In this document: one piece after another, positions 1-64,000 of the stretch
How the letters are laid out: every line of letters starts with the position of its first letter
How positions within the stretch are numbered: the first letter of the stretch is position 1
NCBI RefSeq assembly: GCF_051622035.1
Contig: NC_135361.1
Location: 3,663,001 to 3,727,000, forward strand
DNA: 64,000 nucleotides
Reading direction: 5' to 3'
Source of the DNA: Arctopsyche grandis
Lineage: Eukaryota > Arthropoda > Insecta > Trichoptera > Hydropsychidae
Made by a program: the position numbers and the translations under genes
The notes under the pieces: model-generated
What the model saw: only the letters and a program-made list of their open reading frames with translations
Told to the model about the DNA's origin: nothing
The model's database searches: none

Positions 1-1121
1 ACATAGCAGCCCACAGCGCAGCCTACAAAGCAACCAACAAACGCCACGACAAGGCAACAGCCAGAAGCCTTCACGCAACCGCAAGCTTCGAGCAACCACA
101 AGCTTCACGCAACCGCAAGCTTCAAGCAACAGCAAAACGCCTGCACAACAGCACCGTCCAGACCGACACAAACCTTCACTACCATTGTAACGACCGCAAC
201 AGTAACATGGTGTGAAAGTACATATGGACCAGCTACCAACACAACCCGCTGTTGAGTCAACCCACTCCAGCACAACCGGCGAAACAAATCGCCACTGAGC
301 CAACTAGCTCCAACACAACACAGCCGCTGTCGAGACAACTAACTCCAGCACAATCAGCACAACGCCTGCACAACAACATCGTCCAGACCACCAACCTTCA
401 CTATCAACGTAGCCTAGACAGAATAAGCAACATGGTAGAAAAGAACAACTCGGACTGGTACGCAAAACGAGACCCGCTGTCGAGACAACCGACTCCAGCA
501 CAACCAACGAAGACCAGCACTCAACGCACTTCGCTAACCAACAGTCTCCACACAAATTCCGCTGTCGAGACAACTAACTCCAGCACAACCAACGAAGACC
601 AGCACTCAACGCACTTCGTCAACCAACGTTCTTCACGCAAGATCCGCTGTCGAGACAACTAACTCCAGCACAACCAACGAAGACCAGCACTCAACGCACT
701 TCGTCAACCAACGTTCTTCACGCAAGATCCGCTGTCGAGACAACTAACTCCAGCACAACCAACGAAGACCAGCACTCAACGCACTTCGTCAACCAACGTT
801 CTTCACGCAAGACCCGCTGCCGAGACAACTAACTCCAGCACAACCAGCAAAACAGTCACGCGAATGACTCCACGCAGAACACAGCAGCCTGCACAACAGC
901 ACCATCCAAGCCATCAAAAACCTTCACTACCAACGCAGCTCGCCCAAAATAAGCAACCTGGTAGAGAACAAGACTTGGACCGGCATGCAACACAAGACCC
1001 GCTGTTGAGACAACTTTCTCCAGCACAACCGGACAAACAACGACGCCATCGAGTCAATAGACTCCAACACATCAAGATTCCCACAAAATCACACACATCG
1101 CTAACACTCACCGGAGAGCCA
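1..1121. repeat. C/A-rich tandem-repeat DNA with an 85-bp unit
   Basis: The + strand is strongly biased to C and A. A unit starting near AACTCCAGCACAACC recurs at 491, 576, 661, 746 and 831, exactly 85 bp apart, and a related earlier unit lies at 341. Open frames here show only the repeat and match no protein I recognise. It abuts an LTR-like segment, so it may be the repeat-rich untranslated part of the same old retroelement, but this is inference. Confidence 0.7.
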
Positions 1122-1838
1122 TGTAGGAATCTCGTCGTCGTCATCGTCATCGAAACCTTCGAGAATATTCCGCAACAACAAAATACATCGAGCGGAACAG
1201 CGCCAAGCATTCCAGAAAATACTACGCCTCGACGAAAGCAAATTCCCCTTGTACGCATCAACAACTAAATTTTCGTACGACCACTTCCATCAAGCATTCC
1301 AGAAAATACTACGCCTCGACGAAAGCAAATTCCCCTTGTACGCATCAACAACTAAATTTTCGTACGACCACTTCCATCAAGCATTCCAGAAAATGCTACG
1401 CCTCGACAACAGTGCATTCCTTTCTTACGCATCAACAAACCACCACCATCGGTCAGGCGATTCCAGAAACACTATAAAAGGAGGTACAACCCAAACAACG
1501 CCAGTCGACCCACAGCAGCAAGCGTCGACATACAGCTCCTGACCAGCCACCACTTCACTACACGGACTTGGAAGATCAACCAGCCGACCGAGCCAGCAAC
1601 ACACTGCCGTATTCAGAGACTTGCTGAACATAGCCGAATGCCGAGCCAGCGACACTCTACCGTATCCAGAGACTAGCCGGACATAGCCGAATGCCGAGCC
1701 AGCGACACTCTACCACATCCAGAGACCTCTGAACGACATACTTTTACAAACAATTAACCATACTTGTGTATACGTGTTACTACCAAATAAATACCACATT
1801 CAACATATAGTTGTATTAATACCGAACACAGACGAATC
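1122..1838 (+). mobile_element. LTR-like segment, fossil (same family as the solo LTR at 41,318)
   Basis: It begins TGTAGGAATC and ends CTACA, and most of its length matches the LTR at 41,318-42,236, including a TATAAAAGGAGG promoter-like box near 1,474 and the GACCCACAGCAGCAAGCG stretch after it. It contains an internal 87-bp tandem duplication (starts 1,207, 1,294, 1,381). No coding region is attached. I read it as an old LTR retrotransposon remnant, probably Gypsy-type. Confidence 0.6.
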
Positions 1839-1987
1839 TGTCTACAATACATGGCGGACTGGTGGTGAAGAAGACCTTCACAATAAGACTAGTTCCCATA
1901 AGCTTAACAACCGAGCTATACTGCTGGCATATATTATTATATATTATATACATAATAATAATAATTCAATAAATATACTCTCTTTTT

Positions 1988-2088
1988 GAAAACGGGACAT
2001 TTCGACGTCCCGAAGCTGTGCTTGGGGACAACGGGACAGACTACCTAAAAACGGGACGGTCCCGTTCAAAACGCGGTGTATGGTCACT
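1988..2088 (-). repeat. Terminal fragment of a hAT-like DNA transposon
   Basis: Read on the - strand it starts AGTGACCATACACC and continues with repeated GGGAC/GTCCC blocks. This resembles the widespread hAT-type ends beginning AGGGTGACCA followed by GTCCCG blocks. No partner end was found nearby, so it is a fragment. 2,089-2,412 holds only AT-rich sequence upstream of the first kinase gene. Confidence 0.4.
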
Positions 2089-2412
2089 TTATGTATTTAC
2101 CAATTTTCATATTGTAGAAGAATTGACTTAATTATTTAACTTAATATGATATATTTACAAATCATTTTAATATTATTCAAACAATAAAAACAACAGATCA
2201 TCCTCGTTGATTTGGAATGTGTTTTTTATTTAAAAATTAATAAAGATTGAATACTCCTGAACTTTAATATACATACAGCGTTGTTACGAACACGGGCTCA
2301 ATTGTTCAATAGCAAATTGAGCAGTGTAGCTTCAGTGCGCGTAGGTCATTTATAAGTGCAAAATACGTGTTACAATTTAAAACAACTTCACATCACACGA
2401 ACCAGATTCAAA

Positions 2413-5400
2413 ATGAGTGGTGACTCAATTCCCACAGATGATTTGCAAGGACTGCCATCTTTGTACACAAAACAGATGGTCGATAACATTGCAAGGAACT
2501 TCAATTTCAACTTCCCATTCAACGTAACGGTGGAGCCTGGATCGGAGAAAGGCGGAAATTTCTTCGGTGAAATATACAAAGTCAAAATTACAGACCAGAC
2601 AAATGATAAAACGATGAAACTAATACTCAAGGTGGCGCCAGACAACCCAACCTTCAGGCAGAATCTCCCGTTGAGGCAATATTACTGCCGAGAGATTGAT
2701 GCATACATGTTAATACTTCCAGAATTTGAAAAGTGTCAGCGCAAGTTCGATTTGAACGACAGATTTGAATTCGCCGAGTGCTTTGCAGCCAACAATGAAG
2801 ACTGCAAGGAATCCATTATAGTTGAAGATCTCACCGATCAAGGTTTCCGTTTGTGTGACCGACTTGTCACATTAGACTTTGACCATGCCGTTCTGGTCAT
2901 CAAATGTCTAGCGAGACTTCATGCCACATCCTTCGTCGTTCAAAGCAAAGATGCAGTTCTATTCAAGAAATTGACCGACCTTGCGCTTCAAAAGTCAGAC
3001 TATGGAGTTAATTTTCCAAAGTTTTTAGAGCAAAACAAAAAACAAGTGTTGGATGTTATAGATGATTGTGATGATCACAAACGTTTGTCGATTTTTTTGA
3101 GTGATGCAAATGAAAAACTGGAAAGGTTTCTTGATCCTAAGCATACTGAGCCTTACAACACTATATGTCACGGAGATTGTTGGACTAGCAACCTGCTATT
3201 CAAGTACAAGGTACAGTAATATGGTTATCTAACAAAACCAGTTTTTTGTCGCATCAATTCCAGTAGTTAATTATTATCTAAAATAAAAATTACCATGTAC
3301 ATATATATTAGACCTTACTTTGCTGGCAAATATTATTGTGCCTACACATGAATATGTAATATAACTAAAAAAAATGAAAATTATCAGAAAAATGATTGAT
3401 AGTAATAATATATACATGAGTTCCGATAACTGTAAAACAAAATCATTAGTATTGTACAATGTGTGTTCAATAGCAGTTTCAAGATTATACATAATGTAAA
3501 ATTATTATGACCTAGAAAAACCCTGACGTCATATTATATTATATATATTTTCCACGATCGACACTTGCATATAAAATTAAAATCAAATATCAATTAAAAA
3601 TGTTTATTGGAAGTTAATAGATCATGTATAATATTATAGATATACTAGTGTTGTACCCGATGAAATATCATCGCATGGGTTATGGCATATTAAGCTTTTA
3701 ATTGAAAAAAAAAAATTAAAAGAAATGTTCGGTCCTGTGCTCGATCTGCACGTGGTCGTATTTTTTTCAAATACCTTTTAAATATATTTATATTTAATTG
3801 TTTAATATGAAAAAAAAATGTATAAACTACCTACCTACCTATATATAAACAATATATACCACCAATTAATTAATTAAATAGATGACTCTAAATGCTCAGA
3901 GACTAATTTGTCTGGAGGAAACATTGGTAGCACACAGTATATATAGAAGTATTTTCTTTTGTTATTGTATATATTCAGTTCGGTGATTACTGGTCACAAA
4001 GTCACTAAAATCGCTATAACGCAACATATGGCAGCCGAAAAGTCCATAATACTAACGATAACTATCATACTAACGAGAACTTGAGTGCCAAATATTGTGT
4101 ATTCGCGATTTTCATGGAAAAATTATATTTGTGACCACCGCAATGTGTCGAATAGTCCAATTACCATTATATTCGTATTTTTATATATGTACGTGTATTT
4201 TGTTGGCAGTGTTTTAGCTGTGACGTAAATATGTATGTTGAATCGAAACGACTATTATATACATATATGTAGTACGACTAGCGTTATCTTACACAGACAC
4301 GCAGAATAGCGCTATTATACATATGTATATATGACGATATATGATGGATACATTCATCATATTCATATATATAATATCGCTATTCTGTCTGTGTGTCTGT
4401 CTTTCTGTCTGTCTGTCTGTCTGAGATAACGCTTGTCATACTACCTATATAATAGTCGTTTCCATTCGACATATGTACATATATACGTCACAGCTAAATC
4501 ACTGCCAAAACGTATATATATATATATATATATGAATACAATAACAAAAAAAAAACTTCTATATATACTATTTGCTACCGATTTTTCCTCTTGGCAGAGG
4601 ATTTACCGCCAAAAATTAATTAATTATTTTTTCTATTGGTGTTTTATATTAGGTGGTAAGTTGTTTTTACCTTTTTTGTCATATTAAACAGTTAAATATA
4701 AATATATTTAAAAGGTATTTGAAAAACACATGACCGACGACACATTTATTTTAATTTTTTTTATTTAATAACTTATATATATAAGTATATAAATATAAGT
4801 TATATATATAATATAAGTTATATATTATATATAAATATATATATAATATATAACTTATATATATTATAATATGCCAACACACATGCGATGATATCATCGG
4901 GTACAACGCTAGTATATAATACATATATTATGATCAATTGTTTAAATGTATTTCAATCAACAATAAATCTAAAAAAAAAATTATTTTGAAAAGAACAGTT
5001 CAATCACAACATTTTTCAATATTTCTATTTGAATTTCCGGCCGTTATTCAAGCGGGTAAAAATCAAAAACAAAATGTTTAATAAAAGGGAGGATTTTCAT
5101 AGTATTTTATAGTCAAAATTAAAAACTGTAGATTGCTTAATGAACAAACGTTTCATTTAAACTTTTATATATGTATATATGTCAAGTAGAAGTATATATG
5201 TATGTAGATAATATATATAACGTAATATTGATTTTTTTAAGTAAAACTTCTGTACGCACAGTATAGTGGATTGCCTTTATGGTGACGTCAGCAACACAAA
5301 GTATTGCAACGCTGAATCGTTGCACAAAACTAATTGGGACGATGCACAAAGCGTCCCATTATCCCACCTCTCCACCTACTTCTTCCCCGTCCCGTCCCCT

Positions 5401-5967
5401 CTCCATGTTTCTTACACAGTTTATATGTACATATTATATTCTGAACAAAGAATTTACTTATGTAGTTTGTAGTGTAAAACACATGATTGAATAATGTTTT
5501 TTTAATAATATTAAAAATATATTAATGGTATGTTTCAGGAAAAAAGAGTCGTCGACGTACGGATGATAGATTGGCAGGTTACAAGACTTGCTTCGCCCGT
5601 TACCGACATAGCGTACTTCATATTGACAAGTACGGATGAAAATTTCAGATCGGCCCACCTTCACCAACTCCTGGATGTATACTATGCAACCTTGTCGAGT
5701 AGTATTGCAAACATGGACTGCGATGTGAATATTTGCTATCCGGAACACGTTTATCGGGATCAACTAAAAAATATGTTTGCATTCGGTCTCATAATGTCGA
5801 TAGCCGTGTGTCCAGTATTACTCTGTGATAAAAATGAAACTCCCGATTTAATAGATGCCGCTGACACGTATAACAATAAAGCTGAATCCAAAATTAAACT
5901 TTCAAAAACTCCCACCCAACGGATCAAGGGAGCTGTAAAAGACTGTGTGAAATATAATTTTATTTAA
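2413..5967 (+). CDS. EcKinase-like (CHK domain) small-molecule kinase, gene 1
   Basis: Two exons, 2,413-3,210 and 5,539-5,967, give 408 residues, normal for the family. The start is the ATG at 2,413 (MSGDSI); the frame upstream of it has no ATG. Visible motifs: nucleotide-binding lysine in LILKVAP (K73), a likely helix-C glutamate in CREIDAY (E94), hinge VEDL, catalytic loop HGDCWTSN (H253, D255, N260), and the metal-binding DWQ (D277) opening exon 2. Donor AAG/GTACAG and acceptor TTTCAG/GAA give a phase-0 intron. The family adds phosphate to ecdysteroids or similar hydroxyl compounds in the cytosol; this substrate is unknown. The 2.3-kb intron is swollen by two Helitrons. It is the only member here on the + strand. 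Confidence 0.93.
3645..4315 (-). mobile_element. Non-autonomous Helitron, family H2, copy a (in intron of gene 1)
   Basis: On the - strand it ends with hairpin CGATGATATTTCATCG, then GGGTACAACA and CTAG followed by T, the canonical Helitron 3' end (subterminal hairpin plus CTRR, host T next). The 5' part has the family's CTATTCTG..GTGTCTG and GATAACGCT blocks near 4,280-4,310. The exact 5' end is uncertain by tens of bases. It carries no Rep/helicase coding sequence. Confidence 0.75.
4376..4912 (+). mobile_element. Non-autonomous Helitron, family H2, copy b
   Basis: Same family as the neighbouring copy but in the opposite orientation. It begins near CGCTATTCTGTCTGTG, passes through GATAACGCTTGTCAT and GTCACAGCTAA, and ends with hairpin CGATGATATCATCG then GGTACAACG and CTAG|T. 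With copy a it makes a head-to-head pair filling most of the gene 1 intron. Internal microsatellites (TCTG)n and (TA)n are present. Confidence 0.75.
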
Positions 5968-7191
5968 TATATTTATTTTGTATCACTTTCAAAATGAAAA
6001 TGCTGTTTATTCATTTAAACAGTTACAATTTTTAGCTTGCTTTTAATTGCACATAGATTATAATTGGAATGATCGTGTATTACAAAATTATATAATTTTA
6101 TTCGAATATTCAAGTTTAATGAAGACTTGGTTATAAAATGTATGTATTTGGTACGGTTAATGTAATAAATACGGTTATTATTAATAATCGCTGGTAAATA
6201 TGATCCATTATTATTATTAATTTTCAACTACATCTTACCTAATTTTTTAAATATTTTTTCCACCGAATTTACATAAACTAGCATAACTCCATTCCTATCA
6301 TAATCACTGATAATAATTTAAACTTATCACATTGAATTAAAAATAAACATATTTTATAAAACAATCATATAACATTTGTCAAAGTCAACTAAAAATTAGT
6401 GAAATAAATTGTATTGAAATAAAATTAAAGCTGTTGTTTTATTTTTTGACAAAATTATTTATTTTCATTGTTGAATTTTTGGTAATGTTCAGAAATACAA
6501 GAAAAATATATCAAATCAATTTCAATTATTGTTACAAATATTGAATCAACACACTTATATAATAGTCACAATTAACATAAATCAATTAAACTGTTAGATA
6601 TTATTTCTACTTAAAATCTGGTCATCATCACTGTATATAAAAAATTGCAATAGATAATATTAAATGATAAATTTGTGTTAATTAAAAATTAGTCAAATTA
6701 TTATTGAAGATTAAACATGTAGCAAAACTTATTTTCTGTATTTATTATATGAATTAATCTTTTATATTCATATAAATGCATACATATGTATTTAATATAA
6801 ATAAATTAATGTAGATATATGTATGCACATTAATAAAAAATATATTTTATAATGATATGTAAATAGCAATGAATAAAAGTCAAAAATATAACTATTTGAA
6901 TCAAAAAGTTAGAAGTAAATTTGTACAATACCATTGATTAATAATAAACAATATCACTTTTTTCTTTAAAGCAGGACAATAACTTTTTTCATAATAATTA
7001 ATAGAACCTAATTATTAAGATGTAATAAAATAATAAGTTCAAAAATTTTCATGTCACAAATAATTAATGAATTATTGAATTTGTATTAAATAAAAGAAAA
7101 TCTATGTTATAACATAATAAGTTAATAAATATAAATTAAGTAAAAGTCATTATTATATAAAAAAAATAAAATTTGTATAAAAGTATATAAA
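5968..7191. other. Intergenic AT-rich stretch between two convergent kinase genes
   Basis: Very AT-rich, with several AATAAA-like motifs usable as 3' end signals in either direction (for example near 6,160 and 6,420). No coding region, RNA gene or recognisable repeat was seen. Confidence 0.5.
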
Positions 7192-9140
7192 TCATATGTA
7201 ATTTAAATTAATGTAATCTCTTATTAAACCCCTCAATCGATTTTTGGCTCTATTAGAAAATTTAACTGTTTGTAAACTTCCACTATGATCAGTTATAAAC
7301 TTTTCCAATTCAGGTATTTTATCTTTGTCTGACATCGTAAATGGAAATGCGTTTATGACTATGAGCAGTCCGACCGGGAAAAATTCTTTCAAATGATCAT
7401 CATAGACGGATCTTGGATAAATTTTTTCTATATTGTAACCTAATCGTTGGACACAATTATCTAAATTTTCATAATACACATTAAACACTTTCGGAAAGTA
7501 CGTTTTTCGAAAATCTTCATCAGTACTCATACTCAACATGTGGACCACATCCAGAACTGGAGACGACGGCTTTAAGTTTTGCCAATCCAAGATCCTAATA
7601 TCCACCGGCACATCATCCTGAAACATAAATTTTCCAAAATTGTAATGCAATTATGGCATTTATAGCAGTATTATTCAATTCAGTAAGAGAGAATCAATGT
7701 CAGCCAAGTTTATTCATAGCAAACACATTGACATTGACATTATTTAATCTGTTCATATATGCGTACATGTATAATGTTACACAGACGTAATAATTATTAA
7801 CCTATGCTTCACCTGTATGGAACAACGCCTCGAATACTAACCTAATAATACAAAATAAATCCCTAAAAATGATTTATAATACACCCATATATAATAATTT
7901 GAAAAAACTGCATGCCATATATAATATTCCGTTTGTTACAGATATTACTAACTGCCTAACCAGTAGATTCTATGACAGAATCACTAATAACCATACTAAC
8001 ACAACAAAATGTCTATACCCTTCAGGTATAACACACAGATTACCTAAACACAATCTGCTTTAGGTCGTCGACTTTAGAGAGTCTTTAATTAATATTATGT
8101 ATTAGATGTATTATGAGCATTTATAAGGATTGTAAATAGGTTTTTGAGCTCTTTTTCCTATTATGCTCTATACATTAACATTAGAATAATATAATACTAT
8201 GATTACTAACCAAATCAAATAAAATTGTAAAATAGAAAATGATCAGTAGATCAGTAGCTATTAAAATAGATATAAAATGTATTGTTAACATAATTTCGTA
8301 ATAATAAAATGGATTTAAAAATCAAAATCAATTCTTACATACTTTATACTTAAACATGAAATTGTTGATCCAGCAATCGCCATGACACAGCACATTATAA
8401 GGTGCCATGTTAGTCGGATCATCCATCGTCTCCCACTTTTCCAGAATAGTTTCACCGAAGACGGCCATTCTTATCTTGCTCATTTCGTCTTCGGCGAGCT
8501 GAGTCGCCATATCGATAGTCAGCCTCGAGTAAATCTTGAATTTTTCGGTCGTCTTCATCAATATAAGTCTCTTGGCTAACTCGGTGAACGTGTTCTGCTC
8601 CTTTTGTTTCATGGCAAACGACAATGCGTGAAATTTAGCCAACGCTTTCAACACGAGAGTGACATGAAGATAGTCCAACGGCTCAAACTTATCCACCATT
8701 TTAAAGTTCTCTTGGGTCAGATCGCTCAACAATATGAACTCTTCGAAACTCTTGTTGTGTCCAGTGTGGTAGGTCGCGTGACGAAATTGCTCCTCCGTCG
8801 ACAAATCATTCTCTTGTTGCATCTTGTCGAAGATTGGAAACAATTCAGTGTACGTTAACGTTTCTCGGGCATAGGCGTGTACTAAGTAATAGCAATCGGG
8901 ACTTTCAGACTCCTTTATGTTTGTTATTTTCAAAATGAAGTTCGAATTGTCCTTCTTGCCATCGTCACGCACTCCAGACACTTTTATCCGATACACGTCT
9001 CCTGAGAAATTGTTACCTTTGGGTGTAGCCACGTTCGAGGTAATTTCCAAATCGAATAATCCCATTTCTTTTGCCAGCTCACTAACGGCAGCTTTGATTT
9101 GGGATTTCAACGATATACAGATGTCTTCTTGTTGAGCCAT
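7192..9140 (-). CDS. EcKinase-like (CHK domain) kinase, gene 2
   Basis: Exon 1 is 9,140 down to 8,343 and exon 2 is 7,617 down to 7,192, giving 407 residues. The start chosen is the ATG at 9,140 (MAQQED), which gives the same 266-codon first exon as gene 1. Motifs: FILK lysine (K71), ARETL glutamate (E93), catalytic loop HGDCWINN (H253), exon 2 LDWQ (D277). The usual hinge EDL reads SDL. Donor AAA/GTATGTAAG and acceptor TTTCAG/GAT are strong. The intron carries a 5'-truncated Jockey-like LINE. It faces gene 1 tail to tail and is divergent from its other relatives in sequence. The substrate cannot be read from sequence; ecdysteroid or xenobiotic phosphorylation is family knowledge. Confidence 0.92.
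7790..8318 (+). mobile_element. 5'-truncated Jockey-like LINE, 3' end, copy J1
   Basis: It matches the end of the element at 11,680-12,625: a reverse-transcriptase C-terminal tail (NKSLKMIYNTPIYNNLKKLH, ...HRLPKHNLL stop), then the shared 3' UTR with GATCAGTAGATCAGTAGC and a terminus like AAAAAGCATTTAAAAATC. A short segment is missing inside the coding tail relative to the other copy. It lies antisense inside the intron of gene 2. Confidence 0.8.
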
Positions 9141-10002
9141 CTTCACAAAGTAGATCTCTTTATGATAAAAAGATCGAACCGATCTTAGAAGACTGATTTT
9201 ACTAACAATTAATCAACTTGTAATATATATAATTGTCGCTGGGTAATTAAAGCTACAAATCACATTTACCTTTATAATAATTCAGTGCATAAAGTATGTT
9301 TTGTTTCAGTCTACAAGGTTGTTGTAGAATTTCAGTCTACAATTGTTATTTATTCAGAATGATAGAATGAAAACATAAATAAAAGAAAAGAATTAACAAA
9401 CTTTATTTATTTATAATCTTTATAAAATGCTGTATTTTAGAGATACAATTTAGAAGTGGACATGAAAACATTATACAATCATATATGAATAAAAATTTTT
9501 GAAAGATACAATTTAGAAGTGGATATGAAAACATTATACATAAATAAAATATTTGAAATTTTAATATCTGCTGAATTGTATAATGTGTATACCATTTGGA
9601 ATGAGTATATTTTATATTTCAGATAATTCAAAATCACAATGTATTATTATACATACAATTAAACAACATTATAATAATCAATTGATACACATGGAAAATC
9701 ACTTTTAATAATACCATAATTTCAGCAGAGTTGATAAAATATTTTAATATATTATCATTTATTGTATTTTAGATGCATAAATATTTAAAACATAATATAA
9801 TATATATGTATAGATATTAAATAAAATACGATACAAAACATTTCTCAAATATTATATGAATTTTGCTATTACACTATTTTGATATTTAAAAAAATACTTT
9901 TTTGTCAGATATTTGTGAATTAATGTGTACATTTAGAATTCATATTATAATATATATAATTTGCAACAATAAAACCGCAGTAGTGACTAACCATTTACAT
10001 GT
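9141..10002. other. AT-rich intergenic stretch with a short direct repeat
   Basis: No gene seen. GATACAATTTAGAAGTGGA and following bases occur twice (near 9,440 and 9,506), a local direct duplication of about 40 bp. Confidence 0.5.
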
Positions 10003-11293
10003 TTATATAAGTTCAAACTTTACAAAATCGCTTACAACTCCCATCAGACGCTTTTCACATTTCTTGTCTACCTTTACTTTTTTGTGTTTAATCAAGTCTA
10101 TGGTGTTAGTAGACTCTGCCTTGTCGCTTAAAATGAATGGAAGAGCAATCATGGCCATGGTAAGACCGTGCGGAAACACTTTTTGGACGTGTTGCATGAA
10201 AATATCTCTCGGGTAGCACTCGTTGACGTCGCAATTCATTCTTTTCAACTGAGACTCCAATTCTGTATAGTAAATGTCTAAGATATCTGGATAGCATCGA
10301 TTCCTCAAAGATGATTCTGTGCTACAGAAGAAAAAGTGAGCTATGTCCGTGGCGGGAGATGCAAATATGCTCGCTTGCCAATCTATTATTCTCAATTCAA
10401 CCGGTTCACTGCCCTGCAAAAATAATGATTGAAACATTTAGGTACAATTATTTCTACTTTTGTACGTTCACAGTAAATAAAAATATGATATAATATACTA
10501 CCTTATATTTAAACAGCAGATTATTACTCCAACAATCACCGTGACATATAACATTATAGGGATGCGCCAGATTAGAGCTACGCTTTTCAAAGAATTTATC
10601 GACGATATTCTTCGAGTACTCTTTAAACTTGTCGATTTCCGTGTCATCCTTGATCAACGATAAAGTTATATCAGCGACATACTGGATGTAAGACTGGAAA
10701 AGGCCGCCAAAGTGGTGCTCTTTCACATAGTCGGACATGCGGCTCAACTCGTCCATATTCCTCTTCTTCAACACAAAGGATAAGGCATGCAAACGTGCCA
10801 AATTTGTAATGACTAGCTTCGTGTGAGGAAAATCTAATGATTCTCCTTTATGAACCAGCCTGAAGTCCTTAACTGACAAATCTTCCAATATCAATAGCTT
10901 TTTTACATCTTCGTTTACCACTTTGTAGCATTTGGCATGACGGAACTTGTACACCTCAGGTATGTTTTCTTGAACAGCATCGAATGTTTCTAATATTTTC
11001 GTATACACATTGATTTCTCTCTCGAATATTTGATCGATTGGTACGAAACTGCTCATTTCGGGTTCGGACGGGGCCAACTTCAATATTAAATTCAATGTAA
11101 GTTCTTTCTCTTTGGACGTGATCTCCAAACGATGAAGTTTTCCCATATAGTTCTTGCCGAAATCTTCTGCAGAAGGCATAGTGATAACAGCATCATTTAT
11201 ATGATATTCTTCGATAACTTCTCGCACTGCTTTCTGTATGTCGCCGTCGTCGAAAGCGTCTTCGAAGGAACGGGTATATTGCTGATCATCCAT
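10003..11293 (-). CDS. EcKinase-like (CHK domain) kinase, gene 3
   Basis: Exon 1 runs 11,293 to 10,502 and exon 2 runs 10,413 to 10,003, giving 400 residues with an 88-nt intron. The start is the ATG at 11,293 (MDDQQY); the open frame upstream has no ATG. Motifs: LILKLAP lysine (K72), EREINVY (E93), hinge LEDL, HGDCWSNN (H251), exon 2 IDWQ. Donor AAG/GTAGTA, acceptor TTTTTGCAG/GGC. It is head-to-tail with gene 2 and shares exon layout with every other member, which supports tandem duplication. An enzyme acting on ecdysteroid-like alcohols is expected from the family; the specific role is unknown. Confidence 0.93.
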
Positions 11294-11679
11294 ATTGAAA
11301 GACGTATATCTTGTAATAAAAACAATGTGCAACTGAACTACAATGTGATAAAAAATTTATTATAGCAATGTTACATTCCTCTATTTATTAAAATAATTAA
11401 TTTTGTATTCTTACCAGGTGTTCACTGAGTATTAAAATTTAATTAATAGAAATACTACATGCTTATTAAAAAAACTATTTCATTTGTTTGAAAATAATTT
11501 TGTTGATTTAAATAATAAATATATATGAAAACTAATTTTTGTTTTTGTCTCCTATGAGAATCTACAATTTTCAATTATAGAACCACAAAATTTTACACTT
11601 TAATTTAGACTGCATCGTAGTACAATTTATTGAACTTCACATTGGCTTTACATTTGTTTAGTGGCAGTCAGTAATAAAA

Positions 11680-12625
11680 TATTTAGGAGTAACGTTCGAT
11701 AAAAGAATGAGATGGGCACCTCACATTGAGGGAGCGAAATGCAAGGCGATGCGGGGTATATCCTCAATATATCCAATATATAATCGCCATAGTTCTTTAT
11801 CAACTCAAAATAAAATAAAATTATATCGCGCGCTCATATTACCATTATATTTATTTATTTATTTATTTTAAACAGACCATTGTGGCATAACAGGAATTCC
11901 TAAAGCGCCACAATGGTCAAAAAATATAACACAAAAAAGAAAAAAACAAAATAACAATTAAACGTAAACATAAATACATCCATACATAAACATAAAAAAT
12001 AGCATTTAATAATAACAGATAAAGTAAAAATATCAAATAAAATATTATTAACATATGCTTCACATGTATGGAATAACGCCTCGAATACTAACCTTTCCAA
12101 GCTACAAGTAATACAAAATAAATCCCTAAAAATGATTTATAATACACCCATATATAATAATTTGAAAAAACTGCATGCCATATATAATATTCCGTTTGTT
12201 ACAGACATTACTAACAAACTAACCAGTAGATTCTATGACAGAATCACTAATAACCATACTAACACACTTGTGAAGAGTCTCGGTGATTACAACAAAATGT
12301 CTATACCCTTCAGGTATAAACACAGATTACCTAAACACAATCTGCTTTAGGTAATCGGCTTTAGATAGTCTTTAATTAATATTATGTATTAGATGTATTA
12401 TGAGTATTTATAAGGATTGTAAATAGGTTTTTGAGCTCTTTTTCCTATTATGCCGTAGATTAACATTAGAATAATATAATACTATGATTACTAACAAAAT
12501 TAATTTAAAATTGTAAATAGAAAATGATCAGTAGATCAGTAGCTATTAAAATAGATATAAGATGTATTGTGAACATAATTTAGTAATTATAAAAAGCATT
12601 TAAAAATCAAAAACATTTGTTTAGT
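11680..12625 (+). mobile_element. Jockey-like LINE, 5'-truncated, copy J2, interrupted by another repeat
   Basis: The left part encodes the reverse-transcriptase thumb/C-terminal stretch typical of Jockey elements (KYLGVTFDKRMRWAPHIE, then LYRALILPLY). The right part continues LTYASHVWNNASNTNLSKL and ends HRLPKHNLL stop at about 12,350, followed by a 3' UTR ending near AAAAAGCATTTAAAAATC. About 200 bp of foreign sequence (11,849-12,048) splits it. It is 5'-truncated, as LINE copies usually are. Confidence 0.8.
11849..12048 (-). mobile_element. LINE/SINE 3'-end fragment inserted in the Jockey copy
   Basis: On the - strand it ends in GACCATTGTGGC...GCCACAATGGTC, a hairpin, followed by an AAATAAATAAAT tail. 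The same tail architecture ends the SINEs at 13,355, 52,700 and 56,963 and the LINE at 53,430. The rest of the insert is AT-rich and not identified. Confidence 0.6.
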
Positions 12626-12689
12626 AATTCAAAATATTGTATAAAATGGATTGACTACATATATAATCATGAAAGTCTTTAAACATAAA

Positions 12690-12830
12690 GCATTTAAACC
12701 AGCAGAAAAAACTAGTGGTTAGCATATAATGCTTTGAAAAGAGTAGTCACGGGTTCATATCCCACTGGTTTATGTTGGCCAGACCATGGATTTGTCACTC
12801 CAGGTCGATCGTTGCCTACATGCGAACAAT
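12690..12830 (+). mobile_element. tRNA-derived SINE, head fragment
   Basis: It contains a B-box-like CACGGGTTCATATCCCACT and then GTTGGCCAGACC and CCAGGTCGATCGTTGCCTA, the conserved body that follows the tRNA-like head in the copy at 56,442. The 3' half is missing. Confidence 0.6.
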
Positions 12831-12928
12831 TCTACATATTTTATGTGTGTACATACATAGTTGCTCAACAGTCAAGTTAATGAATTATGTGACAGGGATG
12901 GGTAGGAGTTAGCTTATGTGATTCATAT

Positions 12929-13355
12929 TCCTGCAGCATACCTCGGTCGTTAAGCTTCTGCTTAGTGTGGAGAGGCGCCGGGTTCGAACCCAGGGCCGGG
13001 CCTCGAGTGAAAATGAATTTTTCAGAGTATGCTGTTGGTCAGACCTGGATTTTTGACTTCATGTTGATCGTTTCCTATCAGAGTTTGCCAAATTTCTCTG
13101 ATTTCATTGTTGAAACGGTTCCCGGAAAAAATTGGCTAAAATCCTTCATATGTATACAAAATGTCACCTATAATTTGTGTGATTGAATTAATGTGCAATA
13201 AATAAGTTTGTGTACAATTTGATAGATGTCTCATTGATTTGCGAGTTATATAAAAAATGCTGCATTGTAATTGTAATTTGTAATTGGCCAGGAAGGCGCA
13301 TTGGGGTTTACCTGTAAGGCCTTCCTGGTATATATGTAAAAAATAAATAAATAAA
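12929..13355 (+). mobile_element. tRNA-derived SINE, near complete
   Basis: tRNA-like head with B box GGGTTCGAACCC, body motifs GGTCAGACCTGGATTTTTGA and GATCGTTTCCTATCAGA and GAAACGGTTCCCGG, then a 3' hairpin CCAGGAAGGC...GCCTTCCTGG (13,288-13,327) and an (AAAT)n tail. The pol III promoter boxes mark it as a SINE and not a tRNA gene. Confidence 0.8.
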
Positions 13356-13444
13356 TATTCAAAAGGACTCTCCTCGATATGATTATACATACTAATTTCT
13401 CTATCACAGTTATATCTATTTATATCTTCATATCCATATCCCAA

Positions 13445-13735
13445 TGAGTTCATATTCCACTGGCTTCTGCTGGCCAGACCTTGTTGTTTAGAATTTCAGA
13501 TTGTTTAAAATTTGCAGCATTTTAAACAATCGCTGTATTGTTTAAAATGCTGCAAATTTACAAATTAGACACATATATGTCTCTGTGGATATTAATTGAT
13601 ATGTATTTATGTACTTTGTGTAATACTAATAATATTTGTATCAAATGTATAATGTTTCTGGTCAGGAAAGCGCATTGAGGTTACCTGTTAGGCCTTCCTG
13701 GTATAAATTAAAGATAAAAAATAAATATTCAGTAT
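13445..13735 (+). mobile_element. SINE copy with partial head
   Basis: It starts with the B-box remnant CATATTCCACTGGCTTCTG and GCTGGCCAGACCTTG and ends with hairpin GTCAGGAAAGC...GGCCTTCCTGG and an A-rich tail. The middle holds a local inverted repeat of GTTTAAAATGCTGCAAATTT. Confidence 0.6.
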
Positions 13736-14319
13736 TGGCTTCAATGTGCTTACATATATGTCTTACATATAAATCAAAATACTTGAACAAATATTGTTGT
13801 TGTTGCAAAAAAGTAATATAATTATATAGTATATTGATTTGTTTTGAATTATATTATAATATAATTCAAAACTCAATTCCAATAAACTTGATATTGTTTG
13901 CTTTCATACAGTTTCGGGTTAATTTCATTTATATTTCTGAATACACGAGAAAGATACGCCGCGTCCTTTTATATTAATTATATTTCAATGTGTTTATTAT
14001 TTTTTTATTATAGGAATCACAAACTTTACACAATTTTATGGAATAGTGCATAAAATCTTTCTAAGCAATTTCCTTTCGACAGTCATTCGAATTCTTCATC
14101 ATTTTCTTTGCAATTATAAAATCACCTTCTCGTAGAATACGTCGAGAATGCTCATAAAATGCAAAGAATTCTTAAATACCGCAATAGACTTAAAACCTTA
14201 ATCCATCTAAATCAATTGCTTTTTATATCAGGGTAACTGAACTTTTGTGTTTTTCATTTTCAATTTTTAACTATGTAAATATGCATACGAATATCTGATT
14301 TTCCACATAATAAAATGAA
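13736..14319. other. Non-coding flank, end matching the flank of gene 8
   Basis: No gene. The last 80 bases (TATCTGATTTTCC, AATAAAATGA) match sequence at 33,180-33,245 and 28,436-28,490, which lie downstream of gene 8 and of its relic. This marks the edge of a duplicated block. Confidence 0.5.
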
Positions 14320-14846
14320 TGTAGGAATCTAGCACAACTTGTGCTATTACGAATCAAAACCAGTGATCTCATCATTGATCCTGTACAAACATGCATAACT
14401 CAAGGGCAACGTCCCCTTCGACCATTCCAGAAGAAAGAGTTCATCGCTCGATAGTAAAACGAACTAAACCCAACAGTGATGTCATCAGGCAACCGCAACA
14501 CATGTCTTGAAAAGTCGTTTACTCGTGGCACGCTGACCCCATAGCTATAAACCACACGTGTACCGAAGACACGTGCCAACACGTGTCTCTAACACACGTG
14601 TCCTGGAAACGAAGACAAAGCATTTACACGCGGCATGCTCCAACGCAGAACGTATATAAAGCGATGCAGCAACTCCAGACGCTAGAGTGAACCTCTGGAG
14701 TTCAACCAGCTCACTTCTCCGAAGCTCAAACTCTTCGTACATACAATAACCATTGTAACAATTGAACAAAAATAAACGATCCTCTTTCAAACTCAACATG
14801 GTTTCCATAGGCCGGGAAACGGTCGAAACCTTTAACCCGTCCTATA
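14320..14846 (+). mobile_element. Solo LTR-like element, fossil
   Basis: It begins TGTAGGAATC, has a TATATAAAG box near 14,653, an AATAAA near 14,771, and ends GTCCTATA. It shares its start and the GGCTGGGATACGGTC-like 3' part (here GGCCGGGAAACGGTC) with the LTR at 41,318. There is no internal region. Both flanks match gene 8 surroundings, so it sits in a decayed kinase locus. Probably Gypsy-type. Confidence 0.6.
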
Positions 14847-14965
14847 GTGTCAAATATTTTTAGATAATATCCAACTCTTGTGGATGAATTTGTGCAGCTG
14901 AAAATTGTAAATGCTATATCAATTATCGGGGAACAGCATTTGAATGATTGCAGGCACAACGCTTG
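14847..14965 (-). pseudogene. Relic of EcKinase exon 2, gene 8 type
   Basis: The - strand encodes SFKCCSPIIDIAFTIFSCTN and more, closely matching gene 8 exon 2 (SKCCSPIIDIAFTIFSCTD). Only about 40 codons survive. The DWQ motif in front is destroyed, and the region after it is cut off by the LTR-like element. No exon 1 exists nearby. It is a dead fragment of a gene 8 paralogue. Confidence 0.85.
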
Positions 14966-15215
14966 TGCGATAATACGCCATTGCATGGGAGTGATAAAGT
15001 TAAAAGAGATAAAAATAATTCAAATATGAAAAACAGTCCTTTGTTTATTGAATTCAACATTTACAAAATATTTTACATAACCTATATATAAATGACATAT
15101 GTACATAACAGCAATAATCTTTGAAATAATTATAAAGTTGATTTATTTGTTTATTATTATATAAAAACAATGTCCAGTACATTGATTAAAATAATGATAT
15201 ATTTCATTGTGCATA

Positions 15216-16938
15216 TTAAATCATCTTCATGTTTATAAAATCATCCACAACTCCTTTCATACGATCTTTACCCAACTCAGTATATGGACATTTATTCGCA
15301 ATACTATCATCAGTTTCAAACATGTCAACAACGTCCACTTCAGTTCCTTTATTACTCAATGTTATTGGTATCGTTATTGTGCTCATCAGTAATCCATATG
15401 GTAAAAATTCTTTCAAATGATTTTCAAATACTGCACGTGGATAACATTCTTCAACATCACAATCAAAATATGACAACTGCTTTTTAATCACTTCATGGTA
15501 CATATTGAATAGTCGTGTGCTGTACTTGGCTCTCGTGGGTTCATCGGTGCAGCAATATATCATTTGAGACAAATCCGTAATGGGGGAGCAAGATCTTGCA
15601 ATCTGCCAATCCACAAATTTCATATCGACTGGTGTCCCATTCTGTAACAATAATTTTATAAATAAATTAATACCTTGAAGGTGACAACGACGAAATTTTG
15701 TTCCTTAAATTATATATCTATTTATTTATAAGTTTATATGCTACTGGTCGAATACCCTTGCGTTGCTCTGGCGGATTATAATTTGGAAAAATGTAAAAAT
15801 CCGAATTTTTTATAAAATCTTACAGCTATAGTCTAAATTTTTATTAGATTTGTATAGGGAGCAAACAAACAATCATCTTTAAATACATAATAGAATACAT
15901 ATGTATATTCATATTCATATTTATATTTAATACAATTATAAAAAATAGACACCCATTTATCTTTTATAAGTAGGTACCTATTTTGTAATAAATTTATTAT
16001 TATTTTACAGTTTATTTAACATTCAAATTGTTGGCAGTTAAATGTAAATACATATATATATGTATGTATGTACACATATAGTATATACATACATACATAT
16101 ATATGTATATTTATTTTTGCATTATCTAATTCATACATAAACATTCTCATATTATCATAATAAAAATATAAGATACCTTATATTGGAATAAAATATTATT
16201 ATTCCAACAGTCTGCATGACAAATTACATCGTAAGGTGCGGCACTCTCTGAAGCAATGTATTTGTAAAATTTTTCCACTCCATTCTCTGAAAATGAAAGC
16301 AGTTTCTTTGCTTTGGATGCGTCATCTATAATCGCAGTTGCTTGAAGAAGAGATTGCTTTATTAACGGATTCATCAAATCGAAAATGACCGATTCTTCCA
16401 CCAGTTTTGCCAAATTCTTATACATTTCCGGATTGAGTTTCTTCATTGCAAACGAAATTGAATGATATCGAGCTAGACTGAACAACGCCAACTCTAAATG
16501 GTCAGAATCAAATGAATTGTAACGGTTGTTCATCTTATACCCTTTTGCGCTCACATCTTCCATCAAAATTACATTGGTGTTTGCTATATAGCATTTGACA
16601 GATTCAAATCTTTCTTCAATTGGTATATTATGTTCGTCTTGAAATTTTTTGAATGCGGGTAAAATTATGTTGTAAAGATCAGCCTCTCTATTATACAAGT
16701 TTTCCACTTTCAGTGTTTCAGATATGGCTTTATTTGAAGTGGTTTTCGCAATTAAATTAAACAAGACACTTTTATTGTGCTTAGATGTTATTTCAATTTT
16801 ATTCATTTCACCAACATAATTGTCGCCTTTTTCCGATCCAGGGCTTATGCGAAGAGCTACATCCTTCAAACCATTTTTTTGTATGAACTCTTCAATTGCA
16901 ACCTTGCAGTTTTCAGGCAAACTCGATGTATCACACAT
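15216..16938 (-). CDS. EcKinase-like kinase, gene 4, with HAD in place of HGD
   Basis: Exon 1 is 16,938 to 16,177 and exon 2 is 15,641 to 15,216, giving 395 residues. The ATG at 16,938 (MCDTSS) aligns with genes 5, 6, 7 and 9. Motifs: NLIAK lysine (K65), NREADLY glutamate, hinge MEDVS, catalytic loop HADCWNNN (H241), exon 2 VDWQ (D265). In every other intact member the loop reads HGDCW, and FKYK here reads FQYK. Aspartate and asparagine are kept, so activity is plausible but may be altered. Donor AAG/GTATCT, acceptor TTACAG/AAT. The intron is about 535 nt, versus 88-89 nt in genes 6 and 7. Frame and splice sites are intact. Confidence 0.9.
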
Positions 16939-16990
16939 CTTGGTCTACTTTGATTATGACAGTTGCACGTAGCGATTATGACTGTAGACT

Positions 16991-17029
16991 GACTGACGAT
17001 TTGAACTTGGCACACAACTCTACTTTATA
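16991..17029 (-). promoter_or_regulatory. Putative core promoter of gene 4: TATA box plus initiator
   Basis: On the - strand TATAAA occupies 17,029-17,024, and an arthropod initiator-like TCAGT starts at 16,996, about 33 bases further on. This leaves a 5' UTR of roughly 57 nt. The TTTATATT block and following GGCAGGAGTTTT (+ strand) recur upstream of the broken copy at 18,536 and of genes 6, 7 and 9. The spacing is right; no expression data are available. Confidence 0.55.
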
Positions 17030-17320
17030 TTATTTAGGCAGGAGTTTTCAACAAATTATAAAAAAATAGTAAATAAATAAGAAGATAATAAAATTAGTCT
17101 ACACACCAATGATTCTACTTATAGTTACTCATCCGCTGAAAAATAATAATCAAACCAATCTTCTAAATTTGACATATTATTGATGATAACTAAATGATTG
17201 GTAACGAACACTTATTTTCATTTGTTAACTACGTGATTGACCACAGACCGACATTAAAGTAGCACTGGTATAGACTTTCAGACAATCAGATAGATAAAAT
17301 GAGATTGAGCACTGTGCATT

Positions 17321-17627
17321 GGGGACGCGACAATTGGAATATGTTGGTGCGGTTGAGAACACCTGTAATTTATTCTAATTTAATAACATCCGCGATCTAT
17401 ACGATAAAAAGTATCATATACATCGATAAATATAATACAATTAAAAGTTACTTTTTCCATTAAAATAGGAAAATTTAGGATTTTTGAACATTTTGTCGCT
17501 TGAACATTATTTCCGTGGACATTTTGTCGCGTGAACATTTTGTCGCGGGTACATTTTGTCAGTGCACTAATTTTCGGGTACATTTTGTCGTTGAACCTTT
17601 TGGCCTTGCACCAATTGTCGTGTAACC
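17321..17627. mobile_element. Non-autonomous DNA transposon with 8-9 bp target duplication
   Basis: It starts GGGGACGCGACAATTGG and ends with the inverse of GGGTTACACGACAATTGG, and is flanked on both sides by CTGTGCATT. The unfilled site GCACTGTGCATTTA is present at 31,566-31,580 in the duplicate region upstream of gene 7. Internally CATTTTGTCG recurs at short intervals. A 9-bp duplication suggests a Mutator-like (MULE) MITE, but 8 bp is also possible. Confidence 0.75.
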
Positions 17628-17864
17628 CTGTGCATTTATAGGAAATAAAACTTAAGTGTGGGTATAGATAAATAAAGATCATAATAACAATGCAATGTAA
17701 AGATTTTTTATAAATAAACCTGTCGATATATAACTTATATTTAAACTATACTGAAAAAATAAATATGCTCAAGGGTCGACTTGAGTTTGCATGAAGAACT
17801 GACATGTTTAATGTGTAAAATCTGCGTATCTAAAATGTACGCATATAATATACGAATTTAATTA

Positions 17865-18142
17865 CGAAAGAAAAAAACTTCTATATATAATGTTTGCTAC
17901 CAATGTTTTTTCGAGCGCTAATAGACAGCGCTCTAGGCTAATAGATTTTAGATATAGATTTAGAATAGATTTTGTCTAGGTTTTTTTTTTCATATTTTTA
18001 AATATTATATTAAATCTATTTAAAAGGTATTTGAAAAAAACCGACCGCGTGTGGATCGAACACAGGACCGACACATTTTTTTTAATGAATTACTTAATAT
18101 GCCAACAACCATGCGATGATATTTCATCGGGAACAACACTAG
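17865..18142 (+). mobile_element. Helitron family H2, 5'-truncated copy c
   Basis: It contains the family blocks AAAAACTTCTATATATA and TGTTTGCTACCAATGTTTT and CCGCGTGTGGATCGAACACA, and ends CGATGATATTTCATCGGG, AACAACA, CTAG|T. The 5' third of the family is absent. Confidence 0.7.
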
Positions 18143-18264
18143 TCATTATATATGTTTCATATCGACAACAGGCTTACCCATTCAATGCATATTATTATTT
18201 AAGAATTTTTTTATACTATCTATTTTTGAGAATCTTTTCTTTAATAGTTTTCTAATATTAATAC

Positions 18265-18537
18265 TGTAACGTAGAGATTATGTGGGTGGCCCTCGTGGAC
18301 CGATGGCTTACGAGCGCTAATCCCCCTCATCTGTCGTTCGCGCCAAAATTTCCTCGCCGAATGAATAAGCCGTATGTAACGGCCAATGGGATCGCCCCAC
18401 TCATCGACCAATAGTTTACTTGTGTACATGCATGTATGTGTGTTGTACCCAACGGGTATAAATATGGGGCGCTCTCAGCCTGGAAACCATTCCGACCTGG
18501 AGCGCCGACGACAGTACACGAATAAACACCTTCTACA
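18265..18537 (+). mobile_element. Short solo LTR-like element, fossil, a second family
   Basis: It begins TGTAACGTAG and ends CTTCTACA, with TATAAATATGGGGCGC at 18,457 and AATAAACACC close to the end. It has no coding region. It lies exactly at the point where the kinase copy at 18,536 loses homology to its sisters. No clear target duplication was found, so a rearrangement accompanied or followed the insertion. Confidence 0.6.
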
Positions 18538-19254
18538 AATTACATCATAAGGTGCGGCACTCTCTGAAGCAATGTATTTGTAAAATTTTTCCACACCATT
18601 CTCTGAAAATGAAAGCAATTTCTTTGATTTGGATGCGTCATCTATAATCCCAGTTGCTTGACGAAGAGATTGCTTTATTAACGGATTCATCAAATCGAAA
18701 ATGACCAATTCTTCCACCAGTTTTGCCAAATTCTTATACATTTCCGGATTGAGTTTCTTCATTGCAAACGAAATTGAATGATATCGAGCTAGACTGATCA
18801 ACGCCAACTCTAAATGGTCAGAATCAAATGAATTGTAACGGTTGTTCATCTTATACCCTTTTGCGCTCACATCTTCCATCAAAATTATGTTGGTGTTTGC
18901 TATATAGCATTTGACAAATTCGAATCTTTCTTCAATTGGTATATTATGTTCGTGTTGAAATTTTTTGAATGCGGGTAAAATTATGTTGTAAAGATCAGCC
19001 TCTCTATTGTACATATTTTCCACTTTCAGTTTTTCAAGTATGGCTTTATTTGAAGTCGTTTTCGCAATTAAATTAAACAAGACACTTTTATTGTGTTCAG
19101 ATGTTATTTCAATTTTATGCATTTCACCAACATAATTGTCGCCTTTTTCTGATCCAGAGCTTATTCGTAAAGCTACGTTCTTCAAACCATTTTTTTGTAA
19201 GAACTCTTCAATTGCAACCTTGCAGTTTTCAGGAAAATTCGATGTATCACACAT
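18536..19254 (-). pseudogene. Truncated EcKinase copy, gene 5, exon 1 only
   Basis: From the ATG at 19,254 (MCDTSN) it is nearly identical to gene 4 through PYDVIC (about 240 codons), then runs into LTR-like sequence. It lacks the catalytic HGDCW loop, the splice donor and the whole DWQ exon; no spare exon 2 lies nearby. The reading frame up to the break is intact, which suggests recent loss. It cannot encode an active kinase. Confidence 0.9.
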
Positions 19255-20085
19255 CTTGGTCGACTTTGACTATGACAGTTGCACGTAGCGATTATGACTG
19301 TAGACTGACTGAAGACCTGCAGTTAGCACACAACTCCATTTTATATTATTTAGGCAGGAGTTTTTAACCAATTATAAAAAAATAGTAAATAAATAAGAAG
19401 ATAATAAAATTAGTCTACACACCCATGATTCTAATTGCGTGGTTGACCACAGATCGACATTAAAATACCACTGGACTTTCAGATAATCAGATGGATAAAT
19501 GAGATTGAGCACTGCATATCGAGCACTGATATCGACAACAGGCTTACCCATTTAATGCATATTATTATTTAAGAAATTCTTTATAATATCTATTTTTGAG
19601 AATCTTTTCTTTGATGGTCTTCTAATATTAGTACGAATTTTCTTAAAGGCTGCATTTGTTCTTGATTGTGTTATAGCAGAGCATCGCAACCTGGTGACCG
19701 CGGTCCTTGTAGTTGCGTAAGCATCATTTTGATCTAACGCGTGTGAGGGAGAAAACCGATGTTAGTTAAGGTTTTGTCACCTATGTATGTATGTAGGGAC
19801 TAGCTAGCGACTGCCGATAAAGTACATATGTACATATGTATGTACGTAGCTGACAAACTTTACGAGTCGTAAACAATACCAAATGTTACGTGCATTGATG
19901 TATACCAAAAGGTTCCGCAAATACCAAAAGGTTCCGTGCATTGATGTATAATACACTAGATGGGCCCAGACGTGTTATTTTGGTCGGAGATCTTGTCTTC
20001 ACTAACTGGGGGGTGAGGGGTATTTAACTACCGGGGAAGTTGGGTTTTTTTCCCTACGACGCAATGGTACCTACCTATCTACTAA
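19255..20085. other. Non-coding stretch, partly duplicated kinase upstream flank
   Basis: 19,255-19,520 matches the upstream flank of genes 4, 6 and 7 (for example GACAGTTGCACGTAGCGATT and GGCAGGAGTTTTTAACC). 19,530-19,640 matches 18,150-18,262. The remainder has no feature that I can name. Confidence 0.5.
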
Positions 20086-21057
20086 TGGTCCGTACGCACC
20101 AAACCAACGACGATTTTGGGCCAACTTTTAAAACCAGTAGCGTACAAAATATCGAAGTAAAAAAATTGAAATTAAATATCAAAATTAAGCTAACGAGCGA
20201 GATTGAGCTAAAATTAGATCATCGTTGATGTTTTGAATTACAACAATGTTTTGAATTACGACGATACGCATTTCAACCAGAGAAATATTATAATTACGAG
20301 CGAAAAAAACCTTGTTATTGTTTCTTATAAGTCGTCACGATAACTACTGTGTTTCGCCGTCGATGAAATATTTAACAAAAAAAATGTCGGTGATTTCTCA
20401 AAGGGTTTTTTTTCTTTCGTCGAAATAAAATTAATAATCACACATTATCCGATAAATTTTACCTCTGAGATGGATTTAATTATTTGATTTATTTCGACGA
20501 GAGAAACAATTGAAGACATTATCCGATAAAATTTACCTCTGAAATGATTTAATTAATTGATTTATTTCGACGAGAGAAACAATAGAAGACTAAAAAAATT
20601 TCGTTTGATAAACCGACAACGTGCCGGGTTGAGACCATCGCTCGGTCACCCATACTAACACATGATATATTCTCAGTAACTGCGCATTACGGGGAAGTAA
20701 AAATAATAATTCTTTGATTTTTTTTTCGATCTTAGTGCGTATCTTCGTAAGTCAAAACATCTTCGACAAACAAAAGTCGAGGATTACCTGTATGTGATTG
20801 TTGATGATCTAATTTTAGGTCAATCTCGAAAATTTATTTAAATTGGGCATGTTCTGTTTTAACTTTCAATATTTTATTTTAAATTTAATATATTTATTAT
20901 AATTTTATTTTGATATTTGAATTTAATTTTAATATAATAATAATATTTTTAATTTTGATATTTAATTTCAATATTTCGATATTTTGTACGCTACTGGTTT
21001 TATCCTGCTGGTTAAAACGTTGGACCAAAATCGTCGTTGGTTTGGTCCGTACGCAGC
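20086..21057. mobile_element. Foldback-like element with long imperfect terminal inverted repeats
   Basis: The left end GTCCGTACGCACCAAACCAA and the right end, read inverted, GCGTACGGACCAAACCAACG match, and the match continues through ACGACGATTTTGG, CCAGTAGCGTACAAAATATC and an AT-rich block for well over 100 bp. Inner arms also pair (GATGATCTAATTTTAGGTCA with the inverse of 20,205-20,225). No transposase frame. Superfamily not assigned. Confidence 0.6.
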
Positions 21058-21505
21058 ATTATAGGACGGGTGATACATTTCGACTGTTTCCCGGCCTCTA
21101 AAGATCCTCTTGCAAACTCAGTTGAATTTGCAAGGGGATCTTTATTGTTCAGTTAATACAGGTGTGTGTGTGTGTGTATGTACGGTAAAAGAGGTGGTTG
21201 CTCAAAATCGCAAGCGTGTGCTGGCTGAACTCCAGAAACTCACTGGCATTAGGTGCTGGTACGCTGGTTTATCTGTTTCAGTAGGACACGTGGTCGTGTG
21301 CATTTGTCCTTGTCTTTCGTCGAGGTGTGTCTACATTCTGAGTATGTTCCGTTTGAATAGAAGCACATTCCAAAAGAAATGGGCAGAGAAATGTAATTAT
21401 AACATTTTTCTGGGTGCGGCCATCTGTGTGATGGGAGAGTATACGAATTCATTGACCTAAATACGAAATAGTTCGCGACGTGCTATATTCCTACAGTGTT
21501 AAGTA

Positions 21506-21862
21506 CAGAGAAATGTAATATTAATAGAAGTGGCTTTAGGTGTTCTTTTGTTGTCAAGTGACATTCTGTCCACGGACAGATCTAAATAATTTTAGCATCA
21601 GTCGTATTTGGTGCTTGGTGCTCGACGTATGTCCGATAAAAACTTCTCTGTTTGTTTATATTACTCGCAAGATGGGCAATGATCGGTAAAAATTGCACAA
21701 TACATTCAAAAACAATCAATAAACAACATGGGATACATTTTTATAATTAAATTGATGCGATTGTATTCCGTGCGATGTAGCGTATTTATAGAGACGTACC
21801 GCGTAAAATTGACAACAATTATTTATTCGTAAGGGCCCCTCTATTCTTATTACATCTCTCTG
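21506..21862 (-). mobile_element. hAT-like MITE with perfect 8-bp target duplication
   Basis: The termini are CAGAGAAATGTAATATTAATA and the inverse of CAGAGAGATGTAATAAGAATA. GTTAAGTA flanks it on both sides (21,498-21,505 and 21,863-21,870). A second copy lies inverted at 57,594-58,783. Length is 357 bp and there is no coding capacity. Confidence 0.85.
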
Positions 21863-22391
21863 GTTAAGTATGCACATACATATATTCGAATTACTCCAAT
21901 AGATCGCCAATTCAATTCAGTTAAAGTACACTTTCAAAATTAATAAACGATTCTCATCTTATCATTACTTTTTTCTATAGGATTTTTCTTATACATTTAT
22001 AATATGTTACTTTTGAGTAGCATAGACTGGGCCAGTAATAGAATCGCTGCAATAAAGCTATGTAAAAAAGGTTAGTACAGACATAGTGCACTATGCACTA
22101 TGTCTGTGCGATAATACGCCATTGCATTGGAGTGATAAAGTTAAAATAAATATGATAGTTATTGAGATTAAACACTTCAAATATGAAAAATTGTCCTTTG
22201 TTTATTCAATTCAACACTTACAAAATATTTTACTTAATCTGTATACTATATAATAAATCCATATGCATATTGTCATACGTAACATAGCAATAATCTTTGA
22301 AATAATTATAAAATTTATTCATTTGTTTTTTATTATATGAAAGCAATGTCCAGTACATTGATTAAAATAATGATATATTTCATTGTGCATA

Positions 22392-23667
22392 TTAAATCAA
22401 CTCCAAGTTTATAAAATCATCCACAACTCCTTTCATACGTTCTATACTCAACTCAGTATATGGCAATTTTTTCGCATTACTATCATCAGTTTCAAACATG
22501 TCAACAACATCCAATTCAGTTCCTTTATTACTCAATATTATTGGTAAAGATATTGTGCTCATCAGTAATCCGTATGGTAAAAATTCTTTCAAATGATTTT
22601 CAAAGACTGCACGTGGATAGCATTCTTCAACATCACAATCAAAATATGTCAACTGCTTTCTAATCACTTCATAGTATATATTGAATAGTTGTGTGTTGTA
22701 CTTGGCTCTTATGAGTACATCGGTGGTGCAATAAATCAAATTAGACAAATCCGTAATGGGGGAGCAAGATCTTGCAACCTGCCAATCCACAAATTTCATA
22801 TCCACTGGTGTCCCATTCTGTAACAATAATTTCATAAATAAATTAATAAAAAAGTGACAATTCATCACAACCATTATCATTTATCATAATAAAAAAATAA
22901 GATACCGTATATTTGAACAAAATATTATTATTCCAACAGTCTCCATGACAAATTACATCATAAGGTGCGGCACTCTCTGAAGCAATGTATTTGTGAAATT
23001 TTTCCACACCATTCTCTGAAAATGAAAGCAGTTTCTTTGCTTTGGATGCGTCATCTATAATCGCAGTTGCTTGAAGAAGAGATCGCTTTATTAACGGATT
23101 CATCACATCTAAAATGACCGATTCTTCAACCAGTTTTGCCAAAGTCTTATACATTGCCGGATTGAGTTTTTTCATTGCAAACGAAAGTGAATGATATCGA
23201 GCTAGACTGAGCAACGCCAACTCCAAATGGTCAGAATCATATGAATTGTAGCGGTTGTGCAGCTGATACCCTTTTGCGCTCATGTCTTCCATCAAAATTA
23301 CTTTACTGTTTGCTATATAGCATTTAACAAATTCGAATCGTTCTTCAATCGGTATCTTATGTTCGTCTTGAAATTTTTTGAATGCGGGTAAAATTATGTT
23401 GTAAAGATCAGCCTCTCTATTATATATGTTTTCCACGTTCAATGTTTCAGATATGGATTTATCTGTAGTCGTTTTCGTAATTAAATTAAACAAGACACTT
23501 TTATTGTGTTTAGATGTTATTTCAATTTTATGCATTTCACCAACATAATTGTCGCCCTTTTCTGATCCAGGGCTTATGCGAAGAGCTACGTCCTTCAAAC
23601 CATTTTTTTGTAAGAACTCTTCAATTGCAACCTTGCAATTTTCAGGCAAATTCGATGTATCACACAT
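22392..23667 (-). CDS. EcKinase-like (CHK domain) kinase, gene 6
   Basis: Exon 1 is 23,667 to 22,906 and exon 2 is 22,817 to 22,392, giving 395 residues with an 88-nt intron. The start is MCDTSNLPEN, as in its sisters. Motifs: NLITK lysine (K65), NREADLY (E85), hinge MEDMS, HGDCWNNN (H241), exon 2 VDWQ (D265). The last exon 1 codon is ACG (T), not the usual AAG (K), but the donor GTATCT is kept. It is closely similar to genes 4, 5, 7 and 9, so this subgroup expanded recently. TATAAA at 23,762-23,757 and TCAGT at 23,721 may be the core promoter. Confidence 0.93.
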
Positions 23668-24716
23668 CTTGCTCTACTTTGATTATGACAGTTGTATGTA
23701 GTGATTATGACTGTAGACTGACGATTTGGACTTGGCATACAACTATGTATGTACACTTTATATTATTTAGGCAGGAGTTTTCAACAAATTATAAAAAAAT
23801 AGTAAATAAATAAGAAGGTAATAAAATTAGTCTACACACCCATGATTCTACTTATAGCTACTCATCCGCTGAAAAATAATAATCAAACCAATCACCTAAA
23901 TTTTTCATATTATTGATAATAACTCAATGATTGATAACTAACACTTATTTTCATTTCTTAATTACGTGGTTGACCACAGACCGACATTAAAGTAGCACTG
24001 GTATAGACTTTCAGATAATCAGATAGATAAAATGAGATAGTCAGATAAATAAAATGAGTACTGTGCATTTACAAAAAATAAAACTTGAGAGTGGGTATAT
24101 GTAGATAAATAAAGATCATAATAACAATGCGATATGAAACTTTTTTATAAATAAACCTGTCGATATATTACTTATATTTAAACTATACTGAAAAAAAAAT
24201 ATGCTCTAGGGTCGACTGAGTTTATAAAAGTATTTAAATATTTTAATAATACAGATTGCGTGAAGAGCTGACATGTTTAATATGTATGTATACAATTCTT
24301 TAATGACAAAGCATTACAACACGGAAAACTTGATTGAAATAACTATGGATCGCATTTACTGATTATGTAAGAGTATAAAGGTCATTTGAGACTAAATCTT
24401 TAAAATTCACAAAATTTTGGATATTCATATTTCTAAAAATCGAAAGCATATTTAACCATATACATACATATACGAGTAATTATTTTATACTCATTTCATT
24501 GACATTTGCATCGAATATTAACTGCGTAATATGTATGTAGGCTATCTATTACATCACGTAGTGAAAATAATCATACCAAAATTTATATTTACCTAGTCTG
24601 TATTAATAAAATAGTTAGGATTTTAACTCGGCTATAAAGATTGAAAGGTCAAAATAATTCACATCACTTACCACATCCGCATTGACCAGTTGAGCGCATA
24701 ATATATATGTATTGTA

Positions 24717-26600
24717 GCGTAACGTATTTACGCGCGAATATAACTCTCTCGCTGGGAGAGTTACTGGCGTACAGGGATACGTTTGTTCGTCCTTCCAGAT
24801 GTGTTCGTTCCGTGGTGGGGGTCAAAGGGAACAGAAATGGCTAACCTGGGATGTCTTATAGTAGTCGTGAAGTTCCTGATTATAATCCTCGTCTCGTCTA
24901 TAGATGCGGCAGCTGTTGTGAAGCTGGCTCTCGGGTCACCTAGTCGGTCTTCCAGCGGCTGATGCTTCTATAGCAGGCCTGGGCAAACTTTTTGGATGAA
25001 GGGCCACATTAGAAATTAAAAATGAGCGGCGGGCCGCAAGTAAAATACTATTTTTAGATATACATTATTCATTATCGTGAAAGGAATTAAAACGTCTTTT
25101 TTTTTAAATTTCATACAAAAAAATAATTTAATTTGACGAATGAAACTGTTTTACATCTTAAACAGTTTTTTAATTTCAGGGGAATTTTGTAGTTGAAATT
25201 CTTATTGTAAATAATTTTTATTGAAAACGATTGAAAATGTTTGTTTACATATGTAGGTTGATAAAAAAACCACCAGCATTTTTTGAGCAAAATCTCTAAG
25301 TTTGTCGAATTTTTCCGTATTAGGGCGTTGTAAAATTTTTCAAATTTCTTCATGACGGTGTAATACCCTTAAATCAGCATCCCACTGTAAATATATAATC
25401 TTAATTTATATCTCCTTCGATACGCTATCAATATATATTGCAATTGATCTCGTATAATTGCCAAGCCTATATCAATTTTTCGGAAGTCGCCAAATCTTTA
25501 TGGAAACTCACCACTATCTTCAGCAATTTCATGGTTGAAAAGTGATCTACCCGTTTAATAAATAAATGGTGAAGAAACTGTCGGAGTTTTAATTTAAATC
25601 CATTCAAACTTTTCACCATATCATGGACATATAAATTTTCCCCTTGGAACACTGTGTTGAAAGTATTTAAATGTGTCACAATGTCCAAAGTAAATGCAAA
25701 ATCACACAGCCAGTCATTATCAGTTAATTCGGGAAAGTCGATAATATTTTTCATTTTTAAAAATAGAACAATTTCTTCTATTGTATCCCATACTCGCCGA
25801 AGTATTTTTCCTAGGCTTAGCCATCGAATATGATTATGATAAATAATATCTGTGAACTCGGATTCAATATCTTGAAGAAAAGCAATGAATTGTCTGTGTT
25901 TCAAGCCACTCGATCGTATTAGATTTACAAGTTTAATAATACAAGATGTCACATGTTCAACTTTTAACACATTTTTGTACAATACTTGTTGATATATAAT
26001 ACAACGAATTATAACTAAATTGTAATCAGGACAATTTTCGCAAATTGTATCCTGGATAAAATTTGATCTTTAAGTGATTCCAATGACAAAACTCTTCAAT
26101 AATTTAAAATTTAGAGTTACATCCGCGTTTGAAAATTAATAACAGTGCGGTATCTTTTCGATCATTACTTTCGTCGAGAGCTATCGAGTACCATGTGATT
26201 GATTTTCATATTGATGATAATTGCTCATTAAAGTTTATAGTCTAGTTTGGCCCAAATTCGAATTATATCTTATGTCAGAAACGACAAAATATTTGACAAA
26301 TCAAGAAGTAAACTTCAGAAAAGAGTAAACTTTTTTTGAATTTTGCTCGCGGCCCGCATCAAAATACTTGGCGGGCCGCATGCAGCCCGCGGGCCGCAGT
26401 TTGCCCAGACCTGTTCAATAGGAAGCTGCGTGGAGATACAGGTGACGAACTCGTTGGAACTCGGGGAGGGAGTTATGATTAGTCACCGGAGCCTGAGGGG
26501 GCCGTGTATTGTTCAAAGGTTGCCAGCCAGCTCAGCATCAGACGGCTCGGGAGAAATCGCAGGAGGGGGGTACATCTGTACCCGAAGACGACCGAAATGA
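24717..26600. repeat. Unclassified GC-richer repeat hosting a hAT insertion
   Basis: About 255 bp before and 180 bp after the hAT element differ in composition from the AT-rich surroundings and from the duplicate region upstream of gene 9. A stretch near 26,479-26,521 (ACCGGAGCCTGAGGGGGCCG and onwards) recurs inverted at 59,770-59,812. It begins TGTAGCGTAACG, so an LTR is possible but not shown. Confidence 0.4.
24974..26413 (-). mobile_element. hAT transposon, degraded, related to GTF2IRD2/ZBED-type transposases
   Basis: Ends CAGGCCTGGGCAAACT and (inverted) CAGGTCTGGGCAAACT, with GGGCCGC-rich subterminal blocks. Flanked by TTCTATAG (24,966-24,973) and TTCAATAG (26,414-26,421), an 8-bp duplication with one change. 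The - strand frame 25,982-25,467 encodes part of the transposase catalytic core: NLIRSSGLKHRQFIAFLQDI, IRWLSLGKILRRVW, ELTDNDWLCDFAFTLDIVTH. These are the hallmarks of the hAT group that includes the GTF2IRD2-fused transposase. N- and C-terminal parts are broken, so it is non-functional at 1.44 kb. Confidence 0.85.
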
Positions 26601-26959
26601 GATATATAATTTATATCCTATATTTTTTTCTCATCTTTTAATTCGTATTAATTTTTGCATACGTACGTTTGTTTTACTTATAATTAAAAAAAAATGCTAT
26701 TTATCATTTTATTCGTGGCACGTATTCAAATATTAAATAAATATGATATGGGTGCTTAAAATGTAGTGATACTTATTTTTATGCTATACATATTCGTATT
26801 CAATAAATATATTATTAAATTCAAATCCTTCTAATTATTTCATTACAAAATTATTTAAAAACACATTGAAAAAAGTTTGTTACCACTCTATATCGTTGTA
26901 TACAATGACGCACATTACAGCGTACAATGATGCAGCGCACACAACACAAATATGTGCTC

Positions 26960-27428
26960 TACTAATACGAAATTTTTGCTCGCAAATTAACCGGTTTAAA
27001 ATTCACCACACATCCAATTAACCAAAAAAATAGTGTGGCCAGAACACTATCCTAATAAACATGTTTCAATAGAAAATACTCAATATAATATAGTATTAAC
27101 AGTGGGAAAAAATCCCAAGTGAAAATACGTAATTTTGACTTTTGATTTGAACTGGACGACTACTTAGAGAGATTTGAAAGCTGAAAAGTACTACAAATAA
27201 AAGATAAAATATTCATTTTGAACAGGAAATTAACAGATTTTGAGAAATCGACCGAATAACACCAAGATATAGAAAAATCGCGCGATTTAAAAAACACATA
27301 TATCTCCGAATCTCGAGCCAATCAACACTTTTTATTACCAGATTCGTATTCACTGGGCATTGATCTATAAGAAAAGTCATATCTCGTCTCTGAAACATTT
27401 TAAAAGTCGTCATTTGTCGAACAGTGTT
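26960..27428 (-). mobile_element. CACTG-ended DNA element, partial copy 2
   Basis: The right end is TTTGTCGAACAGTG, as in the complete copy at 40,329-40,995. Interior matches include GACGAGATATGACTTTTCTTA (inverted) and GTCGTCCAGTTCAAATCAAA. The other end is missing or too diverged. Confidence 0.7.
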
Positions 27429-27439
27429 ATTGGTGACAT

Positions 27440-27690
27440 ATTGTATATATTGGAAGGATTTTTGGCCAATTTATACCGGGAACCGTTTCAACAATGAAAT
27501 AAGAGAAAATTGGCAAACTCTGATAGGAAACGATCAACCTGAAGTCACAAATCCAGGTCTAACCAACAGCATACTCTGAAAAATTCATTTTTCACTCGAG
27601 GCCCGGAACCCTGGGATCGAACCCGGCACCTCACGAAGCTAAACAGAAGCCTAACAACCGATCTATGCTGCTGGCTATATGCATACATAT
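27440..27690 (-). mobile_element. tRNA-derived SINE, 5' half
   Basis: On the - strand it has B box GGGTTCGATCCC, then GGTTAGACCTGGATTTGTGA, GATCGTTTCCTATCAGAGTT and GAAACGGTTCCCGG. The 3' hairpin and tail are absent. Confidence 0.7.
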
Positions 27691-29080
27691 TTTATATAGT
27701 GATTGTATATAAAGATAAATATTAATATACAATGTCAACTTACCATTTAGCATTAATACTGATAATTGATGTTTAAATACTGACTTGATGTTTAAATACT
27801 ACTTTTATAAAAATACCGACCTTTTAATATTTATACTGACCACTTACATATATACTGAGCGATGTATACTAGCCGTTTAATATAAATACTGACCTTTCTT
27901 TTCAAATACTTACAAAAATAGACTAAAATACTTACCAGTAAAATACAAGCCTATATAAATTACCTTGAAAGAAAAAACCTGAATAATCCCAGTATCTACA
28001 AACTTAAAATGAGATACAAATTCAACAATGGACATACAATATATGTGCACCAGGCCACCGATATGTGTATGTAGTATTTAGATATTTCATAAGTAAGATA
28101 CATCTAAGTAACGTAAGTAAGATATAACATTGGCTTATCTTCAACACATTATTTAATAAATACTGGTGTTATGCTGTCAGGACTTGATTTTCTTATTTCT
28201 AAGCTGTTTATTATGCTAATTAATTTTTTAAATAAGATTTTTTTATAAGATTAAAATTTTGTGGGTAACATTTTTGTACATATGCATTTTATAATGCAAT
28301 TGTCATTTATACATATGATATAAACAAAATCAGTAAAATGATCAATATAATTACATGCTTTGTCGTTTTGTTCTTAAATTTGGGTAAATGTTTTTTATTG
28401 CTAATTTTACCGTGATTGGAATGTTGATCAATTTTTAACTACATATGTATACATACGAATATCTGATTTTCCAAATAATAAAATGAGTTTGAATGTAAAG
28501 AGCTGTAAAAAAATTAAAACCGCAAATAAATAAGTGATTTGATAGTTCTTGTCATTTACATAAAATCAATCTTCGCAAAGGATTTCCCATTTTCAGGAAT
28601 TTAAAAGCCAACTTTTTACTTTGGCTCTCTAATAAATGCAATCTTTAAATTTAATTTGGAAGTAAAAAGTCCTCTGATTATAAAAAATTGCGCATAAATG
28701 TATTTTAATTGTCTAAAAGTGCAAATCGTTTATTCTTCATTCTATGCCTTGTCCACTAAGCGAATATTTGATGTTTATTTTTTTGGAAAATTTATTTGAA
28801 AGTTGAAACTATTTACATACACACAAATTCTTTAAATGCCCATTTAATTTTACCTCAAAAATATGTTGTATTTTATATACTTACTTGAATTTGGACAGAT
28901 AATGAAATATCGGTTCTATATATGGAATAATTAAAATATATTCATATTAATATTACATATTGTTTAATAAAATAATTTCATACACTGTTAAGCAAAAACA
29001 TTCTTAAACAATCCTTAACACTTGCATTGATGAAAAAATGAGTTTATTTATAATTATTATAAAAACTTTCAAATAAAATT
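27691..29080. other. Non-coding duplicated flank of gene 8 type
   Basis: 27,700-27,960 is AT-rich with a loose AATACTGACC repeat. 28,000-28,090 matches 32,255-32,345. 28,436-29,080 matches 33,180-33,835 almost end to end, the region downstream of gene 8. No intact gene. Confidence 0.6.
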
Positions 29081-29083
29081 TAA

Positions 29084-29310
29084 TTTAACAAAATTCTTTA
29101 CAACAGCTTGTATAGCAATTTTGCTAATTTTTCTAAATTGTGAATCATTTTCTCCCATTTCACTCAATTGCGTTATATGGTTCTGAAATCCTTGCAATAC
29201 ACAACAAATAATATTTTTCTACAATATTTTTGGAAAACTCTATTAGTTTTTCTCGAATCAGAGAATCGTGTATAATAGACATTGCTCCAACAATCTAATT
29301 TCAATTTCTG
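29084..29310 (-). pseudogene. Relic of a gene 8 paralogue with internal deletion
   Basis: 29,084-29,182 matches the end of gene 8 exon 2. At about 29,182 the match jumps directly to gene 8 exon 1 (34,391 onward: TTATATGGTTCTGAAAT, CAACAAATA, GAATCAGAGAATCGT) and stops near 29,310. So the DWQ half of exon 2, the intron and the catalytic loop are deleted, and the N-terminal two thirds is gone. Sequence after 29,340 matches gene 8 upstream flank. Confidence 0.85.
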
Positions 29311-29339
29311 GAAAATCTGTGAGGACTGCTGTGTCTACA

Positions 29340-29580
29340 AACCAGCAATAAACAACACTGACATAAAAATGAAATGTAAACATAAAAAGTACAATGAAAT
29401 TTTTATAAATAAGTCACTTGTGATAATAAAATAAGCTATGTCAAACAATGATAATAATATTTAAAGTTTATTAGATTTACAATCGGAATTATTGCTTGCA
29501 GCAGACTTTTAGATTTCACTCTCATATATTTACATACATACTATATTAAACATAAAATCTTAAACAGAGTATAAGAAAAT
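29340..29580. repeat. Segmental duplication block
   Basis: AAATGAAATGTAAACATAAA, TCAAACAATGATAATAATAT, GATTTACAATCGG and AACAGAGTATAAGAAAAT also occur in the same order at 35,618-36,110 and 39,970-40,205. It is a non-coding upstream flank of gene 8 type, retained in three places. Confidence 0.75.
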
Positions 29581-29942
29581 AAACATTGTGATTAAGTTAA
29601 AAGAAATATGATAGTTTCTGAGATAAAACACTTCAAATTTATTTATTTATATAATTTTAGCTATCTAGCAAATTTAAAAAATACATTCTTAATAACTAAA
29701 CTAAATTTTATGTATAAATATGAAAAAAAAGTATTTCTTTTATTGAATTCAACACTTACAAAATATTTTACATAACCTATATATTATACATATGTATATA
29801 ATATGATCATAAATCCATATGCATATTGTCATACATAACAATGATCTGTTATATAATTATACAATTAATTTATTTGTTTATTATTACATGAAAACAATGT
29901 CTAGTACATTGATTAAGACAGTGATATATTTCATTCTGCATA

Positions 29943-31219
29943 TTAAATCAACTCCAAGTTTATAAAATCATCCACAATTCCTTTTACACGATCTTTACTC
30001 AACTCAGTATATGGCAATTTTTTCGCATTACTATCATCAGCTTCACACAAGTCAACGGTTTGCAATTCAGTTCCTTTATTACTCAACACTAATGGTATCA
30101 CTAGTGTGCCCATCAATAATCCATACGGTAAAAATTCTTTCAAATGATTTTCAAAGACTGCACGTGGATAACATTCTTCAACATCACAATCAAAATATGT
30201 CAACTGCTTTTTAATCTCTTCATAGTACATATTGAATAGTCGTGTGTTGTACTTGGCTCTCATGGGTACATCGGTGCTGCAATAAACCATATAAGATAAG
30301 TCTGTAATGGGGGAGCAAGATCTTGCAATCTGCCAATCCACAAATTTCATATCCACTGGTGTCCCATTCTATAACAATAATTTCATAAATAAATTAATAA
30401 AAAGTGACAATTCATACATAACCATTCTCATATTATCATAATATAAAAATAATATACCTTATATTTGAACAAAATATTATTATTCCAACAGTCTCCATGA
30501 CAAATTACATCATAAGGTGCGGCACTTTCTGAAGCAATGTATTTGTGAAATTTTTCCACACCATTCTCTGAAAATGAAAGCAATTTCTTTGCTTTGGATG
30601 CGTCATCTATAATCGCAGTTGCTTGAAGAAGAGATCGCTTTATTAATGGATTCATCAAATCGAAAATGACTGATTCCTCCACCAATTTTGCCAAATTCTT
30701 ATACATTGCCGGATTGAGTTTTTTCATTGCAAACGAAAGTGAATGATATCGAGCTAGACTGAACAACGCCAACTCCAAATGGTCAGAATCATATGAATTG
30801 TAACGGTTGTGCATCCGATACCCTTTTGCGCTCATGTCTTCCATCAAAATTACATTGGTGTTTGCTATATAGCATTTGACAAAGTCAAATCGTTCTTCAT
30901 TCGGTATCTTATGTTCGTCTTGAAATTTTTTGAATGTGGGTAAAATTATGTTGTAAAGATCAGCCTCTCTGTTATACATGTTTTCCACTTTCAATGTTTC
31001 AGATATGGCTTTATCTGAAGTCGTTTTCGCAATTAAATTAAACAAGACACTTTTATTGTGTTTAGATGTTATTTCAATTTTATGCATTTCACCAACATAA
31101 TTGTCGCCTTTTTCTGATCCAGGGCTTATGCGCAGGGCTACGTTCTTCAAACCATTTTTTTGTATGAACTCTTCAATTGCAACCTTGCAGTTTTCAGGCA
31201 AATTCGATGTATCACACAT
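29943..31219 (-). CDS. EcKinase-like (CHK domain) kinase, gene 7
   Basis: Exon 1 is 31,219 to 30,458 and exon 2 is 30,368 to 29,943, giving 395 residues with an 89-nt intron. Motifs: NLIAK (K65), NREADLY (E85), hinge MEDMS, HGDCWNNN (H241), exon 2 VDWQ (D265). The acceptor reads TTATAG, not the TTACAG of its sisters, but still supplies AG, so splicing should hold. Donor AAG/GTATAT. It is very close to genes 4, 6 and 9. A TATAAA at 31,307-31,302 lies upstream; a clear initiator is not visible. Upstream flank to about 31,900 is duplicated from the other loci. Confidence 0.93.
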
Positions 31220-31899
31220 CTTGGTCGACTTTGATTATGGCAGTTGTCCGTACCGATTATGACTGCAGAGTACTAAATTTTTACTTGGCATACGGCTACA
31301 TTTTATATTCCTTAGGCAGGAGTTTTCAACAAATTATAAATAAATAAGAAGATAATAAAATTAGTCTACACACCACTTATAGTTCCTCATCTGCTGAAAA
31401 ATAATAATCAAACCAATCTCCTAAATTTGTCAAATTATTGATGATAACTCTATGATTGATAATTAAAACTTATTTTCATTTGTTAACTACATGGTTGACC
31501 ACAGACCGACATCAAAGTAGCACTGGTATAGACTTTCATATAATCAGATAGATAAAATGAGATTGAGCACTGTGCATTTAAAGGAAATAAAACTAAATAA
31601 AGATATAAGATGTAACAATGCAATATAAATATTTTGTATATATAAACTTGTTGATATATTACTTGTATTTAAACTACACTGAAAATACAAACACGCTCAA
31701 GGGTCGACTGCGTTTAGAAAAATATTTAATTATTTTTATAATACAGATTGCGTGCAGAGCTGACATGTTTAATATGTATGTATACAAGACTTAAATGATA
31801 AAGCATTACAACACGGAAAACTTGATTGAAATAACTATGGATCGCATTTACTGATTATGTAAGAGATGACCAGTTGAACATACATATATACAATATTTC

Positions 31900-33835
31900 C
31901 AAAGTGACCAACCCATGACTATCTATGTATTTGATGAATATAAAAAGGTCACAAAATGAAATTCGATAATTAAACATGCATACATGTTCACACATACCGT
32001 TTATGTGAGCATTTTCTACGCAAATGTAGGGAAACTTACACAAGAAAAAAGTTCTACTTCCGGTTATCGGTTTTTTTTTCTATAATCACCATAATTAATA
32101 AAATATATCAAAAATATAGATGATTTTCCAATATTAATACGAATTTGTTCTTGATTCTGTTATAGGACAGATGATAGAGGAGTTTTGAAGAGGATCTTTA
32201 TTGTTCAGATAAATATTAATATACAATATCAACTTACCACTTAGCATTAATACAAACATAAAATGCGATACAAATTCAAAAATGGACATGCAATATCTGT
32301 GCACTAACCCATCGATATATGTATGTCGTATTTAGATATTTCGCTGCCTAATTTATATAATACTGGTATAGCCAAGTTTGAAATCTAGTTGGTGGTATGC
32401 AGTGGTATGCTAAATATTTTTTGGGTCTATCTATTCAGTATATCTTATAAATTCAATAATCAGTTTATAAATTCTGCGCAGATAATGGATCTACTTAAGA
32501 TTCCAAATAAACATAAAATATCAGGAATTTTCCTTCAGTCACAACTTTAATAATTTTCATTCTATGTAAATATTGGTGCCGGTGAAACATTTCAATTTAA
32601 TGAATCTGATAAACCTTCATATATTAAATTAAAATTTAATTGCACAGTGCAATCGTTAGATTACTTGATAGTTTTGGATATTTTAAGTTGTATGCAAATA
32701 GAAGAACTTTTACATATTTAAATAAGTTTAATAAAAATGATGGAACTATTGATAAACATGTTGAATTATAAAAGGTCTTGAATAGCGATGGCATAAAATA
32801 ATCCGATTTTACAGACTAAAGATACCACTAAACATAAGATTGGCTGATACTTCAACACATTATTTAATAAATACTGGTGTTATGCAGTCATGACTTGCAG
32901 ATTTGCTACTTTCTAAGTTGTTTATTATGTTAATTAATTTTTGAAATTATATTTTTCGGTTAGATTAAAATTTTGTGGATAACATTTTTGTACATGTACA
33001 TGGATAACATTTTGTACATTTTATTTTGTATTTTATAATGCAATTGTCATTTATACATATGATATTAAAAAAATTAGCAAAAAGATCAATATAATTGCAT
33101 GCTTTGTCGCTTTGTTCTTAAATTGAGGGTAAATGAACTTTGTTTTTCATTGCTACTTTTACCGTGATTGTAATATTGATCAATTTTTAACTACATACAT
33201 ATGTACATATACATATATATGAATGTCTGATTTTCCAAATAATAAAATGAGTTTGAATGTCAAGAGCTGTAAAAAAATTAAAACCGCAAATAAAGAATTG
33301 ATTTGATAGTTCTTGTCATTTAAAAAAATCAATCTTCGCAAAGGATTTCCCATTTTCAGGAATTCAAAAACCAACTTTTTCCTTTGGCTCTCAAATAATA
33401 GCAATCTTTAAATTTAAATTGGAAGTAAAAAGTCCTCCGATTGTATAGAATTGTGCATAAATGTATTTTAATTGTCTAAAAGTGCAAATCGTTTATTCTT
33501 CATTCTATGCCTTGTCCATTAAGCGAATATTTGATGATTATTTTTTTGGAAAATTTATTTGAAAGTTGAAACTACATATTTACATCCACACAAATTCTTT
33601 AAATGCCCATTTAATTTTACCTCAATAACATGTTGTATTGTATGTACTTACTTGAATTTGGACAGGTAATGAAATATCGGTTCTATATATGGAATAATTA
33701 AAATATATTCATATTAATATTACATATTGTTTAATAAAATAATTTCATACACTGTTTAGCAAATAAATTCTTAAACAATCCTTAACACTTGCATTTATGA
33801 AAAAATGAGTTTATTTATAATTATAATAGAAACGT
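31900..33835. other. Non-coding, duplicated intergenic DNA
   Basis: 32,255-32,345 and 33,050-33,835 correspond to 28,000-29,080. No gene or complete mobile element found. Confidence 0.5.
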
Positions 33836-35097
33836 TTAAATAAAATTTAATTTAACAAAATCATTTACAACACCTATTATAGCATTTTTGCACATTTTTC
33901 CAAATTGTGTATCATTTTCTTCCATTTCACTCAATTGCCTGTCTCCTCCTTTTTCAGGAATTATTAAAGGAAGAAAAATCATACATTTTAATAGACCATA
34001 CGGTAACAACTTTTGCACATGGTCATTGAAAGCATTCCGCGGATAACACTTTTCAACACTGCAATTTAATTTTATAAGACTTTCCCCGAGTGCATCATAG
34101 TAGATGTCAAGTATTTTTGGATAATGTTCGTCTCTTGTGGATGAATCTGTGCAGCTGAAGATTGTAAATGCTATATCAATTATCGGGGAACAGCATTTGG
34201 ACGTTTGCCAATCTACCATTCTCAGATCCACAGGCAATCCTTCCTATAAATATAAAAAAAATATTTACATAGATTGAATCATTTTAATTGATATAAAATT
34301 TTCAAAAGAAACTAGAAATTTAAAATATGTATATGTACCTCATATTTAAAAAGGATATTGTTATTCCAACAATCCCCATGGCATATTACGTTATATGGTT
34401 CTGAAATGCTTGCACTACACAACAAATAGTATTTTTCTACAATATTTTTGGAAAACTCTTCGAGTTTTCCCCGAATCAAAGAATCGTCTATAATAGACAT
34501 TGCTCTGACAGCTCCAATTTCCATGACTGACTGCAAATATTCACCGATACAAATTAAAGACATGTGCTCTGAAAACTTTTGAAATGTTTGAGGGTGATGT
34601 TCTTTCATGGCAAATGAGTACGAATGAAACTGAGCCAACTTCACCACAATCATTCGCAGATGATCGATGTCAAAAAAATTAAAACATTTTTGTATGTGAA
34701 ACCCACTTTCAGCCAAGTCCTCCATCAATATAATCTCCTTAGTAGCTTTGTAACATTTAGCATGATAAAATGTATCTCTTATATTGAACTCTCGTTGCAA
34801 AGCATCAAATCCTGGTAAAATAATATTATAAACATCAGCTTCTCTACCGTAAAGTTCGTTAATCGGCAGAACAGTCAACGATTTCTTATCTGATGGCGGT
34901 TGTTTCAACATCAAGCTGAGTGATCTACTTTCATCTTGTTTCGAATTTAATTTAATCCGAAGCAAATTTCCTACGTAATTATCTCCTTCTTTTGATCCTT
35001 TGGATATGCTTATCTTCATATTGTCTATAAACTCCCCTTGAAGCTCTTCGATAACAAGATCTGAATAATCGAAGGGTAAAACACTCGCGTCACACAT
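33836..35097 (-). CDS. EcKinase-like (CHK domain) kinase, gene 8
   Basis: Exon 1 is 35,097 to 34,339 and exon 2 is 34,243 to 33,836, giving 388 residues with a 95-nt intron. Start MCDASV. Motifs: SLMLK lysine (K65), GREADVY, hinge MEDLA, HGDCWNNN (H240), exon 2 VDWQ. Donor GAG/GTACAT, acceptor TTATAG/GAA. It starts MCD like genes 4-7 and 9 but is clearly more divergent, forming a second subgroup whose other two members here (near 14,850 and 29,100) are relics. It is therefore the only surviving member of its type in the window. Confidence 0.93.
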
Positions 35098-35617
35098 CTT
35101 TCTTTTGTGAAATTTGTTATCGCTGCGTTGGATATAAATGAATAACTAAATTAAACTTTTTCCACAGCTCAATTTATATACTATGTGACTTGCAGAAGCT
35201 CAAAACTCTGTGTGTAAAAGTTCTCCAAGAAACTAGAATATATATGTGTCACAGTAAGAGCCTCAAATCTCGAATTAGTATACACTGACTAGTAAATATG
35301 TACACTAGCTTAGGTTTTTAGCTAAAGCTTACGACACTAGATTCCGCAAACACTCTTACAAGACAAAGTATACACTGACGCGCAAATGGATGCACTTACT
35401 GTTGTGCACTAGTAAATATGCTAACAAATAAAAATTCAATGGCTTGACAGCTGACCAAAGTTTGACGTTGCTCTTCCAATGAATCAAACGTTGCTCTTCC
35501 AATGAAAACGCCAAACTGAACAGGCCAAACTGAATCAGTTGGCCTGAACGGATGCGTGGACACGCACAGTGCAATCGCTTCAGTTCTGACTGATCTATCA
35601 CGAGGAGTGAACTCTGA

Positions 35618-36240
35618 CAAAAATGAAATGTAAACATAAAAAGTACAATGAAATTTTTAGAAATAAGTCACCTATGATAATTTATTTAATTTATAATAAA
35701 GTAAGCTATGTCAAACAATGATAATAATATACGTTTATTAGATTTACAATCGGAATAATTGCCTGCAGCAGACTTTTAGATTTCACTGATTCACTCTCAT
35801 ATACAGTTTTTGCAAGCCTATTTCACCCTTTTGCAAATGAAATTCACCCTTTTGCAAATGAAATTCATCCTTGTGGAAATGACAAACAAATAGAAATATA
35901 AGTTTAAACTAAAATACATAAAAAGCACATATTGTTTAATTCGTTTTTTTTATTTTTTATACGATTTTTGAAAAGGACTAATTTCATTTGCAAAAGAATT
36001 AATTTAATTTGCAAAATGATGAATTTCATTTTCAAAACGGTGAAATAGGCTTGCAAAGACTGTATCAAACCTGAAATCTTAAACAGAGTATAAGAAAATA
36101 AACTTGAAATTAATATATGGATGTATGTATTTGCTTTCTGATATCAATATCTCAAGTTTTATTTTACTTTACTGCAATATACATACATATTATTTATTTT
36201 GAGGTATAAGAATGATTATGTTATAATAATGAATAATGAC
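35618..36240. repeat. Segmental duplication block, upstream of gene 8
   Basis: Same ordered motifs as 29,340-29,580 and 39,970-40,320, with a MITE inserted at 35,814. A further copy of the next upstream segment (TGACCAAAGTTTGACGTTGC and following) is repeated at 35,450-35,590 and 36,270-36,425. Confidence 0.7.
35814..36062. mobile_element. Mariner/Tc1-type MITE
   Basis: It is flanked by TA on both sides. The ends CAGTTTTTGCAAGCCTATTT and inverted CAGTCTTTGCAAGCCTATTT pair for about 50 bp or more. It is 249 bp and non-coding. The sister sequences at 29,520 and 40,130 lack it, which confirms insertion. Confidence 0.85.
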
Positions 36241-37143
36241 TTGCTTAAACGAATAAAATTTTAATGGCTTGACATCTGACCAAAGTTTGACGTTGCACTT
36301 CCAATGAATTTTATGCTCAAGAATAGAAAGCCTACCTACCATACACCAAAACGCCAAATTGAATCAGTTTGGCATGAACGGATGCGTGGATACGTACAGT
36401 GCAATCGCTTCAGTCTGACTGATCTATCACAAGGATATTTAACTATTTGACACCAGAATATACATACATATGAAGCCTATCAGTGAAAATGTACTCAATG
36501 TAGAAATACGCATTTATATTTACAAACTTTCACAAGCTATCATCGAAAATGTTTTCGAAATAGTCGTAAACCGTTTAATAATATTTCAAACCAAAATACA
36601 GATTAGCCTTGAAAACAAAACCAATGGTTAACGGATTATTTCGCAAATCGTTGCCACAAAAATCGCGAATACGGAATAGCTGGCGCTCGAGTTCTCGTTA
36701 ATACAATATTTAGCGATTGATGCAGTTTTTGATCAAGATCTTATTGAATTGTACGAGATCGCTTTTTGCGGAATAATTACCGAACCAATCTAGGGTGACC
36801 ATTCGTACTGATTTTACCAGGACAGTACTGGTATTTTGGGTATCTGTCCCAAGTCGTGAGATAAAACTACTTTTTGTGTAAATTCTTTGGCGAAAATTAT
36901 GTCTCCTACAAAAGTATTGCTAAATTAGTCAACTGTTGTTTCCAATTATCAATAACAAATGCACCAGATGAAGGATTTTTTACTTTGATGAGCAATATAT
37001 AGTCCAGTGATAAAACGAAATTAAATGTTGAAACCTTAAAATGTTTGCTAATCACTTACATAGTATAATTTTTACCAGTCTTGTGTAGAATTGTATAAGA
37101 GCATTTAAGAAAATGAATTCGTTTTTTCATAAATGTGCGTCCA

Positions 37144-37345
37144 TGTAAATAGGTTTTTGAGCTATTTTTCCTATTATGCTGTAGATTAACATTAGAATAA
37201 TATAATACTATGATTACTAACCAAATTAAATTAAATTGTAAAATAGAGAATGATCAGTAGATCAGTAGCTATTAAAATAGATATAAGATGTATCGTGAAC
37301 ATAATTTCTTAATAATAAAAAGCATTTAAAAATCAAAAAAAAATA
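37144..37345 (+). mobile_element. Jockey-like LINE 3' end, copy J3
   Basis: Matches the 3' UTR of the copies at 8,120-8,318 and 12,420-12,625: GTAAATAGGTTTTTGAGCT, GATCAGTAGATCAGTAGC, ending AAAAAGCATTTAAAAATC. Severely 5'-truncated, with no coding sequence left. Confidence 0.85.
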
Positions 37346-37364
37346 AAATATACTCTATTCGATC

Positions 37365-37432
37365 GAGGTCAATTCATGGGATCGAACCCAGCGATCACGA
37401 GCCATGCTGCTGGCATGGCTCGGTGGTAATTG
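37365..37432 (-). mobile_element. SINE head fragment
   Basis: On the - strand the B box CTGGGTTCGATCCCATG is preceded by an A-box-like CCAGCAGCATGGCTCGTGAT. Only the tRNA-like part remains. Confidence 0.5.
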
Positions 37433-37953
37433 AAGTATTGAAGTATTTAGAAATATGTTTTTGGAAAAAAATGTCCTGATTTTGAATTTGGAAAAATTGG
37501 TCACCTTATTAATATACAAATTACAATTATTTTCATAAGGTCAAACACTAAATTGAATTATTGTTGATTTCAAAATTGCTTTTATAGAGATATCACCCGT
37601 CAAAAATTGTATTACTTAAATATTAATATTAATATATATAATAAAAAATAAAAGTTGAGTACTAATGGCAGCACAATTATTCTCTTTGCGCGTATCTGGT
37701 TGATAAATTAACTTCCACAGAACTAGATTCACCAGTAGTGGTCAATGAACTTTCATAGAACTTACACCACAGCCTCTCTCTCATAGCTGTAATTTTCCGT
37801 AATGGCTAAATTTTCATTATTTTTCCATTGTCTAAAACAAATTATTTACCTAAATACTTTAATGATAATGTACACATACAGGTATACATACATACATATA
37901 TATATAATTACGTACTTTTGAGCTCGAAAGTATGTCACGGTATTATAGATACA

Positions 37954-39215
37954 CTAGTGTTGTGCCCCATGAAATATCATCGCATGGGTGTTGGCATATT
38001 AAGTTATTAAATAAAAATAAGGTTATAAATATTATTATTTATATTACATGTAAAAAAAATTCAGTCCGATTCAGTTAGCGGTTTGGGAGATAATTGAATT
38101 CAAAAACTTAAAAAAAAAGAGGACACCTATAAGGGGAGGTACCATTTCTGGTCAACTTAAAAATTTGAAAAAAATTGACGTCATGTCGATAAGAATTTCA
38201 GTAACCGATACTAAGTTTCAGTTCGATAGGACTAACGGTGTTCAAAAAATCCCCAAAATACACATTTTTTCTAGATCATGAAAACGTGATCAGTAATCGA
38301 TTCTGAGTTTAAATCAGTCGAAATCTCGAGTTCGAATTTTCGCATGATCACAAAACTTCATCTGTTGTTACTACGTACATAGATAAAGTAAAAATAATTT
38401 AAAGAAATTTGTCGGTACTGTATTCGTTCCGTCATTATTTTCAAATACCTTTTAAATATATTTATATTTAATTGTTTAATATGAAAAAAACAAGGTAAAA
38501 ACTACCTATCTACCTACATACCTACTGGTCAAACTGCTGGTTAGATTTGGGGGTTTTGTGACTCCAAATCGATCGTTTCTCTATCAGAGTTTGCCAATTT
38601 TATCTGATCATTGTTGAAACGGTTCCTGAAAATTGGTAATAGATCATTTCCTGTTGTCACAAAAACCTGTGTGTATTGTGGCGGCGAGCCGCCACAGTCT
38701 AATTTGTAGAAATTATGCACAGAAATCTGACATCTATAGATGTCTCTATAATTTCGTGTTTATTATGTGTATAAAAATTGTAATAATAATTGTGCACAAA
38801 ATCTAAAAATAATCCATAGATGTCTCTATGATTATTATTTCTGTACTTGATTAATTATTTATTGTATTCTATGTTTATTGAACGTACTGTATACTGTAAA
38901 CGTACTGACGGTTCTCTTACACTCATCGCATTGGAGCGATCTGTAATGACGAGTGTACATTGATTGTAATAAAAATAAAAAAAAATTAATATACACAATA
39001 TAAAATTCATTAATTAATAAATTAATTAAATTAATTTTCAATAGATGGCGCTAAATACTCAGAGACTTATTTCTCTAGAAGATTTTTATTGATCCGTTAT
39101 TATGTTCGTATTATATTCGCACGTTTTTTTGGCAGTGTTTTCGATTCAATGTCGATTCGAAACGACTATTATATAAGGCGAGCGTTATCTCACACAGACA
39201 CACAGAATAGCGCTA
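37954..39215 (-). mobile_element. Helitron family H2, copy d, longer, with a nested SINE
   Basis: The 3' end on the - strand is GATATTTCATGGGGCACAACA then CTAG|T at 37,954. The 5' end is near 39,215 (AGCGCTATTCTGTGTGTC). It holds about 370 bp (38,040-38,410) absent from the other H2 copies, so the shorter ones may be deletion derivatives or this segment may be another insertion. A SINE lies at 38,523-38,990. Confidence 0.7.
38523..38990 (+). mobile_element. SINE without its tRNA head
   Basis: Starts within the body (CTGGTCAAACTGCTGGTTAG, CAAATCGATCGTTTCTCTA, GAAACGGTTCCTG), has two ATAGATGTCTCTATRATT motifs, and ends with the hairpin ACACTCATC...GACGAGTGT and an A-rich tail. Confidence 0.65.
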
Positions 39216-39969
39216 TCGTATTTTAGATTGTTTTGATAAAAAAAATATAAAGAATAATAATTTCAAAGAATTTTTGTTTAAATACCAATAATACATATGT
39301 ATATGTATCTAATATTCAATCAGAAAATGACTATAAATCATATGTGAGCATTATTAATCAATCTATTCAAAATGCTAACATAAAAATTTATTTTAAAATA
39401 TTATATCACTGATATTTTTATTATTTAGTACAGTAATTTTCGACCATCTTCACCCCTGCTGACCGTTGAAAAACGGAAAATATATTTTGCGGACCCGTAA
39501 AATTTAAATATAAACCATTATTTATAATATAAATTTTACATAGTATTTTGTTTATTTCCGGTTGCCGTTAGCAGCAATCAAAGATTCTTGGATTGGAATT
39601 GGAAACATTTCCAAAACCCTGAAGAGCTCGCTTCTTTTTAAACCCATATTATTTATCAATGTGAAAATACTTATTTGAAACTCTCGAAAGAAAATATTTG
39701 GCTCGTTTCCCAAGCTTAGACATCCATTGCTCATTTTATACATGATCTACTATAGCAGGGTGTCTCTCCTGCAGAAACTGCTACACTTTAGTTCAACAAG
39801 ACGTGAGAGAACTTTTCATTTCAATAGTCACCTCATTTATGAATGAAGAAAGAGATATTGTGGTTGTGAGTCCATACTTTAACACAGAATCGTGAACATG
39901 TAAGAATTCATATATATCTCGAGTATGAAATTTATGGTCGTCATAGTTTTATCACAGTAGAAAATTTTC

Positions 39970-40320
39970 AACACTGACAATGAAATGTAAACATAAAAAG
40001 TACAATGAAATTTTTTGAAATAAGTCACCTGTGATAAGAAAGTAAGCTAAGTCAAACAATGATAATAATATAAGTTAATTAGATTTACAATCGGATTAAT
40101 TGGTTGCAGCGGACTTTTAGATTTCACTTTCATATATGTACATGCATATTTATATACATATAAATATCAAACCTGAAATCTTAAACAGAGTATAAGAAAA
40201 TGAACTTGAAATTAATATATGTATGTATGTATTTGTTTCCTGATTGAATTTAAAATACCAATACTTCAAGTTTTTTTTTACTTTACTGCAATATATTATT
40301 TCTATTGAGGTATATATAAT
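39970..40320. repeat. Segmental duplication block, third copy
   Basis: Ordered matches to 29,340-29,580 and 35,618-36,230, including AACAGAGTATAAGAAAATGAA and TTTACTGCAATATAT. It lies between gene 8 and the gene 9 remains and is interrupted at 40,329 by a DNA element. Confidence 0.7.
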
Positions 40321-40328
40321 AATGATTA

Positions 40329-40995
40329 CACTGTTCGACACGAAAAATGCTTCAGAGACGAGATATGACTTCTCTTATAGATCTATGCCCAGTAAATACG
40401 AATCTGGTAATAAAAAATGTCGATTGGCTCGAGATTTGTAGATATGTGTGTTTTTTAAATCGCGTGATTTTTCTATATATTCGTGTTGTTCGGTCGATGT
40501 CTCAAAATCTGTCAATTTCCTGTTCAAAATTAATATTGGAATCTATAGTAGGGTATTTTATCTTTCATTTGTAGTACTTTTTAGCTTTCAAATTTTTCTA
40601 AGTAGTCGTCCAGTTCAAATCAAAAGTTAAAAGTATGTATTTTCATTAGGGATTTTTTCCCACTGTTAATTTTATATTGAGTATTTTATATTGAAAGATG
40701 TTTATTGGAATAGTTTTCTGACCACACTATTTTTTGTTTTCGTTTAAAAGGGTTGATTGGAAGTGTGCTGAATTTTAAATCGGTAAAATTGCGAGCTCGT
40801 ACTAGTATTTACTTGTATTTACACGAATCTGAATTGAATTAATAGGGATCATATGTTAAATTGTCTTTAAATGAGAATTAAATAAAATTCCACTTAGAAA
40901 AATCATATTTCGACTATACTTGTGGATTAATAACAAAAATTCGAAGTCATATCTCGTCTCTGAACCAAAAAAAAGTCGTCATTTGTCGAACAGTG
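40329..40995. mobile_element. DNA transposon with CACTG ends and 3-bp target duplication
   Basis: Ends CACTGTTCGACA / TGTCGAACAGTG, with inner inverted matches CAGAGACGAGATATGACTTC. TTA flanks both sides. The duplicate site at 36,212-36,235 (AGAATGATTATG..) lacks it. CACTR ends with a short duplication point to the CACTA/CMC group; no transposase remains in 667 bp. Confidence 0.75.
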
Positions 40996-41121
40996 TTATC
41001 TTATGATTATGAATAATGACTTACTTATAATAATATCATATGTTTTTGCATATTATATTATTATAAGCAAGTCATAATCATTGCAAACCTCGAGACATAA
41101 TCAAAAATTAGAGGATCCCAG

Positions 41122-42395
41122 CAGTGCCGGTTTTAGGGGTAGGCTGGGTCTAGCGGCGTTCACTCATTGTATTAAATTTTATAAAACAGCATAATTTACA
41201 AGAATTGTATCCGAACATTTGGGTTACTATACAAAATTTGCTGACACTGCCTGAAACTGCACCAAATGGTGAACGTAGTTTTCCGAAAATTCTTGATTAA
41301 AAATTTATTAAAACTTATGTAGGAATCTCGTCATCGTCATCGTCATCGAAACATTCGAGAATATTCCACAACAACAAACCACATTCCTCGCAGAACTCAC
41401 CACACGTAAACAACACGTGCACTTCTTGGAATCAATCGCCAAATCCTTCGAGAATGTTCCACCCCTCACACTCGAGCGGAACGAAACCAAGACGAAGCAC
41501 ACCTGCAGCCATTATAGTAAACTCAAGCGGAACGGTGCCAAATCCAACTCAAGCGGAACGGTGCCAAATCCTTCGAGAATGTTCCACCCCTCACACTAGA
41601 GCGGAACGAAACCAGACGAAGCACACCTGCAGCCATTATATTAAACTCAAGCGGAACGCCCCTACCAGTCGAGCGGAACCAAAACGGTCGAAACACGCCG
41701 CCACCATTAAACTACATCGAGCGGAACGGCGCCAATCGTTCCAGAAAAGTCCACCCCATCGACAAAAGAACATTCCTTGCTTACGCATCAACAACCACCA
41801 CCATAGGTCAGGCGAATCCAGAAACACTATAAAAGGAGGTACAACCCAAACAACGCCAGTCGACCCACAGCAGCAAGCGTCGACACACAGCAGCAGACCA
41901 GTCGACATACAGCTCCTGACCAGCCACCACTACACTACGCGGACTTGGAAGATCAACCAGCTGGACGAGCCAGCAACACACTGCCGTATCCAGAGACCTT
42001 CCGAACATAGCCGAACGCCGAGCCAGCAACACACTGCCGCATCCAGAGACCTTCTGAACATAGCTGAATGCCGAGCCAGCGACACTCTACCATATCCAGA
42101 GACCGCTGAACGACATACTTTTGCCCAAATATAATACCTTTGTACAACCATAGACAAACAATAAAACTTTATTAAAACAAGCACAACAGTGTTTCGTTAG
42201 GCTGGGATACGGTCAACACACAGTACCCCGCCTACACTTATATCCGGTTCACAATGTCACAAAATAGACTTTCCAATTTTGAAACTCTATCTACTGGAAA
42301 TAGTATCACTGAAAATCTTGATTTTGCTGAAATAAAGGCTCGGAAAGTTCACTTCTGAACGTTCAAGGTTTCCCTTCTTGGGGCGCTTGGAAAAA
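41122..42395 (+). mobile_element. hAT transposon remnant split by a solo LTR
   Basis: It begins CAGTGCCGGTTTTAGGGG, a hAT-like terminus. Codons around 41,228-41,317 encode NLLTLPETAPNGERSF, and those after 42,237 encode YIRFTMSQNRLSNFETLS, the two halves of the hAT C-terminal dimerisation domain. It has a stop codon in the domain and little else, so it is long dead. The right terminus is not clearly preserved. Confidence 0.7.
41318..42236 (+). mobile_element. Solo LTR, fossil, probably Gypsy-type, with CTTA duplication
   Basis: Begins TGTAGG and ends CCTACA (perfect inverted ends), flanked on both sides by CTTA. It has a TATAAAAGGAGG box near 41,828, an AATAAAACTTT near 42,160, and internal tandem repeats (TCAAGCGGAACGGTGCC, GAGCCAGCAACACACTGCCG). 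No internal region, so it is the product of LTR-LTR recombination. The clean ends and duplication suggest moderate age. Confidence 0.8.
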
Positions 42396-43154
42396 CATTG
42401 AATAAATAACAGTTGAATAATTAAACACCTAGACAAAAAGTAATTTAACTTTAATAACTATAATAAATCCATATGCATATTGTCATACGTAACATAGCAA
42501 TAATCTTTGAAATAATTATATAATTTATTTATTTGTTTATTATTATAAGAAAACTTACTATAAAACTATAAACTATATCTTAATCAATGTACTTAAAAAG
42601 TACATTGATTAAGATAATAATATATTTCATTGCGCATATTAAATCAACTCCAAGTTTATAAAATCATCCACAATTCCTTTTACACGATATTTACTCAACT
42701 CGTTATATGGCAATTTTTTGGCATTACTATCATCAGCTTCACACAAGTCAATGGCTTGCAATTCAGTTCCTTTATTACTCAACACTATTGGTATCACTAT
42801 TGTTCCCATCAGTAATCCATACGGTAAAAATTCTTTCAAATGATTTTCAAAGACTGCACGTGGAAAACATTCTTCAACATCACAACCAAAATATGTCAAC
42901 TGCTTTCTAATAACTTCATAGTACATATTGAATAGTCGTGTATTGTACTTGGCCCTCATGGGTGCATCGGTGCTGCAATAAACCATATGAGATAAGTCTG
43001 TAATGGGGGAGCTAGATCTTGCAACCTGCCAATCTACAAATTTCATATCCACTGGTGTCCCATTCTGTAACAATAATTTCATAAATAAATTAATAAAAAG
43101 TGACAATTCATACATAACCATTCTCATATTATCAGAATAAAAAAATAATTAAGA

Positions 43155-44844
43155 TCTCTTCTAATCTATAATTTGGAAAGAGACTTTGTATGTATGTAAA
43201 TATCCTTGGTCGTCGTCTTCGTCGTCTTCGTCGTCGTCGTCGTCGTCCGTAGATCGGTGACGTCATCGAACACGTGATTCGATTTTTTTTTTTTTTCGAT
43301 CCATGGGCGCCGATTTTTTTTTTCGTTTCAATGGATTCACCCCCGCGGGGGCGCAAGGCGAGTAGTTTCATGGGGCCCCGCCAGGGGCGCCACAAGGGGC
43401 GCAGCCCCGTGGGGCTCAAAAGGGGGCGCCACAAGGGGCGCAGCCCCGTGGGGCCCCGAAGGGGGCCCGGGGGGCCCAGCCTCATGGGGCGCAGCCCCAT
43501 GGGGCTCAAAAGGGGGTGCCACAAGGGGCGCAGCCCCGTGAAGCCCCGAAGGGGGCGCGGGGGGCCCAGCCTCATGGGGCGCAGCCCCATGGGGCTCAAA
43601 AGGGGGCGCCACAAGGGGCGCAGCCCCGTGGGGCCCCGAAGGGGGCCCGGGGGGCCCAGCCTCATGGGGCGCAGCCCCATGGGGCTCAAAAGGGGGTGCC
43701 ACAAGGGGCGCAGCCCCGTGAAGCCCCGAAGGGGGCGCGGGGGGCCCAGCCTCATGGGGCGCAGCCCCATGGGGCTCAAAAGGGGGCGCCACAAGGGGCG
43801 CAGCCCCGTGGGGCCCCGTGGGGCCCCGAAGGGGGCCCGGGGGGCCCAGCCTCATGGGGCGCAGCCCCATGGGGCTCAAAAGGGGGCGCCACAAGGGACG
43901 CAGCCCCGTGGGGCCCCGAAGGGGGCCCGGGGGGCCCAGCCTCATGGGGCGCAGCCCCATGGGGCTCAAAAGGGGGCGCCACAAGGGGCGCAGCCCCGTG
44001 GGGCCCCGGGGGGGCCCAGCCTCATGGGGCGCAGCCCCATGGGGCTCAAAAGGGGGCGCCACAAGGGGCGCAGCCCCGTGGGGCCCCGAATGGGGGCCCG
44101 GGGGGCCCAGCCTCATGGGGCGCAGCCCCATGGGGCTCAAAAGGGGGCGCCACAAGGGGCGCAGCCCCGTGGGGCCCCGAAGGGGGCCCGGGGGGCCCAG
44201 CCTCATGGGGCGCAAGCCCTAATAGGCATTAACTAAGGGGGGCGAAGCCCTAGACGGCAATTAATCATGGGGGCGCGGAGGGGCGAAGCCCTAAAAGGCA
44301 ACTGATCATGGGGGCGAAGCCTTAGACGGCATTTAATCGTGGGGGCGCGGAGGGGCGAAGCCCTAAAAGGCATTAACTAAGGGGGGCGAAGCCCTAAACG
44401 GCAATTAATCTTGGGGGCGCGGGGGGCGAAGCCCTAAAAGGCATTAACTAGGGGGGGCGAAGCCCTAGACGGCATTTAATCATGGGGGCGCGGAGGGGCG
44501 AAGCCCTAAAAGGCAACTGATCATGGGGGCGAAGCCCTAAACGGCAATTGCTCATGGGGCGTGGAGGGGCGAAGCCCTAGAAGGCAAAGGCTCAGGGGGG
44601 TGCCGAGGGCGAAGCCCTAGAAGGCAAAAAAAAAAATTTGATTTTTTTTTTTGATTTTTTTAAATTTTTTTTTTGATTTTTTTTTTATTTTTTTTTTGAT
44701 TTTTTTTTTTATTTTTTTTTTAATTTTTTTTTTAATTTTTTTTTTAAATTTTTAAATTTTTTTTTTTTTTTAAATTAAATTAGCTTAGTCATGTTTAAGC
44801 GGTTTATATTATAAACACTGAGCGAAGCCGGGTAATACAGCTAG
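43155..44844 (+). mobile_element. Helitron H1, tandem unit 1
   Basis: Starts TCTCTTCTAATCTATAATTT after host A, and ends GAGCGAAGCCGGGTAATACAG then CTAG. Order: (GTC)n, ACGTCATCGAACACGTGATT, 90-bp GC-rich minisatellite (about 43,373-44,213), about 71-bp GGGCGAAGCCCTA minisatellite (about 44,220-44,625), T-rich tract (44,626-44,775), AATTAGCTTAGTCATGTTTA, palindrome GTTTATATTATAAAC, terminal mini-hairpin core GCGAAGC. No Rep/helicase; non-autonomous. Confidence 0.8.
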
Positions 44845-46669
44845 TCTAATCTATAATTTGGAAAGAGACTTTGTATGTATGTAAATATCCTTGGTCGTCG
44901 TCGTCGTCTTCGTCGTCGTCTTCGTCGTCCGTAGATCGGTGACGTCATCGAACACGTGATTCGATTTTTTTTTTTTTTCGATCCATGGGCGCCGATTTTT
45001 TTTTTCGTTTCAATGGATTCACCCCCGCGGGGGCGCAAGGCGAGTAGCTTCATGGGGCCCCGCCAGGGGCGCCACAAGGGGCGCAGCCCCGAAGGGGGCC
45101 CGGGGGGCGCAGCCCCGTGGGGCCCCAGCCTCATGGGGCGCAGCCCCATGGGGCTCAAAAGGGGGCGCCACAAGGGGCGCAGCCCCGTGGGGCCCCGAAG
45201 GGGGCCCGGGGGGCCCAGCCTCATGGGGCGCAGCCCCATGGGGCTCAAAAGGGGGCGCCACAAGGGGCGCAGCCCCGTGGGGGCCCGGGGGGCCTAGCCT
45301 CATGGGGCGCAGCCCCATGGGGCTCAAAAGGGGGCGCCACAAGGGGCGCAGCCCCGTGAAGCCCCGAAGGGGGCGCGGGGGGCCCAGCCTCATGGGGCGC
45401 AGCCCCATGGGGCTCAAAAGGGGGCGCCACAAGGGGCGCAGCCCCGTGGGGCCCCGAAGGGGGCCCGGGGGGCCCAGCCTCATGGGGCGCAAGCCCTAAT
45501 AGGCATTAACTAAGGGGGGCGAAGCCCTAAACGGCAATTAATCTTGGGGGCGCGGGGGGCGAAGCCCTAAAAGGCAACTGATCATGGGGGCGAAGCCTTA
45601 GACGGCATTTAATCATGGGGGCGCGGAGGGGCGAAGCCCTAAAAGGCATTAACTAAGGGGGGCGAAGCCCTAAACGGCAATTAATCTTGGGGGCGCGGGG
45701 GGCGAAGCCCTAAAAGGCAACTGATCATGGGTGCGAAGCCTTAGACGGCATTTAATCATGGGGGCGCGGAGGGGCGAAGCCCTAAAAGGCATTAACTAAG
45801 GGGGGCGAAGCCCTAAACGGCAATTAATCTTGGGGGCGCGGGGGGCGAAGCCCTTATCGGCAACTGATCATGGGGGCGAAGCCCTAGACGGCATTTAATC
45901 ATGGGGGCGCGGAGGGGCGAAGCCCTAAAAGGCATTAACTAAGGGGGGCGAAGCCCTAAACGGCAATTAATCTTGGGGGCGCGGGGGGCGAAGCCCTAAA
46001 AGGCATTAACTAAGGGGGGCGAAGCCCTAAACGGCAATTAATCTTGGGGGCGCGGGGGGCGAAGCCCTTATCGGCAACTGATCATGGGGGCGAAGCCCTA
46101 GACGGCATTTAATCATGGGGGCGCGGAGGGGCGAAGCCCTAAAAGGCATTAACTAAGGGGGGCGAAGCCCTAAACGGCAATTAACCTTTGGGGCGCGGGG
46201 GGCGAAGCCCTAAAAGGCATTAACTTAGGGGGGCGAAGCCCTAGACGGCTTTTAATCATGGGGGCGCGGAGGGGCGAAGCCCTAAAAGGCAACTGATCAT
46301 GGGGGCGAAGCCCTAAACGGCAATTGCTCATGGGGCGTGGAGGGGCGAAGCCCTAGAAGGCAAAGGCTCAGGGGGGCGCCGAGGGCGAAGCCCTAGAAGG
46401 CAAAAAAAAAATTAGATTTTTTTTTTTTGATTTTTTAAAAAATTTTTTTTTAATTTTTTTTTTATTTTTTTTTTATTTTTTTTTTAATTTTTTTTTTTTG
46501 ATTTTTTTTTAATTTTTTTTTTTTGATTTTTTTTTTATTTTTTTTTTTTATTTTTTTTTTTAATTTTTAAATTTTTTTTTAATTTTTTTTTTTTTTTAAT
46601 TAAATTAGCTTAGTCATGTTTAAGCGGTTTATATTATAAACACTGAGCGAAGCCGGGTAATACAGCTAG
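44845..46669 (+). mobile_element. Helitron H1, tandem unit 2
   Basis: Begins TCTAATCTATAATTTGG immediately after the CTAG of unit 1 with no spacer, and ends in CTAG. The 90-bp array is short (about 45,052-45,492), while the 71-bp array is the longest of the four (about 45,495-46,400), showing independent change in copy number. Confidence 0.8.
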
Positions 46670-48755
46670 TCTAATCTATAATTTGGAAAGAGACTTTGTA
46701 TGTAAATATCCTTGGTCGTCGTCGTCGTCGTCTTCGTCGTCTTCGTCGTCGTCCGTAGATCGGTGACGTCATCGAACACGTGATTCGATTTTTTTTTTTT
46801 TCGATCCATGGGCGCCGATTTGTTTTTTTCGATTCAATGGATTCACCCCCGCGGGGGCGCAAAGCGAGTAGTTTCATGGGGCCCCGCCAGGGGCGCCACA
46901 AGGGGCGCAGCCCCGTGGGGCCCCGAAGGGGGCCCGGGGGGCCCAGCCTCATGGGGCGCAGCCCCATGGGGCTCAAAAGGGGGTGCCACAAGGGGCGCAG
47001 CCCCATGGGGCTCAAAAGGGGGCGCCACAAGGGGCGCAGCCCCGTGGGGCCCCGAAGGGGGCCCGGGGGGCCCAGCCTCATGGGGCGCAGCCCCATGAGG
47101 CTCAAAAGGGGGCGCCACAAGGGGCGCAGCCCCGTGGGGCCCAGCCTCATGGGGCGCAGCCCCATGGGGCTCAAAAGGGGGCGCCACAAGGGGCGCAGCC
47201 CCGTGGGGCCCCGAAGGGGGCCCGGGGGGCCCAGCCTCATGGGGCGCAGCCCCATGGGGCTCAAAAGGGGGTGCCACAAGGGGCGCAGCCCCGTGAAGCC
47301 CCGAAGGGGGCGCGGGGGGCCCAGCCTCATGGGGCGCAGCCCCATGGGGCTCAAAAGGGGGCGCCACAAGGGGCGCAGCCCCGTGGGGCCCCGAAGGGGG
47401 CCCGGGGGGCCCAGCCTCATGGGGCGCAGCCCCATGGGGCTCAAAAGGGGGTGCCACAAGGGGCGCAGCCCCGTGAAGCCCCGAAGGGGGCCCGGGGGGC
47501 CCAGCCTCATGGGGCGCAGCCCCATGGGGCTCAAAAGGGGGCGCCACAAGGGGCGCAGCCCCGTGGGGCCCCGAAGGGGGCCCGGGGGGCCCAGCCTCAT
47601 GGGGCGCAGCCCCATGGGGCTCAAAAGGGGGCGCCACAAGGGGCGCAGCCCCGTGGGGCCCCGAAGGGGGCCCGGGGGGCCCAGCCTCATGGGGCGCAAG
47701 CCCTAATAGGCATTAACTAAGGGGGGCGAAGCCCTAGACGGCAATTAATCATGGGGGCGCGGAGGGGCGAAGCCCTAAAAGGCAACTGATCATGGGGGCG
47801 AAGCCTTAGACGGCATTTAATCATGGGGGCGCGGAGGGGCGAAGCCCTAAAAGGCATTAACTAAGGGGGGCGAAGCCCTAAACGGCAATTAATCTTGGGG
47901 GCGCGGGGGGCGAAGCCCTAAAAGGCAACTGATCATGGGGGCGAAGCCTTAGACGGCATTTAATCATGGGGGCGCGGAGGGGCGAAGCCCTAAAAGGCAT
48001 TAACTAAGGGGGGCGAAGCCCTAAACGGCAATTAATCTTGGGGGCGCGGGGGGCGAAGCCCTAAAAGGCAACTGATCATGGGGGCGAAGCCTTAGACGGC
48101 ATTTAATCATGGGGGCGCGGAGGGGCGAAGCCCTAAAAGGCATTAACTAAGGGGGGCGAAGCCCTAAACGGCAATTAATCTTGGGGGCGTGGGGGGCGAA
48201 GCCCTAAAAGGCAACTGATCATGGGAGCGAAGCCTTAGACGGCATTTAATCATGGGGGCGCGGAGGGGCGAAGCCCTAAAAGGCATTAACTAAGGGGGGC
48301 GAAGCCCTAAACGGCAATTAATCTTGGGGGCGCGGGGGGCGAAGCCCTAAAAGGCATTAACTAAGGGGGGCGAAGCCCTAGACGGCATTTAATCATGGGG
48401 GTGCGGAGGGGCGAAGCCCTAAAAGGCATTAACTAAGGGGGGCGAAGCCCTAAACGGCAATTGCTCATGGGGCGTGGAGGGGCGAAGCCCTAGAAGGCAA
48501 AGGCTCAGGGGGGTGCCGAGGGCGAAGCCCTAGAAGGCAAAAAAAAAAATTTGATTTTTTTTTTGATTTTTTTAAATTTTTTTTTTGATTTTTTTTTTAT
48601 TTTTTTTTTTGATTTTTTTTTTATTTTTTTTTAATTTTTTTTTTAATTTTTTTTTTAAATTTTAAATTTTTTTTTTTTTTTTTAATTAAATTAGCTTAGT
48701 CATGTTTAAGCGGTTTATATTATAAACACTGAGCGAAGCCGGGTAATACAGCTAG
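46670..48755 (+). mobile_element. Helitron H1, tandem unit 3
   Basis: Begins TCTAATCTATAATTTGG directly after unit 2. 90-bp array about 46,873-47,695, 71-bp array about 47,700-48,535, T-rich tract about 48,538-48,690, same terminal segment ending CTAG. Longest unit at about 2.09 kb. Confidence 0.8.
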
Positions 48756-50234
48756 TAATCTATAATTTGGAAAGAGACTTTGTATGTATCCTTGGTCGTC
48801 GTTTTCGTCGTTTTCGTCGTCGTCGTCGTCGTCCGTAGATCGGTGACGTCATCGAACACGTGATTCGATTTTTTTTTTTTCGATCCATGGGCGCCGATTT
48901 GTTTTTTTCGTTTCAATGGATTCACCCCCGCGGGGGCGCAAGGCGAGTAGCTTCATGGGGCCCCGCCAGGGGCGCCACAAGGGGCGCAGCCCCGTGGGGC
49001 CCCAGCCTCATGGGGCGCAGCCCCATGGGGCTCAAAAGGGGGCGCCACAAGGGGCGCAGCCCCGTGGGGCCCCGTGGGGCCCCGAAGGGGGCCCGGGGGG
49101 CCCAGCCTCATGGGGCGCAGCCCCATGGGGCTCAAAAGGGGGCGCCACAAGGGACGCAGCCCCGTGGGGCCCCGAAGGGGGCCCGGGGGGCCCAGCCTCA
49201 TGGGGCGCAGCCCCATGGGGCTCAAAAGGGGGCGCCACAAGGGGCGCAGCCCCGTGGGGCCCCAGGGGGGCCCAGCCTCATGGGGCGCAGCCCCATGGGG
49301 CTCAAAAGGGGGCGCCACATGGGGCTCAAAAGGGGGCGCCACAAGGGGCGCAGCCCCGGGGGGCCCAGCCTCATGGGGCGCAGCCCCATGGGGCTCAAAA
49401 GGGGGCGCCACAAGGGGCGCAGCCCCGTGGGGCCCCGAAGGGGGCCCGGGGGGCCCAGCCTCATGGGGCGCAAGCCCTAATAGGCATTAACTAAGGGGGG
49501 CGAAGCCCTAGACGGCAATTAATCATGGGGGCGCGGAGGGGCGAAGCCCTAAAAGGCAACTGATCATGGGGGCGAAGCCTTAGACGGCATTTAATCATGG
49601 GGGCGCGGAGGGGCGAAGCCCTAAAAGGCATTAACTAAGGGGGGCGAAGCCCTAAACGGCAATTAATCTTGGGGGCGCGGGGGGCGAAGCCCTAAAAGGC
49701 ATTAACTAGGGGGGGCGAAGCCCTAGACGGCATTTAATCATGGGGGTGCGGAGGGGCGAAGCCCTAAAAGGCATTAACTAAGGGGGGCGAAGCCCGAAAC
49801 GGCAATTAATCTTGGGGGCGCGGGGGGCGAAGCCCTAAAAGGCATTAACTAAGGGGGGCGAAGCCCTAGACGGCTTTGAATCATGGGGGCGCGGAGGGGC
49901 GAAGCCCTAAAAGGCAACTGATCATGGGGGCGAAGCCCTAAACGGCAATTGCTCATGGGGCGTGGAGGGGCGAAGCCCTAGAAGGCAAAGGCTCAGGGGG
50001 GTGCCGAGGGCGAAGCCCTAGAAGGCAAAAAAAAAAATTTGATTTTTTTTTTTTTGATTTTTTTAAATTTTTTTTTTGATTTTTTTTTTATTTTTTTTTT
50101 GATTTTTTTTTTTATTTTTTTTTTATTTTTTTTTTAAATTTTTAAATTTTTTTTTTTTTTTTAATTAAATTAGCTTAGTCATGTTTAAGCGGTTTATATT
50201 ATAAACACTGAGCGAAGCCGGGTAATACAGCTAG
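48756..50234 (+). mobile_element. Helitron H1, tandem unit 4
   Basis: Begins TAATCTATAATTTGG directly after the CTAG of unit 3, two bases short of the other internal joins. 90-bp array about 48,957-49,468, 71-bp array about 49,475-50,025, T-rich tract, and terminal CTAG at 50,234 followed by host T and kinase exon 1 sequence. Confidence 0.8.
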
Positions 50235-51002
50235 TACCCTATATTTGAACAAAATATTATTATTCCAACAGTCTCCATGACAAATTACATCATAAGGTGC
50301 GGCACTCTCTGAAGCAATGTATTTGTAAAAATTTTCCACACCATTCTCTGAAATGAAAGCAGTTTTTTTGCTTTGTATGCATCATCTATAATCGCAGTTG
50401 CTTGAAGAAGAGATCGCTTTATTAACGGATTCAAAATATCTAAATTGACCGCTTCATCCGCCAGTTTTGCCAAATTCTTATACATTGCCGGATTGAGTTT
50501 TTTCATTGCAAACGAAAGTGAATGATATCGAGCTAGACTGAACAACACCAACTCTAAATGATCAGAATCAAATGAATTGTAACGGTTGTAAATCTGATAT
50601 CCTTTTGCGCTCATGTCTTCCATCAAAATTACATTGGTGTTTGCTATATAGCATTTGACAAAGTCAAATCGTTCTTCAATCGGTATCTTATGTTCGTCTT
50701 GAAATGATTTAAATGTGGGTAAGATTATGTTGTAAAGATCAGCCTCTCTATTATACAAGTTTTCCACTTTCAATGTTTCAGATATGGCTTTATCTGAAGT
50801 CGTTTTCGCAATTAAATTAAACAAGACACTTTTATTGTGTTTAGATGTTATTTCAATTTTATGCATTTCACCGACATAATTGTCGCCTTTTTCTGATCCA
50901 GGGCTTATGCGTAGAGCTACGTCCTTCAAACCATTTTTTTGTATGAACTCTTCAATTGCAACCTTGCAGCTTTCAGGCAAAGTCAATGTATCGCACATAT
51001 TG

Positions 51003-52620
51003 ATCGACTTCGATTATGGCAGTTGTACGTAGCGATTATGAATGTAGAGTACTAAAATTGTACTTGGCACATGGGTACATTTTATATTCTTTAGGCAGGA
51101 GTTTTGAACAAATTATAAAAAATAGTAAATAATTAAGAAGATAATAAAATTAGTATACACAACCTCATGATTCTATTTACATATATTATAGTACCTCATC
51201 CGCTGAGAGAGAATAATCAAACCAATCTCCTAAATTTGTCAAATTTATTAATGATAACTTTATGATTGATAACTAACACTTATTTTCATTTTTTAACTAC
51301 GTGGTTGACCACAGACCAACGTTAAAGTACCATTGCCATACGGAAAACTTAATTTAAATAACTATGGATCGCATTTACTGATTATGTAAGAGTACAAAGA
51401 TCATTTGAGACCAAAATCACTATAATTCACAAAATTGTGGAGATTCATAATTCTGAAAATCAAGAGCATATTATACACACGGCCAATGAGAGGGGGGGGA
51501 GCGGGGGTAAAGTTCCAGAACCCGGAATACTCGAGAAGCCCCGTGTCGGAGATCATACCTGTTATATCATATTTTCTTATTAAATTATTTTAAAAAATAA
51601 TAACCAATATATATATTTTTAATAGTTCTAATAGATTTTTCGCATATTAAAAATATATTTGTATAAGATCTTTTTTTAGGTAGTCATAGGACCCGAAATT
51701 AATTTTCTCCAGGGCCCGGGATTTCTCTCAGCAGCCCTGCTATTTTTTAATTTTAATATTAACCGCATAATATGTAGGTTATCTATCCAAATATTACATC
51801 ACATAGTGAAAAATAATCACACTAAAATTTCTATTGACCTAGTCTGTATTAATAAAATAGGTATTTGATAGCTTATATAACATATCATGTAAGTGTAAAT
51901 CGCCAATAAATATGAAAAGGTCAAATAATTCAAATCACTTACCACATCAGCAATGGCCAGCTGAAGCTGAGCACATAATATATAATGTCACAGTGAAATT
52001 ATATTTTGCTTTATATTAGTTTATCCGCTCGAAAATATTGTTTTTTAAACGGATTTTTGAGAAGAAGTTGTGTTTCAACCATTGGTTTCAACCATTGTGT
52101 TTCAACCATTTGCATATTCAATTAATAATCATTATCATATTAAAATGATAATCATTATTATTTCAACATATTCACTTAATAATCAAAAATCGATGGAACA
52201 GCATGCTTTTCATGTTGCAGCGATTTTTTGAAGTTAAAAACTATATTTTAAAGTCATTGATTGATGTGATTTCATTCGTTTCATTTGAAGAGAAAGAATT
52301 TGAATTGATTCATGATTTGGTGAAAAGAAATATTTTAAATATATTTGTATATATGTACGTGTATTTTTTTAAATGAATACAAAAATATTCAATTAAAAAA
52401 AAAAAATTCTTATACATTTAATCTCGGGTTCGGAAATTTCCAACATCGCAATCCGGGTGCTGAAAAAACCTTCCGGGATTGGATGCCCTAATACCTATGT
52501 ATATATGTATAATATATATGTATGTATATATCTGTATTTGTACTGATATTTGAAAATCAACAATAAGTACATATAAACACATATAACTTGAAACATATAT
52601 GTATGTATGTTTATACAAAA
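51003..52620. other. Upstream flank of gene 9, duplicated and non-coding
   Basis: 51,003-51,480 and 51,755-51,990 match the upstream flanks of genes 6 and 7 (for example CTTAATTTAAATAACTATGG and GGATCGCATTTACTGATTAT). The GC-rich interval 51,479-51,749 interrupts this. No gene. Confidence 0.6.
51479..51749 (-). mobile_element. Possible non-autonomous DNA element
   Basis: Read on the - strand it starts CAGGGCTGCTGAGAG, and the opposite end CACGGCCAATGAGAG is a loose inverted match. It interrupts a duplicated flank and differs in base composition. Target duplication not resolved; class uncertain. Confidence 0.35.
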
Positions 52621-52623
52621 TAT

Positions 52624-52700
52624 TTTGGCCACAGTGTCATATTGAGGTAACCTGTGAAGACACTGTGGTATATGTGTATAAAGATAAATAAATATACTCG
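52624..52700 (+). mobile_element. SINE/LINE 3' end fragment
   Basis: Perfect hairpin CCACAGTGTC ... GACACTGTGG around a GAGGTAACCTGTGAA loop, then a tail with AAATAAATA. Same layout as the other SINE ends with a different stem sequence. Confidence 0.7.
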
Positions 52701-52984
52701 ATTTTTTTACAAGCTTTTTATTAATTTTACTTGGTTATTAATTCTATATTTGTGAACTGCTATAAGTGGTTATGTACATTTGTATTGATCATTTTCTTAT
52801 TTTAAATCTTTATTCCAATTTTTTATGATTTTTTTTTCCTTTTATTCTTTCTATGTAAAAATAGTCATTTTTTGACCATTGATATATAAATAAATATATA
52901 TATTTATCTATAGACCTATATTTCGTAAGCTACAATGCAATTGTCCATTTAATATTTGGGTTGAATAAAATCATAATACATACA

Positions 52985-53430
52985 CATGTACATATGTACA
53001 CATTCGTAAAATTACTTAGAGGAGAGATTCACAATCCCGCTATCCTGGAGAGACTAAAATTCTGGGCCCCGGAAAATCATAGAGTTTTGAGAAAGCATGA
53101 TATCTTTTTGCCAATTAGGGCTAAATCAAACGTGCTCATGAACTCCCCCTTCTCGAGAGCTGTTCGACTCCTTAACTCACTGGCACTTTACTTGGACCTC
53201 TTCAATGCCAGTTATGTTGAGTTGGTGGAACAAATCCTAAATAGCACGATATAATTTTTCAATCTTATTCTTTATATTTCTTTGTTTTTATTTTGTGTAC
53301 ATATTTCTTACTTGAATTTTATTATTATTTTAGGATTTTTTTTGTATTATAACCACATTGACGCTTTGGGGCAACCTGTTAAGTCTCTGTGGTATTGATT
53401 TTTTTTTTTAAATAAAATAAAATAAAATAT
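52985..53430 (+). mobile_element. LINE reverse-transcriptase C-terminal end with 3' tail
   Basis: 53,000-53,254 encodes LERLKFWAPENHRVLRKHDI, FLPIRAKSNVLMNSPFSRAV and RLLNSLALYLDLFNASY, the C-terminal signature common to Jockey/CR1-like reverse transcriptases. After the stop comes AT-rich 3' UTR, then CCACATTGACGCTTTGGGGC, AACCTGTTAAG and TCTCTGTGG, then an (AAAATA)n tail. The same 3' hairpin ends the SINEs here, so this LINE family is the likely mobilising partner. Confidence 0.8.
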
Positions 53431-54449
53431 ATACATACATATATGTACATATTTTACATGTACAATTTACATGTAATAAATTAACATGTAATAAAATATG
53501 TACATATATGTATGTACTTTCCATACTTAACAGAGAATCAAAAATTGGTGGTGTTACTAAATTATTTTTTATACTTTCTCTACATATATTCTCTAAAAAC
53601 AAACAAATGTGATGAAATTCCTTTAGTTTATTAATAAAAAAATGTACTTTTCTTTCACACACCTACCTTATAGTTTCCTTTCTAAATGATAATATTGATT
53701 TTAATTCAAAATACTTTATGACATTCATTGCACAATTTACGACTATTCTTAATCTTGAATCCCATACAGCTAGCACTTTTATTGATATTTTTACAAGGTT
53801 TCTATTAGTTTCACTTTGCTCAATGTTATTATCCCATTACTTGTGTATGTATAATATCTGTATACTGCATAAGGTAAACAATACAGTGACCAGTATATCT
53901 ATAGTTTGTCGATTCTATTTAAATTGGCATAATTTTCTTCCGAAAACGTTAATTTTTTTATCATAAAAAAAATAGTGAAATACGTTTGCCAACATTTCCG
54001 CGGAACTGCTTTTAACAGTCGCAAATACAATTTCCTGAAACGATCTTGAATGTGCGTAGTTTTTTGGCACGCTTCTGGATAATTTACAGAGAACATTGAT
54101 CTGTTCAACAAGGTGAAATGGCGATTCTGAAAATTGACTCTATTTATAAATATACACGTGTTCTTGACACAAAGAAAATTAGACATTTTTTCCTTCCTAC
54201 TGGCGAAAAATTAACACATTTCGAATACGGCAACAAGATATTAAAACAAAAAACCAAAAATACACTATCTTTATTATAATAATAATAATTTGTATTCCAG
54301 ACGTTAGAGAGAATCCCCATCGTCCATATAAATAATACAAATGAATGATAAAATAAATAAATATAATATAATGATCATAATAATAATATATGTAATATAA
54401 TAAATAAATAATTATTATTATTAAGACGATCCCTTTAAGACCTGTAAAA
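53431..54449. other. AT-rich non-coding stretch
   Basis: Contains ACATATGTA-type microsatellites near 53,430-53,515 and nothing else that I can identify. Short open frames have no recognisable similarity. Confidence 0.4.
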
Positions 54450-55211
54450 TAATTTATTGCTATTGTGTGTGTCTGTGTGTCTGAGATAACGCTCGCCATA
54501 CTATAGTAGTCGTTTCGATTCGACATATGTACGTCACAGCTAAAACTCTGCCAGCAAAATGCACGAATATAATACGAACATAATAACAGATCAACAAAAA
54601 ACTTCTGTATATACTGTTTGCTACCAATGTTTCCTGTAAGAAAATAAGTCTCTGAGTATTTAGTGCCATCTATTGAAAATTTATTTGATTAATTAATTAT
54701 TTTTTCTATTGGTGTTTTATATTGTTTATAGGTTGGTAGTTTTTACCATTTTTTTTTTCATATTAAACAATCTATGTATATATAAAAATGAATGTCTGTG
54801 TGTGTCTCGAATAGGCTTCTAAACCACTGAACCGATTACGATGGAACTTTCAGGATTAGTTGTTTGCAAGTCTGGGAAGATTTCTGTGGAAAAAAAACGG
54901 GAAAAAACGGGAACGGAAACGGGAATAAGTGTCATTGCGTATTCGCTGCCTGCGTTTTTCTGACAAATGGGAACGGGAACGAGAACGGGAACGGGAACGG
55001 GAATTTCATGCGTTATTGTGGCATTGCAACGCATGCCGGGTTCAGCTAGCTAAATATAAATATTAATTAAATATATTTAAAAGATATTAAAATAAATTTG
55101 ACCGCGTGCGGATCGAACACAGGACCGACACATTTATTTTAATATTTTTTTTATTTAATAACTTAATAGGCCAACACCCATGCGATGATATTTCATCGGG
55201 TACAACACTAG
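54450..55211 (+). mobile_element. Helitron family H2, copy e, with nested Helitron
   Basis: Family blocks GTGTGTCTGTGTGTCTGAGA, CGTTTCGATTCGACATATG, GTCACAGCTAAAACTCTGCC, ACTTCTGTATATACTGTTTG, then CCGCGTGCGGATCGAACACA, and the end CGATGATATTTCATCGGG, TACAACA, CTAG|T. Interrupted at 54,771 by another Helitron. Confidence 0.75.
54771..55049 (+). mobile_element. Helitron family H3, short non-autonomous copy, nested in H2
   Basis: Starts TCTATGTATATATAAAAATG and carries GTCTCGAATAGGCTTCTAAA and CCACTGAACCGATTACGATG, widespread insect Helitron leader motifs. Ends with hairpin GGCAT...ATGCC, GGGTTCAG, CTAG. Contains a GGGAAC hexamer repeat (54,896-55,005). It interrupts H2 within CATATTAAACAA/TTAAATATAAA. 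Confidence 0.75.
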
Positions 55212-57306
<2,095 letters not shown>

Positions 57307-57593
57307 TTGAATATAAAATTCAACTTCAAATGAAAACCCACAACATACAGTGCAGAAACTTATGTATCCCATATCGTTTTACCACAGCTGACTCACGTAA
57401 TTTCCGGAGAATCACATAATTAACATTTTTGTGTAAGTAGTTTTTTGATATATTAGCTGAAACATAAATAACTTGCGTTGATCCAACATCTCCCGAGATA
57501 TGGTCCTCAATTTTAACGAATTGCCGATGCCTTTTCATTGGAAATAATAAAACGGTCAATTTGGTTTCTTCGCCTGAATTTATTATACACCAC

Positions 57594-58783
57594 CAGAGAG
57601 ATGTAATAAGAATAGAGGGGCCCTTACGAATTAATAATTGTTGTCAATTTTACGCGGTACGTCTCTATAAATACGCTACATCGCACGGAATACAATCGGA
57701 TCAATTTAGTTATAAAAATGTATCCCGTGTTGTTTATTGTGTGTTTTCGAATGTATTGTGTAATTTTTATCGATGCTTGACGATCTTGCGAGTAATATAA
57801 ACAAACAGATAAGTTTTTATCGGACATACATCGAACACCAAGCGTCAAATACGACTGATGCTAAAATTATTTAGATCTGTCCGTGGACAGAATGTCACTT
57901 GACAACAAAAGAACACCTAAAGCCACTTCTATTAAGAGGGCTGTACACCCGAAACCTTAATTTTGTTGCCGTTCCTTTCTTCGATATATATATTGAATGA
58001 ATGCGACAGTTGCGCTTCGACCAGATAAAACGTATTGTTGCGCAAGGGTGGGTGGAGGATCCAAGTCAAAAGCCAACAGTCGTTTCACAGCATTTATTGA
58101 TGATTAAGGAGTTACACACACTGTCACTGCTCCGTCCAGAATGACATGAGATCACCTACGTACCGCCTTATAAGGGGTAGATCTCTCAGGACGTCTAATC
58201 TGCTTACCTACTGTATAGTCACGTATTCGGATATGTATTCCCACGGTATGAGAAGTGCAATCATTGTTTAGCTTTCATGCACTTAGCTTGTTGCTAATCC
58301 CTAAAACCACTTACGCCGGTCTCACGGTCTCTCAGGAAGTCTACCCGTCTTAATCCGATCGCAGTTACTCGGCGGCTCTGTTTAGTATACGTTACAGTAT
58401 TTTAAATCGACAAAATCGAGGTTTCGTATTCTGCTATTTTCTCGTCCGAAACTGGACCAATTTTTAAAAAAATTTCATCATCGGTATGAGAAAGATATTT
58501 TCTGTGCAACTATGTATTTTTTTTAAATCGACCGTTAAATAAACACGCTGGACTCTTCTCGTGTGTGTAAAAAAGAGGCGATTTTATAGATATTTGGCGG
58601 CTCCTAGCTCCTATCAAAAATAACTAATCAAAAAAATAAAGCGATAGATGCATCCCAATGGTGGATATCCATAGCATATTAAAAAATAATTTCTCTAGTG
58701 CCATAATTGAGGAAGGGAGAAGTGTAATACGTTTGTATGGACAAGGCGCTGGTGTTCAGCCCTCTTAATATTACATTTCTCTG
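57594..58783 (+). mobile_element. hAT-like MITE, second copy, enlarged by a nested element
   Basis: Same termini and interior as 21,506-21,862, in the other orientation. Flanks TACACCAC and TATACTAC are compatible with an aged 8-bp duplication. All but about 360 bp of its span is the nested element at 57,936-58,764. Confidence 0.8.
57936..58764 (+). mobile_element. piggyBac-like non-autonomous element, TTAA target
   Basis: The termini GAGGGCTGTACACC and inverted GAGGGCTGAACACC are flanked by TTAA on both sides. The unfilled site CTATTAATATT exists in the sister MITE at about 21,521. No transposase frame in 829 bp. TTAA specificity and short inverted ends are piggyBac hallmarks. Confidence 0.8.
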
Positions 58784-58791
58784 TATACTAC

Positions 58792-60774
58792 GGCGGATCT
58801 GTACGCCATAAAATATTCAAAAGATATTTATCAGGTACATGTCCTACCCCATAAGTTTACAATTCCTTGGCAACAGTGTCGACGAACGTCTGGTCTGCGC
58901 CTTTGTCTGCTAGAACAGGGTTCAACATCCGAATAAAAGTTCTTTACCCCACCAAAATTCAATCTTTTGTCTGGGCATGTCGTGGGAAATTATATTTACG
59001 TTCACACGGATGACAGTGCATAGGCAGAAATAAGAAATGAAAACGTGAAAGATGATTTTCTCAAATTGAATGTCATCGACGAGTAAAATATGACGCCATA
59101 ATGGCCCACTATTGCGCATCTACCTACGACTCAAACTTGATATGTATGTTTGCTGGATACATCGGATCAACAACAGCTGTTTGATGCAAAAAAACAACAC
59201 CGAAACAAATAAAAACAACATTTACGTCTTCGAATGTTGAATATATCGACGATTTTAGACGTACATACCATACTGTTATAATTATAAAGAAAAAATAAAC
59301 TGTTTCGCGAAAACATTGACCCATATTTATAAATAGTTGTACTCCCGCAAGTTCATATTCAAATTGATAGCTTTAAATTTATTGTTGGTTGGATCTTCGG
59401 AATCCAAAATTTGATATTTTTGTAACATTGTGATATTGTTATCGTTCTTTATTTTGATTCATTTTTTGATAAGGTTCAAAAATGATGAAGTGATTCATGA
59501 TAAAATTGACATTTATCCTCTGAGAGACATCAAGCAAAATACAACAGTTGGATTTTAGATTCATTTATAATCAAACATGGTGAAATACGCATCCACTTTG
59601 TTCTAGAACTGTGACGCAAACCACCACATACTGTTTTTGTCAGAGAAGACCAACCATTTTAATGTAATGCGCATTATACATACATATGTATGTACTGTTA
59701 TCATTGGAGGTAGGATAGTCACAGTGCTATCCATTGTTCAGCCAACCTTTAACAATGCATTTACAACCTTTGAACAATACACGGCCCCCTCAGGCTCCGG
59801 TGACTAGCTTATCATAAGTTATGAATCATAACTTATGATTCATAACTTATGAATGTTATGATCAAAAATCGGTGTTGGGACGATGCTTTTCGCACCAAAC
59901 ATGGTTGTCAATATACTATTTTCAAAACACTATTGTCAAAACACTATTGTCAATATACTATTTTCAACTATGCGTTTTTGATCTCTTGCTTTGTTAACTA
60001 ATGCATTGGTCTATTGTTATTTTAAAAGCACCAAGCCAATACCTAATCTAGTTATTATTAGTCTTCGACCGTGGATAAACTCTTTTCACACAAAAAATGG
60101 TTCACCATTGTTATTTTCTTTGAAAAACCTTACTTTTTGCTCTCTTGCTTTAAATGAGCGGTCTATTGCTATTTGCAAAAGCATTCGTTCTTTATCTATT
60201 ATTTATTCGCACTCAAATTGAATACTCATACCCCGAAAAACCTATGCATAAATGTATTCAATACAAGTATAACATAATTATTGGTCACGTATTTATTTCC
60301 TGTAGAAATCTTAAAATACGCTCGTGTAATGTGAAAGCATTTTTTATATGCGTATTAATTTTACTGTACATTTTTTTAAAAGCGAAAATTGGACGAATAA
60401 TGAAATTATGTCAGATTTTCTAGCGTACTAGGCAATTGATGTAAACACACTAATTTGTAAATTGGGTAGATCGAAAAATTACATTTTTTGCATCATAGCT
60501 ATCGTACTTTATCGTGATGTGGATTTGGGATAGCATAGACATTTAGGGTAACTATGCGTATTATGATGATTAGAGGTAGGACCGGATCCGCGTTTTGGGT
60601 CTATTTTCCAGGAAATAGAGCAAACTACAAAGCTAGAGTGCAAAAAAAAAGCCTTATCATAAAAATGAACAATGCACATCGAACAATAAGCAAAGAATGG
60701 CGCAAACTTGGTCCACTCTTTAATTATGATCAATTAAAATTAGACACTTAAGAAAAATGTATAATGCAACTTTA
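58792..60774. other. Non-coding stretch with small palindromes
   Basis: Near 59,815-59,865 CATAAGTTATGAATCATAAC is part of a run of overlapping palindromes. CACTATTGTCAA-like units repeat near 59,920-59,960. 59,770-59,812 matches 26,479-26,521 inverted. A short frame near 60,554-60,750 (NNAHRTISKEWRKLGPLFNY) is open but not recognised. Confidence 0.45.
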
Positions 60775-60985
60775 GGCTTTTGAGCTATTTTTCCTAGTAT
60801 ACCGTACATCAATATTAGAATAATATTATATAATACTTTAATTACTAACAAAAATAAAATAAAATTGTAAAATATAAAATGACCAGTAGATCAGTAGCTA
60901 TTAAAATAGATATAAGACGCATTGTGAACATAATTTAGTAATAATAAAAAGCATTTAAAATCCAAATCAAAACAATGCAACTTTC
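60775..60985 (+). mobile_element. Jockey-like LINE 3' end, copy J4
   Basis: Matches the shared 3' UTR (TTTTGAGCTATTTTTCCTA, GACCAGTAGATCAGTAGC, AAAAAGCATTTAAAATCC). Severely 5'-truncated. Confidence 0.8.
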
Positions 60986-61497
60986 AAATGAACTGTATAC
61001 AATTTTATAAATTTTGATTATTTAAATGTTAACTATTTAAAATCCTATATGCAGAATGCTAATATTTAATAATAAATGTTATGAAACGTACAAGCTTAAC
61101 CAGTTTTTCTTAATTTATGAAACAATTCTTTATATGTCCTTTATCCAAAAAAATATGGTCACCGTACAGACAAGTCCAAAAATAAATATGTTACGTACGT
61201 TTTTCTTTGTATCGTATTCTTGACAATAATAAGAAAGAAAAATAGGTAAGTCGTATAAAATAACCATTTTGCATTATCACAAGATAGGCAGTAATGGAAA
61301 ATGTTTAGTGAGGCTTATTTTATCCAACGGTGGATGATGAAAATGATCGAATTTTGCACACGATGAAATAACAGTATTTTTGTTATTTCATTGTATGTTT
61401 ACGATCCCCTGCCCAAATGCTCTACGCTCCTCTTGCACGCAAAAAGAAAAGAGACAGCAAAAGAGACAGCGAGAGAAGTATCGATCGGCCGCGAGGC

Positions 61498-61536
61498 TAT
61501 AAAAGCACTGCCATTACCCCCGCCTTCATCAGTCGA
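61498..61536 (+). promoter_or_regulatory. Polyubiquitin core promoter: TATA box and initiator
   Basis: TATAAAA at 61,498-61,504 and an arthropod initiator TCAGTC at 61,529-61,534, placing the likely start at A61,531, 33 bases from the T of TATA. The local rise in GC content fits a promoter. No heat-shock element was convincingly seen. Confidence 0.75.
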
Positions 61537-61603
61537 CCGACTACTTTCGAACAGAGCTGTTATTGAGCTGCGTATACATTTCTTTCTCTGCTGGAAATCT
61601 AAA

Positions 61604-64000
<2,397 letters not shown>

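Follow-up and report, generated by a model that had tools for sequence, protein, structure and literature searches.

The window analysed here, a stretch of 64,000 nucleotides from the caddisfly Arctopsyche grandis (contig NC_135361.1, positions 3,663,001 to 3,727,000), carries four Helitron units arranged head to tail on the + strand at 43155-50234 (numbering of the window). That this is a real row of four non-autonomous Helitrons, as proposed in a preliminary description of the sequence, was confirmed. All four units share one intron of a gene for an EcKinase-like protein (PF02958) on the - strand at 42639..51013, which was matched by eye to the NCBI model LOC143914727; exon 1, likewise inspected by eye, lacks 1 nt that the paralogues have. 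The host bases bordering the row are A43154 before unit 1 and T50235 after unit 4. Two of three aligned paralogous introns read TAAGATACC, in which TAAGA^TACC is the unduplicated empty site; the third is one base off.

Unit 1 (43155..44844, 1690 bp) begins with the longer 5' variant TCTCTTCTAATC, units 2 (44845..46669, 1825 bp) and 3 (46670..48755, 2086 bp) are attached through the precise joint CTAG|TCTAATC, and unit 4 (48756..50234, 1479 bp) is attached through CTAG|TAATC, which is two bases short through absence of TC. The exact CTAG-to-TCTAATC form, previously ascribed to the entire row, is found at joints 1/2 and 2/3. A reading of units 2-4 as 5'-shortened was dropped, as TCTAATC is the standard 5' end in other copies. 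The units contain, on the + strand and listed here for units 1 to 4, a GTC microsatellite (43209..43247, 44894-44929, 46715-46753, 48795-48833), a 90-bp array with GCGCAGC cores (43366..44210 with 17 cores, 45048-45487 with 10, 46872-47694 with 18, 48951-49468 with 10), a 71/143-bp array with GCGAAGC cores (44211..44625 with 11 cores, 45488-46401 with 25, 47695-48538 with 23, 49469-50026 with 15), a T-rich tract (44626..44776, 46402-46601, 48539-48687, 50027-50166) and a 68-nt 3' tail without differences among the four units (44777..44844, 46602-46669, 48688-48755, 50167-50234). TRF reported the 90-bp array and an array of ~71/72 bp, the latter with a higher-order period of 143 bp. The units look mosaic, with variant blocks common to units 1 and 4 and others common to units 1 and 3.

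The units are non-autonomous canonical Helitrons of the Helitron1 type. TCTAATC is preceded by A in 37 of 56 sampled 5' ends, by G in 12 and by T in 6, and TCT is absent in one; all 12 G-preceded ends follow CTAG, and the 6 T-preceded ends were judged by eye to be longer variants. The 3' terminus is CTAG in all four window units, and sampled 3' ends read CTAG|T in 49/52 and CTA|TC in 3/52. Together with the paralogous empty sites, these ends bear out canonical Helitron termini and insertion at A^T without target duplication. In Helitron1-type elements, a hairpin of 16-20 nt is located ~11 nt from the 3' terminus. Here, GCGAAGC stands exactly 12 nt upstream of CTAG in 4/4 units, in agreement with the preliminary description; its folding into a terminal GC-GAA-GC mini-hairpin is a reading by eye, and the folding program returned a weak hairpin of 2 bp and -0.5 kcal/mol with a different pairing. 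TT insertion and T-run ends, as in Helentrons and HINEs, were not found, the target being A^T, and a comparison of the first 120 nt of unit 1 with its last 70 nt for subterminal inverted repeats gave no exact inverted match of at least 7 nt. A search for a candidate RepHel partner with PF14214 gave 16 matches in the genome, none of them inside the window. Neither family end was found at the 12 PF14214 loci of ~3.3 kb or, in the gene's orientation, at the 10-kb locus L107; the check covered these loci. A full-length partner would be expected to share TCTAATCTATAATTTGG and GGGTAATACAGCTAG.

Within 43155-50234, 55 GCGCAGC and 78 GCGAAGC cores were counted (4 of the latter terminal), all on the + strand and none on the - strand, so that all 129 internal cores share one orientation. 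In shuffles of three monomers, at least two GCGNAGC arose in 0, 2 and 1 of 2000 trials, and genome-wide GGGCGAAGCCC occurs 25,477 times versus 22 for the backwards control. The internal minisatellites built on GCGNAGC cores were confirmed. The further proposal that the terminal hairpin motif had been amplified internally fared less well. Its mild support is the exact core GCGAAGC common to the tail and array 2, which arises in 33/2000 and 53/2000 shuffles; the common word of 8 nt is matched in length in 5-8% of shuffles, and the proposal is unproven. It cannot account for a second Helitron type (H2), which carries its own GGGGGCGAAGCCCCC minisatellite, because the terminal hairpin of the latter is different. 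The minisatellites probably expanded inside the elements as arrays in their own right, with stable GNA mini-hairpins as their basis and slippage as the likeliest mode of growth. Selection on the cores was probed by crude counting: 0/20 variant events fall in the core in array 2 (P 0.012) and 2/11 in array 1 (P 0.51), where the variant count also included 26 GCCCAGC sites. A protein search with one array reading frame gave no match at E 0.001. Three exact patterns matched 0 contigs of a viral collection; a looser pattern matched 44 viral contigs and one pattern 2 prokaryote contigs, which is about chance by hand reckoning.

Internal hairpins had also been suggested to act as false terminators, and this is not supported. 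Of 56 copies, 54 were informative (the other 2 extend past the fetched stretch), and none of these terminates at an internal hairpin: 52 have their own 3' end, and the remaining 2 break off at other places, in the first array (L078) and in the T-rich tract (L080). CTGA does follow GCGAAGC at exactly 12 nt in 13/78 cases, and CTAA or CTAG at 15 nt in 17/78; terminator-like spacing after cores is also obtained in ~9-10% of mononucleotide shuffles.

Genome-wide, exact matches number 999 for the 5' end of the family, 1,594 for its 3' end and 165 for the CTAG|TCTAATC joint (control 0), and the family is tandem at many loci. Relatives with little or no array also exist, e.g. an array-poor copy in L079. 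Random choice among A^T sites was rejected by number, as ~0.005 joints would be expected. On C2, two pairs of joints have an equal spacing of 2,133 bp, and some joints may copy one event. Imprecise joints occur in the form of window joint 3/4, CTA|TC ends and 5'-extended ends. At 12 joints the base before CTAG is other than G, and all 6 of these with ACTAG continue 3' ends of other Helitron types: those of H2 (L096/L109, L117, L118), an H2-like one (L113) and that of a short relative of the window family (L069/L108, L115).

Relatedness of neighbours was assessed on a sample of 40/72 groups from one contig, picked by exact 5' ends. We compared 55 units, 51 fetched and 4 from the window, each possessing a 3' end of its own and five or more GGGCGAAGCCC cores; this excluded the array-poor copy, the two truncated copies and any copy that ran past the limits of the fetched stretch. 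Mean 25-mer containment was 0.570 for adjacent pairs (n=16) versus 0.549 between clusters, a value reached in 1450/5000 shuffles, and 0.566 for the 9/16 adjacent pairs for which precise joints are listed. The nearest relative is a cluster mate in 2/27 tandem units; for window units 1-4 it is L072, L093, L101 and L083, respectively. The window units have up to 31 rare words in common with unlinked loci and at most one with each other. The share of rare 31-mers common to cluster mates, 228/1424, was matched in only 27/2000 label shuffles; this is due to one pair of 23, L081_3/L081_4, which holds 227 of the 228. Fast minisatellite change could blur common origin; yet across all units the best match has a median of 0.81.

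We consider it probable, at roughly 0.6, that the row arose by separate transpositions, each copy landing at the A|TC edge of a resident copy. A new copy would enter precisely behind the host A and ahead of the resident's first T (A|TC...), a position that is itself an A^T target, the product would be A|TC...CTAG|TC...CTAG|T without spacer, and the same target would be re-formed at the new 5' edge, with the row presumably growing at its 5' side. We infer that the resident 5' edge draws insertion, for example via transposase binding and nicking there. The preliminary description, in line with a common view in print, took such rows for read-through products, a circle being copied repeatedly in one event and inserted as a concatemer. 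Tandem arrays have been cited as support for rolling-circle replication (PMC5876387), circles of Helraiser have precise CTAG|TC joints (PMC4778049), and the identical tails of the window units as well as L081_3/L081_4, which resembles a recent duplicate, fit this explanation. From the likeness of that pair it follows that duplication or concatemers occur too. As a general rule, however, read-through is weakened by neighbours whose likeness does not exceed that of unlinked copies, by the rare words that the window units have in common with distant loci and hardly with each other, and by the joints with other Helitron types; we regard it as quite improbable.

Precise joints between unlike units would also result if circles of unrelated copies, closed in each case by a precise CTAG|TC joint, were taken up by a resident copy via homologous recombination, for which the circles documented for Helraiser and the mosaic appearance of the window units could be adduced. 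Joints of H2 to the window family would not readily be made in this way, their 3' ends being unlike, and we consider this route unlikely. Least probable of all appears insertion directly 3' of a resident element (CTAG^T) rather than ahead of its 5' end: it would yield the same products, joints with other Helitron types included, but requires a G^T target, and the G-preceded 5' ends of the sample are without exception CTAG, the majority of its ends being A-preceded. Under insertion at the 5' edge, A-preceded and CTAG-preceded ends both follow from the ordinary A^T target. The broader proposition, on which we are evenly divided, is that resident Helitrons offer, at their 5' edge, a strongly preferred landing site that renews itself and also serves other types, so that rows of unlike Helitrons lengthen by single copies, and that in this one genome two types with unlike 3' ends independently gained + strand arrays of the same GNA mini-hairpin.

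Several known elements resemble the window family in part. DHH_Mothra, a non-autonomous rice Helitron with 1,682 elements and sub-types of 1252-2741 bp, has TC/CTAG ends, a 3' hairpin and two length-variable internal tandem repeat blocks; it differs in that one block has ~20% GC, and the available text describes neither mini-hairpin arrays nor end-to-end rows (PMC4683698). Hel-2/BmHel-2 of Lepidoptera is likewise an insect, non-autonomous element with TC, CTAG, A/T flanks, a 3' hairpin and a microsatellite near the 5' end, but has a 250-bp consensus, and a GC-rich minisatellite is not mentioned in the available text (PMC4344730). Oyster Cg_HINE (PMC7492417) and DINE-1 (PMC4067079) share a central tandem array and a short 3' module with a palindrome, and Cg_HINE also a 5' module carrying a GTC-type microsatellite; by the accounts available, they have inverted repeats in subterminal position and insert at TT or T-rich sites, in contrast to TC/CTAG, A^T and whole 3' ends in the window family. 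Helraiser has the precise CTAG-to-TC joints and a hairpin as terminator, but is a reconstructed bat element with a 19-bp palindrome, and internal arrays are not described in the available texts (PMC4778049, PMC5876387). Helitrons repeated in tandem are mentioned in the oyster paper (PMC7492417) and reported from bat, Drosophila, rice, maize and plant centromeres; in Fusarium, a Helitron is inserted 2 bp upstream of another, and Metarhizium acridum has three in tandem, for which the choice between insertions recurring at the 5' end and rolling-circle replication was left open (PMC5148889, PMC5876387). These published cases resemble the window row in that Helitrons adjoin or follow one another head to tail, some of them close to a neighbour's 5' end; apart from the oyster mention and the Metarhizium row, they were, in the texts available, taken as rolling-circle support, whereas here the unlikeness of units was measured and cross-type joints were found.

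Tandem and repeat-bearing Helitrons are already known, and the newer part is the independent, cross-type end-to-end joining. Should rows mostly result from serial insertion at existing Helitron edges, the inference of rolling-circle concatemers from tandem Helitrons would need care, and the question of Helitron landing preference would receive a sharp, testable answer. The recurrence of one mini-hairpin core in two Helitron types further opens up the question of whether these elements benefit from structured single-stranded DNA or merely accumulate it.

The stretch 43155-50234 is made up of four consecutive Helitron units joined without spacer, each consisting, from 5' to 3', of a head of ~200 nt that includes a GTC microsatellite, a 90-bp array (array 1), a 71/143-bp array (array 2), a T-rich tract and a 68-nt tail terminating in GCGAAGC-12 nt-CTAG, as the preliminary description had it for both the absence of spacers and the position of the core. 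In all four units, GCGCAGC occurs in array 1 and GCGAAGC in array 2, and the row contains 133 GCGNAGC cores (129 internal), all on the plus strand. As the tails are identical and the heads differ by 1-6 substitutions per pair over 191-203 sites, the copies are probably young. Unit 1 has a 5' variant longer than the standard end, which is TCTAATC preceded by A.

The row lies within an intron of an EcKinase-like gene on the minus strand and is spanned by NCBI model P0010 (LOC143914727), which, matched by eye, joins sequence of both flanks. EcKinase-like exons cluster on both strands over 2356-51013, several of them near-identical (PF02958 for the one searched), and these serve as paralogous empty sites. 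Because two of three aligned paralogous introns show TAAGATACC where the row reads TAAGA|TC...CTAG|TACCC, the row is, on this alignment, a Helitron insertion at an A^T target without duplication; the third intron is one base off TAAGATACC, and the focal intron has four additional bases immediately past the aligned site compared with its paralogues. By eye, the first EcKinase-like exon has a 1-nt deletion relative to paralogues; another match marks the window as caddisfly DNA, with 100% identity between one of its EcKinase-like proteins and LOC143914321 (Arctopsyche grandis) over 95% of the query. Elsewhere in the window, 1120-1850 and 41320-42210 are related (85% over 391 bp), contain TATAAAAGG and a 53-bp minisatellite, and resemble, by eye, the LTRs of a single retroelement; 62312-64000 is a coding repeat of 228-bp period, presumably polyubiquitin-like.

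In the 475.7-Mb assembly, where the window is C7:3663001-3727000, family members were counted by exact matching, so that the 999 5' ends, 1,594 3' ends and 165 precise joints (CTAG|TCTAATC) found, with controls of 0 each, are lower bounds biased to young copies. The preliminary description had asked whether the family is tandem at other loci; besides these joints, 17 of 72 groups are clusters of 2-5 (first 100 5' ends listed, all on contig C1), and of the 68 exact 5' ends lying within the first 19.5 Mb of C1, 11 directly abut a preceding exact 3' end. Two joint pairs on contig C2 have the same spacing of 2,133 bp, so some joints may not be separate events. Relatives poor in or free of arrays, likewise asked about, are a ~545-bp copy (locus L079), whose array has 11.3 units of 15 bp, GCGCAGC included, and short relatives with no array in the portion covered (L077 downstream, L069/L108, L115). 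Imprecise joints (CTA|TC with G lost; CTAG|TAATC) or 5'-extended ends (runs of TCTA/TCT ahead of TCTAATC; A|TCTAG|TCTAATC at six sites) occur at L080, L085, L087, L106 and window position 48756; at L085 and L087, two of 37 A-preceded 5' ends, the preceding tail lacks its final G. On contig C3 (20710636-20738225, minus strand), RepHel (PF14214) matches spaced by exactly 9,032 bp, four times, are a recent tandem duplication including Helitron transposase pieces.

Such mini-hairpins are termed extraordinarily stable in PMC10527192, where the Tm of CGCGAAGCG is given as 88.5 and that of a 2-bp hairpin as 76.5. The preliminary description saw the arrays as amplified from the terminal hairpin. Array 2 and the tail have an 8-nt word in common, GCGAAGCC, which gives mild support at most to such a derivation of array 2, as two array-2 monomers, when shuffled, have a word as long in common with the tail in 109 and 167 of 2000 trials (GCGAAGC itself is present in 33 and 53 of 2000). 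We take the hairpin of Tm 76.5 to be GCGAAGC; to our knowledge, any GNA loop behaves in this way. A second type, H2, is called a Helitron, known from its 3' end alone, because of a perfect 9-bp terminal hairpin (ACCCGTTGA-AA-TCAACGGGT, 6 nt ahead of CTAG), the CTAG end, and copies that agree up to CTAG and diverge beyond (L080 vs L109, L117, L118). Its hairpin is unlike the core, yet its minisatellite (68-bp period, GGGGGCGAAGCCCCC-like cores) contains it, with five GCGNAGC on the plus and zero on the minus strand in L109 and five in the same sense in L080; the core therefore turns up again in an element whose terminal hairpin it does not form. The simplest source of the arrays would be slippage on stable palindromes, since the 90-bp unit contains the 15-bp palindrome known from the L079 copy and the length variants of array 1 lie, by eye, mostly in its G/C-run part. 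Non-autonomous Helitrons bearing repeats are already known (Mothra; PMC4683698); general searches of titles and abstract openings returned no mini-hairpin arrays in Helitrons, from which we claim no absence.

Relatedness of neighbours was assessed with 55 units that are complete and bear arrays, namely the 4 of the window and 51 sampled from 40 of the 72 groups, with C1 as the only contig besides the window. Adjacent units have a likeness of 0.570 (n=16) versus 0.549 between clusters, and 1450 of 5000 shuffles are as high as the adjacent-unit value. A cluster mate is the nearest relative in 2 of 27 tandem units, both belonging to the single pair L081_3/L081_4, which accounts for 227 of the 228 rare 31-mers common to cluster mates, the remaining pairs having 1 in total; because of this pair, the overall cluster-mate share is unusual (matched or exceeded by 27 of 2000 label shuffles). 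Window units 1-4 are each closest to a C1 copy and less close to their row neighbours. Genome-wide, 12 joints have a non-G base ahead of CTAG. In the six ACTAG joints, the upstream sequence is the 3' end of a Helitron of another type, namely H2 in three cases, an H2-like element in one and a short relative of this family in two. The remaining six, with TCTAG, read A|TCTAG|TCTAATC, a 5' extension that we do not explain. The joint at L068 is GCTAG, with upstream sequence matching nothing recognised.

Tandem Helitrons have been published and cited as support for rolling-circle replication (PMC5876387, PMC5148889), and the preliminary description took the row for read-through products. With sampled neighbours no more alike than unlinked copies, and joints crossing Helitron types, that reading is not supported as the general rule: a concatemer fails to explain either. 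For one fungal tandem case, the authors did not decide whether repeated insertion at the 5' end or a rolling circle was the source; another Helitron copy lies 2 bp upstream of its neighbour (both PMC5148889). We favour serial insertion, in which a new copy would enter at the A^T made by a host A and the first T of a resident Helitron; insertion at this edge would account for precise joints at an ordinary target. Since random choice of A^T predicts ~0.005 joints in the genome, the 5' edge of the resident would then have to be strongly preferred as a target, a preference whose cause we infer.
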